DNA from: Bacteroidales bacterium
Lineage (GTDB): Bacteria > Bacteroidota > Bacteroidia > Bacteroidales > UBA1402
Direction: 5' to 3'
DNA length: 64,000 nt
Assembly (NCBI GenBank): GCA_028709215.1
Contig: JAQVXI010000004.1
Span: 6,172-70,171, forward strand
The translations under genes and the position numbers were made by a program. Shown here piece by piece: positions 1-64,000 of this stretch (its first letter is position 1; every line of letters begins with the position of its first letter). The notes beneath the pieces are model-generated. The model worked only from the letters and a program-made list of their open reading frames with translations, did no database searches and was not told the origin of the DNA.

Positions 1-482
1 TTTTTAAACAAGGCGAATTTTTGGATTTCTCTCAGATCCGTATGAGACACCCGAGTACGTGTAATCAAATACTCTCTGGACCGTGCCTGATACCCTTTCA
101 TCAAGTGATGGCGATAACCCTCCGGGCTTCGATCACCCAATTTCTCGGAAAGTTGACGACACAAGGCGGGTAAATGGTATAAAAACGTATCCGCTTTAGG
201 CGCCTGAAAATCCATATATAAGGCATATACAGGCACCGTGCTTGCCATCAGTGAGCCGTCACGCGCAAAGATATTGCCTCGGCTGGGAGGCACTTCCACA
301 TCCTCGCGAACCTGTTTTTTTGCCAGCGCCCTCCAATAGGGACCCTCGACAAACTGTGTTCGAAAAATGGTAAAGAAAATCAGCAGTACGGGGATCCCAA
401 ACGAAAAAACCAACAGCGTAAAACTACGTCGTATTTTCTTTCGAATCTCCTCGCTATTAACTGTTGAACGATTATCCTCCAT
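1..482 (-). CDS. ftsI: Penicillin-binding protein, FtsI-like (partial)
   Basis: Only the first 160 or so residues are visible; the gene runs off the left edge. The start is the ATG complementary to 480-482. The protein begins with a basic cytoplasmic stretch, one membrane segment (about residues 19-40) and then the PSRGNIFARDG motif that opens the dimerisation domain of class B penicillin-binding proteins. The family makes septal peptidoglycan cross-links as a periplasmic transpeptidase anchored in the inner membrane. It lies directly after ftsL in the mraZ-rsmH-ftsL cluster, which points to the division paralogue FtsI rather than MrdA. The catalytic SxxK motif lies outside the window. Confidence 0.88.
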   Translation of the reverse strand, partial: MEDNRSTVNSEEIRKKIRRSFTLLVFSFGIPVLLIFFTIFRTQFVEGPYWRALAKKQVREDVEVPPSRGNIFARDGSLMASTVPVYALYMDFQAPKADTFLYHLPALCRQLSEKLGDRSPEGYRHHLMKGYQARSREYLITRTRVSHTDLREIQKFALFK

Positions 483-490
483 TATCCAGA

Positions 491-826
491 TTATTCCTTG
501 ATGTCTATTTTATACGGTGGAGTGAGTGCATCCTCCAATCCCAAACCCTGCTCCTGCACCCGTAAGCGTATGCGAGACTGACGGCTTTCGTGCATCAGTT
601 CAGAGGAACGAGTCAGTGCTTCGTACTTCACGTCGTAGAGTTGCGTTTTGAGTTTGTCAATTTGATTGAGACTCATAATGACCGAATAATGATTGCCGAT
701 GTATACCAAGATACAAACAACCAAAATCAACAACATACCCGCATTGCGTTGGAGGAATCCTTTGGTTAAAACACTTCCATCAAATATCTCCTTCAACGTC
801 GTCTTGTAGCCGGACTCCTTTCTCAT
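491..826 (-). CDS. ftsL: Cell-division protein FtsL-like
   Basis: A 111-residue bitopic protein: basic N-terminus, one membrane helix (about residues 29-48, rich in Leu, Val and Ile), then a roughly 50-residue stretch with coiled-coil character and a short tail. FtsL bridges early and late divisome proteins from the periplasmic side. Identity rests on size, topology and position between rsmH and ftsI, because FtsL sequences are poorly conserved. I prefer the ATG at 826 (MRKESGY), which overlaps the rsmH stop by a few bases; an ATG at 844 is also in frame. Confidence 0.75.
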   Translation of the reverse strand: MRKESGYKTTLKEIFDGSVLTKGFLQRNAGMLLILVVCILVYIGNHYSVIMSLNQIDKLKTQLYDVKYEALTRSSELMHESRQSRIRLRVQEQGLGLEDALTPPYKIDIKE

Positions 827-827
827 T

Positions 828-1733
828 TTATTTCTTTTCAGCAATTCTCAATTTCGCACTTCTGGATCGAGGATTTTCTGCTTGCTCTTCGGCAGAAGCA
901 ACCATCACCTTGGTATTGATCAGCTTAAAAGGTGTCAAGAAATTTCCGTAAAAATCCTGCTCAACCACGCCATCGATGCGACCGGAACGCATAAAGTTTT
1001 TTACCAGCCGGTCTTCCAACGAATGATACGTCAAAACGACCAGACGCCCACCGGGCTTAAGCAAATCCAACGATTGTTGTAGCAGTTCCTCAAGCACCTG
1101 AATTTCCTGATTGACTTCCATACGAATGGCTTGAAAGACCTTTGCCATTTCTTTCTTTTCTCTCGCTTTGGGCACATGCGGTCGCAAGACTTCCAATAGT
1201 GTCGAAATGTGTTCAAGCGGCTGGGTTTCTCTTGCCTTTACGATGGCTTGCGCCATTCGACGGGCTTGCCTCAGCTCCCCGTATTGAAACAAGACATCTG
1301 CCAACGCAGATTCCGTATAGGTATTCAACACCCAACCGGCCGTACGTTCAGACGCACGGTTCATACGCATGTCCAGCGAAACATCTTCGTAGCGAAACGA
1401 AAAACCACGTTCGGCCGCATCAAAATGATGCGAGGAAACACCCAGATCGGCTAGAATGCCGTCCACTTGCTCCACCCGATGGTATTTCATAAAATTTTTA
1501 AGGTACCTGAAATTGCTTCGTACAAACACAAAGCGGGGGTCATCCGGTGCATTTGCCATGGCATCCAAATCTTGATCAAACCCATACAGTGTACCCGTTT
1601 TCATCCGTTCGAGGATGCCTCGGCTATGCCCACCCCCTCCGAAGGTTACATCCACATAGACTCCCCCATCGGAGGCAATGTTTAAGCCATCCAGCGAAGC
1701 CTCATACAAGACCGGTACGTGATATTCACTCAT
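828..1733 (-). CDS. rsmH: 16S rRNA (cytosine(1402)-N(4))-methyltransferase
   Basis: At 301 residues this has the normal RsmH/MraW length. The SAM-binding motif DVTFGGGGHSRGIL is near residues 28-42, the family block VDGILADLGVSSHH follows near residue 90, and the C-terminus has the usual ENPRSRSAKLR ending. RsmH N4-methylates C1402 in the P site of 16S rRNA. It sits one base from mraZ and its stop overlaps ftsL, the standard order of the dcw cluster, so it is probably cotranscribed from the mraZ promoter. Confidence 0.97.
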   Translation of the reverse strand: MSEYHVPVLYEASLDGLNIASDGGVYVDVTFGGGGHSRGILERMKTGTLYGFDQDLDAMANAPDDPRFVFVRSNFRYLKNFMKYHRVEQVDGILADLGVSSHHFDAAERGFSFRYEDVSLDMRMNRASERTAGWVLNTYTESALADVLFQYGELRQARRMAQAIVKARETQPLEHISTLLEVLRPHVPKAREKKEMAKVFQAIRMEVNQEIQVLEELLQQSLDLLKPGGRLVVLTYHSLEDRLVKNFMRSGRIDGVVEQDFYGNFLTPFKLINTKVMVASAEEQAENPRSRSAKLRIAEKK

Positions 1734-1734
1734 T

Positions 1735-2190
1735 CTATTGTTGTTTGTCTGCGCCCATCAGTTGTTGCATGCGATTACAAAACACATCTGCCGACATTCT
1801 AGGCTGTTCTAAGTTTGATTTCTGCCATAATTCCAACGTATCGTCCACTCCCAGAAAACGTACATCCGATTCGATTCCGACGCGTTGTAGCATCGCTTTT
1901 GATATGAGAATTCGTCCGCTCGCATCCATTTCGACCGCTTCGGCTTCAAGCATAAATTGACGATACAAATCCTGTTCCTCGGGAATCCATTTGTTTAAAC
2001 GTGCGCGCAACTCCGTCAAAACCGTTTCCCAAACTTGTTCCGGATAGATCACTACACAGGCCTGGTACAAATCCTTGCGCAAAAACAACATCTGTTGCCC
2101 TTCTGCTTGAAGAATGCGTCGAAACGGAGCAGGTATCGTCACCCGGCACTTCGCATCCATTTTGGCTTCAATGTTTCCTAAAAAACGCAT
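1735..2190 (-). CDS. mraZ: Transcriptional regulator MraZ
   Basis: The start at 2190 gives MRFLGNIEAKMDAKCRVTIP, the usual MraZ N-terminus, and 151 residues. A longer reading frame to 2262 would run through the promoter and operator. The protein has two SpoVT/AbrB-like half-domains: one around MDAKCRVTIPAPFR and one around MDASGRILISKAML. In other bacteria MraZ forms rings and binds spaced GTGGGN-type repeats in front of its own gene to control the division and cell-wall operon. Matching repeats are present here at 2237-2262. Confidence 0.95.
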   Translation of the reverse strand: MRFLGNIEAKMDAKCRVTIPAPFRRILQAEGQQMLFLRKDLYQACVVIYPEQVWETVLTELRARLNKWIPEEQDLYRQFMLEAEAVEMDASGRILISKAMLQRVGIESDVRFLGVDDTLELWQKSNLEQPRMSADVFCNRMQQLMGADKQQ

Positions 2191-2219
2191 AGTTAGACTT
2201 TTAGACTGTGAGATTTGTA

Positions 2220-2249
2220 CAAAAATACACATATCGCTCCACTTTGCAA
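2220..2249 (-). promoter_or_regulatory. Promoter of the mraZ division operon
   Basis: Read on the minus strand this is TTG, 19 bases, TATTTTTG, a match to the Bacteroidetes sigma-ABfr promoter (TTTG, 19-21 bases, TAnnTTTG). It lies 30 bases before the mraZ start. The MraZ boxes overlap its -33 element and spacer. Confidence 0.8.
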
Positions 2250-2262
2250 CACTTTCTCCCAC
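2237..2262 (-). promoter_or_regulatory. MraZ operator, three repeats
   Basis: On the minus strand the hexamers GTGGGA, GTGTTG and GTGGAG occur at 2257-2262, 2247-2252 and 2237-2242, exactly 10 bases apart and each separated by four bases. This matches the known MraZ-binding arrangement of three G-rich repeats on one face of the helix. The boxes cover the -33 element and spacer, so bound MraZ should block RNA polymerase. Autorepression is inferred from other species. Confidence 0.8.
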
Positions 2263-2425
2263 TTTTTTACCATCAAAAGATACGCACCTGTTATAAACAA
2301 GTTACAAACACTTCACAAGCCTAATATACTGCATTTTACAATAGTTATCAACCCTTGTTGATAAACCCCATGTTGGCAAGTATGCGAGCACGTAAAAGAC
2401 AAACGAAGGGTAAAAGGTCGGACTT

Positions 2426-2456
2426 TTTGTAGTTTCTCAAAAAAACCATACTTTTG
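2426..2456 (+). promoter_or_regulatory. Promoter of the acyltransferase pair
   Basis: TTTG at 2426-2429, 19 bases, then TACTTTTG at 2449-2456: a full match to the Bacteroidetes -33/-7 consensus, about 29 bases before the first ATG of the acyltransferase gene. The rest of the 2263-2425 gap is AT-rich and shows no gene. Confidence 0.8.
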
Positions 2457-2484
2457 CGGGTCTTAGAAAAATTAAAAAGAGAAA

Positions 2485-3321
2485 ATGATGCCACAAACGG
2501 AACGTTTGCCGGTTAGTGTGCGGGACATACTGAAAAGCAAAGCGCCCAATACCCGTGTACCGAACTTTCTTATACGGTATCTGGAGCACATCATCCACCA
2601 GGATGAGGTGAATGCCATCATACAGCAGAATGCCGATCTATTCGGTATTGACTTTGTTGTGGGCGGATTAAAAGCCCTGGATGTTGACGTACAGGTACAA
2701 GGTCTGGACACCCTTCCTCCGGGCAGGTATACCTTTGCAGGCAATCATCCACTTGGGGGCATTGACGGCATGGCAACAGGCTACGCTGTCTATCAACAGT
2801 TTCCCGAAAACAGCATTTATTTTTTATCGAACGATATCCTTAGTCATTTGACCAATCTGGGCCCCCTTTTCATCCCCATCAACAAGACAGGAACAAAGGC
2901 TCAAAAACGAAGCCTGCCACAACGCATTACTGAGGCCTACGAGTCGGACCGTCAAATGGTTATCTTCCCGGCAGGAGCCTGCTCAAGACGCATCAAGGGC
3001 AAAATAACAGAGCTCACTTGGAGCAAATCGTTTGTTCAAAAATCCGTCGAAACAAAACGGGATATTGTACCGGTATACTTTGAAGGAAAAAATTCAAACT
3101 TCTTTTACACACTTGCAAACATACGTTCTTTTTTGGGCATCAAAATCAATTTTGAAATGTTGTATCTTGCCGATGAAATGTTCAAACAACGCGGCAAAAC
3201 ATTTCGAATTGTGTTTGGGAAGCCAATTCCCTATCAGCATTTTGATGGGAGTAAGACGTATCAAGAATGGGCTAACTGGTTGAGTCAATGCTCTTCCGAT
3301 TTGGCAAAACAACTAATTTAA
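2485..3321 (+). CDS. glsA: 1-acyl-glycerol-phosphate-type acyltransferase (GlsA-like)
   Basis: A 278-residue PlsC-like acyltransferase. The catalytic HxxxxD motif is seen as GNHPLGGID (H88, D93), and FPAGACSRR near residue 160 corresponds to the substrate-binding FPEGTRS block. Its stop is five bases before an N-acyltransferase-like gene. In Bacteroides thetaiotaomicron such a pair (glsB and glsA) makes glycine lipids: GlsB N-acylates glycine with a 3-hydroxy fatty acid and GlsA adds the O-linked acyl chain. The GlsA name rests on family and pairing. ATG codons at 2485 and 2488 are both possible starts. Confidence 0.75.
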   Translation: MMPQTERLPVSVRDILKSKAPNTRVPNFLIRYLEHIIHQDEVNAIIQQNADLFGIDFVVGGLKALDVDVQVQGLDTLPPGRYTFAGNHPLGGIDGMATGYAVYQQFPENSIYFLSNDILSHLTNLGPLFIPINKTGTKAQKRSLPQRITEAYESDRQMVIFPAGACSRRIKGKITELTWSKSFVQKSVETKRDIVPVYFEGKNSNFFYTLANIRSFLGIKINFEMLYLADEMFKQRGKTFRIVFGKPIPYQHFDGSKTYQEWANWLSQCSSDLAKQLI

Positions 3322-3326
3322 TCAGG

Positions 3327-4283
3327 ATGGAAACTATCATTGATCCCGTATCCAAAGAATTATTGCGCGCGGAATTGACCGAAGATAAATTTTTGCGCAA
3401 AACAAACAAAGCCAACAACGAGCTTTACATCATCACACACCACGACTCTCCCAACATCATGTTGGAAATTGGTCGTCTGCGCGAAGAGGCTTACCGTTTT
3501 TCCGGCGCAGGCACGGGCAAAAGCATGGACATCGATTCATACGATACCATGGACAACTGTTACAAACAGCTCATTGTCTGGAATCCGGAAAAGGAAGAAA
3601 TCATGGGCGGGTATCGATACATCCATGGCAAGGAAGTTCAAATCCTGGAAGATGGAACCCCCTTTATCTCCTCCTCACACTTGTTCAATTATTCCGATTT
3701 CTTTTTGGAAGAATTTCTGCCGCATACCATTGAATTGGGACGATCGTTTGTAACGGTTGGCTATCAGTCTTCTGTAGCCGGATCAAAAGCGCTTTTCGCC
3801 ATGGATAATCTGTGGGATGGACTTGGCGCGCTGATTGTGTTACACCCGGACATCAAGTATTTTTTTGGCAAAGTGACCATGTATCCGGATTTCGGCGAGC
3901 AAGGACGCAACATGATTCTGTATTTCCTAAACAAACATTTCCCGGATCCGGACCGCCTGGTATATCCCAAACATCCACTAAGGAGCAAAATGGATTTACC
4001 CTCCTTGAGCAAGTTGTTTGTAGGTGGCAATTTTAAAGAAAATTACAAAATACTGAACGGCCACGTACGGGAATTGAGCCGAAACATCCCTCCATTGGTC
4101 AACGCTTACATGAATTTATCTCCAACGATGCGCGTATTTGGTACCTGCGTCAACGATGAATTGAGCAATGTGGAGGAGACCGGCATCATGATCAATGTCG
4201 GCGAAATTTTTGAAGAAAAACGAGACCGACACATCGCCACATACATCGACCAGTTAAAAGTCAAAGGTGTTCGATTTGATTAA
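3327..4283 (+). CDS. glsB: GNAT-type N-acyltransferase (GlsB-like)
   Basis: A 318-residue protein of the 'hemolysin'/OlsB-like GNAT family; recognisable blocks are REEAYRFSGAGTG near residue 50 and the ELGRSFV block near residue 140. The family moves acyl groups from acyl-ACP to an amino group in making ornithine or glycine lipids. The start at 3327 follows the upstream stop by five bases and is preceded by AGG, so coupled expression with the O-acyltransferase is likely. A longer frame to 3288 would overlap that gene and is less plausible. Substrate (glycine) is inferred from Bacteroides. Confidence 0.75.
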   Translation: METIIDPVSKELLRAELTEDKFLRKTNKANNELYIITHHDSPNIMLEIGRLREEAYRFSGAGTGKSMDIDSYDTMDNCYKQLIVWNPEKEEIMGGYRYIHGKEVQILEDGTPFISSSHLFNYSDFFLEEFLPHTIELGRSFVTVGYQSSVAGSKALFAMDNLWDGLGALIVLHPDIKYFFGKVTMYPDFGEQGRNMILYFLNKHFPDPDRLVYPKHPLRSKMDLPSLSKLFVGGNFKENYKILNGHVRELSRNIPPLVNAYMNLSPTMRVFGTCVNDELSNVEETGIMINVGEIFEEKRDRHIATYIDQLKVKGVRFD

Positions 4284-4328
4284 ATAAACAGCCGCTTTTT
4301 TGTACCTTTGCACGCAAAATATACCCCC

Positions 4329-6368
4329 ATGACTCAGCCATTCAAACGCACTACAGTAACCACAGCATTGCCTTATGCCAACGGCCCGGTTCACATCGGA
4401 CATCTGGCTGGTGTCTATGTCCCAGCCGACATCTACGTACGCTACCTGCGGCTTAAAAAGCAGGATGTGCTATTCATCGGCGGATCGGACGAACACGGCG
4501 TGCCCATTACGTTAAAAGCAAAAAAAGAAGGTGTTAGTCCTCAAGACATTGTGGATCGCTATCACAACATCATCAAACAGTCGTTTGAAGAATTTGGCAT
4601 TACGTTTGACATCTATTCAAGAACCACTTCGTCCACCCATCGTCGCATTGCTTCGGATTTTTTCAAGAAGCTGTACGACAAAGGTGAATTTATTGAAAAA
4701 ACGTCGGAGCAATATTACGACGAAACGGCAAAACAGTTCCTGGCCGATCGGTACATCATGGGAACTTGCCCCCATTGCAAAAACGACAAAGCCTACGGAG
4801 ACCAATGCGAATCGTGTGGTACATCCTTGAATGCCACGGATCTGATTGAGCCGTATTCGGTTATCAGTGGCAGCAAACCTGTCATGAAAGAGACCAAGCA
4901 TTGGTATCTGCCTTTGGATCGATACGAGCCCTTTCTCAAACAGTGGATCTTGGAAGAACACAAAGAATGGAAACCCAATGTCTACGGTCAATGCAAAAGC
5001 TGGATTGACATGGGTCTGCAACCCAGAGCCGTTTCCAGAGATTTGGATTGGGGCATACCCGTTCCGGTAGACGGTGCAGAAGGCAAAGTGCTGTATGTGT
5101 GGTTTGATGCGCCCATCGGTTACATCTCCAACACGGCAGAACTACTCCCGGACAGTTGGGAAACGTGGTGGAAAGATCCCGAAACCCGTTTGGTTCACTT
5201 TATTGGCAAAGACAACATTGTTTTCCATTGCATCGTCTTTCCGACCATGCTTAAAGCCGAAGGTTCCTTCATTCTACCGGACAACGTCCCCGCAAACGAA
5301 TTTCTGAATCTCGAAGGCGATAAAATTTCAACCTCGCGCAATTGGGCCGTCTGGTTGCACGAATATTTGCAGGACTTCCCCAACCAGCAGGATGTATTGC
5401 GTTACGTGCTGACTGCCAATGCGCCAGAAACCAAAGACAACGATTTTACCTGGAAGGATTTTCAAGCGCGCAACAACAACGAATTGGTTGCCGTTTTCGG
5501 AAACTTCATAAACCGGGCGATGGTATTGACCCACAAGTACTTTGAAGGAAAAGTACCGGAACGTAGCGCTTGGACCGAATACGATTTGGCTACCTTGGAA
5601 GAATTTGTCTCGGTCAAAAAAGATGTTGAGGCCTTGTTGGATATTTTTAAATTCCGCGACGCTCAAAAAGAAGCCATGAACTTGGCCCGCATCGGAAACA
5701 AGTACCTGGCCGATACCGAACCATGGAAATTGGCAAAAACCGACATGCCTCGTGTTGCAACCATTTTAAATCTAAGTCTCCAGATTGCAGCCAATTTGGC
5801 CATTGCCTTTGAACCGTTTCTGCCCTTCACCTCTGAGAAATTACGTCGTATGCTCCAAATGTCAAGCTGCGAATGGAATTTATTGGGCAGCGTGGATCTG
5901 CTGGCTACGGGCAACCATTTACGCAAACCGGAGCTGCTGTTTGAAAAAATTGACGATGCCGTTATGGAACAACAAGTTCAGAAACTCCTGAATACCAAAG
6001 CCCAAAATGCATCGGCAGAACAAAAATCAGCCCCGGCAAAAGAGAACATTGATTTTGACAGCTTCGCCAAAATGGACATTCGGGTTGGACGCATTCTTGA
6101 AGCCGAGCGCGTACCCAAAACAAGCAAATTGATGCAGTTGAAGGTAGATACCGGCATAGATCAACGCACGGTCATTTCCGGAATCGCAGAGCAATACAAA
6201 CCGGAAGACATTATTGGCAAACAGGTTTGCATTCTGGTCAATCTGGAACCGAGAAAACTAAAAGGCATTGAGTCTCAAGGGATGATCCTCATGTCAGAAG
6301 ATTCAGCCGGCAAGCTCAGTTTTGTGCAACCGGCCGTCGATACAGAAAACGGATCCTGCGTTCGATAA
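4329..6368 (+). CDS. metG: Methionyl-tRNA synthetase
   Basis: A 679-residue class I aminoacyl-tRNA synthetase. HIGH is at residues 22-25. A four-cysteine zinc knuckle (CPHC...CESC) is near residues 147-163. The second signature reads KISTS near residue 332 in place of KMSKS. A C-terminal Trbp111-like tRNA-binding domain starts near residue 575 ([12 protein letters not shown]). The start is the ATG at 4329; the frame is open further upstream but the conserved N-terminus begins here. TACCTTTG at 4303-4310 is a candidate -7 element, without a clear -33. It converges with the next gene, leaving one base between stops. Confidence 0.97.
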
Positions 6369-6369
6369 A

Positions 6370-7038
6370 TTAAAACTTCAGTCCGACTTCGAACGTAATT
6401 CCAATATCGTACCAATAGAGTTTGGATGTCATCAGACGCTGATACAAACCCACACCCAAGATTAAACCCGTTTTGTTGGGTGACATATAAAAGATACGCT
6501 CCTCTGCATTGATTCCGGTCATCAGATGGAGCCTTCTTTTGCGATCAATCGGATCGGTATCCAAGCGGTAACGCTCCCAACCAAGCGGCAAATGGCCACC
6601 CAGAGATAGGTAAAAATCATCCTTTAAATTGCGAAATCCGGACAAACCCAAATACGTCAAATGCTGCGACCAATCCGTATAACCGGATTTAAGTCGCGCA
6701 TCGTCGTAGTTTCTAGAGCTGGACAAACGTAGACTCAGTGGAAACGTCCACGTCTTCCGACTCACAAAATAACCATAATAAGACAGATTGTAGCTACTCT
6801 CCATCATTCCGATACTTTGTCTGTAGGTCAGCATATTGCCCCACTTCAATCGAAAACGAATGTCGTTCGCTTTGATGCGTGCATCTTCCCGCTGCACCTG
6901 CAACAAGCTATCCTGCCTGCGCTGTGCAGCTTCTGCTTCACGTTTTTGAACATCATACGCCTTGGTATCCAAACTGAATTGCGCCTGTATGTTAAAAGCG
7001 AGCAATAAGCTCAAACCGAAGAAGATGCACTTTTTCAT
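6370..7038 (-). CDS. Predicted outer-membrane/periplasmic protein, unknown function
   Basis: 222 residues with a clear signal peptide (MKKCIFFGLSLLLAFNIQAQ). A charged, probably helical stretch (about residues 30-55) follows, then a region of alternating polar and aromatic residues ending in VGLKF, which suggests a small beta-barrel with a terminal Phe. I do not recognise the family. It starts six bases after the nfnB stop on the same strand, so it is probably the last gene of that operon; a functional link to NfnAB is not evident. Confidence 0.65.
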   Translation of the reverse strand: MKKCIFFGLSLLLAFNIQAQFSLDTKAYDVQKREAEAAQRRQDSLLQVQREDARIKANDIRFRLKWGNMLTYRQSIGMMESSYNLSYYGYFVSRKTWTFPLSLRLSSSRNYDDARLKSGYTDWSQHLTYLGLSGFRNLKDDFYLSLGGHLPLGWERYRLDTDPIDRKRRLHLMTGINAEERIFYMSPNKTGLILGVGLYQRLMTSKLYWYDIGITFEVGLKF

Positions 7039-7044
7039 ATCTGA

Positions 7045-8517
7045 TTAATTATTATCTGTCAAATACCGATCCATCGCCGCAGCAGCCTTGCGACCGTCAC
7101 CCATCGCAAGAATGACCGTCGCACCACCACGAACGATATCCCCGCCGGCAAAAACAACGGGAATGGCAGATTGCATATTTTCATTGACAATCACCGTACC
7201 CCACTTGCTCACTTCTAACCCTGGAATGGAACTCGGAATCAGCGGATTGGGAGAAACTCCCACACTGACCACGACCATATCGACATCAATGGTTTCCGTT
7301 GCTCCCGGAATGGCAACCGGTTTCCGTCTGCCTGAAGCATCGGGTTCACCCAGCTCCATCTTCTGCAAAACCATTTGCTTCACCCGACCACGTTCGTCAC
7401 CGATATACTCAATCGGATTGTGCAAGGTCAAAAACTCGACACCTTCCTCTTTGGCATGCTTAACCTCTTCCAGACGTGCAGGCATTTCTTCTTCAGAACG
7501 ACGATAAACAATCATTGCACGATCGGCGCCCAATCGACGGGCGGTACGTACAGAGTCCATGGCCGTATTTCCACCGCCAATGATGGCCACATTTTTGCCA
7601 AAAGGTACCGGAGTATCCGATTCCGGATTGGCTGCATCCATCAAATTGACACGGGTCAAATATTCATTGGACGACATTACATTGATTAAATTTTCACCCG
7701 GAATGTTCATAAAATTGGGCAAACCGGCACCACTACCTACAAAAAAGCCTTCATAGCCTTCTTCTTTGAGCTCGTCAATGGTTACGGTTTTCCCGATTAC
7801 AATGTCCGTTAAAAATTCTACCCCCATTTTTGACAAGATATCAATTTCTACGTCAACAATCTCATTGGGCAATCGAAATTCTGGAATTCCATATTTTAAC
7901 ACACCGCCAATTTCGTGCAGTGCCTCAAATACCGTAACGGTATATCCTTTTTTGGCCATATCGCCGGCAAACGATAAACCGGCAGGACCGGAACCGATGA
8001 CCGCAACCTTCCGACCGTTGGAAGGCGCCAATTCCGGAATCGACATATTACCGCTTTCACGCTCATAGTCTGCAGCAAAACGTTCCAAATTACCGATTCC
8101 AACCGGTGTTTTTCCCAGCTTTAAGGTATAAAAACATTGAGCCTCGCATTGCTTTTCCTGTGGACATACACGTCCGCATACGGCCGGCAACGCCGAAGTC
8201 TCCTTCAAAACACGGGCTGCTTCCAAAAAATCACCCCGTTCTATATTTTTAATAAACCCGGGTATGTTGATTTCGACCGGGCATCCATTCATGCACGTAG
8301 GATTGGCACAATCCAAACAGCGTTGGGCCTCTTCAATGGCTTGTTGAGCCGTCAAGCCCAAATTTACTTCTTCCCGATTGTGGCTCCGTTCCGTCGGATC
8401 CTGTTCGTTCATATGCACACGCGGCTTATCGGTTCTCTCCTTCGCCTTCATGGACTTGCGCAACGCCTCTCTCCAATCCTGGCTGCGTTGCGACGCTATA
8501 AATTCTTCCCTTGTCAT
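7045..8517 (-). CDS. nfnB: NADH-dependent ferredoxin:NADP+ oxidoreductase large subunit (GltD-like)
   Basis: A 490-residue GltD/NfnB-type flavoprotein. Two four-cysteine clusters are at residues 67/70/75/79 and 114/118/124/128, followed by the FAD-binding GSGPAG motif near residue 175 and the NADPH-binding GGGNTAMD motif. A glutamate synthase small subunit has the same fold, but here the partner 17 bases upstream is an NfnA-like protein, not GltB. The pair is therefore better read as the electron-bifurcating transhydrogenase NfnAB, which couples NADH and reduced ferredoxin to NADP+ reduction. Annotation as SudA or GltD is the alternative. Confidence 0.85.
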   Translation of the reverse strand: MTREEFIASQRSQDWREALRKSMKAKERTDKPRVHMNEQDPTERSHNREEVNLGLTAQQAIEEAQRCLDCANPTCMNGCPVEINIPGFIKNIERGDFLEAARVLKETSALPAVCGRVCPQEKQCEAQCFYTLKLGKTPVGIGNLERFAADYERESGNMSIPELAPSNGRKVAVIGSGPAGLSFAGDMAKKGYTVTVFEALHEIGGVLKYGIPEFRLPNEIVDVEIDILSKMGVEFLTDIVIGKTVTIDELKEEGYEGFFVGSGAGLPNFMNIPGENLINVMSSNEYLTRVNLMDAANPESDTPVPFGKNVAIIGGGNTAMDSVRTARRLGADRAMIVYRRSEEEMPARLEEVKHAKEEGVEFLTLHNPIEYIGDERGRVKQMVLQKMELGEPDASGRRKPVAIPGATETIDVDMVVVSVGVSPNPLIPSSIPGLEVSKWGTVIVNENMQSAIPVVFAGGDIVRGGATVILAMGDGRKAAAAMDRYLTDNN

Positions 8518-8534
8518 GTATCTTTCTTCTTCTA

Positions 8535-9326
8535 TTATTCTACATCCCGATAGGCACCCAAACGCTTGATCATCTCATCAAAATCCACTTGATGTGCATC
8601 AAACTCCGGTCCGTCCACGCAAACAAACTTTGTCTTCCCACCGACCGTAACACGACAGGCACCACACATACCCGTACCGTCAACCATGATGGTATTGAGC
8701 GAAGCAACCGTGGGAACCTCGTATTTTTTCGTCAACATGGAAACAAACTTCATCATGATCGCCGGCCCGATGGTGACACATAGATCCACCTTTTCACGCA
8801 GAATCACTTCTTCAATTCCATTGGTGACCAATCCTTTCTTTCCGGAGGAGCCGTCGTCTGTCATCAAAATCACTTCGTCCGAACTGGCACGCATTTCCGC
8901 TTCCAAGATGATGAGGTCTTTATTTCGTGCAGCCAAAACGGTAATCACCCGATTACCGGCTTGCTTCATCGCTTGAACGATGGGCAACAGTGGGGCTACC
9001 CCCACACCTCCACCGGCGCAGATGACCGTTCCAAAGTTTTCAATGTGGGTTGCTTTCCCAAGCGGTCCGACTACATCCTGAATGTAATCACCTTCCTTCA
9101 AGTCACATAATTTTTTGGATGAACCACCTACGCGCTGTACGACCAACGTGATGATCCCCTTCTCAGGATCTGCCTCAGCGATGGTCAATGGAATTCTCTC
9201 TCCTTTATCAGCCACACGGACCATAACAAAGTGTCCGGCTTTGCGCGCCTTGGCAATGCGGGGAGCTTCAATGTCCAGACGGACTACAAGCTCAGAAAAA
9301 TCAGTTTTTCGTACAATCTTATTCAT
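8535..9326 (-). CDS. nfnA: NADH-dependent ferredoxin:NADP+ oxidoreductase small subunit
   Basis: The start at 9326 (MNKIVRKTDF) gives 263 residues; the longer open frame upstream has no conserved sequence. It is a PyrK/ferredoxin-reductase-type FAD and NAD-binding protein with AGGGVGVAP near residue 104. A cluster-binding set D216, C221, C224 and C236 has the same spacing as the Asp/3-Cys [2Fe-2S] ligands known in Thermotoga NfnA. It is the first gene of the nfnA-nfnB operon. The cofactor assignment comes from the family; the spacing is seen directly. Confidence 0.87.
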   Translation of the reverse strand: MNKIVRKTDFSELVVRLDIEAPRIAKARKAGHFVMVRVADKGERIPLTIAEADPEKGIITLVVQRVGGSSKKLCDLKEGDYIQDVVGPLGKATHIENFGTVICAGGGVGVAPLLPIVQAMKQAGNRVITVLAARNKDLIILEAEMRASSDEVILMTDDGSSGKKGLVTNGIEEVILREKVDLCVTIGPAIMMKFVSMLTKKYEVPTVASLNTIMVDGTGMCGACRVTVGGKTKFVCVDGPEFDAHQVDFDEMIKRLGAYRDVE

Positions 9327-9352
9327 TTTGAGGTCTCTAATGTAAAACGCTG

Positions 9353-9360
9353 CAAAAATA
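9353..9360 (-). promoter_or_regulatory. Probable -7 element of the nfnAB operon
   Basis: TATTTTTG on the minus strand, 27 bases before the nfnA start. TTTG occurs about 20 bases further upstream on that strand, which fits the Bacteroidetes -33 position. Confidence 0.55.
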
Positions 9361-9430
9361 CATGAAAAATGACAGTCAAACAAATGAAATAGTTTTACTT
9401 TGTAATTGAATATCACGTACAACTGTAAAT

Positions 9431-10099
9431 ATGACACCGACAAAAACGTCCACACAAGCCGTCTTATTTGACCTGGACGGCACCTTAGCCGATACACTGG
9501 CCGACATTGCCCACTCCATGAATCTTGTTCTAAAAACGCATGGATACCCCGAACATCCCCTCGAAGCCTACCGTTTATTTGTAGGTAGAGGACTCAAGGA
9601 TCTTAGCCTACGCGTATTGCCGGAATCACACCGCAATGCGGAAAATCAGGACCACATCCACCAAGCCCTCATTCAGGAATACAAAGCACATTTAGTGGAT
9701 CGAACCCGATTATACCCCGGCATCCCGGATTTACTAAACAAACTCACAGAAGCCCGCATCCCGATGGGCATCCTTTCAAACAAGGCCGACGCGCTGACCC
9801 AACAAATCGTACGCACACTGATGCAGGATTGGACCTTTGCCATTGTTGTGGGTGCAGGCGGGAACATTCCGCGCAAACCGGATCCGGCAGGAGCCCTTCA
9901 TTGCGCAAAAAAGATGGGCATAGCACCCGAAAACATCTGGTATGTGGGTGACTCCGGCACCGATATGCAAACAGCCGTCGCTGCCGGAATGCATCCGGTA
10001 GGTGTGCAGTGGGGTTTTCGGGATCGGGAAGAAATGGAGGCAAACGGCGCCCGTTATTTTCTGGAAAAACCGACCGATCTGCTCGCACGGATACGCTAA
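9431..10099 (+). CDS. HAD-family phosphatase, phosphoglycolate phosphatase-like
   Basis: 222 residues with HAD motif I LFDLDGTLADT (residues 13-23), motif II ILSNKAD near 115, the motif III lysine near RKPDP (about 153) and motif IV GDSGTDM near 178. The helical cap between motifs I and II places it in the Gph/PGP subfamily. The usual reaction is removal of phosphate from 2-phosphoglycolate or a similar small phosphate ester in the cytoplasm. Substrate range in this subfamily is broad, so gph is only a likely name. It is divergent from nfnA. Confidence 0.85.
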   Translation: MTPTKTSTQAVLFDLDGTLADTLADIAHSMNLVLKTHGYPEHPLEAYRLFVGRGLKDLSLRVLPESHRNAENQDHIHQALIQEYKAHLVDRTRLYPGIPDLLNKLTEARIPMGILSNKADALTQQIVRTLMQDWTFAIVVGAGGNIPRKPDPAGALHCAKKMGIAPENIWYVGDSGTDMQTAVAAGMHPVGVQWGFRDREEMEANGARYFLEKPTDLLARIR

Positions 10100-10132
10100 A
10101 AAAAAATGAGGCTGTCCCGTGGGCAGCCTCAT
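10098..10132 (-). terminator. Rho-independent terminator of the barrel-protein gene
   Basis: On the minus strand ATGAGGCTG and CAGCCTCAT form a 9-bp stem with a 9-base loop, followed by nine T. It serves the minus-strand gene at 10154-10786. The T-run abuts the end of the HAD phosphatase gene. Confidence 0.85.
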
Positions 10133-10153
10133 GTACAATCGTATACGCTCTAT

Positions 10154-10786
10154 TTAGAACAAATAAGCCAGCGAAACGCTCAAATTGCGCGTCTTCATAT
10201 CATAAAAAGGATTGACCTGAGCGCCCAAAAGCAGTTGCTCATCACCCATGGGAACAAGACCGAAATCGTATTTGGCAGCAAGCTGGAAGCCCATGTATTC
10301 AAAACCGGCTCCAACACCCACACCCACGTCAATCGTATTGACCGCATTGGCCTCTTTCCAACTGTCGTATACATCGGCATCTCCATCAATAAAACCGCCC
10401 GTCACAAAAGAAACATACGGACCAGCCTGCAAATACGCACGCGCAATGCCCATATCCAAACCATATTGCAGATTTAACGGGATTTCGATGTTCTGCGTTT
10501 CATACGCCACCGATCCGGTGCCCAGATACAAGACCGCTGCAGCGGAATTATCAAACTCAGCACCCTTTACACTGTACAAGACTTCCGGTTGAAAGGCAAA
10601 ACCACTGGCCTTATATTGAAACAAAAAGCCAAACTGATAGCCGGTAACCCCTTTGACGTTATCGGCCAAAGACGATTCGGTCAGCGTACTGAAATTGGCA
10701 CCACCTTTTACACCATAACGCAATTGTGCACTGGCCGTTCCGGCAATGAAGATCACGACTGCTAAAAGCGAAAAGAACTTTTTCAT
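10154..10786 (-). CDS. Porin-family outer-membrane beta-barrel protein
   Basis: 210 residues starting MKKFFSLLAVVIFIAGTASAQ, a standard signal peptide. The mature part begins RYGVKGGANFSTL, typical of the 'outer membrane protein beta-barrel' (OmpX/PorT-like) family, and it ends VSLAYLF with the C-terminal Phe used by the barrel assembly machinery. About eight amphipathic strands are likely. Function is unknown; such proteins are abundant in Bacteroidetes. The start at 10786 is chosen because the signal peptide begins there. The open frame continues antisense to tRNA-Leu and is not coding. ATG at 10798 is a minor alternative. Confidence 0.8.
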   Translation of the reverse strand: MKKFFSLLAVVIFIAGTASAQLRYGVKGGANFSTLTESSLADNVKGVTGYQFGFLFQYKASGFAFQPEVLYSVKGAEFDNSAAAVLYLGTGSVAYETQNIEIPLNLQYGLDMGIARAYLQAGPYVSFVTGGFIDGDADVYDSWKEANAVNTIDVGVGVGAGFEYMGFQLAAKYDFGLVPMGDEQLLLGAQVNPFYDMKTRNLSVSLAYLF

Positions 10787-10905
10787 TGTTGTATTCATTA
10801 AGTTAAACATTAAAGCCATAGATGACTTAGATACGATAGTAAGACGCATCCCATTGCGAAAGGCTACAAAGAATGTACTATTTTTAAAAAAAAGTGCCAA
10901 AAGCA

Positions 10906-10935
10906 TTGCAGATTTCAAAAAAAGCTCTACTTTTG
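10906..10935 (+). promoter_or_regulatory. Promoter of tRNA-Leu
   Basis: TTG at 10906-10908, 19 bases, then TACTTTTG at 10928-10935. The expected transcription start lies a few bases before the mature tRNA 5' end. Confidence 0.75.
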
Positions 10936-10946
10936 CACCCGCTGAC

Positions 10947-11033
10947 GCCCAGATGGCGGAATTGGTAGACGCGCTGGTCTCAAACACCAGTGGATTCACT
11001 TCCATGCCGGTTCGATCCCGGCTCTGGGTACCA
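10947..11033 (+). tRNA. tRNA-Leu (CAA)
   Basis: Cloverleaf with acceptor GCCCAGA/TCTGGGT (first pair G-U), D arm AATTGGTAGACGCG, anticodon stem CTGGT/ACCAG with loop CTCAAAC (anticodon CAA), a long variable arm as in class II tRNAs, and TTCGATC in the T loop. CCA is encoded at 11031-11033. It has its own promoter and terminator. Confidence 0.95.
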
Positions 11034-11035
11034 AG

Positions 11036-11079
11036 AAAAAGGCTAACAGTTGAGAACATCAACTTGTTAGCCTTTTTTT
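11036..11079 (+). terminator. Rho-independent terminator of tRNA-Leu
   Basis: AAAAAGGCTAACA and TGTTAGCCTTTTT form a long stem around a loop, followed by a T-run. The A-rich left side means it could also work on the minus strand. Confidence 0.88.
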
Positions 11080-11135
11080 ACCTCCCCACTAAGTATACCC
11101 AAAGCCAATGAAGGGATCAACTGCAAAACCGGATT

Positions 11136-12302
11136 TTAATTGATAGTGAGCACCTGCTTTAACCAGAGCTTCATCACCGGATCCGCCAAAAGCACCTGAT
11201 TATTTTCTGTTTCTATCAGTTCTTTTTTTATCAGAGCACGTTTAATGATACTAACATTGGCTGAAGAGCCTAACTGATATTTCTGCAAAATCTCGGCAGA
11301 AGTAAATTCGCGATGCACCCCATCGACCAACGCACGGAGGAAATTCATTTGATAAGCAGAGAGATTCTCGGTCTGTTTCTCAAATAGCGGCGAGTTTTGG
11401 TCTATTAAATCTTGGTACGCCTCCACAAAATCTTGCTCGGTAGCGAATTGCTCCGTGTGAATCCAAAGCAGCCACGCCAATTGCTGAACGTAAGAGGAGT
11501 GATTATCAACGGCCGTACACACCTTTTCTGCCAATTCTTTAGATACAGATTTACCTGTACTATCAAACCGCTCGCAGATATAGGAAACCCAATCGGCAGT
11601 AGATATCTTCGGAAGATAGACCGCATCTCCAAATTTATACAACGGAAAACTCTTCTTCTCAAACAGTTCATTCATAAGGTGCATCTTACTGCCGAACAGA
11701 CAGTATGAGACAGATTACTGAAGCTGCCACACAGTACGCAACCGTTTTTGGAATATTTTAGAGTCCTTAAACTCTGCTATCTGCTGAAACTCGTCGATGC
11801 AGATCACAATGCGAATACCTTTTTTTTGGGCTATCCGTTCGGGTAGTTGCAGTATTTCGTCAATATCATTACCCTTCGTGTTCAACTCCAGTGAAATAGA
11901 AAAATCAGACATCGGATCGGATCCAATCGTAAATTTTGGGCGGATACGAGAGAGAAATAATTTAGCATTGTCCATTAGCTCATCAAATTTTGACGAGGTC
12001 TGTTTCAAAACAGCCGAAGCAAATACATCGTAAAACTCCTTATCTGTACGGCAAGAGAAGATGTCCAGATAGACGATCTTTCGTTTGTCGGACTGTGCAA
12101 GTCGGCAAACCTTTTTTACCAATGAAGTTTTACCCCACCTACGAGGAGATATAATAATCGTATTTACTCTGTGCGTAAAGTTGGAGAGCAGCCGTTCAGT
12201 CTCCTTCTCCCTATCGGTGAAGTTGTCGCCCGACTTCGCAACTATGTTTTTTGTAATAATATTATTAGTAATAATGTTATTACAAGCCCAATACGTACGC
12301 AT
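11136..12302 (-). pseudogene. AAA-type ATPase gene broken by one in-frame stop
   Basis: Two open segments (11715-12302 and 11136-11684 on the minus strand) lie in the same frame and join across a single TAA at 11715-11717. Together they match the 'ATP-binding protein' family with an archaeal-type ATPase domain, normally about 380 residues. The first part has the Walker A PRRWGKTS near residue 54 and the Walker B VICIDEFQQ near 170. The second continues directly after the stop (SVSYCLFGSK) and ends with a winged-helix C-terminal domain (about the last 70 residues). A nonsense mutation is the simplest reading; stop readthrough cannot be excluded. The start is uncertain (ATG at 12302, TTG at 12308). 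A 17-base inverted repeat lies in the first codons. Confidence 0.8.
12251..12285. repeat. AT-rich 17-bp inverted repeat
   Basis: TTGTAATAATATTATTA, one central G, then TAATAATGTTATTACAA: 17-base arms with one mismatch. It lies in the first 20 codons of the broken ATPase gene and encodes a repetitive, low-complexity N-terminus that the family does not need. It could be an operator placed before the true start or the trace of a small insertion. Confidence 0.7.
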
Positions 12303-12340
12303 GCACAATCAAGGCATAAAAAGCGAGTTTGAATGAAAAA

Positions 12341-13642
12341 TCAACGATCGTATCTGCTCAAATCACATTCGAGTACATAAACCGGCTGTGGTTCCAAATC
12401 CACCGTTTTTTCGCCATCACCCTGCGCCGTACGCTGCACAAACAGGTGCAATTGCTTCTCTCTACGCCACAACTCCGTATCCAGCGAAGGTTCCCAAGCC
12501 TCAACCGAAAAATCTGTCGCATCAAAAATACGCCACGCTCCGGAAGAAAGGTTTGTACTAAGCGCAATCGATACCCGATCTCCGCGCTCGATGTCACGAA
12601 AAATATAATACAGCCGCTGCGCGTCCATCACCAATTGGGGACGGGATATTGGAATGCGCTTGGTTCCGCCACCACTCAAACTAAACGCTTCGTTGCGATG
12701 GCCGACCGGTTGCTGATTCCACCGATTTCCATCGTGCCATACCAATCGATATTGGGGCACATCCGACACCGTATCCCTCCAGTACGTTGCGATGTACGGG
12801 TTTCCGTCGGCATCTGCATACATACTGGTTTGATTAATCAACTCATGCCCCGGATCAATGCGCCAGGCATATTCCGCTTCCCCAGCCCGTATGGGGAGCA
12901 CATACGCAGACCCATCCGAACGTTTCCAGGTCTTACCCAGATCCGCCGAACGCGCATAACACAGGTCGTGATTGGTTTCCACCTTCCACGTTTCACGCCA
13001 AACCCAGGAGACATGAATAACCCCTTGATCGTCCACACAAAGCTGTGCATAAGCATTTCGCTTGCCTTCACCATCCAACAAAACATCCTGTACACGCAGC
13101 CATCGAGCCTCAGCCACATCGTAACGATTCAACACCAGATTGCCTCTACCGGAGGCCCCGGATCGATAGGAGAACAAAAGATCCCCATTGGGTAGCGCAT
13201 AAAACTGTGGATACGTCACATCCTGCTCATCCGAACCAATCATCGATTGCAAGGATCCAAGCTGGAGCGAACCCGGAGCCAGCCCCTTTGCATAGCGCAG
13301 TGCATGCCCGTGATGATCAAACGATACATGCAAATACCCGGCACCATCCACCATCAAACTGATTCCATTGTGCGCATCCTGAACATTCCCTCGATACGGC
13401 GTCTTTGACAACGTCCATTGCGTTGAGCCAAGCGTTCGCTTTCCTACAACAACAGAACCATCCGCATCGTAAAACCCGATATACTGAAAATCGCCCCGGG
13501 TCACCAACGAATTCGTTCGGAAAATCGTGGTATTCACGGACGTACTGCTGTAGGCAGGAGCCACTTCCACCAAACGATGTTTGGAGGACAAAAAGAGACA
13601 GTTGCTGACGAGAAAAGTAACGATAAGTAGGATTTGTTTCAT
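12341..13642 (-). CDS. Secreted BNR_4-family beta-propeller protein (putative polysaccharide lyase/glycan enzyme)
   Basis: 433 residues from the ATG at 13642, with a hydrophobic N-terminal segment that looks like a signal peptide (MKQILLIVTFLVSNCLFL). It carries BNR_4-type blocks: DAHNGISLMVDGAGYLHVSF near residue 95 and DDQGVIHVSWVWRE near residue 200. BNR_4 proteins are seven-bladed propellers, and several are polysaccharide lyases (for example ulvan or rhamnose-glucuronate lyases). The substrate cannot be told here, and no SusC/SusD pair or other CAZyme gene is adjacent. No T9SS C-terminal sorting domain is apparent. It has a well-formed promoter of its own. Confidence 0.72.
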   Translation of the reverse strand: MKQILLIVTFLVSNCLFLSSKHRLVEVAPAYSSTSVNTTIFRTNSLVTRGDFQYIGFYDADGSVVVGKRTLGSTQWTLSKTPYRGNVQDAHNGISLMVDGAGYLHVSFDHHGHALRYAKGLAPGSLQLGSLQSMIGSDEQDVTYPQFYALPNGDLLFSYRSGASGRGNLVLNRYDVAEARWLRVQDVLLDGEGKRNAYAQLCVDDQGVIHVSWVWRETWKVETNHDLCYARSADLGKTWKRSDGSAYVLPIRAGEAEYAWRIDPGHELINQTSMYADADGNPYIATYWRDTVSDVPQYRLVWHDGNRWNQQPVGHRNEAFSLSGGGTKRIPISRPQLVMDAQRLYYIFRDIERGDRVSIALSTNLSSGAWRIFDATDFSVEAWEPSLDTELWRREKQLHLFVQRTAQGDGEKTVDLEPQPVYVLECDLSRYDR

Positions 13643-13659
13643 CGCGATTGTATCAAACA

Positions 13660-13690
13660 CAAAGATAAAGAAGTTTGCACAGTTGTCAAA
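13660..13690 (-). promoter_or_regulatory. Promoter of the BNR_4 gene
   Basis: On the minus strand: TTTG, 19 bases, TATCTTTG, an exact fit to the Bacteroidetes consensus. The -7 element ends 18 bases before the start codon. Confidence 0.82.
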
Positions 13691-13722
13691 CTACGTGTAT
13701 ATTTAACCCCAAAACCTCAACC

Positions 13723-14283
13723 ATGCTGGAAATTTTTGAATCTTACCCTTATCTTTTACCCTTAGTTATTTTCTTCGGACGCATCCTTGACGTCTCTCTT
13801 GGAACGTTGCGCATCATCTTCGTTTCAAAAGGTCAAAAGCACCTGGCACCCATCATTGGTTTCTTTGAAGTTTTTATTTGGATTGTTGTCATTTCTCAAA
13901 TCCTCGCCCAAACGCAGGGTATGCTCGCTTATGTTAGCTACGCAGCCGGTTATGCGGCCGGAAACTACGTGGGCATCATCCTAGAGGGAAAAATCGCCTT
14001 TGGCATTGTTGTTTGTCGAATCTACACAAACAAAGATCCCCAACCCCTGGTACGTTTGCTCAGCGAACACGGATATGGGGTCACACGCATGGAAGGGATG
14101 GGAGCTAAAATGAAGGTCTCTATCATTGAAGCGGTTGTTGAACGCAAGGCTCTAAAAAGCATCAACCGCTTCATTATGGATTTTGATAAAGACACCTTCT
14201 ATACCGCCGAGGATGTACGGGTCCGACAAAGAGGCGTATTCCCAAAAAGTCTGATGTTCAAACGCTGGCGCCCCGGAAAATAA
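13723..14283 (+). CDS. UPF0316 (DUF2179/DUF5698) membrane protein
   Basis: 186 residues with three hydrophobic segments in the first 95 residues. The opening block LPLVIFFGRILDVSLGTLRI is the DUF5698 signature, and a cytoplasmic DUF2179 domain (about residues 100-180) follows. DUF2179 domains are suspected nucleotide-binding modules, but the cellular role is unknown. I chose the ATG at 13723 because the conserved membrane region starts at once; an upstream ATG at 13675 would put a Cys-rich unrelated tail in front. It is divergent from the BNR_4 gene and convergent with the potassium transporter genes. Confidence 0.82.
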   Translation: MLEIFESYPYLLPLVIFFGRILDVSLGTLRIIFVSKGQKHLAPIIGFFEVFIWIVVISQILAQTQGMLAYVSYAAGYAAGNYVGIILEGKIAFGIVVCRIYTNKDPQPLVRLLSEHGYGVTRMEGMGAKMKVSIIEAVVERKALKSINRFIMDFDKDTFYTAEDVRVRQRGVFPKSLMFKRWRPGK

Positions 14284-14286
14284 GCA

Positions 14287-14970
14287 CTAAACGTTGAGAA
14301 ATCGCTCAATATCGTGCGTTTTCCCATACAACACCAACACATCGCCTTCTTCCAGAACGGTCTGGGCAGAAGCCAGATCCTGGGTCACCTTCTGATCCAC
14401 CTTGATACCAATTGCATTCTTTACGGGCTTCAATTTCAACGTCGTGAGCACCAACAAATTGTATTCGCTACGAATGCGTGTCTCTTCCAACGTAAGCCCA
14501 ACAAAGCGTTTCGGAACGGACACTTCAACAATGTTGCAATCACCCGATGTCTCATGTACATCCAGCGCATTGCGCATATTCAACTTTTTCGCCCAGCGAT
14601 GCGCCGTTTCTTCTTCTAAGTAGACGATATCATCCACATGCATGGCCTCCAACACCGTGCGATGCAAGGGTGAAATGGCTCGTACCACCAGTCGCCTTGC
14701 CTTCAATTGTTTCATGGTTGCCGTGGCAAGCAAATTTACCCCTTCGTTCAAACCAATGCACACAACAACCGTATCTGCATCCTTGATGGGTAAACCTGCA
14801 GCAGCCCTTGGATCGGTGGGATTCAGACAAACCGCATGCGTAAGAAAGCCCTTGTTTGCATCCACCTTTTCCATATCGGCATCCACACCGATGACCTCAT
14901 GCCCCATATTGGTCAAACGTTGACCCAGTGACGAACCAAAATGACCCAAACCAATAATTATATACTTCAT
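14287..14970 (-). CDS. Potassium-uptake regulatory subunit (TrkA/KtrA family)
   Basis: 227 residues. An N-terminal RCK/TrkA-N domain has the nucleotide-binding GLGHFGSSLGQRL at residues 6-18 and the acidic GVDAD end of beta-2. A TrkA-C domain covers roughly residues 140-227. The family gates TrkH/KtrB channels from the cytoplasmic face in response to NAD(H) or ATP/ADP. Single RCK copy and size resemble KtrA more than the doubled E. coli TrkA. It follows the trkH-type gene by six bases. Confidence 0.9.
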   Translation of the reverse strand: MKYIIIGLGHFGSSLGQRLTNMGHEVIGVDADMEKVDANKGFLTHAVCLNPTDPRAAAGLPIKDADTVVVCIGLNEGVNLLATATMKQLKARRLVVRAISPLHRTVLEAMHVDDIVYLEEETAHRWAKKLNMRNALDVHETSGDCNIVEVSVPKRFVGLTLEETRIRSEYNLLVLTTLKLKPVKNAIGIKVDQKVTQDLASAQTVLEEGDVLVLYGKTHDIERFLNV

Positions 14971-14976
14971 AGCCTG

Positions 14977-16758
14977 TTAATTGATCAGAATATCTTCCTG
15001 AGGATAACGATACTTCAAATACGTAACTTGTTTGAAAAAGGCAACCATAAAGGTCAACATACTCAAACGTCCCACAAACATGGTAACAATCAACACCCAC
15101 TTGCCCCCAATCGACAAAAAAGGTGTCAAACCCGTGCTCAGTCCAACCGTACTGAACGCCGATACCGTCTCAAAAAACAACGCTCTAAAACGTTGCTCGG
15201 GTTCAAAAAGACTCAGAGCCCAGGTTGCAGCAACAATGACCAGAACGGATAAAAACACTTGAGAGTAGGCACGGCGAACGGTGATGGGTGAAACCTCCCG
15301 ACCAAAGCAATCAATGCGATCCTTACCTTTTGCGATGCTAATGGAATTGAGCAATGCAATGGCAAACGTACTCGTCTTGATCCCCCCTCCGGTCGATCCC
15401 GGTGATGCTCCCACCCACATCAGGAACACAACCAACAACAGTGTGGGCAACTGAATGGCCGCCGTATCAACCACATTAAAACCTGCCGTTCTGGGCGTTG
15501 CCGCCGTAAAAAAGGCTACGACCCATTTTCCAACGCCCGAATGTTCGGCCAAAACGCCCTCCCACTCGAGCAGAAAGACTCCCAAGGTTCCCAAAACAAG
15601 CAAACTCACCGATGTAATCAACACCACACGCGTATGCAAATTAATCACCCAAGGCATGGAGACCCCCCGTTTATTCAACAACTTGTGCGTAAGCAGATGT
15701 TTCAAATAACGCACCAAATTAAATAGAATGGGGAAGCCAAGTCCACCGACGATAAACAAGCTGGCCACCACGAGTTGAAGACCGTAATTCATACGATAAC
15801 CCACTTCATAGAGACTGTTGCTCAAGGTTGAAAAACCGGCATTACAAAACGCAGAGATGGAATGAAAAAAGGTAAACAGCAAACGACCCTGTTCCGGAAA
15901 CAGACCCGAGGTTTGTAAAAAATGATAGATCAGCAACCCTCCCACCAACTCAATGCCCAAGGTCAACAACAGAATGCGCCTTAGAACCAGAAACACTTCA
16001 CTGATCTTATCCGCATTGGTCATTTCCTGCAGGGCCAATTGATTTTCATACGACGTACCCCCCTTAAAAAAATAACTAAAGTAGCTTGTAAACGTCATCA
16101 TACCCAGTCCACCCAGCTGCATCAGCAACATCAGAACAATCAAGCCAAAGGTTGTAAACGTAGCACCTGTATCGACCACAGCCAAACCGGTAACACAAAC
16201 GGCACTGGTCGACGTAAACAGAGCGTCCAACAAGGAAATTCCTTCAAACGTAGCGTGAGGCATGTACAAAAGCATCGCCCCCATCACAATAAGCAGCAAG
16301 AAACTAAACAGAAACATTTGAGCCGGATTGAGCAAAGACCGACGAATTTTCAAATGCACAATGGAAGCTTCACGGACAAAAATCAACAAAATGAGCAAAC
16401 CTTGCCAATACGGATTGCTGAGCGCCGGCAACCACACATGACCAAACAGCACGGGGATGTAGCCCAACAAAACCAAGCACATCAAAACATCGACAAAAAC
16501 CACTGCTACTCGCCTTTGCACCGGACGAATCAACCGCAAAAGCAACGCGAGCACTTCTACAATAAATCCAACAAGATAGACCAAATGCAGAATCCGACGC
16601 ATAAACGCGGTTTGATCAAAGCCCACATCAAAAATGGCAGCAACAACCAACAACAACGAAGCAAAAAAGGGAATGTATAAAAAAGTCTGTACACGTGCAT
16701 CTTTTTTACGATGTACGATAGAAAAAAAACGATGAAAAAGACTCCGATGACGGATCAT
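14977..16758 (-). CDS. TrkH/KtrB-family potassium transporter
   Basis: About 593 residues. An N-terminal extension with four extra hydrophobic segments (about residues 20-135) precedes the conserved TrkH core of four membrane-pore-membrane repeats. Selectivity-loop motifs are visible, for example TSTSAVCVTGLAVVDTG, FHSISAFCNAGFSTL, GGSPGSTGGGIK-like (seen as GASPGSTGGGIKTST) and FETVSAFSTVGLSTG. The family imports K+ coupled to Na+ or H+ at the inner membrane together with the RCK subunit downstream. The start is taken at 16758; ATG at 16782 is also in frame. Confidence 0.92.
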   Translation of the reverse strand: MIRHRSLFHRFFSIVHRKKDARVQTFLYIPFFASLLLVVAAIFDVGFDQTAFMRRILHLVYLVGFIVEVLALLLRLIRPVQRRVAVVFVDVLMCLVLLGYIPVLFGHVWLPALSNPYWQGLLILLIFVREASIVHLKIRRSLLNPAQMFLFSFLLLIVMGAMLLYMPHATFEGISLLDALFTSTSAVCVTGLAVVDTGATFTTFGLIVLMLLMQLGGLGMMTFTSYFSYFFKGGTSYENQLALQEMTNADKISEVFLVLRRILLLTLGIELVGGLLIYHFLQTSGLFPEQGRLLFTFFHSISAFCNAGFSTLSNSLYEVGYRMNYGLQLVVASLFIVGGLGFPILFNLVRYLKHLLTHKLLNKRGVSMPWVINLHTRVVLITSVSLLVLGTLGVFLLEWEGVLAEHSGVGKWVVAFFTAATPRTAGFNVVDTAAIQLPTLLLVVFLMWVGASPGSTGGGIKTSTFAIALLNSISIAKGKDRIDCFGREVSPITVRRAYSQVFLSVLVIVAATWALSLFEPEQRFRALFFETVSAFSTVGLSTGLTPFLSIGGKWVLIVTMFVGRLSMLTFMVAFFKQVTYLKYRYPQEDILIN

Positions 16759-16801
16759 ACAATACGAATCAAATCGCAGCAAAGGTAAACAAACAGACCA
16801 T

Positions 16802-16837
16802 AAAAAAGCCCCCTTAAAACATGTTTTTTAGGGGGCC
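16802..16837 (-). terminator. Rho-independent terminator after mscL
   Basis: On the minus strand GCCCCCTAAAAAACATGTTTTAAGGGGGC is a near-perfect hairpin followed by six T. It lies just past the mscL stop (16863) and before the trkH-type gene on the same strand. It sits 43 bases before the start of that gene, so the transporter operon must have its promoter in or after it. Confidence 0.88.
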
Positions 16838-16862
16838 ATTCTGACAATCTCACTACGCAGAT

Positions 16863-17279
16863 TTATTTCTTAAGTAAATCACGAATTTCAGTCAATAAGA
16901 CTTCTTCCTTACTGGGAGCAGGGGGCGCAGGGGCGGGAGCTGGAGCAGCCGCTTCTTTTCGCTTCATTTTCATCATTGCCCGGATGGCAAGAAACACAAC
17001 CCAAGCAATAATCAGAAAATCGATGACCACCTGAATAAAATTCCCATAATTGATTGATACAGCAGGTTGATCGCCAACGGCTTCCACCATAACCCAAGAT
17101 AATTCTTTAAAATTGACATCACCCAGTAATACACCAATCGGTGGCATGATGACATCATTCACCAACGAAGTGACGATTTTGCCGAAAGCTCCCCCGATGA
17201 TTACACCGACTGCCATATCCACGACATTTCCTTTTAAAGCGAACGCCTTAAAATCATCCATCAATTTTACTTTTCCCAT
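16863..17279 (-). CDS. mscL: Large-conductance mechanosensitive channel
   Basis: 138 residues. The N-terminal block [25 protein letters not shown] is the first pore helix of MscL. A periplasmic loop and the second helix ([19 protein letters not shown]) follow, then an Ala/Pro-rich linker and a short C-terminal helix ([13 protein letters not shown]). MscL opens under membrane tension and releases solutes during hypo-osmotic shock. It lies 17 bases after a DUF3078 gene and is probably cotranscribed with it. Confidence 0.96.
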
Positions 17280-17296
17280 AGAATGTATGTATTTAA

Positions 17297-18235
17297 TTAA
17301 AACTTGGCCGTAATCCCAGCTCCGAAAATTTCCTTAAACTGAAGTTTAGAAACCTTTCGCGTACCGCCACCTGCGTTTGCAACCTCAAACTTCACATCAT
17401 CGTCGTAGATCAAATGCGTATTAAAATTGACCGAGATGTATTTGTTTACCTTCATCGAAATGATGTTTTCCCAGTTAACATCCACATTCTTGGCATTTTT
17501 CAGATAGTTTGAAAAGAAGTCGGCTTTTGTGGTCAACGAAACATTTTTTAGCCACTCAGCAGAAAAATCGCTTTTCGAATAAATCATACGCACATATCCC
17601 CCAAATTCCTGTTTGGATTTTTCTCCGGCTGTCACTCCGAACGCTCCGTTTGCCGATAAGACATCATCCATCACCAAAGTCACTTTTCCGGTCACCGGAG
17701 CAAGAAATGCACTCAAATAGGCATTGGGTTTGTAATCCATCCCGATTGCACCCACGATATAGGCCGGTGCCAACCAATTGGATATTCGAACCGAATCGTT
17801 CGGGTAGTTATAACCGGAAGTCATTTGTGATTTAAAATTCAACAACCCTGCATAATAAAAATTTTTAAAGGCTTCCCGTCCGATCTTTGACAAAAAGTCA
17901 ATTTTATCATCGGTTTTCATATAGCCATCGTATGTTTCCTGGCGCAACAGTCCATAGCCCAAATTGAGCGAGTTATCCCACGCCAACTTATTGCCTTTGT
18001 AATTGGCAAAGACATTCATAAAACCATTGACTGCAACCGAATTTTGTCCTCCTGCGGCCCAGTTGACCAACGACGTTTGAGACAGGTTCAAACCGGCACT
18101 TGCGCCCTTCATCCATCCTTCCTGGCTGGCATCCGTCTTTGCTTTCAGTGTTTTTTCCGCTTCCAAAACCTGGGCATGCACACCAAATGCAATCATAAAA
18201 AGAAACAGACTCACGTAGATTTTAAATCCATTCAT
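17297..18235 (-). CDS. DUF3078 domain outer-membrane protein
   Basis: 312 residues with a signal peptide ([12 protein letters not shown]). The mature protein has the DUF3078 opening ([20 protein letters not shown], then AAGGQNS) and a pattern of alternating residues through to a terminal Phe (GAGITAKF), so an outer-membrane barrel is likely. DUF3078 proteins are widespread in Bacteroidetes with no established function. No clear promoter was identified; TATATTGG on the minus strand upstream is a weak candidate. Confidence 0.82.
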
Positions 18236-18328
18236 AGACCTTACTTATTTGAATTTGCCACCCAATATACAACTAAAAACTAAAAATGTTCAAAAATTAG
18301 TATATTTTTGTGAATCGAATCGAAAACC

Positions 18329-18892
18329 ATGTACAAACAAAGACTTCGATATACCCTGCGTGCCAGACACCGTAACGGACACGGTATACACTCTCCTTTT
18401 CTATACAAACTCATCACCCAACTCCAGGAAAAGCGTCATCGATACTACGTATTGGACGAATTAAAACAGTATCCGGACTTGAAAAAAACCGATATAGAAA
18501 ACGGAGAACGCCTGTTTCGACTGATGCAACATCTACCGAAACGACACAATTCAGTAAGCTGGTCAACAAATGAAGGGCTCAACCGATACCTACAGGCAGC
18601 TTCCGGGCGGCCTAGCTCAGCGGCAAGCAACTTGGATGATTGGGATGTCGTTCTCATGGATGCCTCCTCCCAACCCGATCTTTTGACCAAACAATTTGAA
18701 GAAAGCCTGAACAAAATACACGAACATTCTGTTTTTGTGCTAAACCAACCCTATAAGAATGCAACGGCTCTAAGCAGTTGGAAAAAATGGAAACAACACA
18801 GCAAATGCACAGCCAGTCTGGATTTTTACACCATGGGCATCCTTCTTTTTAGAACGGATCTGGAAAAAAGAAATTACCTCATTCGAAAATAA
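18329..18892 (+). CDS. Reduced methyltransferase-like protein
   Basis: 187 residues. The N-terminus (RARHRNGHGIHSPFLYKL) and C-terminus (YTMGILLFR) match a family of Bacteroidetes class I SAM-dependent methyltransferases that usually have about 230-270 residues. The middle, which in the family contains the SAM-binding ELGTSxGxST segment, is missing: GERLFRLMQHLP passes straight to a short linker and then to DDWDVVLMDA. The frame is intact. It is therefore probably a non-catalytic or decaying relative, not a working enzyme. TATTTTTG at 18303-18310 is a candidate -7 element. The next gene starts seven bases after its stop. Confidence 0.65.
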   Translation: MYKQRLRYTLRARHRNGHGIHSPFLYKLITQLQEKRHRYYVLDELKQYPDLKKTDIENGERLFRLMQHLPKRHNSVSWSTNEGLNRYLQAASGRPSSAASNLDDWDVVLMDASSQPDLLTKQFEESLNKIHEHSVFVLNQPYKNATALSSWKKWKQHSKCTASLDFYTMGILLFRTDLEKRNYLIRK

Positions 18893-18899
18893 TACAACT

Positions 18900-19448
18900 A
18901 TGAACATTTACACAAAAACGGGAGACAATGGCACCAGTGGCCTCATCGGCGGATCACGCGTTTCAAAAGACGATGTACGTCTGGAAGCCTACGGAAGTGT
19001 AGACGAATTGAATTCATTTTTGGGAATGCTGGCGGTAGAGCATCTGGACATACACGATGTGGAATACCTTAAGACTCTGCAACACCATCTTTTTAAAATC
19101 GGATCCTATCTTGCAACCGACCAAAAAGTAACAAGCCCCACCTTTCCGGAGCCAATCAGCAAAGACGCATTAAAAATTATTGAAAACGAAATTGACACCA
19201 TCGTAAGCAGTCTTCCGGAATTGCATCAATTTGTACTTCCAGGAGGCAATCGATCCGCATCCCTCTGCCACATCTGCCGCTCCATCAGCCGAAGAGCAGA
19301 GCGCAATGTGGTACGTTTATCCAAACAATACAACGTTGATTCGGGAATTCTTATCTATCTCAATCGCATGTCAGATTACTTTTTTGTCTTGGCACGTAAG
19401 TGTTGCTTGGTTGATAGTCAAGAAATCTTTTGGGATCAATCAAAATAA
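18900..19448 (+). CDS. Cob(I)yrinic acid a,c-diamide adenosyltransferase (PduO type)
   Basis: 182 residues. The N-terminus has the ATP-binding TKTGDNGTSGLIGG (residues 5-18), and the conserved EAYGSVDELNSFLG block is near residues 30-43. The C-terminal half has the RSISRRAERNVV motif. The family transfers the adenosyl group from ATP to cob(I)alamin to make adenosylcobalamin in the cytoplasm. The three-helix PduO/MMAB type is clear; I see no B12 riboswitch upstream. It is probably cotranscribed with the reduced methyltransferase-like gene. Confidence 0.93.
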   Translation: MNIYTKTGDNGTSGLIGGSRVSKDDVRLEAYGSVDELNSFLGMLAVEHLDIHDVEYLKTLQHHLFKIGSYLATDQKVTSPTFPEPISKDALKIIENEIDTIVSSLPELHQFVLPGGNRSASLCHICRSISRRAERNVVRLSKQYNVDSGILIYLNRMSDYFFVLARKCCLVDSQEIFWDQSK

Positions 19449-19461
19449 AGCATAACAACTC

Positions 19462-19491
19462 TTGCTTTATCGATATAATCGTTTATTTTTG
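19462..19491 (+). promoter_or_regulatory. Promoter of the DUF2795 gene
   Basis: TTG at 19462-19464, 19 bases, then TATTTTTG at 19484-19491. The predicted transcript starts near 19498, right at the structured leader. Confidence 0.78.
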
Positions 19492-19499
19492 CGACAAAT

Positions 19500-19541
19500 T
19501 AGAACAGGCCAAAGGGTCGTCGGCCCAAAGGCGTTGTTCTA
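19500..19541 (+). ncRNA. Structured 5' leader hairpin, unknown class
   Basis: TAGAACA (19500-19506) pairs with TGTTCTA (19535-19541). Inside, GCC pairs with GGC, a symmetric AAA/AAA internal loop follows, and GGG pairs with CCC around the loop TCGTCGG. It begins at the predicted transcription start and ends 36 bases before the DUF2795 start codon. I do not recognise it as a known riboswitch. It could be a cis-regulatory leader, a protein-binding site or a stability hairpin. Confidence 0.5.
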
Positions 19542-19577
19542 AGGATAAAACGCTTATAACCACTAAATTGATAGATA

Positions 19578-19799
19578 ATGTATTGGACATTGGAATTGGC
19601 ATCAAAACTGGAAGATGCGCCTTGGCCCGCAACAAAAGATGAGTTAATCGATTATGCCATGCGTTCCGGTTCTCCGTTGGAGGTCATAGAAAATCTGCAA
19701 GAGATTGAGGACGAAGGTGAGATTTATGATAGCATCGAAGACATTTGGCCGGACTACCCCAGTCAGGAAGACTTTTTCTTCAACGAGGAAGAGTATTGA
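19578..19799 (+). CDS. DUF2795-like small protein
   Basis: 73 residues, acidic. It starts MYWTLELASKLEDAPWPATKDELIDYAMRSG..., where the block WPATKDELIDYA is the recognisable DUF2795 feature, and ends in an acidic tail (QEDFFFNEEEY). The function of the family is unknown; it is small, soluble and probably cytoplasmic. It stands alone with its own promoter, a structured leader and a strong terminator, so it is likely a monocistronic, well-expressed gene. Confidence 0.8.
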   Translation: MYWTLELASKLEDAPWPATKDELIDYAMRSGSPLEVIENLQEIEDEGEIYDSIEDIWPDYPSQEDFFFNEEEY

Positions 19800-19814
19800 A
19801 CACACTCGAAACGC

Positions 19815-19846
19815 GCGATGACCTCGAGGTCATCGCTTTTTTTTTC
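19815..19846 (+). terminator. Rho-independent terminator of the DUF2795 gene
   Basis: GCGATGACCTCGAGGTCATCGC is a perfect palindrome able to form a hairpin, followed by ten T. No Bacteroidetes-type promoter is evident between it and porP. Confidence 0.9.
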
Positions 19847-19896
19847 AAAAAACGGCAGAAAACACAATTTATCGACTGATTTTCTGTTTCATAAGC

Positions 19897-20868
19897 ATGA
19901 AGAGGTTTCTCCTGTTTATTCCATTCATAACCTTTCTGACAATCGTACGACTGTCGGCTCAATTTGATGCACAATACAGCCAACACATGCTGGCTCCTGC
20001 TACCTACAATCCGGCAATGGTGGGGATTGATGACGCGTTGATGATCAACCTATTCAACCGCCAACAATGGGTGAGCATACCCAACGCGCCGACAAGTTTT
20101 CTACTTCAGGCAGGCATACCCAAGCAATGGGGCAAATACGTGCATGGATTCGGGCTCCTTATCTCAAACGAAAACATTGGTTTGTTTCAGAACCAGCAAT
20201 TGCAACTGCAATATGCCTGGCATCAATCCCTATGGGGTGGCCACTTGAGCACCGGCCTCCAGGCGGGCGTACTGCAACAAAATTTTGATGCTTCCGGCAT
20301 TTATATTCCGAACAGCGATTACCACAACCCGAGCGATCAATCCATCCCAAGCGGAAGCCTGGAAGGAATCATTCCGGATTTTCAACTGGGAGTCCAGTAT
20401 TTGTACGACAATCTACAACTGGGTCTTGCCGCCACACATCTCCTGGAAAGCAGCATCAAACTCAAGCCTTCTGCAGAAGCAACAGACGAAGAAAGCTATC
20501 GAACCTTTGCAAGCCGAACCTATTATTTGAATGGATCATACAATATTAAACTAAGAAATCCGTTCTACACTTTGCAGCCGACGATCCTTTTAAAATCAGA
20601 TTTCACGGCATTGCAAACCGATCTTTCAACCGTCTTACGCTACAAAGAAAGCTTTTGGGGTATTGCCGGATGGAGACCCGGAGACGCACTGATTTTTGGG
20701 GTTGGAATGCAATTGAAGCAAGGCTTGCGGGTGGGATATGCCTATGATGTTCCGATTGGAGTCATGGGGCTGTCTACCGGAGGCAGTCACGAAATATTCT
20801 TGGGCTTTCGGCGAAAAATATCGACAAGCACGACCAGTAAAAAACAAAAAAGTGTACGAATACTTTGA
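19897..20868 (+). CDS. porP: PorP/SprF-family type IX secretion membrane protein
   Basis: 323 residues with a signal peptide (LLFIPFITFLTIVRLSAQ), then the family hallmark FDAQYSQHMLAPATYNPAMVG and a beta-rich barrel body with IFGVGMQLKQGLRVGYAYDV near residue 270. PorP/SprF proteins are outer-membrane components that anchor or help secrete T9SS substrates. The gene is four bases upstream of porK, the order known from Porphyromonas gingivalis (porP-K-L-M-N). It ends without a C-terminal Phe, having a basic tail instead. Confidence 0.93.
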   Translation: MKRFLLFIPFITFLTIVRLSAQFDAQYSQHMLAPATYNPAMVGIDDALMINLFNRQQWVSIPNAPTSFLLQAGIPKQWGKYVHGFGLLISNENIGLFQNQQLQLQYAWHQSLWGGHLSTGLQAGVLQQNFDASGIYIPNSDYHNPSDQSIPSGSLEGIIPDFQLGVQYLYDNLQLGLAATHLLESSIKLKPSAEATDEESYRTFASRTYYLNGSYNIKLRNPFYTLQPTILLKSDFTALQTDLSTVLRYKESFWGIAGWRPGDALIFGVGMQLKQGLRVGYAYDVPIGVMGLSTGGSHEIFLGFRRKISTSTTSKKQKSVRIL

Positions 20869-20872
20869 ACTT

Positions 20873-22270
20873 ATGAGAAAATACCTAGCCTTCGGCTTAT
20901 TGATGCTTACACTCACTTCCTGCGGTTCGTACGACAATGGGGAATTGGTGGGAGTTGAAGCAAAAGCGTGGAACGAACCCAAGCCTTACGGAATGGTTCT
21001 GATCAAACAAAACAGCTTTGACCTGGGAGCCGATCAACCCGACAGCCTGTTTGGGCTAAACACGCCTTCAAAACCCGTTTCAGTCAGTTCATTCTGGATG
21101 GACGAAACAGAAATCACCAACGGTCAATACAAACAATTTATTCAATGGGTGTGCGATTCCATTTACCGGGAGAAACTGGCCGATCCTGCCTTTGGCGGAA
21201 ACGAAGAATATAAAATTTTCGAGGACGAAAACGGTGAACCGGTCAAACCATACTTAAACTGGCGCATTCCCATTCCGGCACGCAAACATGCAACCGAAGA
21301 AGAATTGACCGCACTGAACTATTTTCTGGAGGCAGATCCGGTTTTAGGCGGCTTCCGTACCAAAACAGATCGCATCTTGTATCAATACGAGTGGTTCGAT
21401 CATGAATCCGCTGCAAAACGTGCCCATCAATTGGACGCACGCAAGCGCAATCGCAATACGGACCTTGCTGCAAATCCCGAACCCCCCGTTATGATCAGCA
21501 AAGACACCGCATACATTACCGAGAGTGGCCAGGTCGTGAACACGACCCTTACGCGTGAACTCTCCTCCCGATTTGACTTCTTACACACTCGTATTGTCGC
21601 CATATATCCCGACACGACCTGCTGGGTGAATGACTTCCAAAACAGTTACAACAATCCCTACCTACAAAATTATTTTTCTCACGAAGCATACAATGCACAT
21701 CCGGTGGTCGGAGTATCCTGGGAACAGGCGGTCGCCTTTTGCCACTGGCGCACACAGTATTTAAATGCAGCCCTCAGTATCCGAGGACAAAAAGTGCTCG
21801 AATACCGCTTGCCTACCGAGGCCGAGTGGGAAATGGCAGCAAGAGGGGACGACAAAGATGCCCGCTTCCCTTGGAAAGGGTTGCAGACCAGTGACAAAAA
21901 AGGATGCTACTTTGCAAACTACAAACCCGAAAAAGGCGGATACACCCGGGATGGTCACGAATATACCGCACAGGTTGCCTCCTATCCAGCCAACGCATAC
22001 GGATTATTTGATATGGCCGGAAATGTGGCCGAATGGACCTCAACCACATGGAGTCCTTCGGGCTATGAAGAAATGGAAGAAATCAATCCAAGCATCCATC
22101 AAGCCATACCAAACAACGCAGCATACATAAACAAACGAAAAGTCGTGCGCGGTGGTTCCTGGAAAGATGCCGCACGCTTCATTGAAGTCAGTGCACGCAG
22201 CAACGAATATCAAAATGAAAGTAGATCCTACATCGGATTCCGCTGCGTTCGCAGTCAAATAGGCAATTGA
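20873..22270 (+). CDS. porK: Type IX secretion ring lipoprotein PorK/GldK
   Basis: 465 residues from the ATG at 20873. The signal ends in a lipobox (LTLTSC), so the protein is a lipoprotein. The rest is a formylglycine-generating-enzyme-like (SUMF1) fold: FWMDETEITNGQYKQF near residue 75, RLPTEAEWEMAARG near 325 and VVRGGSWKDAARF near the end, as in GldK. With PorN it forms the large periplasmic ring on the inner face of the outer membrane. The FGE domain is not thought to be catalytic in this role. Confidence 0.95.
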   Translation: MRKYLAFGLLMLTLTSCGSYDNGELVGVEAKAWNEPKPYGMVLIKQNSFDLGADQPDSLFGLNTPSKPVSVSSFWMDETEITNGQYKQFIQWVCDSIYREKLADPAFGGNEEYKIFEDENGEPVKPYLNWRIPIPARKHATEEELTALNYFLEADPVLGGFRTKTDRILYQYEWFDHESAAKRAHQLDARKRNRNTDLAANPEPPVMISKDTAYITESGQVVNTTLTRELSSRFDFLHTRIVAIYPDTTCWVNDFQNSYNNPYLQNYFSHEAYNAHPVVGVSWEQAVAFCHWRTQYLNAALSIRGQKVLEYRLPTEAEWEMAARGDDKDARFPWKGLQTSDKKGCYFANYKPEKGGYTRDGHEYTAQVASYPANAYGLFDMAGNVAEWTSTTWSPSGYEEMEEINPSIHQAIPNNAAYINKRKVVRGGSWKDAARFIEVSARSNEYQNESRSYIGFRCVRSQIGN

Positions 22271-22292
22271 TTACACGAAAAATAGCACGCAC

Positions 22293-23255
22293 ATGAACAA
22301 GCAATCTATGAATAAAAAAGGGTTTCGGCACCGTATCGCTGACTTTTTGGGCAGTTACCGCGGCAAAACCATCTTCAACTTCTTTTATGGTTTCGGCGCC
22401 TCCTTGGCCATTCTCGGAACCATGTTCAAATTACTCCACTTGGACGGAGCCAATATCATGCTGGCCGTAGGGCTCAGTACAGAGGTCTTAATTTTTGCAC
22501 TTTCCGCATTCGAACCGCCTTTCCGAACCTATCGTTGGGACGAAGTCTTTCCTGTCTTGCGTACACGTAACCCGGAAGACAGACCCAATTTTTCGGGAGC
22601 CGGCCCCGTATATTCAGGCAACCCCCAGCCCGCACCGTCAACACCGGGCAATTGGTCGCAGGTTACACCCGGGCAAGCCGTTCAAAGCTATGGCATACCC
22701 CCACAAATCCAATTGAGCGACGACGACGCACAAACCTTGTCCGAAAGCATCAAACGAATGGGCGAAGCCGTTCATCAGCTCAACAATATGACCGAAATCA
22801 CCCGTGTGACGGAAAAATATCTTGCTCAGCTGTCGGATATGGCCGACAATCTCAACCGCTTTGGTTCGGCCACAGCGTCGCTGACCGAAGTGTCCAACGT
22901 GCTACTTGATTCGTACAAGAGCATAACCGACAACTCCAGCGACATCTCATCCAACTCCAGAGGCTATGTAGAACAAATGGGCACACTCAACAAAAACCTA
23001 TCCGGCTTGAATACCATCTACGAAATACAACTCAAAAGCATTAGTTCTCAAATCGACACCATCGATCGGGTAAACAACGGCTTACTGCACATTCGCAACA
23101 TGTACGAAGGTTCGATGGAAGACAGCGTACGTTTCAAAAAAGAGACCGAAGCCATGGCCGAAAACCTGGCAAACCTCAATCGTGTATACACACGTATGTT
23201 GGAAGCAATGACACCGGGAAATGGCATGAACGGAGGATTCCCGACCGGACGTTAA
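22293..23255 (+). CDS. porL: Type IX secretion motor protein PorL/GldL
   Basis: 320 residues. Two membrane helices lie near residues 25-50 and 57-75 (FFYGFGASLAILGTMFKLL and ANIMLAVGLSTEVLIFALSAFEPP), with an acidic residue (E65) in the second as expected for the proton-driven motor. A long cytoplasmic part with heptad-like helices follows. PorL and PorM form the inner-membrane motor that converts the proton gradient into rotation to power T9SS. The start at 22293 is 22 bases after porK; an internal ATG at 22308 is an alternative. Confidence 0.95.
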   Translation: MNKQSMNKKGFRHRIADFLGSYRGKTIFNFFYGFGASLAILGTMFKLLHLDGANIMLAVGLSTEVLIFALSAFEPPFRTYRWDEVFPVLRTRNPEDRPNFSGAGPVYSGNPQPAPSTPGNWSQVTPGQAVQSYGIPPQIQLSDDDAQTLSESIKRMGEAVHQLNNMTEITRVTEKYLAQLSDMADNLNRFGSATASLTEVSNVLLDSYKSITDNSSDISSNSRGYVEQMGTLNKNLSGLNTIYEIQLKSISSQIDTIDRVNNGLLHIRNMYEGSMEDSVRFKKETEAMAENLANLNRVYTRMLEAMTPGNGMNGGFPTGR

Positions 23256-23284
23256 CACAGTATCCATAAAAAAACAGCAAACAT

Positions 23285-24850
23285 ATGCCCGCAAGCAATG
23301 CACCCGAAACCCCGAGACAACGACTCATCGGTCTCATGTACATCCTTCTCTTGTGCATGTTGGCGCTAAATGTGTCCTCGGACGTATTATATGGGTTTGA
23401 CTTGGTCGAGGACAGCCTATCCAGAAGTACGGAAAATTCGCACGCACAAAACCGCTCCCTATACAACGAGTTTGAAGCCTATTATGCATCCAATCCGGAG
23501 AAGACAGAAGCATGGTACCAATTGGCTCAAGAGTTACAACAACGATCGGATGCCATTTATCAATTGATCGACAGCTTAAAATGGGCAGTTGTCCGTGAGG
23601 CGGATGGCAAGAAAGCAGACATCAACAACGTCAAACGCACCGACAACTTAGACGCGGCAGCAAACATCATGCTTCCGCCATCCGGAAAAAAAGGCAAAGC
23701 ACTCAAACAAGCCATTGAGGAATATCGTAATCACATCATGGAGATGGTCAACGACCCCCTCAAACGAAAAGTCATACAAGATAATTTCAGCACAACACCA
23801 CCGGAAAAAGCCCGCAAACAGGGACAAGACTGGGAAACCGCCATGTTTGAAAACATGCCGGTTGGAGCCGTCCTTACCATGTTTACCAAACTACAAAACG
23901 ACATACGTTATGCCGAAGGTGAAGTCTTGCACATTCTGACCAACAACATTGACGTTGGTGACTTTCGTGTCAATCAAATCAAAGCATACGTAATACCCAA
24001 TGCAGAGAACATCGTTCGAGGAGGGGTCTACCGCGCCAACATCATCCTTTCTGCCGAAGACTCCACGCAACGCCCTGAAATCATGGTCAACGGCTCAACA
24101 CTCGCTGCGGATAAAAACGGGGTTTACGAGGTGACCACATCTCGTTCCGGTGTATTTCCTGTTGAAGGTTTCATCGAGATGAAACGTGGAGACGGAAGTA
24201 CCCAACGGTTGCCTTTTGCGCAACAATACACCGTTGTAGAGCCCATGGCTACCGTATCCAATACGATGATGAACGTATTGTATGCAGGCATCGACAACAA
24301 AATCAGTATTTCTGTACCCGGCATCACCAACCAACAAATATCGGCAACCAGCAACAACGGAAGCCTGAGTCCTTCCGGCCAGCATTGGATTGCAAAACCA
24401 ACCAATATTGGTAAAGAATGCATTATAACGGTCACGGCCAACGTTGATGGACGTAGACAAGTGGTGTCCAACACGCCGTTTCGCGTGCGGCCACTACCCG
24501 AGCCCAGAGCCTTCATTGAGTATAAAGACAACAATGGAATTACACGTCGATACAAAGGTGGCTCCGGTTTTTCGAAAGCCCTCTTACTGGATGCTCCCGG
24601 CATTACGGCCGCATTGGATGACGACTTGCTCGATGTCTCCTTTAACGTATTATCCTTTCAAACGTTGATCTACGACTCCATGGGAAATACACTGATGGAA
24701 GTATCGCAAGGTGGTCGCTTCTCGGATCGACAAATCCTTCAAATTCGCGGATTAAGCCGTGGAAAACGATTATGGATCTCCAACATACGTGCAGTCGGAC
24801 CGGATCGTGTAGAACAATCACTCGCTCCTATGGAGATCATCATCAATTAA
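23285..24850 (+). CDS. porM: Type IX secretion motor protein PorM/GldM
   Basis: 521 residues with the GldM N-terminus (TPRQRLIGLMYILLLCMLALNVSS), which is the single membrane helix inserted in the PorL pentamer. A helical D1 domain and three Ig-like periplasmic domains follow. The protein spans the periplasm as a dimer and transmits motor torque to the PorKN ring. The length is normal. It lies 29 bases after porL and 10 bases before porN. Confidence 0.95.
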   Translation: MPASNAPETPRQRLIGLMYILLLCMLALNVSSDVLYGFDLVEDSLSRSTENSHAQNRSLYNEFEAYYASNPEKTEAWYQLAQELQQRSDAIYQLIDSLKWAVVREADGKKADINNVKRTDNLDAAANIMLPPSGKKGKALKQAIEEYRNHIMEMVNDPLKRKVIQDNFSTTPPEKARKQGQDWETAMFENMPVGAVLTMFTKLQNDIRYAEGEVLHILTNNIDVGDFRVNQIKAYVIPNAENIVRGGVYRANIILSAEDSTQRPEIMVNGSTLAADKNGVYEVTTSRSGVFPVEGFIEMKRGDGSTQRLPFAQQYTVVEPMATVSNTMMNVLYAGIDNKISISVPGITNQQISATSNNGSLSPSGQHWIAKPTNIGKECIITVTANVDGRRQVVSNTPFRVRPLPEPRAFIEYKDNNGITRRYKGGSGFSKALLLDAPGITAALDDDLLDVSFNVLSFQTLIYDSMGNTLMEVSQGGRFSDRQILQIRGLSRGKRLWISNIRAVGPDRVEQSLAPMEIIIN

Positions 24851-24860
24851 TTGATTCATT

Positions 24861-25718
24861 ATGAAACACTGGATTCTCAACCTGATAGGACTGACACTTT
24901 GTGCTCAAAGCATGCATTCAACAGAAAATGTGTCGCTCAAAAACCAACAACAACCCTCCGCCCGACCCGTTCAAGCCGAAGATGTTGTATGGAAACGCGA
25001 CGTGTACCGTATGGTCGATTTAAGCAAAATGGCAAACGCGGCACTGTATGTCCCCGTCGACCCGAGCGCAGAACAAAAGAACCTATTCTCTACGCTCTTT
25101 GAAGCCATTGCACTGAACAAACTCAATGCGTATGAGTACTTGGACGGGCGGGAAGTCTTCACACCCACCTATGCCGTTCAATTCAAGGATCTATTAAAAC
25201 GATTCAACATTCCATACAGAGAAAAATCCGACCCCAAAAAACCGGGTATACCCATTTTTGACATCGATGCCATCGATATACCCACATCAGAGGTCACACT
25301 CTACTATGTAAAAGAAACCTATTTTTTAGATCAACGAACATCCGGCATTCAGACGCACGTCTCTGCACTCTGTCCCGTACTCATTCGTACGGACGAAATG
25401 GGGGAACTCAGACGCCATCCCATGTTCTGGCTTCCCCTGGATCAGGCAAAGCCCTTCCTTTCTCAACAAGCCGTTGCTGCCGATACGTTAAACAGCGCGC
25501 AAACCATCAGTCTGTATGACTTTTTCCGCCAACGTCGCTACGAGGGTGAAATTTACAAAGTGTCAAACGTCAGGAATCAGACCATCTGGGACTATTGTAC
25601 GACACCCGAGGCCATTGAATCAGAACAAAAACGCTTGGAAAACATGCTCCAATCGCTGGATGAAGCACTATGGGAACCCAATGTACGGGATGAAAAAATA
25701 AAAGAAGATGAAAAATAA
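24861..25718 (+). CDS. porN: Type IX secretion ring protein PorN/GldN
   Basis: 285 residues with a signal peptide (MKHWILNLIGLTLCAQSMHS) and the GldN core: DVVWKRDVYRMVDLSKMANAAL near residues 42-62, split here by the reader as VWKRDVYRMVDL and KMANAALY. The family block YFLDQRTSGIQTHVSALCPV is near residue 152. It pairs with PorK to make the periplasmic ring. The final 11 bases overlap the start of the mannose-1-phosphate guanylyltransferase gene, so that gene is probably translated from the same message. Confidence 0.94.
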   Translation: MKHWILNLIGLTLCAQSMHSTENVSLKNQQQPSARPVQAEDVVWKRDVYRMVDLSKMANAALYVPVDPSAEQKNLFSTLFEAIALNKLNAYEYLDGREVFTPTYAVQFKDLLKRFNIPYREKSDPKKPGIPIFDIDAIDIPTSEVTLYYVKETYFLDQRTSGIQTHVSALCPVLIRTDEMGELRRHPMFWLPLDQAKPFLSQQAVAADTLNSAQTISLYDFFRQRRYEGEIYKVSNVRNQTIWDYCTTPEAIESEQKRLENMLQSLDEALWEPNVRDEKIKEDEK

Positions 25719-26784
25719 TTACTGTGTCATTATGAGCGGAGGCATTGGTAGTCGGTTTTGGCCGGCCAGCCGCACAGCCTATCCAAAACAATTTCTCGAT
25801 TTTTTCGGAACGGGTCGAAGTCTTTTGCAACAAACCTACGACCGTTTCACAAAGCTACTACCCAAGGAGAATATCTACATTGTGACCAACGTCAAATACA
25901 AAGAACTGACGATGGAACAACTGCCGGACCTCCGTGAGGATCAGATTCTACTTGAACCGCAACGCCGCAACACGGCACCCTGTATTGCCTTTGCAGCCAA
26001 CCGGATTCGGGCCATCAACCCCAATGCCAATATGATCGTCGCTCCTTCAGATCACCTAATCCTTAAAGAGTCCGATTTTTTGGATTGCATACGGGAGGGG
26101 CTGGATTTTGTACAAAAAAAGGATGCGCTGCTCACATTGGGCATCAAACCCAATCGTCCGGAAACCGGATACGGATACATACAGGTAGGCAATCTTGTTG
26201 AGGGTAATGTCAATAAAATCAAAACATTTACGGAAAAGCCCAATGCAGAACTCGCCAAAGTATTTTTGGAAAGTGGTGAGTTTTTATGGAACGCAGGTAT
26301 CTTCCTCTGGAGTGTTCGTAGCATACTCGCAGCCTTTGATGAATTCCAACCGGAAATAGCAGGACGTTTTAACACAGGATTGCATCTTTTTAATACAGAC
26401 AAAGAAGCGGCCTTCATCGATGAGATCTTCCCTGCCTGTCCCAATATTTCCATCGATTACGGCATTCTGGAAAAAGCATCCAACGTCTTTGTTCAGGCTG
26501 CCGAATTTGGATGGTCCGATTTGGGCACCTGGGGTTCACTCCACGACTTATCCAACAAGGACGACCAACAGAATGCAGTGTTAAAAGGCGAAACGTTACT
26601 CTATGAGAGCAAAGGCAACTTGGTCTCCATACCGGAAGGCAAATTGGCCGTTCTCCATAAAATGGAAGGATACATTGTCGCAGAATCCGACAACGTGCTG
26701 ATGATATGTAAGATGGAAGACGAACAGGTGATTCGTCAATTTGTGTTGGATGCTCAGTTAAAAAAGGGAGATGCGTTTGCTTAA
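25708..26784 (+). CDS. manC: Mannose-1-phosphate guanylyltransferase
   Basis: 358 residues. The nucleotidyltransferase signature [14 protein letters not shown] is at residues 9-22, with the sugar-binding FTEKP motif near residue 170. The family makes GDP-mannose from mannose 1-phosphate and GTP, a precursor for surface polysaccharides and GDP-fucose. The C-terminal isomerase domain of bifunctional enzymes is absent. It starts inside the end of porN. A link between T9SS and sugar nucleotide supply is possible because T9SS cargo is attached to A-type LPS in Porphyromonas, but this is inference from position. Confidence 0.92.
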
Positions 26785-27542
26785 ACCTGCTTGAGGTGCG
26801 GTTTGCGTTTCAACTCAAAACTGACTCCCAAATACTTACGACGCACAATTTCGTTCGAAGCCAATTCTTCAGGCGTGCCTTGAAATTGAATTTTACCTTC
26901 AAACAACATATAAGCCCTATCTGTAATGGATAGGGTTTCTTGTACGTTGTGATCGGTGATCAAAATACCGATATTCTTTGTAACCAAATTGGAGACAATC
27001 TGTTGAATATCGTCAACAGCAATCGGGTCCACACCGGCAAAAGGCTCATCCAACATAATAAACTTGGGATTAATGGCCAGACAACGCGCAATTTCCGTCC
27101 GACGACGCTCACCTCCCGACAGACGGTCACCGATATTTTTGCGTACTTTCTCCAAACGAAACTCTCCAATCAAGCTCTCCAATTTATCCTTTTGCTCCTC
27201 ACGGCTCATCCGAGTCATCTCCAGCACCGAACGAATGTTGTCTTCGACCGTCATCTTGCGAAACACGGAGGCCTCCTGCGCCAAATAGCCAATCCCGTTT
27301 TGAGCGCGCTTATAAACAGGAAATTCCGTAATATCCTGATCGCCCAAATAGATATGACCTTCGTTGGGTATAACCAGACCGGTCGTCATGTAAAACGTCG
27401 TTGTCTTACCGGCGCCATTGGGTCCCAACAAACCGACAATCTCTCCTTGCCTCAGCTCGATAGACACATGGTCAACTACCGTACGTTTGCTGTATCGTTT
27501 CACCAAATTTTCCGTACGCAATACGAGATCTTGCTCCGCCAT
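26781..27542 (-). CDS. lptB: Lipopolysaccharide export ABC transporter ATPase LptB
   Basis: 253 residues. Walker A is GPNGAGKTT (about residues 39-47), then the Q-loop region, the signature [14 protein letters not shown] (about 141) and Walker [14 protein letters not shown] (about 160). The GGERRR form and the overall sequence are those of LptB rather than amino-acid transport ATPases. It powers extraction of LPS from the inner membrane together with LptFG. The stop overlaps the end of manC by four bases (convergent). Confidence 0.93.
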
Positions 27543-27567
27543 AGTTTTTGGGTATCAATTACAGGTG

Positions 27568-27575
27568 CAAACATA
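27568..27575 (-). promoter_or_regulatory. Probable -7 element of lptB
   Basis: TATGTTTG on the minus strand, 26 bases before the lptB start, in the divergent gap shared with mlaE. TTTG about 23 bases further upstream is a loose -33. Confidence 0.5.
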
Positions 27576-27616
27576 CGAAATCCCGCTCGATTTTCGCTCA
27601 AATGAGCAGATTAAAC

Positions 27617-27624
27617 TATATTTG
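27617..27624 (+). promoter_or_regulatory. Probable -7 element of the mlaE operon
   Basis: TATATTTG at the expected place, 32 bases before the mlaE start. No convincing -33 TTTG was seen. Confidence 0.5.
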
Positions 27625-27655
27625 TACACACGTCAAAAGCGACGTCGTACAAATC

Positions 27656-28396
27656 ATGACACTACTCGAACACATCGGCCTGTACAGCCTTTTAATGTAC
27701 AAAACCTTTTCCGTACCCCAACGATGGAAAATGTTCTTCAAGCAATTGTGGCTTGAAATAGAAAAATTGGGCGCCAACTCTCTTTCCATCACCTTGATTA
27801 TTTCCGTTTTTATGGGTGCAGTCATGACGATGCAAACCCAAATGAACACCGAAAATCCATTGCTACCAAGCTATACCACCGGCCTGGTCACACGAGATAC
27901 GCTGCTGCTTGAGTTTTGCTCCAGCATCTTATCCCTTATCCTGGCGGGCAAAGTCGGTTCAAACATCGCCTCGGAGATCGGCACGATGCGCATTTCAGAA
28001 CAAATAGACGCCATGGAAATCATGGGTGTAAACAGCGCAAACTTCCTGATTCTACCCAAGATTGTCGCCTTTATGATTTTCATCCCGTTTCTTGTCATCT
28101 ACAGTATGTTTTTTGGCCTTCTGGGTGGTTATTTTATCAGCTTGTTTACAGACCTCATCACGCCCTCTACATACATCTATGGCATACAGTATTGGTTTAT
28201 CTCCTGGTATATCTATTATTCCCTGATCAAATCGGTTATTTTCGCATTCATCATTGCATCCGTTGCCTCCTACTATGGATACCACGCCTATGGGGGAGCA
28301 CTGGATGTTGGAAAAGCCAGCACCCATGCAGTCGTAAACAGCAGTGTGCTGATTTTGATGTTTAATGTCGTTTTAACAAAACTGCTACTGGCATGA
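27656..28396 (+). CDS. mlaE: MlaE-family lipid ABC transporter permease
   Basis: 246 residues from the ATG at 27656 (MTLLEHIGLYSLLMYKTF). A longer open frame upstream would read through the promoter. The family blocks ITLIISVFMGAVMTMQTQ, LAGKVGSNIASEIGTMRISEQIDAMEIMG and a multi-spanning C-terminal half are present. MlaE is the inner-membrane permease of the pathway that moves phospholipids between the outer and inner membranes. Its ATGA overlap with the next gene shows translational coupling with the ATPase. No mlaD follows within the window. Confidence 0.92.
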   Translation: MTLLEHIGLYSLLMYKTFSVPQRWKMFFKQLWLEIEKLGANSLSITLIISVFMGAVMTMQTQMNTENPLLPSYTTGLVTRDTLLLEFCSSILSLILAGKVGSNIASEIGTMRISEQIDAMEIMGVNSANFLILPKIVAFMIFIPFLVIYSMFFGLLGGYFISLFTDLITPSTYIYGIQYWFISWYIYYSLIKSVIFAFIIASVASYYGYHAYGGALDVGKASTHAVVNSSVLILMFNVVLTKLLLA

Positions 28397-29133
28397 TTCA
28401 AATAGAAAATATCCAAAAAACGTTTGGCTCAAACAGGGTGTTAAAAGGAATCACCAGCACCTTTGAAACCGGCAAGACCAACCTGATTATCGGCCAAAGC
28501 GGATCGGGAAAAACCGTGCTGCTCAAATGCATCATCGGCTTATTAAATCCGGATGAGGGAGACATTTTATACGATCAACGCCCCTTATCCGAAATGGACA
28601 AAAACACCCGTACTCAATTGCGTACAGAAATGGGTGTTCTCTTTCAGGGATCGGCGCTTTTCGATTCGATGTCGGTCATTGACAACGTCCTTTTTCCACT
28701 GCGCATGTTTTCGCCACTCAACGAGAAAGCACAACGAGACCGGGCACTGTACTGTCTGGATCGTGTCGGACTTCAAGGGAAAGAGACGCTATTCCCCTCC
28801 GAAATTAGTGGCGGAATGCAAAAGAGGGCAGCCATTGCACGCGCCATTGCACTCAATCCAAAATACCTGTTTTGCGACGAACCCAATTCCGGACTGGATC
28901 CGTTGACCTCGATCAAAATCGATGAACTGATCACCGATATCACCCGTGAATTTCAAATGACAACCATCATCAATACCCACGACATGAATTCGGTTCGTAC
29001 CATGGGGGAAAACATCGTGTTTATTCACCAAGGCGAAAAAGACTGGGAAGGCCATATGGACGAAATCGACCGTTCACCTCAGTCCAAACTACACGAATTT
29101 ATTTACGCAGGCTATGCCCAATCAAAACGATGA
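28393..29133 (+). CDS. mlaF: MlaF-family lipid ABC transporter ATPase
   Basis: 246 residues. Walker A is GQSGSGKTVLLK (about residues 35-46), the signature ISGGMQKRAAIARAIAL (about 137) and Walker B YLFCDEPNSGLDP (about 158). The SGGMQKR form is typical of MlaF/TTG2 ATPases. It supplies energy for MlaE. The start overlaps the mlaE stop by four bases; xthA starts five bases after the stop. Confidence 0.93.
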   Translation: MIQIENIQKTFGSNRVLKGITSTFETGKTNLIIGQSGSGKTVLLKCIIGLLNPDEGDILYDQRPLSEMDKNTRTQLRTEMGVLFQGSALFDSMSVIDNVLFPLRMFSPLNEKAQRDRALYCLDRVGLQGKETLFPSEISGGMQKRAAIARAIALNPKYLFCDEPNSGLDPLTSIKIDELITDITREFQMTTIINTHDMNSVRTMGENIVFIHQGEKDWEGHMDEIDRSPQSKLHEFIYAGYAQSKR

Positions 29134-29137
29134 AACG

Positions 29138-29905
29138 ATGAAAATTATATCTTACAACCTAAATGGGGTTCGATCCGCCTTAAACAAGGGGTTGACCGAC
29201 TTTTTACACGAAACCAATGCGGACGTCGTCTGCTTTCAGGAAACCAAGGCCCAACCCGAGCAAATCGATCGGGAAGCTTTTGCTGCCATCGGGTACACAC
29301 ATTGTCATTGCCATTCGGCGGAAAAAAAAGGCTACAGTGGCGTGGCGATCCTATCCAAAACGGCGCCCGATCGCGTCGTTGTGGGCATGAACAATCCCCT
29401 CTACGATCGTGAAGGGCGCGTGATCCGGGCAGATTTTGGAGACTTGAGCATTATGTCCGTATATGTGCCTTCCGGGAGTATGGGTAGTGCCCGACAAGAC
29501 TTTAAAATGGACTTCCTAGAGGCCTTTTTACCCTTTCTAAACGAACTGCGAAAAGAACGCCCCAAATTATTGGTCTGTGGCGATTTCAATATTTGCCACA
29601 AACCCATTGACATACACCACCCGGAGAAACACACCAACGTATCGGGTTTTTTACCCGAAGAACGCGCATGGTTCGATCGCATCATCGATTCCGGATTTGT
29701 AGATACATTCCGTGAATTTGATGTACGACCCGACCAGTATTCTTGGTGGAATTATCGTACCTATGCCCGCAGTAAAAATTTGGGTTGGCGCATAGACTAT
29801 CATTTGGTCACCGAGGAATTAAGGCCTCAATTGATTCATGCGGAAATCCGATCGGATGCCGTGCATTCCGATCATTGTCCGGTATCCGCTGAGCTGAGCG
29901 TATGA
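29138..29905 (+). CDS. xthA: Exodeoxyribonuclease III
   Basis: 255 residues starting MKIISYNLNGVRSALNKG, the usual opening of bacterial ExoIII/AP endonucleases. Catalytic blocks seen are CFQETKAQPEQ (metal-binding Glu), SVYVPSG, CGDFNICHKPIDIH, and the C-terminal HSDHCPV. It cuts at abasic sites and degrades 3' ends in base-excision repair. The ATG at 29138 fits the family better than one at 29114. It shares an apparent operon with mlaEF and overlaps the histidine kinase by four bases. Confidence 0.95.
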   Translation: MKIISYNLNGVRSALNKGLTDFLHETNADVVCFQETKAQPEQIDREAFAAIGYTHCHCHSAEKKGYSGVAILSKTAPDRVVVGMNNPLYDREGRVIRADFGDLSIMSVYVPSGSMGSARQDFKMDFLEAFLPFLNELRKERPKLLVCGDFNICHKPIDIHHPEKHTNVSGFLPEERAWFDRIIDSGFVDTFREFDVRPDQYSWWNYRTYARSKNLGWRIDYHLVTEELRPQLIHAEIRSDAVHSDHCPVSAELSV

Positions 29906-31068
29906 GCATCAAAAACGACACGACTTCAAAAGCAAGGCTGCTCTTTTTTATTGTAGCAGCAGTCCTTACCGTAGCTTCGACCCTTTTTTCCAATCGGCTT
30001 GCCAAAGATCTGGCCACCGAAGAAAAAAAGAAAATTGAACTGTGGGCAGAAGCCGTTCGTTTGTTTGTTGCCGAAAATGACGAAACGGTCACCATGGATT
30101 ATACCCTTATACTAAGCGTCATCGAGGGCAACACCAACATTCCTGTTATTCTAATGGATGAACAGAACAATGTTCTGGAGCACAATAATCTCGACATTGA
30201 CACCGGTGACAGCATTGCGTTCAACAAACGAGTCCAGAAAATCATCAACAAACAACAACTGATTGAAATAAGGATCACGGACGAGATCACTCAATACGTA
30301 TATTACGATGACTCCGGTCTCCTTCGAAAGTTAACGTACTTCCCGTTTATTCAGTTGTCGGTCATGTTTATCTTTCTGCTCGTAACCGTCTATGCCCTGA
30401 ACACATCCAAACGTGCCGAACAAGACAAAGTCTGGGTAGGACTTTCCAAAGAAACTGCCCACCAGCTGGGCACCCCGATATCTTCACTCATGGCCTGGGT
30501 TGATTTGCTCAAATTAAAAGACGTTGATCCGGATTTGCTGAAAGAGATCGCCAAAGATACCGAACGACTAAGCACCATTGCCGAGCGATTCTCCAAGATC
30601 GGATCCAAATCCAGCCTCGCTGCCGAACCACTTGAGCCGGCATTAAACAACGCAGTACGTTACATCCAAAATCGGAGTTCCAAGCGCATTCGTTTCCAAA
30701 CAGACATTCAAGAGGCGATGCCAACGGTTCATCTAAACATTCCCTTGTTTGAATGGGTCATCGAAAATCTATGCAAAAATGCCATCGATGCGATGGATGC
30801 GGACGGACTCATATCCATTTCAGCCCAATTGGAAGGCAAACACGCAATCATCGATGTACGCGATACCGGAAAAGGGATCCCCAAAAAACAGTTTAAAACG
30901 GTTTTTAAGCCCGGCTATACCACCAAGGCCCGCGGGTGGGGCCTTGGCTTATCGTTGGTCAAACGCATCATTGAGTCCAACCACAACGGGAAAATTTACG
31001 TAAAAAATTCCGAGTTGGGTAAAGGAACGACCTTTCGCATTCTATTACCGGTCGATCAATCGAAGTAA
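29902..31068 (+). CDS. Membrane sensor histidine kinase
   Basis: 388 residues. Two membrane helices (about residues 11-30 and 147-166) enclose a short periplasmic sensor of about 115 residues. The H-box is GLSKETAHQLGTP with H187, the N-box NLCKNAIDAM is near 297, and the G-boxes DTGKGIP and GWGLGLSLVKR are near the end. There is no HAMP domain and no response-regulator gene next to it. It is the last gene of the mlaE-mlaF-xthA set and overlaps the end of the convergent DUF2264 gene by 13 bases. The signal sensed cannot be inferred. Confidence 0.92.
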   Translation: MSIKNDTTSKARLLFFIVAAVLTVASTLFSNRLAKDLATEEKKKIELWAEAVRLFVAENDETVTMDYTLILSVIEGNTNIPVILMDEQNNVLEHNNLDIDTGDSIAFNKRVQKIINKQQLIEIRITDEITQYVYYDDSGLLRKLTYFPFIQLSVMFIFLLVTVYALNTSKRAEQDKVWVGLSKETAHQLGTPISSLMAWVDLLKLKDVDPDLLKEIAKDTERLSTIAERFSKIGSKSSLAAEPLEPALNNAVRYIQNRSSKRIRFQTDIQEAMPTVHLNIPLFEWVIENLCKNAIDAMDADGLISISAQLEGKHAIIDVRDTGKGIPKKQFKTVFKPGYTTKARGWGLGLSLVKRIIESNHNGKIYVKNSELGKGTTFRILLPVDQSK

Positions 31069-33068
31069 ACAACGTATTCCTTTCCGTTTTGACAAGACAC
31101 ACGAACAGTACGTTGATCCGCTGAGATTGAAATCGATTGAATCGGATTCTTTTTTTGGATGCGTTTCCATCGGTTCTGCATTTGCCAGAGCTGTACCGTG
31201 ACCAATATGCGGCTTCCCTCGATACGCTCTTCCAGATTCAAAACGACCGCTTCGGGGCGAACAGGATGCAAATCCCGAGTCGAAACAGCTTCAACAGATC
31301 CGGACCATCCCGAAGACGGGAGCAAAGCCAATTCATGTGTACCATTCCGTATGGAGGCTGCCTGCAATCCATTACACTCAAAGCGACGCATGCGCATCGG
31401 AATATGTTCCATGATCGGCAGTGCATAGTGTCCATAGCGAATGGTCACCGGTTCCGGACTGTGCACCTTATCCACGCGTATAACGCCATCCTCAAACGGA
31501 ATATCGGCGAGTTCAAATCGAATGTTTGGATTGGTTTCCAACACAGCATCGCGTCGATACACGCCGTTCTCAAACGAACGAAACGTATACAAACGAAGCA
31601 CTTCCCAGTCTTCTTTTGAGTTTCTAACGGCATAATTCATAGAAACCGCTCCGTTTTTGTCATCAGCCAGCCAGGGAAACTCCGTGTGATAGGCCAGTTT
31701 GTTGTAGTTTTCACTACTTCGGAACTTTTGCCAATCCCTGGCAACCGATTCGTGGCACCAGGACCGGATCTCTGAACCACCCACATTCGGATAATTCGTA
31801 ATCATCAGGTTGGTCTCCGGCTCAAATCGATTGTATACCTTATTTTTCTCCATTTCGTGATCCCACGCTCCGTTGTTTTCTACAGAAGTCCAAAAGGGAT
31901 GCGATTCGGGCAAAAGCAACGTAAAGAAGACTTTCCCCATCCAATACACACTTCCTCTACAGCTGTAAATCTGCACAGCCGGTTCGAAAGGTCCATAAAA
32001 TCCAAGCGAGGGCACCCGATCCTGTAGAAAATCAGGATGCTGTAAAAACTGGAGCAAAGTAGCGGAGGATATGCGACGATACCAACCAAAATTGAGATCC
32101 TGTCGATCGGAGAATCCGAGCATAGGAAATGGGGCGACGGAGGCAAAACGATACGATATGCTGCGTCCCCACATATTCATTTGCCCCTTTTTATTGTACA
32201 GATAGGGGTATGAATCCAACATCTCAAGCAAATTGGAACGAAAGGCATCTGCAGCGACCGGATCAATCTCATCACCATACCATTCCGCCCAAAGAGGGCC
32301 ATACAGCTGAAACGCCCACATACTGTAATAATCATAGGCCGGCGCATCATTGTACCAACCTCCTCCTCTATAAAAAGCCAATGCCTTGTCGATGTTCTCC
32401 TTCAAAACACGTTCATCCACGGCATCGTATCCTTTGTCCCGAAAGAAACTCAATACGAAGATATTGAAGAAGCGCCAGTTGGAGTTTACGGTAGGACCGT
32501 TCCCATAACTGATCATGGTTGCAGCCAATGCATCCTTTTGTTCCTGTGTCATCGGATCCCACAACAAATCCGGTATCATGGACAAAGAGATGGCCAACGC
32601 TCCAAACTCAACCAACGTTTGAGAAGCGCCGCGATTGCCTCTAAGGGGAATAAACAAAGGACTCCCGGGCTGTATCAATTGGAGCAACTGATGCTGATAG
32701 TAATCCAATACGCGCATCCCGTTCATTTCCAGATCCGGATTTTCACGTAATAAAGGTGCTGCGATAAAAAGGGTTCTGCTCAAACCCTCCAATCGTTCCA
32801 CTGGACGTTGGTCGTCACGCGTTGGGTACGTTTTGTCAAATTGCTTGGGAAACTGCATGGGATCGTCCAGCTTAGTGACATAGCTAAAAGCCCCCTCCAA
32901 CAAATATTGAGCGGCATCCACCCAATGCTGTCGCGTCATTCCTGAATAGGGACTGGTTTTAAAATCCGGATTCTTAATCGTAAACACGTTTTCGTCAGTC
33001 GAATCCTTACCAAAAGCAGTTAAAACGGAACAAAAAAAGAACAGTAAAAGGACTTGATTATTTTTCAT
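31056..33068 (-). CDS. Secreted DUF2264-family protein
   Basis: 670 residues from the ATG at 33068, with a signal peptide (QVLLLFFFCSVLTAFG). The DUF2264 domain fills most of the first 400 residues; recognisable blocks are RQHWVDAAQYLLEG, DQRPVERLEGLSRTLF and GGGWYNDAPAYDYYSMWAF. A beta-rich C-terminal part follows. DUF2264 proteins have an alpha/alpha-barrel look and occur in polysaccharide-use loci, where they are suspected glycan hydrolases or lyases; no activity is assigned here. No SusCD pair is nearby. It has its own promoter, placed in the rpoC terminator. Confidence 0.82.
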   Translation of the reverse strand: MKNNQVLLLFFFCSVLTAFGKDSTDENVFTIKNPDFKTSPYSGMTRQHWVDAAQYLLEGAFSYVTKLDDPMQFPKQFDKTYPTRDDQRPVERLEGLSRTLFIAAPLLRENPDLEMNGMRVLDYYQHQLLQLIQPGSPLFIPLRGNRGASQTLVEFGALAISLSMIPDLLWDPMTQEQKDALAATMISYGNGPTVNSNWRFFNIFVLSFFRDKGYDAVDERVLKENIDKALAFYRGGGWYNDAPAYDYYSMWAFQLYGPLWAEWYGDEIDPVAADAFRSNLLEMLDSYPYLYNKKGQMNMWGRSISYRFASVAPFPMLGFSDRQDLNFGWYRRISSATLLQFLQHPDFLQDRVPSLGFYGPFEPAVQIYSCRGSVYWMGKVFFTLLLPESHPFWTSVENNGAWDHEMEKNKVYNRFEPETNLMITNYPNVGGSEIRSWCHESVARDWQKFRSSENYNKLAYHTEFPWLADDKNGAVSMNYAVRNSKEDWEVLRLYTFRSFENGVYRRDAVLETNPNIRFELADIPFEDGVIRVDKVHSPEPVTIRYGHYALPIMEHIPMRMRRFECNGLQAASIRNGTHELALLPSSGWSGSVEAVSTRDLHPVRPEAVVLNLEERIEGSRILVTVQLWQMQNRWKRIQKKNPIQSISISADQRTVRVSCQNGKEYVVYFD

Positions 33069-33090
33069 GAGATTTTTGGTATGATACGGG

Positions 33091-33122
33091 CAAAAATACA
33101 AAAAAAGAGAAGGCCTGACAAA
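33091..33122 (-). promoter_or_regulatory. Promoter of the DUF2264 gene, embedded in the rpoC terminator
   Basis: On the minus strand: TTTG (complement of 33119-33122), 20 bases, TATTTTTG (complement of 33091-33098). The -33 element is in the loop of the rpoC terminator hairpin and the spacer holds its T-run. Confidence 0.7.
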
Positions 33123-33131
33123 CGCCAGGCC
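33100..33131 (-). terminator. Rho-independent terminator of the rpoBC operon
   Basis: On the minus strand GGCCTG and CAGGCC form the stem around GCGTTTGT, and TTCTC plus seven T follow. It is 31 bases after the rpoC stop. Confidence 0.82.
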
Positions 33132-33161
33132 CTCCCTCTATTGAGTTTTCAAGAACTTTCT

Positions 33162-36100
33162 TTATGCCAATTCATCGTAGGTTTCTTCAAAATCGGCTAC
33201 GGTCTTCCGTCCGGAGTTTATTCGATCGAAATCATCCTTTGAACCAACAATCAATTTATCAAATTCACGTTGTCCGGTTCCTGCAGGAATTAAATGCCCA
33301 CAAATGACATTTTCCTTGAGACCTTCCAAGCGATCCACCTTGCCTTGAATGGCTGCTTCATTCAGCACTTTTGTCGTTTCCTGGAAGGAAGCGGCTGACA
33401 TGAAGCTATTGATTTGCAAGGCAGCTCGGGTAATCCCCTGAAGAATCTGATTGGAAGTCGCAGGAATTGCATCCCGAACTTCAACCAACTTCAGGTCACG
33501 ACGTTTGAGTGACGAATTTTCATCTCTCAACTTACGTGCTGTAACAATCATACCCGGTTTCAGGTTGTTTGAATCACCCGAATCCAACACGACCTTTTTG
33601 TCCCAAATACGATCGTTCTCTTCGGCAAATTCATTCTTATCAACGACCTGTTGCTCCAGAAAACGCGTATCTCCTGCATCAACGATTTCAACTTTACGCA
33701 TCATTTGACGTACAATGACTTCAAAATGCTTGTCGTTAATTTTTACCCCCTGCAAGCGATAAACATCCTGAACCTCGTTCACGATATACTCCTGAACAGC
33801 AGTAGGTCCCTTGATCGCAAGAATATCGGAAGGAGTGATCACACCATCCGAAAGTGGTGTACCCGCTTTGACAAAATCATTCACCTGAACCAAGACTTGC
33901 TTGGAAAGCGGAACAAGATACTTCTTTACCTCTCCCGTTTTGGAATGAATGACAATTTCACGGTTTCCACGCTTCACGCGACCCAATTCCATGACCTCGC
34001 CGTCAATTTCAGAGACAACCGCCGGATTGGATGGGTTTCTTGCTTCAAACATTTCTGTGACACGAGGCAAACCACCGGTGATGTCACCTGCTTTGGCTAC
34101 AGCACGCGGTATCTTGACCAAAATTTGACCCGCCTCGATGCGCTCTCCGTCTTCTTTCAACAAGTGCGCGCCTGCAGGCAAGTTATACGTACGCAAACGT
34201 TCGCCATCGTTGCTGATTACGTGGATGGCAGGAACTTTTGTACGATCCTTCGGTTCAATGATAATCTTCTCTTTCAATTTGGTGGTATCGTCTGTATAGG
34301 ACTGATACGTTACACCTTCTTCGATAAATTCAAACTCGAGCTTACCGGATTGTTCAGAGATGATGGCAGCATTGTATGCATCCCAATCACAGACTTTGTC
34401 TCCCTTGGCGACCTTATCACCCGGGTTGAAATATAATTTTGATCCGTACGGTATGTTCTGAGTCGTCAAAACAACCTTGGTTACCGGTTCAATCATTCTT
34501 AATTCACCATAACGCCCCACAACAATCTGAGTCATCCTACCCGAATCGTCTTTGACCGCTACGGTACGAAGTTCATCAATCTCAAGAATGGCATCGTGTT
34601 GCGCAACAATGGACGAACTTGCCTTAACGTTACCGGCAACCCCCCCTACGTGGAACGTACGCAGCGTTAACTGAGTACCCGGTTCACCAATCGACTGAGC
34701 AGCAATGACACCAACGGCTTCGCCTTTGTTGACAATCTTGCCCGTTGAAAGGTTACGTCCGTAACACTTGGAACAAACCCCCTTCTTGGATTCACACGTT
34801 AATACAGACCGGATTTCTACACGTTCGATGGGTGAAGCCTGAATCTTTTCAGCAACAGATTCCGTAATCTCCTGACCCGATTCAACCAGCAATTCGTTGG
34901 TTATCGGATGGTAGATATCATGCACAGAAACACGACCCAAAATGCGTTCGTAGAGTGTTGCCACTTTTTTAATTTCCGTTGCAACCAATCCGCGCAAGGT
35001 TCCACAGTCTTCTTCCGTAATGATGACATCGTGAGAAACATCGACCAGACGACGGGTCAAATACCCTGCATCCGCCGTTTTCAACGCCGTATCAGCAAGC
35101 CCCTTACGAGCACCGTGCGTAGAAATAAAGTACTCCAACACCGACAAACCTTCCTTGAAGTTGGACAAAATCGGATTTTCAATAACCTGACCGCCTTCGG
35201 CACCGGATTTCTGAGGCTTGGCCATCAAACCACGCATACCCGACAACTGACGAATCTGTTCTTTTGAACCACGGGCTCCGGAATCCAACATCATATAAAC
35301 CGAGTTGAATCCTTGATCGTCCGTCTCAAGTTGTTTCATCAAAATATTGGACAACTTGGTATTGACCGTTCCCCAAACATCAATGATTTTATTGTAACGT
35401 TCGTTGTTGGTGATGGCACCCATATTGTATTCCATCAAAATGGTATCGACTTCCTCGTACCCTTCTTTTACCAAAGACACTTTTTCTTCTGGAATAATCA
35501 CATCTTCAAGGTTGAAAGACAATCCTCCCTTAAAGGCCATAAAATATCCCAAATCCTTGATGTCATCAAGGAACTGAGCCGTACGTGCAACGCCACATTT
35601 TGCAATGATCTTACCAATGATGTCACGCAAGGACTTCTTGGTCAGAATTTCGTTGATGTATCCGACTTCTTCCGGCACAAATTCATTGACCATCACGCGA
35701 CCCACCGATGTTTCGATCAGTCGGATTACGGATTGGCCGTTTTCATCCAAATCCTTAACACGTACCTTAACCTTAGCGTGCAAGGTTACGTGTCCTTCGT
35801 TGTATGCAATGTTTGCTTCTTCAGCAGAATAGAAGGTAAGTCCTTCACCTTTTGCTCCAGACCGGAATTTGGATATATAATACAAGCCAAGAACCATGTC
35901 CTGTGAAGGAACGGTAATCGGAGCTCCATTTGCCGGATTCAAGATATTATGAGAAGCCAACATCAACATTTGAGCTTCCAAAACAGCCTCGTTGCCCAGT
36001 GGTAAATGTACAGCCATCTGGTCACCGTCAAAATCCGCATTAAATGCAGTACAAGACAATGGATGCAACTGTATGGCTTTACCTTCGATCATTTTGGGCT

Positions 36101-37448
36101 GGAATGCTTGAATACCCAAACGGTGAAGTGTCGGTGCACGGTTTAACAAGACCGGATGACCCTTCATTACGTACTCAAGAATATCCCAGACAACCGGATC
36201 TTTGCGATCTACGATTTTTTTGGCGGACTTGACTGTTTTTACAATGCCCCGCTCGATCAATTTTCGAATGACAAAGGGTTTGTACAATTCAGCAGCCATA
36301 TCTTTTGGAAGACCGCACTCGTGCATTTTCAGTTCGGGTCCTACGACGATTACCGAACGCGCAGAGTAGTCTACACGTTTACCCAACAAGTTTTGACGGA
36401 AACGTCCTTGTTTTCCTTTGAGCGAATCAGACAAGGATTTCAACGGACGGTTTGCATCTGTTTTGACTGCACTGGATTTGCGTGAGTTGTCAAACAATGA
36501 ATCCACAGATTCTTGTAACATACGTTTCTCGTTCCGCAAGATTACCTCGGGCGCCTTGATTTCTATCAATCGTTTCAAACGATTGTTGCGAATAATCACA
36601 CGACGATACAAATCATTCAAGTCAGAGGTGGCAAATCGTCCCCCATCCAATGGAACAAGCGGACGCAATTCGGGCGGAATGACCGGAACGATCTTAATGA
36701 TCATCCACTCCGGTTTGTTCCGATTCTTTGCTTGACGGAAAGATTCAACTACCTGCAAGCGTTTCAATGCTTCATTTTTACGCTGCATGGACGTATCGGT
36801 ACTGGCCCGATGTCTTAAATCAAAGGATAATTCATCCAGATTGATGCGTTGCAACAGATCATGAATGGCTTCAGCCCCCATCTTCGCAATAAACTTATTG
36901 GGGTCTGCATCGTCCAACAACTGATTGTCACGAGGCAGCGTATCCAACAAATCCAGATACTCTTCTTCGGTCAACAAATCATCTTTTTTGACCCCGTCTT
37001 CTTCCTTAACACCCGGTTGAATGACAACATAGCGTTCGTAGTAGATGACAGAATCCAATTTTTTTGTAGACAGTCCCAGTAAGTAACCAATTTTATTGGG
37101 CAACGAACGGAAATACCAAATATGTGCAACCGGTACAACCAATTGAATGTGTCCTGTACGCTCGCGACGAACTTTCTTCTCCGTAACTTCGACTCCGCAT
37201 CGATCGCAAACGATGCCCTTGTAACGAATACGCTTGTATTTTCCGCAATGACATTCGTAGTCTTTGACCGGACCAAAAATACGTTCACAAAACAGACCGT
37301 CACGTTCCGGTTTGTAGGTACGATAATTGATTGTTTCCGGCTTCAATACTTCGCCACTCGACATTTCGAGGATTTCCTCCGGAGAGGATAATCCAATCGA
37401 AATCTTCGAAAAATTGCTTTTTGCTTTTGTTTCTTTTCTAAAAGCCAT
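33162..37448 (-). CDS. rpoC: DNA-directed RNA polymerase subunit beta'
   Basis: 1428 residues, normal for Bacteroidetes. The N-terminal zinc ribbon (CHCG...CDRCG) is near residues 66-85. The catalytic [12 protein letters not shown] is near residues 468-479 with three Mg-binding Asp. The second cysteine set ([11 protein letters not shown]) is near residue 885. It forms the active centre with RpoB. It follows rpoB by 28 bases in the classic operon and ends at a strong terminator. Confidence 0.99.
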
Positions 37449-37476
37449 ATGGTGTATGAGATAAATGCGTTAGTAC

Positions 37477-40400
37477 TTAATCCAGCTGAATGCTTAAGCC
37501 CAGACCTCTTAACTCGTGCAACAGCACGTTTAACGATTCAGGTATGCCGGCTTGTGGCATCGGATCTCCTTTCACAATGGCTTCGAAGGCCTTGCTTCGG
37601 CCGATAACGTCATCCGATTTGATGGTTAGGATTTCTTGCAAGATGTGCGCAGCTCCAAAAGCTTCAAGCGCCCAAACTTCCATTTCTCCAAAACGTTGAC
37701 CACCAAACTGAGCCTTACCTCCTAAGGGTTGTTGCGTAATCAACGAATACGGACCAATGGAACGAGCGTGCATCTTATCCTCAACCATGTGACCCAGTTT
37801 CAACATATACACAACACCAACGGTTGCGGTTTGGTCAAAACGTTCTCCCGTGCCTCCATCATATAGATGGCACTTGCCGTAACGAGGCACACCGGCTTTG
37901 TCGCACCAGGTATCCAGATCTTCCAGATTGGCTCCATCAAAAATCGGCGTAGCAAACTTGACATCCAATACACTTCCGGCCCAGCCAAGAACCGTTTCGA
38001 AGATCTGCCCCAAGTTCATACGTGAAGGCACACCCAACGGGTTGAGAACAATGTCAACGGGCGTACCGTCCGCAAGGAAAGGCATGTCTTCCTGACGCAC
38101 AATACGGGAAACAATCCCCTTATTACCGTGACGTCCGGCCATCTTATCACCGACACGAATCTTGCGTTTTTTGGCAACATAAACTTTAGCCATTTGTATG
38201 ATACCGGCAGGAAGTTCATCGCCAATGGTGATGTTAAACTTCTTCCGTTTCATCGCTGCATCAAGTTCCTTGTATTTGTGCAAATAGTTTTGGATCAAGT
38301 CACGAATCATATCGTTCTTTGCAGCATCGCTGGTCCATTTACTAATCTGGATGGAAGAATAGTTAATCTCCATCAGATTTTTTGTTGTAAATTTTCCGCC
38401 TTTTGCAATGACCTCCATGCCCAAATTATCTTTGATGCCTTGAGAAGTCTTTCCGTTGGTCAAAACCAACAATTTGTCAACCAGCGTTGCCTTCAAATTG
38501 GCTGCTTCTTCCTCAAACTCTTCGTCAATTTTTGGCAGCAGCGCTTTGTCTGTCAAGCGTGACTTGCGGTTTTTGACCGATTTAGAAAAGAGTCGCTTGT
38601 CAATGATCACACCACGCAGTGAAGGAGAAGCTTTCAACGAAGCATCCTTTACATCACCGGCTTTGTCACCAAAGATCGCGCGCAACAATTTTTCTTCGGG
38701 TGAAGGATCGGATTCTCCTTTGGGAGTAATCTTACCGATCAAGATGTCACCCGGTACAATGTGTGCACCAATGCGTACAATTCCGTTTTCGTCCAAATCC
38801 TTCGTAGCCTCTTCGCTTACGTTGGGAATGTCTGAAGTCAATTCTTCCATACCCCGTTTGGTTTCACGTACCTCCAAGGTATACTCATCCACATGAACAG
38901 AAGTAAAGACATCTTCACGAACCAAACGTTCGTTCAAGACAATTGCATCCTCAAAGTTGTAGCCTTTCCAAGGCATAAAGGCAACCTTCAGGTTTTTACC
39001 CAAGGCCAATTCGCCGTTCTGGGTGGAATACCCTTCGGTCAACAATTGACCGGCGACCACACGTTCTCCTTTGGATACGATTGGACGCAAGTCGATGGTC
39101 GTACTTTGGTTGGTTTTACGGAACTTAGGAAGCATGTATGTTTTTACGGAGTCGTCAAAACTAATGAATGCAGCCTCTTCGCTACGGTCGTAACGAACTT
39201 TAATCATGGTTGCATCGACAAATTCTACGACACCCGCTCCTTCGGCAGAAACCTGGGTACGTGAATCACGAATCAATTGGCCTTCAATACCGGTTCCAAC
39301 AATCGGAGATTCACAACGAATCAAAGGTACAGCCTGGCGCATCATGTTCGATCCCATCAACGCACGGTTGGCATCATCGTGCTCAAGGAAAGGAATCAAC
39401 GAAGCGGCGATCGAAGCGATCTGCGTGGGAGAGACATCCATCAAATTGACCTCATCGGGGCCAACGACAGGAAAGTCAGCATCCAAACGCGACTTAACAC
39501 GATTGCGGATAAACGAACCGTCTGCATTCAACGGTGCATTTCCCTGAGCGATGATTTTACCTTCTTCTTCTTCAGCAGTCAAATAAATGACTTCTTCCAG
39601 CGCAACTTTTGAGTTCTCGACTTTTCGATAAGGCGTTTCGATGAAACCCAGTTCGTTGATTTTTGCAAAAACACACAGCGAGGAGATCAAACCAATGTTT
39701 GGACCTTCCGGCGTTTCAATCGGACACAAACGACCGTAGTGGGTGTAGTGTACGTCACGAACCTCAAAACCGGCACGTTCACGAGAAAGTCCGCCCGGTC
39801 CAAGGGCTGACATACGACGTTTGTGCGTCATTTCAGCCAATGGATTGGTTTGATCCATAAACTGAGACAAGGCATTCGTGCCAAAGAATGAATTAATGAC
39901 CGAAGAAATGGTTTTGGCGTTGATCAATTCGACCGGAGCAAACACCTCGTTGTCACGTACATTCATTCGTTCACGAATGGTACGAGCCATACGAGCCAGT
40001 CCAACTCCGAATTGGTTATTCAACTGCTCTCCTACCGTACGCACACGACGATTGCTTAAGTGGTCAATGTCGTCCACATCTGCATTGGAGTTGACCAATT
40101 CAATCAGATATTTGATAATTTCGATGATGTCTTCTTTGGTCAGGACTTTAACGTCCATTTCTGTAGACAACTTCAATTTTTTATTGATGCGGTAACGCCC
40201 GACTTCACCCAAATCATAACGTTTATCGGAGAAAAATAAGTTTTGTATTACCTCCCGTGCACTCGCGTCGTCTGCAGGTTCTGCATTACGCAACTGACGG
40301 TAGATATACAAAACCGCTTCTTTTTCCGAGTTACTCGGGTCTTTCTGAAGGGTATTGTATATAATAGCATAATCGGACATTCCAGCCTCTTCTTTGTGGA

Positions 40401-41283
40401 GAAGAATGGTGGAAGCGCCCGAATCTAATATCGAATCCATGTGATCGGCTTCCAAGACAGTTTCCCGGTCAATGATCACTTCGTTGCGTTCAATGGATAC
40501 CACCTCACCGGTATCCTCATCTACAAAGTCTTCAACCCAGCTTTTCAATACACGTGCTGCAAGTTTGCGGCCGATAAGACGTTTTAAACCGGTCTTGGTT
40601 ACTTTAACTTCTTCGGCAAGGTTGAAAATTTCTAATATATCCTTATCTGTTTCAAAGCCAATGGCTCTCAACAGGGTCGTAACGGGTAATTTCTTTTTGC
40701 GGTCGATGTATGCATACATGACACTATTAATGTCTGTTGCAAATTCGATCCAGGATCCTTTAAAGGGAATGATGCGTGCAGAGTAGAGCTTGGTACCGTT
40801 CGCGTGTACACTTTGACCAAAGAATACACCGGGACTACGATGTAACTGTGAAACGATAACACGTTCAGCACCATTGATGACAAAAGTCCCTTTTTCCGTC
40901 ATATAAGGAATCGGTCCCAAATAGACATCCTGAATTTTTGTTTCAAAGTCTTCGTGTTCCGGATCGGTACAGTAGAGTTTCAATCGGGCCTTCAAGGGAA
41001 CGCTGTAGGTCAAGCCTCTTTCAAGACATTCTTCGATGGTATAACGGGGCGGGTCGATGTAATAGTCCAGAAATTCGAGTACAAAGTTGTTGCGCGTATC
41101 CGCAATGGGGAAATTTTCGGCAAATACTTTATATAAACCCTCGTTTTTACGTTTTTCGGGAGGCGTATCCAGCTGTAGGAAGTCCTGGAACGATTTCAGT
41201 TGCACTTCCAAAAAATCCGGATACTGGATCGGACTCTCAATGGACGCAAAATTGACTCTTTTATTTACAGTTGTTGAGGACAT
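37477..41283 (-). CDS. rpoB: DNA-directed RNA polymerase subunit beta
   Basis: 1268 residues. The rifampicin-binding region ([13 protein letters not shown]... to [14 protein letters not shown]) lies near residues 460-495 and keeps the Gln, Asp, His and Ser residues that are changed in resistant mutants of other species, so the sequence looks wild type. The C-terminal block [11 protein letters not shown] is standard. A hairpin lies between rplL and this gene (41333-41358). Confidence 0.99.
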
Positions 41284-41332
41284 TTAGCGGTAGATTAATT
41301 GAACTTGTATGTAATATAGACACGAAAAGGTC

Positions 41333-41358
41333 TAGAATCTCCGTCACCGGAGATTCTA
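41333..41358 (-). promoter_or_regulatory. Hairpin between rplL and rpoB
   Basis: TAGAATCTCCG and CGGAGATTCTA form a perfect 11-bp stem with a 4-base loop. On the transcribed strand it is followed only by a broken T-run (GACCTTTTCG), so it looks like a weak attenuator or an RNase III processing site rather than a full terminator. E. coli has an attenuator and an RNase III site in the same gap. Confidence 0.7.
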
Positions 41359-41389
41359 AACCATATCACCTGATTATCAGGCGTTAGGA

Positions 41390-41764
41390 CTATTTAAGTT
41401 CAACTTCAGCGCCTGCTTCTTCCAACGTTTTCTTCAAACTTTCAGCTTCGTCCTTAGCAACACCTTCTTTAAGTACAGAAGGAGCAGCGTCTACCAAATC
41501 TTTGGCTTCTTTCAAACCAAGACCACAAGATTCTTTAACGGCTTTAACGACAGCCAATTTAGCAGCACCAGCTGACTTCAGGACTACATCAAAAGAAGTC
41601 TTTTCAGCAGCAGCAGCACCTTCAGCAGCAGGACCTGCAGCAACAGCAACAGCAGCAGCAGCGGGTTCGATGCCATATTCATCTTTCAGAATGGTAGCCA
41701 ATTCATTTACTTCTTTTACGGTCAAATTTACCAATTGTTCAGCAAAAGCTTTCAAATCTGCCAT
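41390..41764 (-). CDS. rplL: 50S ribosomal protein L7/L12
   Basis: 124 residues: N-terminal dimerisation helices ([21 protein letters not shown]), an Ala/Gly-rich hinge ([20 protein letters not shown]) and a C-terminal factor-binding domain with [15 protein letters not shown]. It forms the flexible ribosomal stalk that recruits translational GTPases, bound through L10. It is in the usual rplJ-rplL-rpoB order. Confidence 0.98.
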
Positions 41765-41802
41765 TTTTTTATGTATTTAATTGTTGTAATTCGATTTGTT
41801 AT

Positions 41803-42324
41803 TTAATTCTCTCTTTCTCCAAGTGTTTTCAACACACCATGCAGAATGTTTCCTCCACTTTGGAGGGCAGATACCACGTTTTTGGCCGGTGATTGCAACA
41901 AAGCAATAACGTCTCCAATGAGTTCGTTTTTGCTCTTGATGTGGATCAAGGCTTCCAACTGGTCAGGGCCAATGTAGAAACTTTCTTCTACGAAAGCAGC
42001 TTTCAAGGCAGGGATTTCTTTGTCTTTTCTGAAACCCTTGATCAATTTAGCCGGTGCGTTTCCAACATTTGAAAACATCAACGCCGAATTGCCTTTCAAC
42101 ACGCTGTACATAGGCTGAAAGTCTCCTTCCAGGCTTTCAAGTGCCTTTTTAAGCAGAGTATTTTTGACCACCATCAACTTGATACCTTCTTTGTAACAAG
42201 CTTTTCTAAGATTGGTTGTTTGTTCTGCGTTCAGTGCCGTTAGGTCTGTTACATAAAAACAACTGTAATCCGAGATAGTGGCTGCAATCTGCTCTATGAC
42301 GATGCTTTTATCTTCCTTCTTCAT
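41803..42324 (-). CDS. rplJ: 50S ribosomal protein L10
   Basis: 173 residues, starting MKKEDKSIVIEQIAATISDYSC and containing the L10 core (TNLRKACYKEGIKLMVVKNTLLKKAL). It anchors L7/L12 dimers to 23S rRNA. The rplA-rplJ gap is only 12 bases, so the long autoregulatory rplJ leader of E. coli is absent here. Confidence 0.98.
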   Translation of the reverse strand: MKKEDKSIVIEQIAATISDYSCFYVTDLTALNAEQTTNLRKACYKEGIKLMVVKNTLLKKALESLEGDFQPMYSVLKGNSALMFSNVGNAPAKLIKGFRKDKEIPALKAAFVEESFYIGPDQLEALIHIKSKNELIGDVIALLQSPAKNVVSALQSGGNILHGVLKTLGEREN

Positions 42325-42336
42325 AATTCAGTTTGA

Positions 42337-43035
42337 TTAATTTTCCTCTGCTGTTTTAGGATCAACCTTCACGCCGGGGCTCATTGTACTGGAAAGATAA
42401 ATGCTCTTAATGTAGGTACCTTTGGCAGCAGCCGGTTTCAATTTAAGCAACATGGAAATAAATTCTTTTGCGTTGCCAAAAATTTGGTCTTCCGTAAAAG
42501 ATACTTTACCAACAGAAGAATGGATGATACCAGTCTTGTCGACTTTAAAGTCAATCTTACCTTGTTTTACTTCCTTGACAGCTTTACCAATTTCCATGGT
42601 CACTGTTCCGCTTTTTGGGTTCGGCATCAAGCCTCTAGGTCCCAAAACACGTCCCAATGCACCAATCTTACCCATAATGGCAGGCATTGTGATGATTACA
42701 TCAATGTCTGTCCAGCCACCTTTGATTTTTTCAATATATTCATCCAGACCAACAAAGTCAGCACCCGCTTCTTTTGCTTCCGCTTCCTTGTCAGGAGTAC
42801 ACAATACCAAAACTCTCACTTGTTTACCGGTTCCGTGAGGCAGTGAAACTACACCACGTACCATTTGGTTGGCTTTACGAGGGTCAACACCCAGTCGAAC
42901 ATCCACGTCGACAGAAGCATCAAAATTGCTCGTGGTAATTTCTTTTACCAAAGCACAAGCTTCTTTCAACGAATAGCTCTTACCTACCTCAATTTTTGCA
43001 AAAGCCAACTTCTGTTTTTTTGTCAGTTTACTCAT
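42337..43035 (-). CDS. rplA: 50S ribosomal protein L1
   Basis: 232 residues with the L1 hallmarks: [20 protein letters not shown] near residue 34 and [18 protein letters not shown] near residue 125. It binds 23S rRNA at the E-site stalk and in other bacteria represses its own operon with L11. It is 12 bases after rplK. Confidence 0.98.
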
Positions 43036-43047
43036 CTTGATTGAAGT

Positions 43048-43491
43048 TTAAAGGTTTGAGGGGAATTCGCCTGAAACGGTGATACCCATACTCCGTGCCG
43101 TACCGGCAATCAGTCTCATGGCCGATTCTACGGTAAAACAGTTTAAATCAGTCATTTTATCTTCGGCAATTGCTTTAACCTGTTCCCAGGTTACAGAAGC
43201 CACTTTCTTGCGATTGGGTTCTGCAGATCCGCTTTTTACCTTGGCTGCCTCCAACAACTGTACGGCTGCGGGAGGAGTTTTAATGATAAAATCAAACGAT
43301 TTATCGGAATAATACGTAATAACCACAGGCAATACTTTACCTGCTTTTTCTTGAGTTCTGGCGTTGAATTGCTTGCAAAACTCCATGATGTTGACACCTT
43401 TCGAACCCAAAGCGGGTCCTACAGGAGGAGAGGGGTTTGCTGCACCTCCCTTGATCTGTAATTTGATTTGTCCAGCAATTTCTTTAGCCAT
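43048..43491 (-). CDS. rplK: 50S ribosomal protein L11
   Basis: 147 residues from the ATG at 43491 ([20 protein letters not shown]), the standard N-terminus and length; an in-frame ATG at 43533 would add a non-conserved tail. The thiostrepton-loop region [19 protein letters not shown] is present. It binds the GTPase-associated centre of 23S rRNA. Confidence 0.98.
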
Positions 43492-43557
43492 TTCTTTAAA
43501 AATTAAAAAAATTTGTGGAAAATGAAAAGACAACAGACATCGCGTAACCTACGTCCG

Positions 43558-44100
43558 TTATTCTTTTTCGACTTGCATAAAACCCAATTCCAAAGGCGTC
43601 TTCCGTCCAAAGATTTTAACCATGACCTTTAGTTTCTTTTTCTCGTTGTTGACTTCTTCAATCACAGCGCTAAAACCACTAAAGGGACCATCATTTACTT
43701 TGACGGATTCACCAACATAATAGGGGATTATCGAATCCTCGCCACTTTCCTGCAATTCATCGACTTTGCCCAAGATGCGATTCACCTCTGATTCTCGTAA
43801 ACTTTCAGGATGCTCCTTTCCGCCGAGAAAACCAATAACATTGGGAATGTTTCTCAATGTATGTACCATCTCTCCTACAAGTGTAGCCTCTATCAGAACG
43901 TATCCGGGCAGATAAGGGCGCTCCTTCATGACACGCTTACCGTTTCTAACCTGATACACTTTTTCCGTTGGGATCAGAACTTGCGACACGTACTCACCCA
44001 GAGACGAATTCTTGATTTCTGACTCAAGATACTCGCGCACTTTGTTTTCTTTACCGCTTACGGCACGTATAACATACCATTTCTTTTCGTGATCGGACAT
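43558..44100 (-). CDS. nusG: Transcription termination/antitermination protein NusG
   Basis: 180 residues. The N-terminal NGN domain ([21 protein letters not shown], then PGYVLIEA) is followed by a C-terminal KOW motif ([20 protein letters not shown]). It binds RNA polymerase and links it to Rho or the ribosome. It lies between secE and rplK as in most bacteria. Confidence 0.98.
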
Positions 44101-44116
44101 TTTTCGCCTGATTGAT

Positions 44117-44323
44117 TTAGAGGACCTTGTCGTACAAGAAGGTCATCACATTTTCAAAACTGATATCGATGAGAAAAACAATCAACGCGATAACTAGGGA
44201 AGCTAGTAAAACTACGATCGCACTGTTGCTCAACTCAGAAGCAGAAGGCCAACTGACCTTATGAACGAGTTCATTGTAGGACTCTTGAAAATAAGAGCTC
44301 ACCTTAGCAAAGAATTTCTTCAT
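44117..44323 (-). CDS. secE: Preprotein translocase subunit SecE
   Basis: 68 residues, the minimal SecE: an amphipathic helix with the conserved [13 protein letters not shown] block (about residues 15-27) and one membrane helix ([19 protein letters not shown]). It stabilises SecY in the translocon. It starts 19 bases after tRNA-Trp, so the tRNA and secE are on one transcript. Confidence 0.96.
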
Positions 44324-44341
44324 CTTTTCTGGGTTTTATTG

Positions 44342-44414
44342 CACGGGTCGAGAGACTCGAACTCCCGACACTCGGTTTTGGAGACCGATGCTCTACCAAC
44401 TGAGCTAGACCCGT
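44342..44414 (-). tRNA. tRNA-Trp (CCA)
   Basis: Read on the minus strand: acceptor ACGGGTC/GACCCGT, anticodon stem TCGGT/ACCGA with loop CTCCAAA (anticodon CCA), TTCGAGT T loop and discriminator G. CCA is not encoded. The position between tuf and secE is the common one. Confidence 0.95.
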
Positions 44415-44420
44415 GTGAGA

Positions 44421-44454
44421 AAAAAAGCTTCCCCCTTGCAGTGGAAGCTTTTTT
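44421..44454 (-). terminator. Terminator or attenuator between tuf and tRNA-Trp
   Basis: AAAAAAGCTTCC and GGAAGCTTTTTT form a 12-bp stem, with a T-run on the minus strand just before tRNA-Trp. No promoter is visible between it and the tRNA, so some readthrough must supply secE, nusG and the genes beyond unless a promoter lies inside tuf. Confidence 0.8.
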
Positions 44455-44470
44455 AGGGTTTTATATCGAA

Positions 44471-45658
44471 TTAAGCGACGATTTCAGTAATCTGGCCTGA
44501 ACCTACCGTACGGCCACCTTCACGGATTGCAAAACGCAAACCTACAGAACAAGCTACCGGATAGATCAATTCTACATTGATTTCCAAGTTGTCACCAGGC
44601 ATAACCATCTCAACGCCATCGGGCAAAGTGATTTCACCGGTTACGTCCAACGTACGGATATAGAACTGAGGACGGTATTTGTTGTGGAACGGTGTGTGAC
44701 GACCGCCTTCTTCTTTCTTCAAGATATAAACAGAAGCTTTGATCTTGGTGTGAGGAGTCACTTTACCCGGGTGGGTAATAACCATACCACGTTTGATTTG
44801 ATCTTTATCGATACCACGTAGCAACAAACCAACGTTGTCACCCGCTTGACCTTCGTCCAAAATCTTACGGAACATTTCAACACCGGTTACGACTGATTTC
44901 TTACCTTCAGCACCCAAACCAATGATTTGAACTTCTTCACCTGTTTTGATGATACCTGTTTCAATACGACCGGTAGCGACTGTACCACGACCCGTGATTG
45001 AGAACACGTCTTCAACCGGCATCAAGAAAGGTTTGTCAATATCGCGAGCAGGTAGATCGATCCATGTGTCAACTGCATTCATCAGTTCCATGATCTTATC
45101 TTCCCATTCAGCAACTCCGTTCAAACCACCCAAGGCAGAACCACGGATGAAAGGAGTATTGTCTCCGTCAAAATCGTAGAATGAAAGCAAATCACGCATT
45201 TCCATTTCTACCAATTCCAACATTTCTTCGTCGTCAACCGAGTCACATTTGTTCATGAAAACAACCAACTTCGGAACGTTTACCTGACGAGCCAACAAGA
45301 TGTGCTCACGAGTTTGAGGCATAGGACCATCTGTAGCAGCTACAACGATGATAGCGCCGTCCATCTGAGCAGCACCTGTTACCATGTTCTTAACATAGTC
45401 AGCGTGACCCGGACAGTCTACGTGTGCATAGTGACGATTTTCGGTCTGATATTCAACGTGTGAAGTATTAATGGTAATACCACGTTCTTTTTCTTCCGGT
45501 GCGTTGTCAATCTGATCAAAAGATTTAAGTTCAGAAAGACCTTTTTTTGCCAAAACCGTAGTGATGGCAGCGGTCAAAGTCGTTTTACCGTGGTCAACGT
45601 GGCCAATAGTCCCAATGTTGACGTGGGGTTTACTCCTGTTAAAATGTTCTTTAGCCAT
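44471..45658 (-). CDS. tuf: Elongation factor Tu
   Basis: 395 residues. The G1 motif GHVDHGKTT is at residues 18-26, DCPGHADY near 80 and NKCD near 135; all three domains are complete. It delivers aminoacyl-tRNA to the ribosome. It lies between a tRNA cluster and tRNA-Trp. Only one copy is in the window. Confidence 0.99.
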
Positions 45659-45698
45659 AACTCAATGATTATAAAATTGAATGAAATAATAAATTAAG

Positions 45699-45770
<72 letters not shown>

Positions 45771-45778
45771 AAAAAAAG

Positions 45779-45851
45779 AGCGGGAAACGGGACTCAAACC
45801 CGCGACCCTCAGCTTGGAAGGCTAATGCTCTATCAACTGAGCTATTCCCGC
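45779..45851 (-). tRNA. tRNA-Gly (TCC)
   Basis: On the minus strand: acceptor GCGGGAA/TTCCCGC, anticodon loop CTTCCAA (anticodon TCC), T loop TTTGAGT. CCA is not encoded. Eight bases separate it from tRNA-Thr. Confidence 0.94.
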
Positions 45852-45913
45852 ATCTTTAAACTCCTGCAACGAACGGTCTGCCATTGGGGACTGTCGGTTG
45901 CATTCGTCCGAAA

Positions 45914-45940
45914 GCATCCCTAATTAAGAATCAGGGATGC
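45914..45940 (-). other. Hairpin between tRNA-Tyr and tRNA-Gly
   Basis: GCATCCC and GGGATGC form a 7-bp stem with an AT-rich 13-base loop, in the only large gap (97 bases) within the tRNA cluster. No T-run follows on the transcribed strand, so RNA processing is more likely than termination. Confidence 0.5.
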
Positions 45941-45948
45941 AATCGAAG

Positions 45949-46031
45949 TGGGCAGTGATGGATTCGAACCACCGTAAGCTTACGCTAGCAGATTTACAGT
46001 CTGCCCCATTTGGCCACTCTGGTAACTGCCC
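45949..46031 (-). tRNA. tRNA-Tyr (GTA)
   Basis: On the minus strand: acceptor GGGCAGT/ACTGCCC, anticodon stem GCAGA/TCTGC with loop CTGTAAA (anticodon GTA), a long variable arm and T loop TTCGAAT, discriminator A. It is the first tRNA of the cluster, about 70 bases after the promoter. Confidence 0.95.
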
Positions 46032-46102
46032 GACAAATTGTTTCAAAACTACTCCCGCATAGAGCAGCCGCTCTCACTGTAGAGGTTTATGAGAAACGGC
46101 TG

Positions 46103-46133
46103 CAAATGTAGGGGATTAATTTGAAATCACAAA
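46103..46133 (-). promoter_or_regulatory. Promoter of the tRNA-tuf operon
   Basis: On the minus strand: TTTG, 19 bases, TACATTTG, one of the best Bacteroidetes-consensus promoters in the window. It drives tRNA-Tyr, -Gly, -Thr and tuf. Confidence 0.85.
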
Positions 46134-46150
46134 GCATATTTGAAAAAAAA

Positions 46151-46450
46151 TCACTTAATCCGGCTTTTTTCTTTGATTTTGATCAGTTGCTTTTGAAGCG
46201 CCTCAACCGCCGAATCAACGGACTCCTCAAACGTATCGCTCACTTTGGACGCAAAAAGCTCAGAGCCCGAGACCTTTACTTTTACTAAGGCCTCTTTATT
46301 CATTGCTGTTTCCGGTTTGATCACCTTGAGCGTTACATCGGCATCGAGAATCTCTCCGTGAAACTGTTCCAACTTTGACACCTTCTTTTGAATAAAACTT
46401 TCCAATGCAGCGGTTGCATCAAAATGAATGGATTGAATTCTAATTCCCAT
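46151..46450 (-). CDS. hpf: Ribosome hibernation-promoting factor HPF/YfiA
   Basis: 99 residues, the short form. It starts MGIRIQSIHFDATAALESFI and has the beta-alpha-beta-beta-beta-alpha core ending VEALQKQLIKIKEK. It binds the 30S A and P sites and inactivates ribosomes under stress or in stationary phase. The C-terminal dimerisation domain of long HPF is absent. It lies 18 bases after xerC and is likely cotranscribed with it. Confidence 0.93.
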   Translation of the reverse strand: MGIRIQSIHFDATAALESFIQKKVSKLEQFHGEILDADVTLKVIKPETAMNKEALVKVKVSGSELFASKVSDTFEESVDSAVEALQKQLIKIKEKSRIK

Positions 46451-46468
46451 AATTGTATCTCCTTTTTT

Positions 46469-47359
46469 TTATGCTCTCGGATGAGCTTGTTTGTACACTT
46501 TTTTCATTTCTTCAAATGTCGTATGCGTATAGACCTCCGTAGCCGACAAGCTGGCATGCCCCAACAAATCTTTTACAGCATTCAACTCTGCCCCCTCATT
46601 CAACAAAAGCGTTGCAAACGTATGTCGCAACACGTGCGGGCTTCTCTTTGTCATCGTACTGACTTGCGAAAGACGATTTCGAACCATGCGATAAACCCAA
46701 GTTGCGTATAACGGCTTCCCGCTATCCAGAACCAACAAATACGCCTGCTGAGAAGCTACCTGCAGTTGCCTCATCCCAATATACGACTCCAACTGATCAT
46801 GCAAAGCCCTCCCAAACGGCAACAATCGTTGCTTATTTCGTTTTCCGGTGACCTTCACCGTTGACGAATAGAGATCCACATCCGCCATTCTTAAAGCGAG
46901 CAATTCGGACAAGCGCAAACCCAATTGATAAAAAAGCTCGATAATTAACCGATCACGAACAACCGAAAAGGTCTCCTCTTCCTCCTGTTGAGCGATTGTC
47001 TGCAATCGATCCATTTCCTCTTTCTTAAGAAACACCGGGAGCGGCTTGTTTGTTTTGGGTGCATGTATGCTTTGAAGCGGATTTTTCTGAACAAGCTGTT
47101 TTCTCAACAGGTACCGCCAAAAAGATTTCAAGGTAGAGAGCTTTCGCTGAACACTTCGTTTGGACACATTCTCTTCGAACAAGGAATACACCCAAAAGCG
47201 AATGTGATCCGCTTCGACCCTCTCCGGCTGATCAATACGATAGACATCCAGGACATAGGCAGAAAACTGATTTAAATCACCTGCATACGCAACAACGGTA
47301 TGAGCAGAATAATTCTTCTCATACCGTAAATATTGCAAGTAAGCATCAACCCATCTCAT
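46469..47359 (-). CDS. xerC: Tyrosine recombinase XerC/XerD-type
   Basis: 296 residues from the ATG at 47359 (MRWVDAYLQYLRYEKNYSAHTV). An N-terminal SAM-like core-binding domain covers about residues 1-90. The catalytic Arg is in the GLRLSEL block, followed by HVLRHTFATLLL (His and Arg), the second His in the LGHASLSATE block and the nucleophile Tyr in EVYTHT. The housekeeping neighbours (rpsU, hpf) indicate the chromosome-dimer resolution enzyme rather than a mobile-element integrase. An upstream frame to 47410 is not conserved. Confidence 0.9.
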   Translation of the reverse strand: MRWVDAYLQYLRYEKNYSAHTVVAYAGDLNQFSAYVLDVYRIDQPERVEADHIRFWVYSLFEENVSKRSVQRKLSTLKSFWRYLLRKQLVQKNPLQSIHAPKTNKPLPVFLKKEEMDRLQTIAQQEEEETFSVVRDRLIIELFYQLGLRLSELLALRMADVDLYSSTVKVTGKRNKQRLLPFGRALHDQLESYIGMRQLQVASQQAYLLVLDSGKPLYATWVYRMVRNRLSQVSTMTKRSPHVLRHTFATLLLNEGAELNAVKDLLGHASLSATEVYTHTTFEEMKKVYKQAHPRA

Positions 47360-47459
47360 TTCACTGCCTTTTATAGCAACGAATGTACTCAATAATGAGT
47401 AAACAAACAAGACGGCTGCGTAATTCTAAAATAATTTAACAGTAAACCGCCAAACGGGA

Positions 47460-47651
47460 TCAATCCTCGTTTTGTTGGAGCTTCTGGATGTAAATAGCCT
47501 TGGCTACTTCCTTTCTTTTGCTGACAGAAGGCTTCGTAAATGCTTGTCTGCTTCTGAGTTCTTTGACAATGCCAGTTTTTTCGAATTTGCGTTTGAATTT
47601 CTTCAATGCCTTCTCGATGTTTTCGCCTTCTTTTACAGGAACTACGATCAT
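47460..47651 (-). CDS. rpsU: 30S ribosomal protein S21
   Basis: 63 residues from the ATG at 47651 (MIVVPVKEGENIEKALKKFK), the standard S21 length and start; the open frame continues to 47723 without conservation and would include the promoter. S21 helps base-pair mRNA to the anti-Shine-Dalgarno. In Bacteroidetes it is part of the complex that hides the anti-SD sequence. Placed before xerC and hpf. Confidence 0.97.
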   Translation of the reverse strand: MIVVPVKEGENIEKALKKFKRKFEKTGIVKELRSRQAFTKPSVSKRKEVAKAIYIQKLQQNED

Positions 47652-47689
47652 ATTGAATTGAGCTTTAAAGTTTTGTTTAAATCGGACTG

Positions 47690-47721
47690 CAAAATTAGAT
47701 AAAGCCTTTGATTTACCAAAC
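47690..47721 (-). promoter_or_regulatory. Promoter of rpsU
   Basis: On the minus strand: TTTG, 20 bases, TAATTTTG, ending 38 bases before the rpsU start. Confidence 0.75.
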
Positions 47722-47768
47722 AAAAACGATAATTATTTTGTTTTTTTTATCGCATCAAGCATATATGC

Positions 47769-47776
47769 TACATTTG
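47769..47776 (+). promoter_or_regulatory. Probable -7 element of the aminopeptidase P gene
   Basis: TACATTTG, 22 bases before the start. The -33 is not clear. Confidence 0.45.
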
Positions 47777-47798
47777 TTGCTCAATAAACAGCCAAACG

Positions 47799-49562
47799 AT
47801 GGAGAAATCAAATACAAACGAACGCCTGCACCGCTTGCGGGCGTATATGAACCGTATGGGAATCGACGTATGCATCATCCCTTCGACGGACCCGCACCAA
47901 AGCGAATACCCGGCTTCACAATGGGGACTAAGAGCCTATCTATCTGGCTTTACCGGGAGCGCCGGTACCCTTGCCGTCTCAAACTCAGAAGCCCATCTCT
48001 GGACAGACTCCCGGTATTTCTTGCAAGCAGAAACACAATTATCCGGTAGCAGCATCCAACTTCAGAGGATGGGGAACCACGGCGTTCCCGATCTCCTGGA
48101 TTGGTTAAAAAGCCAAAAACCTTCTGTTGTCGGTCTGGACGGACGACTTTTTAACTACGATTACGTTCAAAAACTGGAGACCCTGCTTCCTGGTTGCAGA
48201 TTCCTATTGCAAGCCCCAGCATACGAAACGCTATGGCCGGAGCGCCCCAAGGCTCCAAGTGCATCGATTCAAGCGTTTCCACTGGAACACAATGGGCGTT
48301 CGAGCTTGGACAAACTGACGGACCTGCGACTTGCCTTGCACCACTTGGGAGCACAGGATCAAATCATCGCTTCCCTAGATGAAATTGCTTGGCTGCTCAA
48401 CCTGAGAGGACGGGATATTCGATACAATCCGGTTTTTGAAAGCTATGTATGGCTGAATGAAACCGACTGCATACTTTTTGTTCAAACCGAAAAATTGGAC
48501 GCAACGGCACAACAATCACTCAGAGAAGCCGGCGTGAAAACCGCCCCATACAACTCCTTTTACGATTTTCTGAAGACCATTCGATCAAAAGGCCTGTTAA
48601 CCGACTTCAATACGCTGAATGCATCAGTCATTGCCCTATTGAAAGAAAATTGTACGCTGATCAATCAGGCCAGCCCCATCGCGTTGATGAAAGCATGCAA
48701 AAATCCGGTAGAACTCAACGGGTTTCGAAACGCAATGCGCGCTGAAGGCATTGCACTGACACGATGGCTGCATTGGTTGGAGCAAAAAAGTTTGGGCTCA
48801 AACGAATACGAGTGCAGCAAACAGTTGGAAACGTTTCGAACGTTGTGTCCGGATTACATCGAGGAAAGCTTCTCTTCCATTGTTGGATTTAAAGCAAACG
48901 GAGCCATCGTGCACTATGAGGCTACAGCAGAACAGGCCGAACCCATCCACGGCGAAGGAGCGCTATTGGTGGATGTCGGTGGACACTATAAATATGGTAC
49001 AACCGACTGTACACGCAGCATTTATTTACATGGCAAACCCAGCAGCGACTACAAACGGGATTATACCGATCTATTAAAAGGATTGATTGCCCTAAGCACA
49101 GCCCGCTTTCCCCAAGGCACACGAGGCAGCCAATTGGATGTTCTGGCCCGACAATTCCTTTGGCAACGCCAAGAAAATTATCTGCACGGAACCGGTCATG
49201 GCGTCGGTCACTGCCTCAACGTACACGAAGGGCCTCAAAGCATTCGCATGAATGAAAACCCGACCCCGCTTCGCTGCGGCATGGTTGTATCCAACGAGCC
49301 CGGGCTGTATCGTACGGGGCAATACGGAATCCGTTTGGAAAATCTACTTTGTGTTCAGGAGTACGGATCGTTCCTACAATTTGAAACGCTGACGCTTTGT
49401 CCGTTTGAAACGACCTGCATAGACACAAAACAACTTCATGCACACGAAATCCAATGGATCAACCACTACCATCAGCACGTATACCATACGTTATCGGAAG
49501 CGCTCGACGAGGAAGTACGATCTTGGCTTTACAAAAAAACAAAACCCATTCAACAACAATAA
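47799..49562 (+). CDS. Xaa-Pro aminopeptidase (M24B, long form)
   Basis: 587 residues. Two N-terminal creatinase-like domains are followed by a C-terminal pita-bread metallopeptidase domain. Metal ligands are visible: D and D in DVGGHYKYGTTDCTRS (about residues 390-405), H in GTGHGVGHCLN (about 468), E in NEPGLY (about 500) and E in IRLENL (about 512). It removes N-terminal residues preceding proline, using two metal ions. The three-domain layout resembles eukaryotic-type APP1 seen in Bacteroidetes. Confidence 0.92.
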   Translation: MEKSNTNERLHRLRAYMNRMGIDVCIIPSTDPHQSEYPASQWGLRAYLSGFTGSAGTLAVSNSEAHLWTDSRYFLQAETQLSGSSIQLQRMGNHGVPDLLDWLKSQKPSVVGLDGRLFNYDYVQKLETLLPGCRFLLQAPAYETLWPERPKAPSASIQAFPLEHNGRSSLDKLTDLRLALHHLGAQDQIIASLDEIAWLLNLRGRDIRYNPVFESYVWLNETDCILFVQTEKLDATAQQSLREAGVKTAPYNSFYDFLKTIRSKGLLTDFNTLNASVIALLKENCTLINQASPIALMKACKNPVELNGFRNAMRAEGIALTRWLHWLEQKSLGSNEYECSKQLETFRTLCPDYIEESFSSIVGFKANGAIVHYEATAEQAEPIHGEGALLVDVGGHYKYGTTDCTRSIYLHGKPSSDYKRDYTDLLKGLIALSTARFPQGTRGSQLDVLARQFLWQRQENYLHGTGHGVGHCLNVHEGPQSIRMNENPTPLRCGMVVSNEPGLYRTGQYGIRLENLLCVQEYGSFLQFETLTLCPFETTCIDTKQLHAHEIQWINHYHQHVYHTLSEALDEEVRSWLYKKTKPIQQQ

Positions 49563-49566
49563 TAAT

Positions 49567-50115
49567 ATGGCACTAATCAAATCCGTTCGTGGATTTACTC
49601 CACACTATGGAAAAAAATGTTTCTTTGCAGACAACGCAACCATCATCGGTGATGTCGTCATGGGAGATGGATGCAGCATCTGGTTTAACACGGTGCTGCG
49701 AGGTGATGTAAACAGCATCCGTATCGGAGACAACGTCAACATCCAGGACGGCTCAGTTCTTCATACCCTCTACCAACGGTCGACCATAGAAATTGGGGAC
49801 AATGTCTCCATTGGGCACAACGTCACGGTACATGGCGCCACCATCGAGAACGATGCCTTAATCGGCATGGGCTCTGTGATTTTGGACAATGCTGTCATCG
49901 GTGAAGGAGCCATCATCGCAGCAGGCTCCGTCGTCTTAAGCAATACAAAGGTGGAACCTTTCAGCATTTATGCTGGGGTACCCGCAAAGTTTGTAAAAAT
50001 GTCGGACCCGGAACAGACTCAAAACATCAACAAACGCATTTCGTCAAACTATCAATTTTATGCGGGATGGTACGACGAGTCACCGGAAAATCGATCCGTT
50101 CTGGACCCGGACTAA
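49567..50115 (+). CDS. Gamma-carbonic-anhydrase-family hexapeptide protein
   Basis: 182 residues from the ATG at 49567; the frame continues upstream into the aminopeptidase gene but the conserved start is MALIKSVRGFTPHYGKK. Left-handed beta-helix repeats fill the middle (IGDNVNIQDGS, IGDNVSIGHNVTVHG, ALIGMGSVI). The three metal-binding His of the Cam/YrdA family can be placed at VLHT, IGHN and VTVHG. CO2 hydration is possible, but many YrdA-type members show no activity. It starts four bases after the aminopeptidase stop. Confidence 0.88.
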   Translation: MALIKSVRGFTPHYGKKCFFADNATIIGDVVMGDGCSIWFNTVLRGDVNSIRIGDNVNIQDGSVLHTLYQRSTIEIGDNVSIGHNVTVHGATIENDALIGMGSVILDNAVIGEGAIIAAGSVVLSNTKVEPFSIYAGVPAKFVKMSDPEQTQNINKRISSNYQFYAGWYDESPENRSVLDPD

Positions 50116-50169
50116 GACGTTAAACGGACTGATTTTTGTTTTTTAACGTACATTGTCCTTTGAATTTTA

Positions 50170-50177
50170 TAATTTTG
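50170..50177 (+). promoter_or_regulatory. Possible -7 element of topA
   Basis: TAATTTTG, 40 bases before the topA start. No good -33. A stem ACGTTAAA/TTTAACGT at about 50117-50149 lies just upstream. Confidence 0.4.
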
Positions 50178-50217
50178 CCGCCTGATTTCATTAAATCGGT
50201 TTGAAAATAGATACCCA

Positions 50218-52623
50218 ATGCAAGATAATTTAATCATCGTTGAATCCCCGGCAAAAGCCAAAACCATAGAAAAGTTCCTTGGTAAAGACTACAAAGTACT
50301 CTCCAGTTTCGGTCACATTCGTGACCTGAGCAAAAAAGACTTTGGCGTGGATCTCAACAACGGGTTTAAACCCATTTACGAAATCTCAGCAGACAAACAG
50401 AAACTGGTAGGCGAACTCAAGTCGAATGCAAAAAAAGCGAAGACCATCTGGTTGGCTTCTGATGAGGACCGTGAGGGAGAAGCCATCGCATGGCATCTGG
50501 CCGAAGTGCTGAATTTGGATCACAAAACAACCAAACGCATCGTATTCCACGAAATCACCAAGGAGGCCATTCTACATGCCATCGAACACCCGAGAGCCAT
50601 CGATCAAAACCTGGTCGATGCACAGCAGGCGCGACGCATATTGGATCGCCTGGTCGGTTTTGAGCTCTCACCTGTACTCTGGAAAAAAATCAAACCATCG
50701 CTATCGGCCGGACGTGTTCAGTCGGTTTCGGTTCGCTTGATCGTAGAACGCGAACGTGCCATACAAGACTTCCAGGCAGAGTCTAACTGGCGCATCGTCG
50801 TACATTTTATCTTGGAAGATGCGAACGGCAAGCAATCTCTACTGAAGACGGAACTACAACAACGATTAAAATCAGAAGCAGAGGCTTTGGCCTTTTTGGA
50901 AACGTGCAAATCGGCTCAATTCAACATAGAGGATATCACGACAAAGCCGGGGCGTAAATCTCCTGCGGCACCGTTTACGACATCAACATTGCAGCAGGAA
51001 GCGGCCCGAAAATTGGGTTATTCCGTATCTCAAACCATGATGATTGCTCAACGTCTGTATGAATCCGGAAAGATTACCTACATGCGTACCGACTCTGTCA
51101 ACCTATCCAACATGGCCATTCAAACAGCCAAAGCGGCAATCATGGACATAGCGGATGCTTCATACATAAAAGAGCGCCATTACCAAACCAAATCGAAAGG
51201 AGCTCAGGAGGCCCATGAAGCCATCCGTCCAACTTACATGAACCAACAGATCATCGACGGTACGGCTCAGGAAAAGCGACTGTACGAATTGATTTGGAAA
51301 CGTACACTGGCTTCTCAAATGGCTGATGCTGAATTCGAAAAAACAGCCATCACCATTGGTCTTTCCAACAGCAATTTAAAATTGGAAGCATTGGGAGAGG
51401 TGCTTACGTTTGATGGTTTTCTTAAGGTTTATATGGAGTCCACCGACGAAGACATAGACAACGACAGCAACAGCAACAGCAAAATGCTGCCTCCGGTACG
51501 ATTGGAAGACCAACTGGAAATGACTTCAGCAACCGCAACCGAACGCTTTTCACAGCGACCGGCACGTTATACAGAAGCCAGCCTTGTACGGAAATTGGAG
51601 GAACTCGGCATCGGAAGACCATCAACCTATGCCCCCACCATCTCTACGATTCAGCAAAGAGGCTACGTTCGTAAAGAGGATCGTGAAGGTCAGGAACGTT
51701 CGTACATCCATTTTGAATTGTCAAACGAGGCCATTCACCGGGAAGTAAAAACAGAAACAACCGGAGCCGAAAAAAACAAGCTTTTTCCTACCGACATCGG
51801 CATGGTCGTGAACGATTTTCTTCTGGAATCCTTTCCAAACATCATGAACTATAACTTTACGGCCCAGGTCGAAAAACAATTTGACCAGATTGCCGATGGA
51901 GAAGTAGCATGGGATAAAGTACTAACCGATTTTTATACAGATTTCCACCCGGCAGTCGAGGAAGCCTCGGTTTGGTCCAAGCAAAAAGTCGGAGAACGCA
52001 TTTTGGGCAACGACCCCAAAACCGGACGGGTAGTATCCGTACGAATCGGCCGATACGGTCCCATCGTTCAGATTGGCACCGCCGAAGAAGAAGAAAAGCC
52101 CTTGTTTGCTTCCTTACAAAAGGATCAGCGAATGGATGCCATTGAGTTGGAAGACGCCTTGGAGCTATTTAAACTCCCAAGAACCGTAGGTTCATTTGAG
52201 GAAAAAACGATCACCGTTGCAGTGGGTCGCTTTGGACCCTATATCCGTCACAACAACAAGTTCGTATCGCTGCCCAAAACAATCGACCCACTGGAGGTTG
52301 ACTTGGAAACATGCATCGAACTGATTGAACTGAAAAGAGAAGCGGATCAAAAGAAACAGATCATGGTCTTTGAAGAAGCCAATATTTTGGTGCTTAATGG
52401 TCGATACGGGCCTTACATCAGCAAAGACGGGCAGAACTATAAGATACCAAAGGATACCGATCCTCTAACACTTACATTGGAAGCCTGTCAACAGATGATA
52501 GAGGAACAGGAGAAACAACCTACACGCAAACGGACCCCGGCAAAAAAAGGCGGTGCCAAAACAAGCACAAAAAAAGTCGCAACCAAAAAGACTGCGACTT
52601 CTAAGAAAAAAACAAAAGAGTGA
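50218..52623 (+). CDS. topA: DNA topoisomerase I
   Basis: 801 residues, type IA. The Toprim domain starts LIIVESPAKAKTIEKFLG and has the acidic SDEDREGEAIAWHL near residue 80. The catalytic Tyr is in ITYMRTDSVN near residue 288. The C-terminal part has no zinc ribbons but repeats of the Topo_C type (FGPYIRHNN, YGPYISKDG) and a Lys/Thr-rich tail. It relaxes negative supercoils. An Asp/Asn/Ser-rich insert (DEDIDNDSNSNSK) lies near residue 410. The stop abuts that of the ECF sigma gene. Confidence 0.97.
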   Translation: MQDNLIIVESPAKAKTIEKFLGKDYKVLSSFGHIRDLSKKDFGVDLNNGFKPIYEISADKQKLVGELKSNAKKAKTIWLASDEDREGEAIAWHLAEVLNLDHKTTKRIVFHEITKEAILHAIEHPRAIDQNLVDAQQARRILDRLVGFELSPVLWKKIKPSLSAGRVQSVSVRLIVERERAIQDFQAESNWRIVVHFILEDANGKQSLLKTELQQRLKSEAEALAFLETCKSAQFNIEDITTKPGRKSPAAPFTTSTLQQEAARKLGYSVSQTMMIAQRLYESGKITYMRTDSVNLSNMAIQTAKAAIMDIADASYIKERHYQTKSKGAQEAHEAIRPTYMNQQIIDGTAQEKRLYELIWKRTLASQMADAEFEKTAITIGLSNSNLKLEALGEVLTFDGFLKVYMESTDEDIDNDSNSNSKMLPPVRLEDQLEMTSATATERFSQRPARYTEASLVRKLEELGIGRPSTYAPTISTIQQRGYVRKEDREGQERSYIHFELSNEAIHREVKTETTGAEKNKLFPTDIGMVVNDFLLESFPNIMNYNFTAQVEKQFDQIADGEVAWDKVLTDFYTDFHPAVEEASVWSKQKVGERILGNDPKTGRVVSVRIGRYGPIVQIGTAEEEEKPLFASLQKDQRMDAIELEDALELFKLPRTVGSFEEKTITVAVGRFGPYIRHNNKFVSLPKTIDPLEVDLETCIELIELKREADQKKQIMVFEEANILVLNGRYGPYISKDGQNYKIPKDTDPLTLTLEACQQMIEEQEKQPTRKRTPAKKGGAKTSTKKVATKKTATSKKKTKE

Positions 52624-53127
52624 TTAACGATAATCTTTCAGCATTTGTTGCAAACGCTTGCGTGCTGAAAAGATCCGACTTTTAACCGTACCAAGTGGAA
52701 GATCCATCACTTCAGCGATGGTTTCATATTTGTATCCGGCAATGTGCATTGCGAAAGGCTTGCGGTATTCCATTGAAAAACTCTCAATTGCCTTGGTAAT
52801 CTCAGCAATGGAGTACGCACCTTCCGGGGAGTCAAAACCCGAATTTTGTGGTATATTCAAATGGTATAAATTATCCGTTTGATCCACAAAGGTTTGTTCG
52901 CGAACGGCCTTCCGATAGTTGTTAATAAAGATGTTGCGCATAAGTGTATACGCCCAAGCCTTAAAGTTGGTTTCCTCCGCAAATTTATCATGATTGTCAA
53001 GCACCTTAAGTGAAGTCTCCTGCAGTAGATCCGAGGCGTCATCGCGGTTACGGGTCAAACGAAAGGCGAAACGAAATAGGTCACCTTGTACATCCAGCAA
53101 GTGCTTGTTCAGTTTAATCGTGTTCAT
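52624..53127 (-). CDS. ECF-type RNA polymerase sigma factor
   Basis: 167 residues from the ATG at 53127. Region 2 is DASDLLQETSLKVLDN (about residues 32-47) with FKAWAYTLMRNIFINNYRK behind it; region 4 has the helix-turn-helix LPLGTVKSRIFSARKRLQQM at the C-terminus. Small sigma factors of this kind direct polymerase to stress or envelope genes. No anti-sigma gene is adjacent. It resembles the SigP/ECF group known in Porphyromonas, but the regulon is unknown. An ATG at 53136 is also possible. Confidence 0.9.
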   Translation of the reverse strand: MNTIKLNKHLLDVQGDLFRFAFRLTRNRDDASDLLQETSLKVLDNHDKFAEETNFKAWAYTLMRNIFINNYRKAVREQTFVDQTDNLYHLNIPQNSGFDSPEGAYSIAEITKAIESFSMEYRKPFAMHIAGYKYETIAEVMDLPLGTVKSRIFSARKRLQQMLKDYR

Positions 53128-53171
53128 ACGCTTCAATATCTAAATGATTGTGGGTATATTCAATTATTTTT

Positions 53172-53202
53172 CAAACATAAATATAGGAATATTCAAGCAC
53201 AA
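53172..53202 (-). promoter_or_regulatory. Promoter of the ECF sigma gene
   Basis: On the minus strand: TTG, 20 bases, TATGTTTG. This matches the housekeeping-type Bacteroidetes promoter, so the gene is not obviously under its own ECF control. The leader is about 40 bases. Confidence 0.6.
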
Positions 53203-53324
53203 CGATGACACTCATACTGTTTAATGAAAGAGACATTCGTCTTTTTGAACAAATACAGGCTATAAAATAACGACATACCCCCCTTTTTTTGACTTTAAAG
53301 GCTGAACCATGTTCTAATTTTTGT

Positions 53325-53332
53325 ATATTTGT
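53325..53332 (+). promoter_or_regulatory. Probable -7 element of the AraC-type regulator
   Basis: TATATTTG, 48 bases before the start. The -33 is not clear. The rest of the 253-base gap between the sigma and regulator genes shows no other feature. Confidence 0.45.
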
Positions 53333-53379
53333 TTACAAGATAGGCCAAGAGCGGCTCAACAAACGAATACCCATCAACC

Positions 53380-54093
53380 ATGAACGAAGCCATAATCGAC
53401 AAATCCCCCCTTATCATTGGACTTATTACGGCAACCATTGTACTTTTTTTTGTACTACGGTTATTTACCTGCAGGTTTAAGGAAGCACGATTGAGTCGAA
53501 AGATCAGCCAATACGTATACATCGTCCACGACATGAAAGACCTGCTGGAGCAAGTCTCCGAGGCTTTACGCGTGTTATCAAACCATGGAGATCTGGCCGA
53601 CAGCGAACGCGACAAACTGAGGGTCATTCTTTGGCGCATGAATACAATGAACGGCAACATACAGCAGCTGACCAGCATAGAAGGGTCGAAATCCTTTCAA
53701 AAGCAAATTCGTCAAGAGGACCTAAGCGATGAAAATCCCTTTGTGCGTGACAACATCCAACCGGATACGGAGGACGCACGCTTTATGGAGAAAGTATTTG
53801 CCATCATCCACAATCACTACGAAGCGTCGAGTTTTAACGTAGATCAACTTGGCAGCCTCATGGGCATGAGTCGATCTTCCCTTTACAACCGAATCAAAGC
53901 CTGCAGTGGTCAAGCACCGGCATCCATCATCCGACAATACCGAATGGAACAGGCAAAAGATCTGCTGATGCAAAAAAAATATACCATATCAGAAATTGCG
54001 TTTAAGATTGGCTATACCGACGTAAAACACTTCCGGCAAATATTCCTCAAAACGTACGGCAAAAGTCCGACAAAACTACTTAAAGAGGAATAA
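53380..54093 (+). CDS. Membrane-anchored AraC-family regulator
   Basis: 237 residues. One membrane helix near residues 10-28; then about residues 44-100 form two amphipathic helices that look like a worn-down dimerisation/His-phosphotransfer hairpin (YIVHDMKDLLEQ, with H50). The last 100 residues are an AraC-type double helix-turn-helix (FNVDQLGSLMGMSRSSLYNR and YTISEIAFKIGYTDVKHFRQ). It looks like the C-terminal end of a hybrid two-component system without periplasmic sensor, ATPase or receiver. How it is activated is not clear. Confidence 0.85.
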   Translation: MNEAIIDKSPLIIGLITATIVLFFVLRLFTCRFKEARLSRKISQYVYIVHDMKDLLEQVSEALRVLSNHGDLADSERDKLRVILWRMNTMNGNIQQLTSIEGSKSFQKQIRQEDLSDENPFVRDNIQPDTEDARFMEKVFAIIHNHYEASSFNVDQLGSLMGMSRSSLYNRIKACSGQAPASIIRQYRMEQAKDLLMQKKYTISEIAFKIGYTDVKHFRQIFLKTYGKSPTKLLKEE

Positions 54094-54144
54094 AAAAAGA
54101 GGTTCTGTCTTCTTTCTGACGTTAGTTTCCAAAATAAGACGAAG

Positions 54145-54930
54145 CTATTTTGCACGGTTCCACAATGTTTTTATCTCCTGAATATCAAGCAGACTAAATC
54201 TTACAGAGTGAATATATTCATTTGCTGAAGAATGAAAGTGCCCGTAATACCAATCTGCTATCGGGTTGTTCTTTCTGATAAGATAGTCAAACAGCTTATC
54301 CATCGCTTGTCTCTCCGTATCTAAATCCAGCTCTAATGCACTATCTTTTGCTAACCAACCCGCCACCCCCTCTTTTGTCGTAGGGAAACAAAACGACGGA
54401 GCTGTATGCGAGATGACGGCATCAATGTGAATTCCCTCATCGTTCATCTCGTCAAGGAGAGGTTCATTATAAACGACCTTTTCCTCCTCCCAATAACTCG
54501 GGCAACACATCTTCCCTTTGATTTTTTTGAGCCACATATCCATTTTTCTTGCCTCTCTGTCAACGGAGATACCACCGCCTACGCATAATGCACTCAGTCC
54601 ATTAAATCGTATCACCGAATAATCAGGCAATGCCGTCAGATTCGGATAGTTTATTTTATTCCCGTCAAAGTATTCAGGGTCGTCGTGGTTGCCTCTTATC
54701 AAAAGAAGTTTAACGTTTTGCTTTTTGAGTGTTTGAGAAATCCGGTTGTATAACTGATCGTAATATTCCGGTTTTTCAAAGCCAATACCACAATCTCCGG
54801 CAACAACAAGAAGGGCATCCGTGATAGATAACCGCTTGATGTTGTAAATCAACGGCCTGAATTCCCCGTGTATATCTCCGCATACACAGAGTGATTTATA
54901 GTTTTGCGAGAAGTCGTATAAATACATCAT
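54145..54930 (-). CDS. Calcineurin-like metallophosphoesterase
   Basis: 261 residues with a full set of metal-binding motifs: GDIHG (residues 18-22), GDCG (45-48), GNHD (80-83), SHTAP near 180 and GHFHS near 230. The family cleaves phosphomonoesters or diesters of proteins, nucleotides or nucleic acids using two metals. Its first base overlaps the last base of the nucleotidyltransferase stop, so the two are translationally coupled. It is the last gene of a three-gene cassette; a role linked to the nucleotidyltransferase is inferred from coupling only. Confidence 0.85.
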   Translation of the reverse strand: MMYLYDFSQNYKSLCVCGDIHGEFRPLIYNIKRLSITDALLVVAGDCGIGFEKPEYYDQLYNRISQTLKKQNVKLLLIRGNHDDPEYFDGNKINYPNLTALPDYSVIRFNGLSALCVGGGISVDREARKMDMWLKKIKGKMCCPSYWEEEKVVYNEPLLDEMNDEGIHIDAVISHTAPSFCFPTTKEGVAGWLAKDSALELDLDTERQAMDKLFDYLIRKNNPIADWYYGHFHSSANEYIHSVRFSLLDIQEIKTLWNRAK

Positions 54931-55616
54931 TATAGCTCTACGTTGAAAACCAAACAGATACGCTCAAAGACCTGCGCGGCGTCAATACTTCCCAGTCCCA
55001 TCGCTTTAAAAAAGTTTTTGTCGGGTAATGCCGGTTTTGCCCTTCTGCAAAACTCCGATAAATCGTTGTTTAATTCTTTAGGTAGATTAAAGCTTACATC
55101 TCCCGGAAGTATAACCGACAGCCTGAAAATGTCGTTGAAGTGTTTTCGTATCTTTTTTTCATCGATTCTCTCTCCGCCTTGTTTGCGTACCGTCAGATCA
55201 AGAAATGCTTTAGCTTTCAAGCAAATCAGGCTTTCTGTAGCAGCAATACGAATATCATCGGCAATATGACTATGCGCTAATGTGAAATTATAGTACTCCT
55301 CGTTCATCAGGATTGCAGACAGTTCAATTTGATAAGGAAATTGATCTGCCTCAGGTTTCATAAACCTGAAATACTCACTTGTGCCATTGCCGCGTTGTCT
55401 TGCCTCATACTTGCCGTCGGTAATGAACTGCCAGAATCGACGAACAAATTCCGATGTTAATGCCTCGATTATCAATATGATATCAATATCCTTTGTGGCA
55501 CGGGGATTTTGACCTGCCCGTTCTTCGATCATATCACATGCCGTACCACCTATGATAACATAGCTGTCGCTGTACCGAGCAAAGTATTGCTTGAAGATCT
55601 CGATTCCTTTTACCAT
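54930..55616 (-). CDS. Nucleotidyltransferase, AbiEii-like
   Basis: 228 residues. The nucleotidyltransferase core is seen as IIGGTACDMI (GG at 23-24) followed by ATKDIDIIL (D43, D45 as metal ligands). ESLICLKAKAFLDL and RKHFNDIFRL near the middle are typical of AbiEii/DUF1814 proteins. AbiEii-type toxins of type IV toxin-antitoxin systems transfer nucleotides. Its start overlaps the upstream winged-helix gene by seven bases and its stop overlaps the metallophosphoesterase by one base. Confidence 0.8.
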   Translation of the reverse strand: MVKGIEIFKQYFARYSDSYVIIGGTACDMIEERAGQNPRATKDIDIILIIEALTSEFVRRFWQFITDGKYEARQRGNGTSEYFRFMKPEADQFPYQIELSAILMNEEYYNFTLAHSHIADDIRIAATESLICLKAKAFLDLTVRKQGGERIDEKKIRKHFNDIFRLSVILPGDVSFNLPKELNNDLSEFCRRAKPALPDKNFFKAMGLGSIDAAQVFERICLVFNVEL

Positions 55617-56575
55617 CCTAATTGTTCAATTAAAGCATCCAATGCTGTTTCAATTCTCTCGTCATTACTCTCCTTGTATAGCATATATAGTGATAGTCGG
55701 TCTACATAACCATTTTCGGCAATTAGCGTCGGATTGTATCGCCAAATCTCGATCCTGTTTTCCCCATATTGCGGGTCTGTAACAACATCTATTTTACGAA
55801 ACACCTCTTTACTGATGGCATAATATTTCCCGTACTCGTCATTAAGCATCGTATAATGTGCCATAGCATTCATACCACTCCATAGTTGATTCAGTTCGGA
55901 ATCGGTATAAACCGTTTTCAGAACAGGATTTGTCAGGAAAGGCAAAGCCTTCTCCCATAATGTCTTTTTGTTTTCATCAAACAGGAGAACCTTCTCCTTA
56001 CCGCCTTGCAGATCACACAGGCCAAAAATTCGGAGGTTGTTCATTGCTCGGTTCGTATTGAGGTACGATTCGTCCAATTTTTCCGCAACTTGTTTGATGC
56101 TCATACCATTTAGCGCTTCCTTTTGCAGATGGTATAACAATACAAGCTGAGCCATTGGGGCTAGTTCTTTGGGCTCGCTCGCTACACGCTGAGCTATTTT
56201 GCGAATATCCATCATCAGGACAGGAATAAACAATTGCTTCTGAGGGACAATAAAGTTAATTTTCCGCTCAATGTATCGCTTCCTATTATAGGAAGCGATC
56301 TTATTGAAAACAAAGACCACCGGCATATCAAGCACTTGTTCCGCTATTGACTTTTGCCTTGTTAATTGCTCCGGTGTAAATTCATTCTCTTTCTCTGCCA
56401 TCAACAAACATAGATCACTACCCAATAAACTGATTGTACCGACACTATAAGCAACAGTAATATACAATGGCAGCTTATTCAGCAATGGCTTATCCAACGG
56501 TACGACTACAGCCTGGCAACCCAAAACTTCCTGAATATAGGTCTCTAACTTTCTCATATCATTACTTATTATCAT
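55610..56575 (-). CDS. Winged-helix protein, putative regulator/antitoxin of the cassette
   Basis: 321 residues. An N-terminal alpha/beta domain of about 130 residues precedes a winged helix (about residues 142-195: LVLLYHLQKEALNGMSIKQV... with AEKLDESYLNTNRAMNNLR) and a C-terminal domain of about 120 residues. It is not a plain AbiEi antitoxin because the winged helix is in the middle. Its position before an AbiEii-like gene suggests an antitoxin or repressor role. A near-perfect 12-base inverted repeat at the promoter is the likely binding site. ATG codons at 56575 and 56557 are both possible starts. Confidence 0.72.
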   Translation of the reverse strand: MIISNDMRKLETYIQEVLGCQAVVVPLDKPLLNKLPLYITVAYSVGTISLLGSDLCLLMAEKENEFTPEQLTRQKSIAEQVLDMPVVFVFNKIASYNRKRYIERKINFIVPQKQLFIPVLMMDIRKIAQRVASEPKELAPMAQLVLLYHLQKEALNGMSIKQVAEKLDESYLNTNRAMNNLRIFGLCDLQGGKEKVLLFDENKKTLWEKALPFLTNPVLKTVYTDSELNQLWSGMNAMAHYTMLNDEYGKYYAISKEVFRKIDVVTDPQYGENRIEIWRYNPTLIAENGYVDRLSLYMLYKESNDERIETALDALIEQLGW

Positions 56576-56581
56576 AAAAAA

Positions 56582-56613
56582 TGCACATTATCATTTATTA
56601 CTGATAGTGTGCA
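56582..56613 (-). promoter_or_regulatory. Inverted-repeat operator before the cassette
   Basis: TGCACATTATCA and TGATAGTGTGCA are 12-base arms with one mismatch and an 8-base spacer. The repeat overlaps the -7 element by two bases and covers the predicted transcription start, the position expected for an autorepressor. Confidence 0.75.
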
Positions 56614-56619
56614 AATATA
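56612..56619 (-). promoter_or_regulatory. -7 element of the three-gene cassette
   Basis: TATATTTG on the minus strand, 37 bases before the first start codon, in AT-rich DNA. A -33 TTTG is not obvious. Confidence 0.6.
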
Positions 56620-56649
56620 ATGATAATATATTGATTAACAGCATATATT

Positions 56650-57357
56650 CTATATCAAAGATTGCTCCAACTTATTTTTCCATTTTTCCCAATCCGGCAT
56701 CTCTGCAGCCAACAATTCATAAAATGCCTTGGTATGATTCCGATGGATAAGATGGCAAAGCTCGTGCGTAATCACGTATTCGATACAAGGCCGAGCTGCT
56801 TTAATCAGCTCAGCATTAAGAATAATCTTTCCGCTATTGGTACAACTGCCCCAGCGATTGTTCATCTCCTGAATATAAATTGAGGCCGGCGTTACATGGT
56901 ATCGTCCGAAGCGTTGAATAATAGGTTCCGCAATTTCTGCAAATTTAACTTTTGCATGGACACGATACCAATCATTCATTAACCCTTTAGCCTTCGATTT
57001 GGATGAACAAATGATTTCAAAACAGCGTCCTTTGTATCTTACACTATCAGGCCTCCCTATTGTAACATGTAACAAATATTGACGTCCCAAATACAAATGA
57101 GACTCTCCACTGATAAACCGACGTTCCGAAGTTCTATCTCCAAAAGACTTGAAATAGTGTTGCTGCCTGATAATCCAGGAAGCCCGTTTATGCACTTTGT
57201 CACGAATGGCTTCAACGGTGGCGTTTTCCGGTGCCTTTACCAGAACACTTTCATCCGGCAAAACCGCTATTGTCAAGGTCTTCCGGCTTGAATATTGAAC
57301 GCTGAATACGATATCGGAAGTTCCATAATGAATCGTATCTTCCATTACTTGTACCAT
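56650..57357 (-). CDS. YgjP/SprT-like zinc metallopeptidase (M48-type domain)
   Basis: 235 residues. The zinc motif is HELCH (H198, E199, H202), preceded by NNRWGSC near 166-172, which marks the YgjP/DUF45 family. Genes of this family are very often found next to hsdR in type I restriction loci. It overlaps the hsdR stop by 13 bases. The biochemical role in the locus is not established; proteolysis of HsdR is one possibility. Confidence 0.87.
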   Translation of the reverse strand: MVQVMEDTIHYGTSDIVFSVQYSSRKTLTIAVLPDESVLVKAPENATVEAIRDKVHKRASWIIRQQHYFKSFGDRTSERRFISGESHLYLGRQYLLHVTIGRPDSVRYKGRCFEIICSSKSKAKGLMNDWYRVHAKVKFAEIAEPIIQRFGRYHVTPASIYIQEMNNRWGSCTNSGKIILNAELIKAARPCIEYVITHELCHLIHRNHTKAFYELLAAEMPDWEKWKNKLEQSLI

Positions 57358-60300
57358 AATTTAGCGACATCCACACATTGGTCAATGATCGCATCCATAT
57401 CATCGAAAGTCAATGGAATAGCGTATTTGCGTTTAATCTCATCGATGAGAAAATCTTCCAACTCAATTTTCATTTTTCCAATCAAGGTCGAATTGGTTTG
57501 CCAGTCCACAATGACTTTAGGTTGGATGATGGCATCAAAGGCCAAAGCCGTGTCCAAGGCAACTTGCTTTATATCAACATATTTTTCCACTTCCATTTGA
57601 ATGGATTTGTAGACTTCCAGACTTAAGCCGAAGAATGCTTTCCCTACGTTGCTGCCAACCAGCTCTTTTGGAATCTCCTTATCTGTATGAGCCAACACTT
57701 CTTCTTTATGCTTCAACACCCGATCCAGATATTCCGCTTCGTCGATACGTCCCTGTTCGTAATCGGCAATGGTTTCTTTCAGCATTTGTGAAAACTTCTT
57801 GTAAAAAGCAGGGTCAGTCTCCATCTTCTCATGAATATATTTGGCAGTTCTCGAAGCAATCGTATCCGCTTTGGCAGCTTTACCGGTTATCTTTTCTATC
57901 TCAGCCTCAAATTTTTCTTTATCGAAGATGTTTACCAACTCCGTAATGGTTTTCACCTCACCACTTTCAATGTGCGTATTGATCAGTTTCTGAATCTGTC
58001 CCTCAAACTGTTTATAATTGATGGCATCCGAATAACGCTCTTGAACCGCACTTCGTAACTTCAGGAACAAGGTTAAATCCTCTTTGTACGTACAGATCAT
58101 TGTTTCCGGCGTTTCTTTGTGAAACTCGATGGAAGACAATGCAATTTTCAGGCAACGGGCAAAAGCGGTGAGTTTGTCGTAAAAGTCCTGACGTTTGTCT
58201 TCAAAGCGAAGCAATCGGCTATACGTTTCCAAATCCCGTTTGTTTGAGATTTCTTTAAACAGGCTCCATAGGTCGGAATAGCGTTGCGACAATTGAGTTA
58301 TCTCTTCTTTGATATCGACCATGGTCTGGTGAATATCAGCCATCTCTTCGGTATCGTAGTCGGCATATAGATCCAACGCATCATTCAGTTTACTCAACAC
58401 GCCGTAATAGTCGATAATGTACCCGAACTCTTTGTCGTCACAGACTCTGTTTACACGAGCAACAGCTTGAAGCAAGGTATGATTTGTCAGATTCCGGTCT
58501 AAATACATCACCGTATTTTTGGGTTCATCAAACCCTGTCAGTAACTTATCTACCACAATCATAATTTCGGGAGCATCCGCATTCTTGAAACTGCTGATCA
58601 GGTTTGTTTCATACTTTTTGGGGGTTCCGTGTTCGTCCATCATTTTTTTCCAGAAAGCCTTTTCCATGCTGCTGGTTTCTCCATAAGCTGTTTCTTCTCC
58701 TTCACGGTCATCGGGAGACGTAATAAGCACCTCGGTAGAAATGATACCGATTTCATCCAAGAATTCCTTATACTTGATGGCCACCCGTTTTTTAGGACAA
58801 ACCAGTTGACCCTTAAATTTGGTTCCTTGCCAGTTGTCCCTGAAATGCAGTGAAACATCCCATGCTATGGCATAAATGCGTTGCTCAGCTTCATTGAGTT
58901 GCTCGGCCCGGCTGAATTTCTTTTTTAAATCAGCCTGCTGATAATCCGACAAAGACTCGCACACCCTATTGAAATAATTATCAATGGCATTTTCATGAAC
59001 CATTTGAGGAACCATGCGTCCCTCATATAGTAACGGTACCACGGCTCCGTCTTTTACCGCCTGATCCACCGTATAGACAGGATTTATCATTCCACCGAAC
59101 GTAAGAGCAGTACTTTTTTCCTTTTTCATCAAAGGCGTTCCCGTCATCGCGATGCAGCAAGCGTTGGGCAGTGTTTGTTGCATCCTGATGGCCATTTCTC
59201 CGTATTGGCTGCGATGTGCCTCATCAATAAGGATAAAGATGTTGGGACTTTCCAAGGGTTTCTTGATGCGATGAACAGCCGTCTCAAATTTGTTAATGAT
59301 GGTGGTGATTACGGCATCTGTGGTGCTCTCCAACAATTCAACCAAGTGCGTACCCGTTTTCGCATTTAGAGCATACGTACCACATTTTTTAAACGTGCCT
59401 GTAATTTGCCTGTCTAGATCTGTTCGATCGGTTACCAACACAATTTTGGGATTCCGAATCGATTTATCGAGCACAATGGCTTGTGCCAACATCACCATGG
59501 TCAACGATTTTCCGCTGCCCTGTGTATGCCAGATTACGCCACCTTTCCGTTTGCCGTTCTCCATGATGCGTATCCGTTCCATGGTTTTCTTAACGGCAAA
59601 GAATTGTTGATAGCGTGCCACCTTCTTTACGCCATTGTCGTAAAGGGTAAAGTTGAACAGTATTTCAAGCAATCGCTGCGGACGGCACAAGCAATACAGG
59701 TATTCGTCTTGCAAGGTGGGGGCGATTTCTGCCTTTTCAATCTCTAGGAAATGCTGTTCTACATAGTGATAACGGGTGGCAAATAGATTCTTCCGCTGTT
59801 CCTCTTTCAGGGGTTGATTCACCAATTGATGCAATTCGACTTGATACGATAGCTCTTCTTCCCTTGTTGCAAATTGCTCTCTCCATTTAGACCAGAACTT
59901 TTCAGGCGTGCCAGTCGTGGCATACGAAGCGAACGAATTGGCAAGCCCCAAAAGCAAAGCGGAATACTGGTACAATTCACGGATACCATCTTCTTTTTGA
60001 TTACGCAGGTGTTGCGAGATGGCTTGTTCCAAAGAGTCCTTCACATCCGGCCGCTTGCATTCGATGACGACCAAAGGAATGCCGTTGACAAACAAAACGA
60101 TATCCGGTCTGTAGGTCTCCGTCATCCCTGCACGGCAAACGGCAAATTCTTCGGTAACATGGAATACATTCCGTTCCGGATTTTTCCAATCGATGTATTG
60201 CAGGTTGTAGCTTTTCTTGTCACCATCTATACTTTGTTCCAGCGATTTGCCATACGTCAATAGGTTATAAACGCTTTCATTGGCTGAAATATATCCTTCA

Positions 60301-60566
60301 TCCATCGCGATGTTACGCATCGCAACAACGCCATTCTCAATGTTCTGAGCCGAAAAGAAGGAGGTCTTCGTCCCGCTCACCTGAATCTCGGAATTGATTT
60401 CCTGCAATTGTTTTCGCAAAACCGGCTCCAAAAGCACGTTCGTGATTTTACCGCCACGGAGCTCTAATGCCTCCTCTTGGGAGAGGTACGTATAGCCTAG
60501 TTTCTGCAAGAATTGCAACGCAGGGATTTGGCTGATGTGGTCTTCTTTGAAGGATATGTTGTTCAT
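57345..60566 (-). CDS. hsdR: Type I restriction enzyme HsdR subunit
   Basis: 1073 residues. The nuclease domain has D, then E-x-K in YRPDIVLFVNGIPLVVIECK; the D-to-E spacing of 14 equals that of EcoR124I. Helicase motifs follow: Walker A HTQGSGKS (about 347-354), DEAH (about 448), MTGTPL and the motif V/VI blocks (LLTGFDEP, QAVARVNR). It is the translocase and nuclease of a type I system, working with HsdM and HsdS. Intact, with no visible disruption. Confidence 0.96.
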   Translation of the reverse strand: MNNISFKEDHISQIPALQFLQKLGYTYLSQEEALELRGGKITNVLLEPVLRKQLQEINSEIQVSGTKTSFFSAQNIENGVVAMRNIAMDEGYISANESVYNLLTYGKSLEQSIDGDKKSYNLQYIDWKNPERNVFHVTEEFAVCRAGMTETYRPDIVLFVNGIPLVVIECKRPDVKDSLEQAISQHLRNQKEDGIRELYQYSALLLGLANSFASYATTGTPEKFWSKWREQFATREEELSYQVELHQLVNQPLKEEQRKNLFATRYHYVEQHFLEIEKAEIAPTLQDEYLYCLCRPQRLLEILFNFTLYDNGVKKVARYQQFFAVKKTMERIRIMENGKRKGGVIWHTQGSGKSLTMVMLAQAIVLDKSIRNPKIVLVTDRTDLDRQITGTFKKCGTYALNAKTGTHLVELLESTTDAVITTIINKFETAVHRIKKPLESPNIFILIDEAHRSQYGEMAIRMQQTLPNACCIAMTGTPLMKKEKSTALTFGGMINPVYTVDQAVKDGAVVPLLYEGRMVPQMVHENAIDNYFNRVCESLSDYQQADLKKKFSRAEQLNEAEQRIYAIAWDVSLHFRDNWQGTKFKGQLVCPKKRVAIKYKEFLDEIGIISTEVLITSPDDREGEETAYGETSSMEKAFWKKMMDEHGTPKKYETNLISSFKNADAPEIMIVVDKLLTGFDEPKNTVMYLDRNLTNHTLLQAVARVNRVCDDKEFGYIIDYYGVLSKLNDALDLYADYDTEEMADIHQTMVDIKEEITQLSQRYSDLWSLFKEISNKRDLETYSRLLRFEDKRQDFYDKLTAFARCLKIALSSIEFHKETPETMICTYKEDLTLFLKLRSAVQERYSDAINYKQFEGQIQKLINTHIESGEVKTITELVNIFDKEKFEAEIEKITGKAAKADTIASRTAKYIHEKMETDPAFYKKFSQMLKETIADYEQGRIDEAEYLDRVLKHKEEVLAHTDKEIPKELVGSNVGKAFFGLSLEVYKSIQMEVEKYVDIKQVALDTALAFDAIIQPKVIVDWQTNSTLIGKMKIELEDFLIDEIKRKYAIPLTFDDMDAIIDQCVDVAKLWYK

Positions 60567-60618
60567 AATGCTGATAGCTTATACGACAAATCGATGGTGC
60601 CATGAAGTGACTTCATTT

Positions 60619-61638
60619 TTAGTTGTTTTTGTCACGTATGGTCTTTATCGCTTTGTCAAAGTCGGATTCTATTTTTTGTACTTTATTAAATTCTTCATAT
60701 TCTGCAAACGCTTTTTGTTCAGCCTCTTTTGCTGAAATGCAGCCTTTACCTTCTAGTACCTGATATTCGCTAAATTCAAGGAATTTGTTCACGCTTAAGG
60801 CGAATTGCCTCATCGTAAAAGTGTTACGGTTTTCAATGATACGCTCAATATAATCGAAATAACTGCTTATGGTACGTTCGAGTCTTTTTATCTCCTGTTC
60901 ACTCAGATAGTTTTTTGCAATGATGGTATCCGATTTTAGAATTCGACCATTAGGTGCGTTTTTCCAGGTGCTCAGTCCCATGAATTCTTTGGTATTATCG
61001 GCACTCTTGTATATAATTTCGGCAGCAGTCCGTCCATTTATAGCAAAATGAAATTTATTTTGTACCGTAGCATAAAATTCATTGGTAATGTTTGATTTTG
61101 GATCGTAATCGATACTACATTCTGCAAAAATATCGGTTATTTGCTGGTATATCCGGCGTTCGCTGGAGCGAATGGAACGAACACGTTCCAGCAATTCTTT
61201 GAAATAATCTTTGCCAAAATACCGTCCGTTTTTCAAGCGGTTATCGTCCATCACGAAACCTTTTATAATGTATTCTTTCAGTGTATTGGTTGCCCATATA
61301 CGGAAACGCGTCGCTTGAGTCGAATTTACACGATAACCAACAGATATTATGGCATCAAGGTTGTAATAATCTATGTTTCGTTTCACCTCACGGGTACCTT
61401 CGGTTTGAACTGTTTCCAAAATGGAAATAGTTGCCTCACGGGTTAATTCGCCACTCTCGTATATATTGTCCAAATGTTTGCTTATTGCAGGTACATTAAC
61501 GCTAAATAATTGTGCGATTGATTTTTGGCTAAGCCAAACCGTTTCGTTATGCAAAATCACCTCCACCTTAATCTCACCATTGGGTGTAGTATACAGCAGA
61601 AAATCTGTCAGTTCATCTTTTATGCTTAGTTTATCCAT
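60619..61638 (-). CDS. RhuM-family protein
   Basis: 339 residues. The RhuM/PF13310 hallmarks are present: ETVWLSQKSIAQLFSVNVPAISKHL, then NIDYYNLDAIISVGYRVNS and TQATRFRIWATNTLKEYI. The N-terminal part looks like a helix-turn-helix. RhuM-like proteins are often carried inside type I restriction operons and mobile islands; function is unknown, with toxin or DNA-binding roles suggested. It is 52 bases before hsdR. Confidence 0.88.
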   Translation of the reverse strand: MDKLSIKDELTDFLLYTTPNGEIKVEVILHNETVWLSQKSIAQLFSVNVPAISKHLDNIYESGELTREATISILETVQTEGTREVKRNIDYYNLDAIISVGYRVNSTQATRFRIWATNTLKEYIIKGFVMDDNRLKNGRYFGKDYFKELLERVRSIRSSERRIYQQITDIFAECSIDYDPKSNITNEFYATVQNKFHFAINGRTAAEIIYKSADNTKEFMGLSTWKNAPNGRILKSDTIIAKNYLSEQEIKRLERTISSYFDYIERIIENRNTFTMRQFALSVNKFLEFSEYQVLEGKGCISAKEAEQKAFAEYEEFNKVQKIESDFDKAIKTIRDKNN

Positions 61639-61723
61639 GACGTTCCATTTTCCGTTTCAAATTATTTATATCTCCTGTTTGTTTCTTCGTTAGTTTTTTC
61701 TAAAAACCGCATTCCGTTGCGCT

Positions 61724-62203
61724 TTAGTAGCTATTCCAATGTTGCTTTGCAAACATTCGCATGCCATTTCCCGGGCTATACCAAGGGTATAAATGGAGGA
61801 ACTCTTTTTCTGCTTCTTCAAATACCTCTGCATCAATTACATCAACATGATGCAAATAAAGCAAACCAATCACAGCAGATCGCGATTGACCCTGATTGCA
61901 ATGGACAAATATTTTTTGGTTCACAACATTACTGCCAATTGCTTTTATCGCCTCATCAATAATTTCCTTAGGAATATATTCAGGATCAGGAGCATCCACC
62001 AAGTTTAATATTAAGTGGTTGTCTCGGTAAGCAATTAAATATTCGGGGTGCTCCTTGGGTGCAGATCTTCCAGTATATCCTAATGCCTGACGATGATACG
62101 GTTCTTTACAAGCGTGAATTACAAACCATCCGTCCTGATGCCTTACAATATTCTCGTAATCAGCCTGAGAGCCGATATGCAGATTGGGGTATATTTCTTT
62201 CAT
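61724..62203 (-). CDS. Dual-specificity/tyrosine-phosphatase-like protein
   Basis: 159 residues. The active-site signature HCNQGQSRSA gives C102 and R108 (CX5R), and D70 or D73 in LNLVDAPDPEY can act as the general acid, as in cysteine phosphatases. The start overlaps the hsdS stop by four bases (ATGA), so translation is coupled to hsdS. A phosphatase in a type I restriction operon is unusual. Substrate could be a phosphoprotein, a nucleotide or RNA 5' end; nothing in the sequence decides this. Confidence 0.8.
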   Translation of the reverse strand: MKEIYPNLHIGSQADYENIVRHQDGWFVIHACKEPYHRQALGYTGRSAPKEHPEYLIAYRDNHLILNLVDAPDPEYIPKEIIDEAIKAIGSNVVNQKIFVHCNQGQSRSAVIGLLYLHHVDVIDAEVFEEAEKEFLHLYPWYSPGNGMRMFAKQHWNSY

Positions 62204-63486
62204 AGTACTCGCTTCTTACCGGTTAATAGTTGTTGCATAAGTCCATATTTTTGAGTGCGGAGGTATGAAAGTTTCTGTTTGGCAAGGTTTATCTCACGAT
62301 CGGCGGTGGTTAATCGCTCGGCTATTGCTGTTTGTTCAGCAAATACAGGAACGAACACTTTTACAGTCCCAAAGTCTTTGAATTTGCAATTAAGTGTATC
62401 ACTAACTAATCCTTGAGAATGTCTCCAAAATTCATTTATTACTTTTGAGGTTTGAAATAAATAAGCAAAAAATAACACGTTCGTCCCTTTTTGGGGTGTA
62501 ACAATAGTATATGCGGGACTAACTATACCTTCGATGTAGGACAATGCACTACGACCCTGCCACATACGCATTGTATTATATCCAATATCACCTTCACAAA
62601 TTCGTTTATACTTTGATTTATCGTCATTGGAATTGTCTTTCTTGTCAGAATCCGTTTGGTAAATAATACCTAGATCAGCCGTTATAGAGAGTAACGGTAA
62701 ATCTACAACGTTGGTCTCAACTCGTTCCGTAAATAAGTCTTTTAATTTTACAGTCTGCCATGGAGTGTTGAAACCTGAGATACGTTTCTTCCCTGTTAGC
62801 AGTCGCTGCATGAGGGCGCATTTACGGGTTTGTAAAGACTCTATTAATCGACTATGCATTTCAATAGACCTGTCCCATACGGATAGAATTTCGGCAATTT
62901 TTTGTTGCTCGGGGAGAGGAGGAACAAGTACTTCTAATTTTGAAATGTGATTATAACTGATTGAATAAACCTTTGTCCCTTGAGCAACTTGTTTTAATGC
63001 AATAGCCGATTTTGTATTTTTAAACAAATAACGCCCAAAACCCAATGCTATTTCATTCGTATTGCAACGAAGCGGCATAGTATGTAAGCCACTAATCACT
63101 TTGTGATTATTTGTTTCTATAATTTCCCATGATTTGCCAATACCTTCGTAATCTTCCGAAGCATCTGCGAGTATAATATCTCCATTTTTGAGATATGGAA
63201 AAGTTGAATCAACGAGTCGTTCTTTTTTAATAAGACCGTCAAAAATAAAAGGCAATTTGTCCTTTTTCAAATCGACACAGTCTTTCTCCTTATTTAGATG
63301 AATATCACCATAATGAATATAATTCAGTTTTTGTTGCTCAATAGTCATTTGGTCACGTGAAAATGAAAAACTTCCAAGCAGGAAAAAAATATCTCCCAGA
63401 TTCCTCACCTCCCATTCTTTTGGGATAATTCCCAACGAACTGTATTTATATCCTTGTGGTATATTGCTATGTTTATTATCCATCAT
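62200..63486 (-). CDS. hsdS: Type I restriction specificity subunit HsdS
   Basis: 428 residues with two target-recognition domains. The first half ends in PLPEQQKIAEILSVWDRSIE and ALMQRLLTGKKR; the second ends in FAEQTAIAERLTTADREI and GLMQQLLTGKKR. The two repeats are the conserved helices that separate the recognition domains. It sets the DNA target of the system. The gene is intact and starts 20 bases after an ATPase gene. The two repeat copies are alike in protein but not identical in DNA. Confidence 0.93.
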   Translation of the reverse strand: MMDNKHSNIPQGYKYSSLGIIPKEWEVRNLGDIFFLLGSFSFSRDQMTIEQQKLNYIHYGDIHLNKEKDCVDLKKDKLPFIFDGLIKKERLVDSTFPYLKNGDIILADASEDYEGIGKSWEIIETNNHKVISGLHTMPLRCNTNEIALGFGRYLFKNTKSAIALKQVAQGTKVYSISYNHISKLEVLVPPLPEQQKIAEILSVWDRSIEMHSRLIESLQTRKCALMQRLLTGKKRISGFNTPWQTVKLKDLFTERVETNVVDLPLLSITADLGIIYQTDSDKKDNSNDDKSKYKRICEGDIGYNTMRMWQGRSALSYIEGIVSPAYTIVTPQKGTNVLFFAYLFQTSKVINEFWRHSQGLVSDTLNCKFKDFGTVKVFVPVFAEQTAIAERLTTADREINLAKQKLSYLRTQKYGLMQQLLTGKKRVL

Positions 63487-63505
63487 GTAATTTTCTTGAC
63501 TATTG

Positions 63506-64000
63506 TTAAACTCGTTTATTAAACTCAGAAAGCCACGTTATCAGTTTGTCTACATCTGCTTCAATTTCATTTGGCTCAGGAATCGCCACAGGTGTTTCCA
63601 TTGGCTGGCTATGTTCATAACAGGAATATCTTGTCATATAATCGTTTATCAAATCGCAGTCCGTTTTTTTAATTTTGGCAAGTTTGTCTACTTTTCCCAT
63701 CGTATTTACAGACCGTCTATACCTTTGTATGACATCTGCCAGAAAATCAAATTCCACAATTCTCTCAACTACTATTCTAACATCACTACAAAGCATCTTT
63801 CCATAAGGATAATATGTTTCACTTCCGCTTTCACCGAAAACTTTTTTTGCTTTAGCTATTTTATCGTATTTAATGCTGTTTAATGCCTTTGTTGTATTCT
63901 TAGCAAAAAGAGGTGTATCACCAACTTCTCCTGTCCCCCAATGCTCACTTCTTATGCCAATGATTTGAATTTTGCTTTGATCACATTTGTCATTTAACAA
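63506..64000 (-). CDS. C-terminal part of an AAA-type ATPase (partial)
   Basis: 164 residues open to the right edge of the window; the first codon seen is not a real start. The segment CSDVRIVVERIVEFDFLADVIQ and then YRRSVNTMGK resembles the C-terminal block of large wide-domain AAA ATPases (AAA_13/PrrC/RloC-like) found in restriction islands. No Walker motif is in view. It lies between the expected hsdM and hsdS, the usual site of such accessory genes. Family assignment is moderate. Confidence 0.5.
   Translation of the reverse strand: MLNDKCDQSKIQIIGIRSEHWGTGEVGDTPLFAKNTTKALNSIKYDKIAKAKKVFGESGSETYYPYGKMLCSDVRIVVERIVEFDFLADVIQRYRRSVNTMGKVDKLAKIKKTDCDLINDYMTRYSCYEHSQPMETPVAIPEPNEIEADVDKLITWLSEFNKRV

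Follow-up and report, generated by a model that had tools for sequence, protein, structure and literature searches.

A widespread winged helix-nucleotidyltransferase gene pair with a conserved operator-like palindrome and a recurrently adjoining phosphoesterase gene

Results

A three-gene cassette bordering a type I restriction locus

The window analysed here, a 64,000-nucleotide stretch of a Bacteroidales contig, contains three minus-strand genes that encode a winged-helix protein (WH), a nucleotidyltransferase (NT) and a metallophosphoesterase (MPE) (Table 1). WH and NT overlap by 7 bases and NT and MPE by 1 base, exactly as an earlier, sequence-only reading of this DNA had described. The trio sits at one end of a type I restriction-modification locus that includes a YgjP-like peptidase, HsdR, RhuM, a DSP-like phosphatase and HsdS, and its other flank consists of topA and further housekeeping genes. 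The gene for the YgjP-like metallopeptidase also adjoins HsdR in other loci that we compared. Because of the DSP-like phosphatase gene, the restriction locus of the window holds two kinds of phosphatase-like genes. A search for an AraC-type flanking gene in four relatives defined no island edge, and sigma-70 and terminator scans gave results not above shuffles. None of the three proteins matched a model in PADLOC-DB 2.0.0 up to E 0.1.

Table 1. Genes and other features of the cassette and its surroundings (positions in the window)
Feature	Position	Strand	Description
WH	55610-56575	-	321 aa: N-terminal alpha/beta domain, winged helix, C-terminal domain
WH N-terminal alpha/beta domain	56186-56575		see text
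WH start, second Met	56557-56575		alternative start (MRKLETYI)
NT	54930-55616	-	228 aa; MenT/AbiEii-like nucleotidyltransferase; motifs GG, RxTxDxD, E98, K134, KH..D162 kept
NT gap junction	near 55322		28 residues absent right after E98
MPE	54145-54930	-	261 aa; calcineurin-like metallophosphoesterase, family MPa; Pfam Metallophos (PF00149) 4.2e-10
Palindrome arms	56567-56593, 56602-56628		81% complementary
Putative operator	56580-56615	-	TTTGCAC-N22-GTGCATT; overlaps -7 element TATATTTG at 56612-56619
YgjP-like metallopeptidase	56650-57357	-	Pfam 2.8e-52; belongs to adjoining type I restriction locus
HsdR	57345-60566	-	type I restriction subunit; context gene
DSP-like phosphatase	61724-62203		between RhuM and HsdS; 4-base overlap with HsdS
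HsdS	62200-63486	-	type I specificity subunit; context gene; HsdM outside window

WH carries a central winged helix

WH had been described as having an unusual layout with its DNA-binding domain in the middle, and this holds: the winged helix spans approximately residues 140-200, between two domains. The AlphaFold model has a mean pLDDT of 91.5, and MarR-like matches are restricted to the winged helix. No AbiEi model was found among the Pfam matches of the 24 WH members that we aligned. We rejected WH as a member of the AbiEi family, for which Pfam, NCBIfam and PADLOC give no support, and discarded the hemagglutinin hits of its sequence search as chance matches. Fold comparison of the N-terminal alpha/beta domain gave weak hits (E ~0.02-0.04) to phage proteins labelled restriction endonuclease, and no conserved nuclease motif was recognised in it. 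WH may begin at its second methionine, a start that agrees better with most relatives than the annotated one (MIISND).

NT resembles AbiEii and MenT toxins

The AbiEii-like identity proposed earlier for NT agrees with both its fold and its motifs, which are AbiEii/MenT-like. Pfam AbiEii matches 7 of 19 NT members (best 2e-6), and the NT of the window scores 15.2 bits against a cut-off of 22.5. Searched against PDB sequences, the NT profile found no match, and the relation to solved proteins came from fold comparison alone. The closest solved fold to a model of the full-length NT from locus L030, which is of moderate confidence (pLDDT 82.9, pTM 0.85), is MenT1 in the MenAT1 complex (8an5, E 9.6e-5); viral poly(A) polymerases and nucleotidyltransferase 4ok0 of H. 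pylori come next. Conservation across 84 NT members reaches at least 95% for R39, T41, D43, D45, E98, K134, K158, H159 and D162, and a MenAT-type active site (Thr/Ser-x-Asp-x-Asp plus the motif III/IV Lys and Asp) is present as T41, D43, D45, K134 and D162. MenT1 toxicity requires D41, K137 and D152 (PMC10435456); we equated K134 and D162 of NT with K137 and D152 from the order and spacing of the motifs rather than from superposed structures. In MenT1, T39 is auto-phosphorylated upon antitoxin binding, which turns the toxin off (PMC11375011), and T41 of NT corresponds, by its placement with respect to the aspartates, to the threonine auto-phosphorylated in MenT1 and MenT3.

The NT of the window has a feature that the earlier reading missed: an in-frame gap of 84 bases, the equivalent of 28 residues. 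It is unique among the 84 aligned members: each of the other 83 has at most 8 gaps across the columns concerned. Three of the residues lost from the window copy are at least 95% conserved among members. The full-length model shows much of the absent segment as a loop of low confidence, and the catalytic residues all remain. The window's own NT may be inactive or defective.

The WH-NT pair is widespread

Of 393 genomes of the order searched with WH, 25, representing 23 genera, carry it, and in most of these loci NT comes after WH, the two genes overlapping by a short stretch. Within this order sample, NT is truncated at L037, L045, L050 and L051 and missing at L044 and L047, with WH open. Counting also L073 and L125, NT is broken or truncated beside an open WH at six loci, some of which may reflect assembly errors; such breakage is consistent with an easily lost toxin. 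A scan of GTDB genomes with an NT profile yielded at least 550 relatives, the best 80 of which are chiefly from Bacteroidota, with others from records labelled Clostridia, Calditrichota, Spirochaetes, Balneolaceae and Chitinivibrionales. Eighteen loci are on viral contigs. WH-NT is a conserved, widespread bicistron and the core of the cassette.

A conserved palindrome precedes WH

The palindrome that had been noted on the -7 element is present. Its core, TGCACACTATCA-N8-TGATAATGTGCA, begins within TATATTTG, a -7 element of the Bacteroidota type. Compared with dinucleotide shuffles, the palindrome was better than 40 of 40 using 130 bases upstream, and better than 34 of 40 once 20 coding bases were added; what really supports it is its conservation in relatives. 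The upstream regions of very distant WH genes share TTTGCAC-N20..23-GTGCAAA. This motif, at 12 or more of 14 positions, was found upstream of 40 of 98 WH genes versus 2 of 828 other ORFs; it preceded none of 93 NT genes and none of 33 upstream MPb genes (MPb is a phosphoesterase family described below). The Fisher p value of 1.5e-40 for enrichment before WH is optimistic, as the motif was derived from some of the same loci; the contrast between WH and controls is nevertheless large.

The operator precedes WH even where a phosphoesterase gene sits upstream, and that gene is most likely transcribed outside WH operator control. Since the palindrome is conserved upstream of WH only, WH is most likely a dedicated autorepressor of the WH-NT operon acting through the predicted operator. 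The genome of the window contains a single exact copy of the operator. We rejected WH as a regulator of restriction genes, given this single copy and the occurrence of the 12/14 motif before only 2 of 69 Hsd-type genes.

Two phosphoesterase families recur beside WH-NT

The third gene had been called a full metallophosphoesterase, and MPE is indeed complete, with the motifs GDIHG, GDCG, GNHDD, SHT and GHFH. It aligns with the enzymes of L028 and L031 with metal-binding motifs intact, and Pfam Metallophos matches all 14 phosphoesterase members. These belong to two families, MPa and MPb, which are ~20% identical. In the order sample, which is even, a phosphoesterase gene lies beside WH-NT in 14 of 26 loci versus ~0.01 expected by chance; MPa is found in three (the window, L028 and L031) and MPb in eleven. 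The GTDB-scan figures come from its 80 best matches, an uneven sample. Overall, after de-duplication at 90% identity, 80 loci had enough flank, of which 50 carry an adjacent phosphoesterase and 30 carry none. The 50 comprise 28 arranged MPb-WH-NT, 17 arranged WH-NT-MPb (one without NT) and five arranged WH-NT-MPa.

In a quickly built tree of 71 NTs, the phosphoesterase changes between present and absent at least 13 times, and the arrangements cluster far above shuffled labels. The clade that contains the window, L028, L112 and L108 (SH-aLRT 95, quick method) shows four arrangements, with MPa downstream, MPa divergent upstream, MPb one gene further and MPb directly downstream, so that different enzymes occupy the same place in near relatives. 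At L112, a protein of 1107 aa lies between NT and MPb (L112:8792-12896); it has a weak HATPase and NO VEIN C-terminal match and is possibly another defence gene.

These data bear on how the third gene had been read. The metallophosphoesterase is not confined with the pair to close relatives, as the trio recurs in distant bacteria, and this recurrence in the order sample, the de-duplicated loci and the NT tree led us to reject a lineage-specific accident. The gene is recurrent beside the pair; it is neither obligatory nor of one family, at least two families having been recruited. We also rejected the idea of an obligatory dedicated subunit, given the loci that lack it and the presence of both families elsewhere. 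As for the proposed proximity to restriction genes, type I genes are found near 16 of the 80 loci and most copies are elsewhere; 35 of the 50 phosphoesterase-bearing loci have no Hsd genes, and the phosphoesterase is still placed overlapping or adjacent.

MPa and MPb also occur apart from WH-NT

Both phosphoesterase families are also found without WH-NT, sometimes near other defence genes. These contexts include GmrSD in L164, a SMODS synthase in L167, and RhuM with HsdR in L168. At L164:5149-8339, L165:3837-6096 and L167:5249-7495, MPa is found by GmrSD-type genes, lined up with two further phosphoesterase-like genes, and near a SMODS (CBASS-type) synthase.

MPb sometimes accompanies a second pair in Bacteroidota, which we named HTH2-NT2. 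In L183 (1498-3510), MPb shares 4 bases with the gene of another nucleotidyltransferase, NT2, which lies behind a different regulator, and in L189 (802-2280) NT2 and MPb are one protein of 492 aa. NT2 has the same motif as NT, GG..RxTxDxD, and the similarity between the two is marginal. The HTH2-NT2 pair occurs in ~30 of the 393 genomes of the order, with MPb in two or three only. It resembles WH-NT in combining a regulator with an AbiEii-like nucleotidyltransferase and sometimes MPb; its regulator and nucleotidyltransferase, however, come from families other than WH and NT.

Discussion

The closest known systems are AbiE and MenAT. Like AbiE (AbiEi/AbiEii, DUF1814), WH-NT has a regulator or antitoxin-type gene first, an overlapping AbiEii-like nucleotidyltransferase gene, and an inverted repeat at the promoter for predicted autorepression. 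Unlike AbiE, in which the AbiEi antitoxin has an N-terminal winged helix, WH has a central one and matches no AbiEi model, and WH-NT loci often add a phosphoesterase. With MenAT1 and MenAT3 of Mycobacterium tuberculosis, NT shares the nearest solved fold and the T-x-D-x-D, Lys and Asp motifs, whereas the MenA antitoxins are unrelated to WH. MenAT1 is without transcriptional autoregulation, and a 2024 paper on MenT auto-phosphorylation names no phosphatase or phosphoesterase (PMC11375011). Among calcineurin-like metallophosphoesterases, MPa compares with SbcD-like and MPb with MPPED2-like enzymes; metal-binding motifs are complete in both, and the structure matches are weak and partial, so that the substrate is not readable from sequence. 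The sequence-only reading knew of no described system with this trio, and we too found none in the literature searched. The trio looks like a variant of the AbiE/MenAT kind with an added phosphoesterase, absent from PADLOC and from that literature.

The WH-NT core is well supported by comparison, with WH a probable autorepressor and antitoxin. We consider it an even chance that the whole is an autoregulated toxin-antitoxin pair of the AbiE/MenAT type with a recruited phosphoesterase that reverses either the phosphorylation of NT or the product of NT. WH would bind the palindrome on the -7 element, repress the operon and probably neutralise NT. We infer that NT is toxic; its most likely action would be to extend tRNA 3' ends with nucleotides so that translation stops, and the system may have a role in phage defence. 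The phosphoesterase could be a re-arming enzyme that strips the inhibitory phosphate from T41 of NT, or a resetting enzyme that removes the nucleotides added by NT. The genomic evidence speaks for a functional link between phosphoesterases and toxins of the nucleotidyltransferase type and favours neither option. Against this explanation stand the 30 loci of 80 without a phosphoesterase, the presence of both phosphoesterase families apart from WH-NT, the lack of an AbiEi match for WH and the 28 residues missing from the window's NT.

This last point raises the possibility, to which we give slightly less than an even chance, that the cassette of the window is decaying, with NT inactive and only WH and MPE maintained. 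The uniqueness of the gap and the conservation of three lost residues point that way, as does L047, from a genome of the same genus, which lacks NT and keeps WH and MPb. The loss is nevertheless in frame, spares the catalytic residues and removes mostly a low-confidence loop; WH, MPE and the operator are intact, and decay would bear on the window copy, not on the family. A different reading would make WH-NT a plain two-gene pair of the AbiE type, the phosphoesterases being general cargo of defence islands or restriction loci that does not act on NT or its product. The many other contexts of MPa and MPb (GmrSD, SMODS and restriction loci among them), the absence of a phosphoesterase from about a third of WH-NT loci, and the position of upstream MPb outside the operator are all in line with it. 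We regard it as rather unlikely, weakened as it is by the overlapping or adjacent placement in the 35 loci away from Hsd genes, the convergent use of two families within one clade and the single protein that joins MPb with a second nucleotidyltransferase. Calcineurin-like enzymes often cleave phosphodiesters, and nucleotidyltransferase folds also serve in signalling, so NT might make a nucleotide signal or nucleotidylate a protein, with the phosphoesterase degrading the signal or removing the modification; this would be a signalling or regulatory pair and not a tRNA toxin. We find this quite improbable, since the solved folds closest to NT belong to MenT1, poly(A) polymerases and 4ok0, not to signal synthases, and WH-NT is found without any effector gene.

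Returning to the toxin-antitoxin reading with a recruited phosphoesterase, phage defence has been linked to MenT/AbiEii toxins, which are very common and whose auto-phosphorylation or tRNA modification might be reversible. A phosphoesterase independently attached to such toxins in several lineages is a concrete candidate for the reversing enzyme. Tentatively, phosphoesterases of different families may have been repeatedly recruited to undo or re-arm toxins of this type, via the toxin threonine or the modified tRNA; in the second nucleotidyltransferase family the toxin-like enzyme and the phosphoesterase can form one polypeptide. If true, nucleotidyltransferase toxin-antitoxin systems would include a class equipped with a reversing enzyme of its own. 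The conserved operator offers a simple handle for finding and annotating hundreds of uncatalogued copies.
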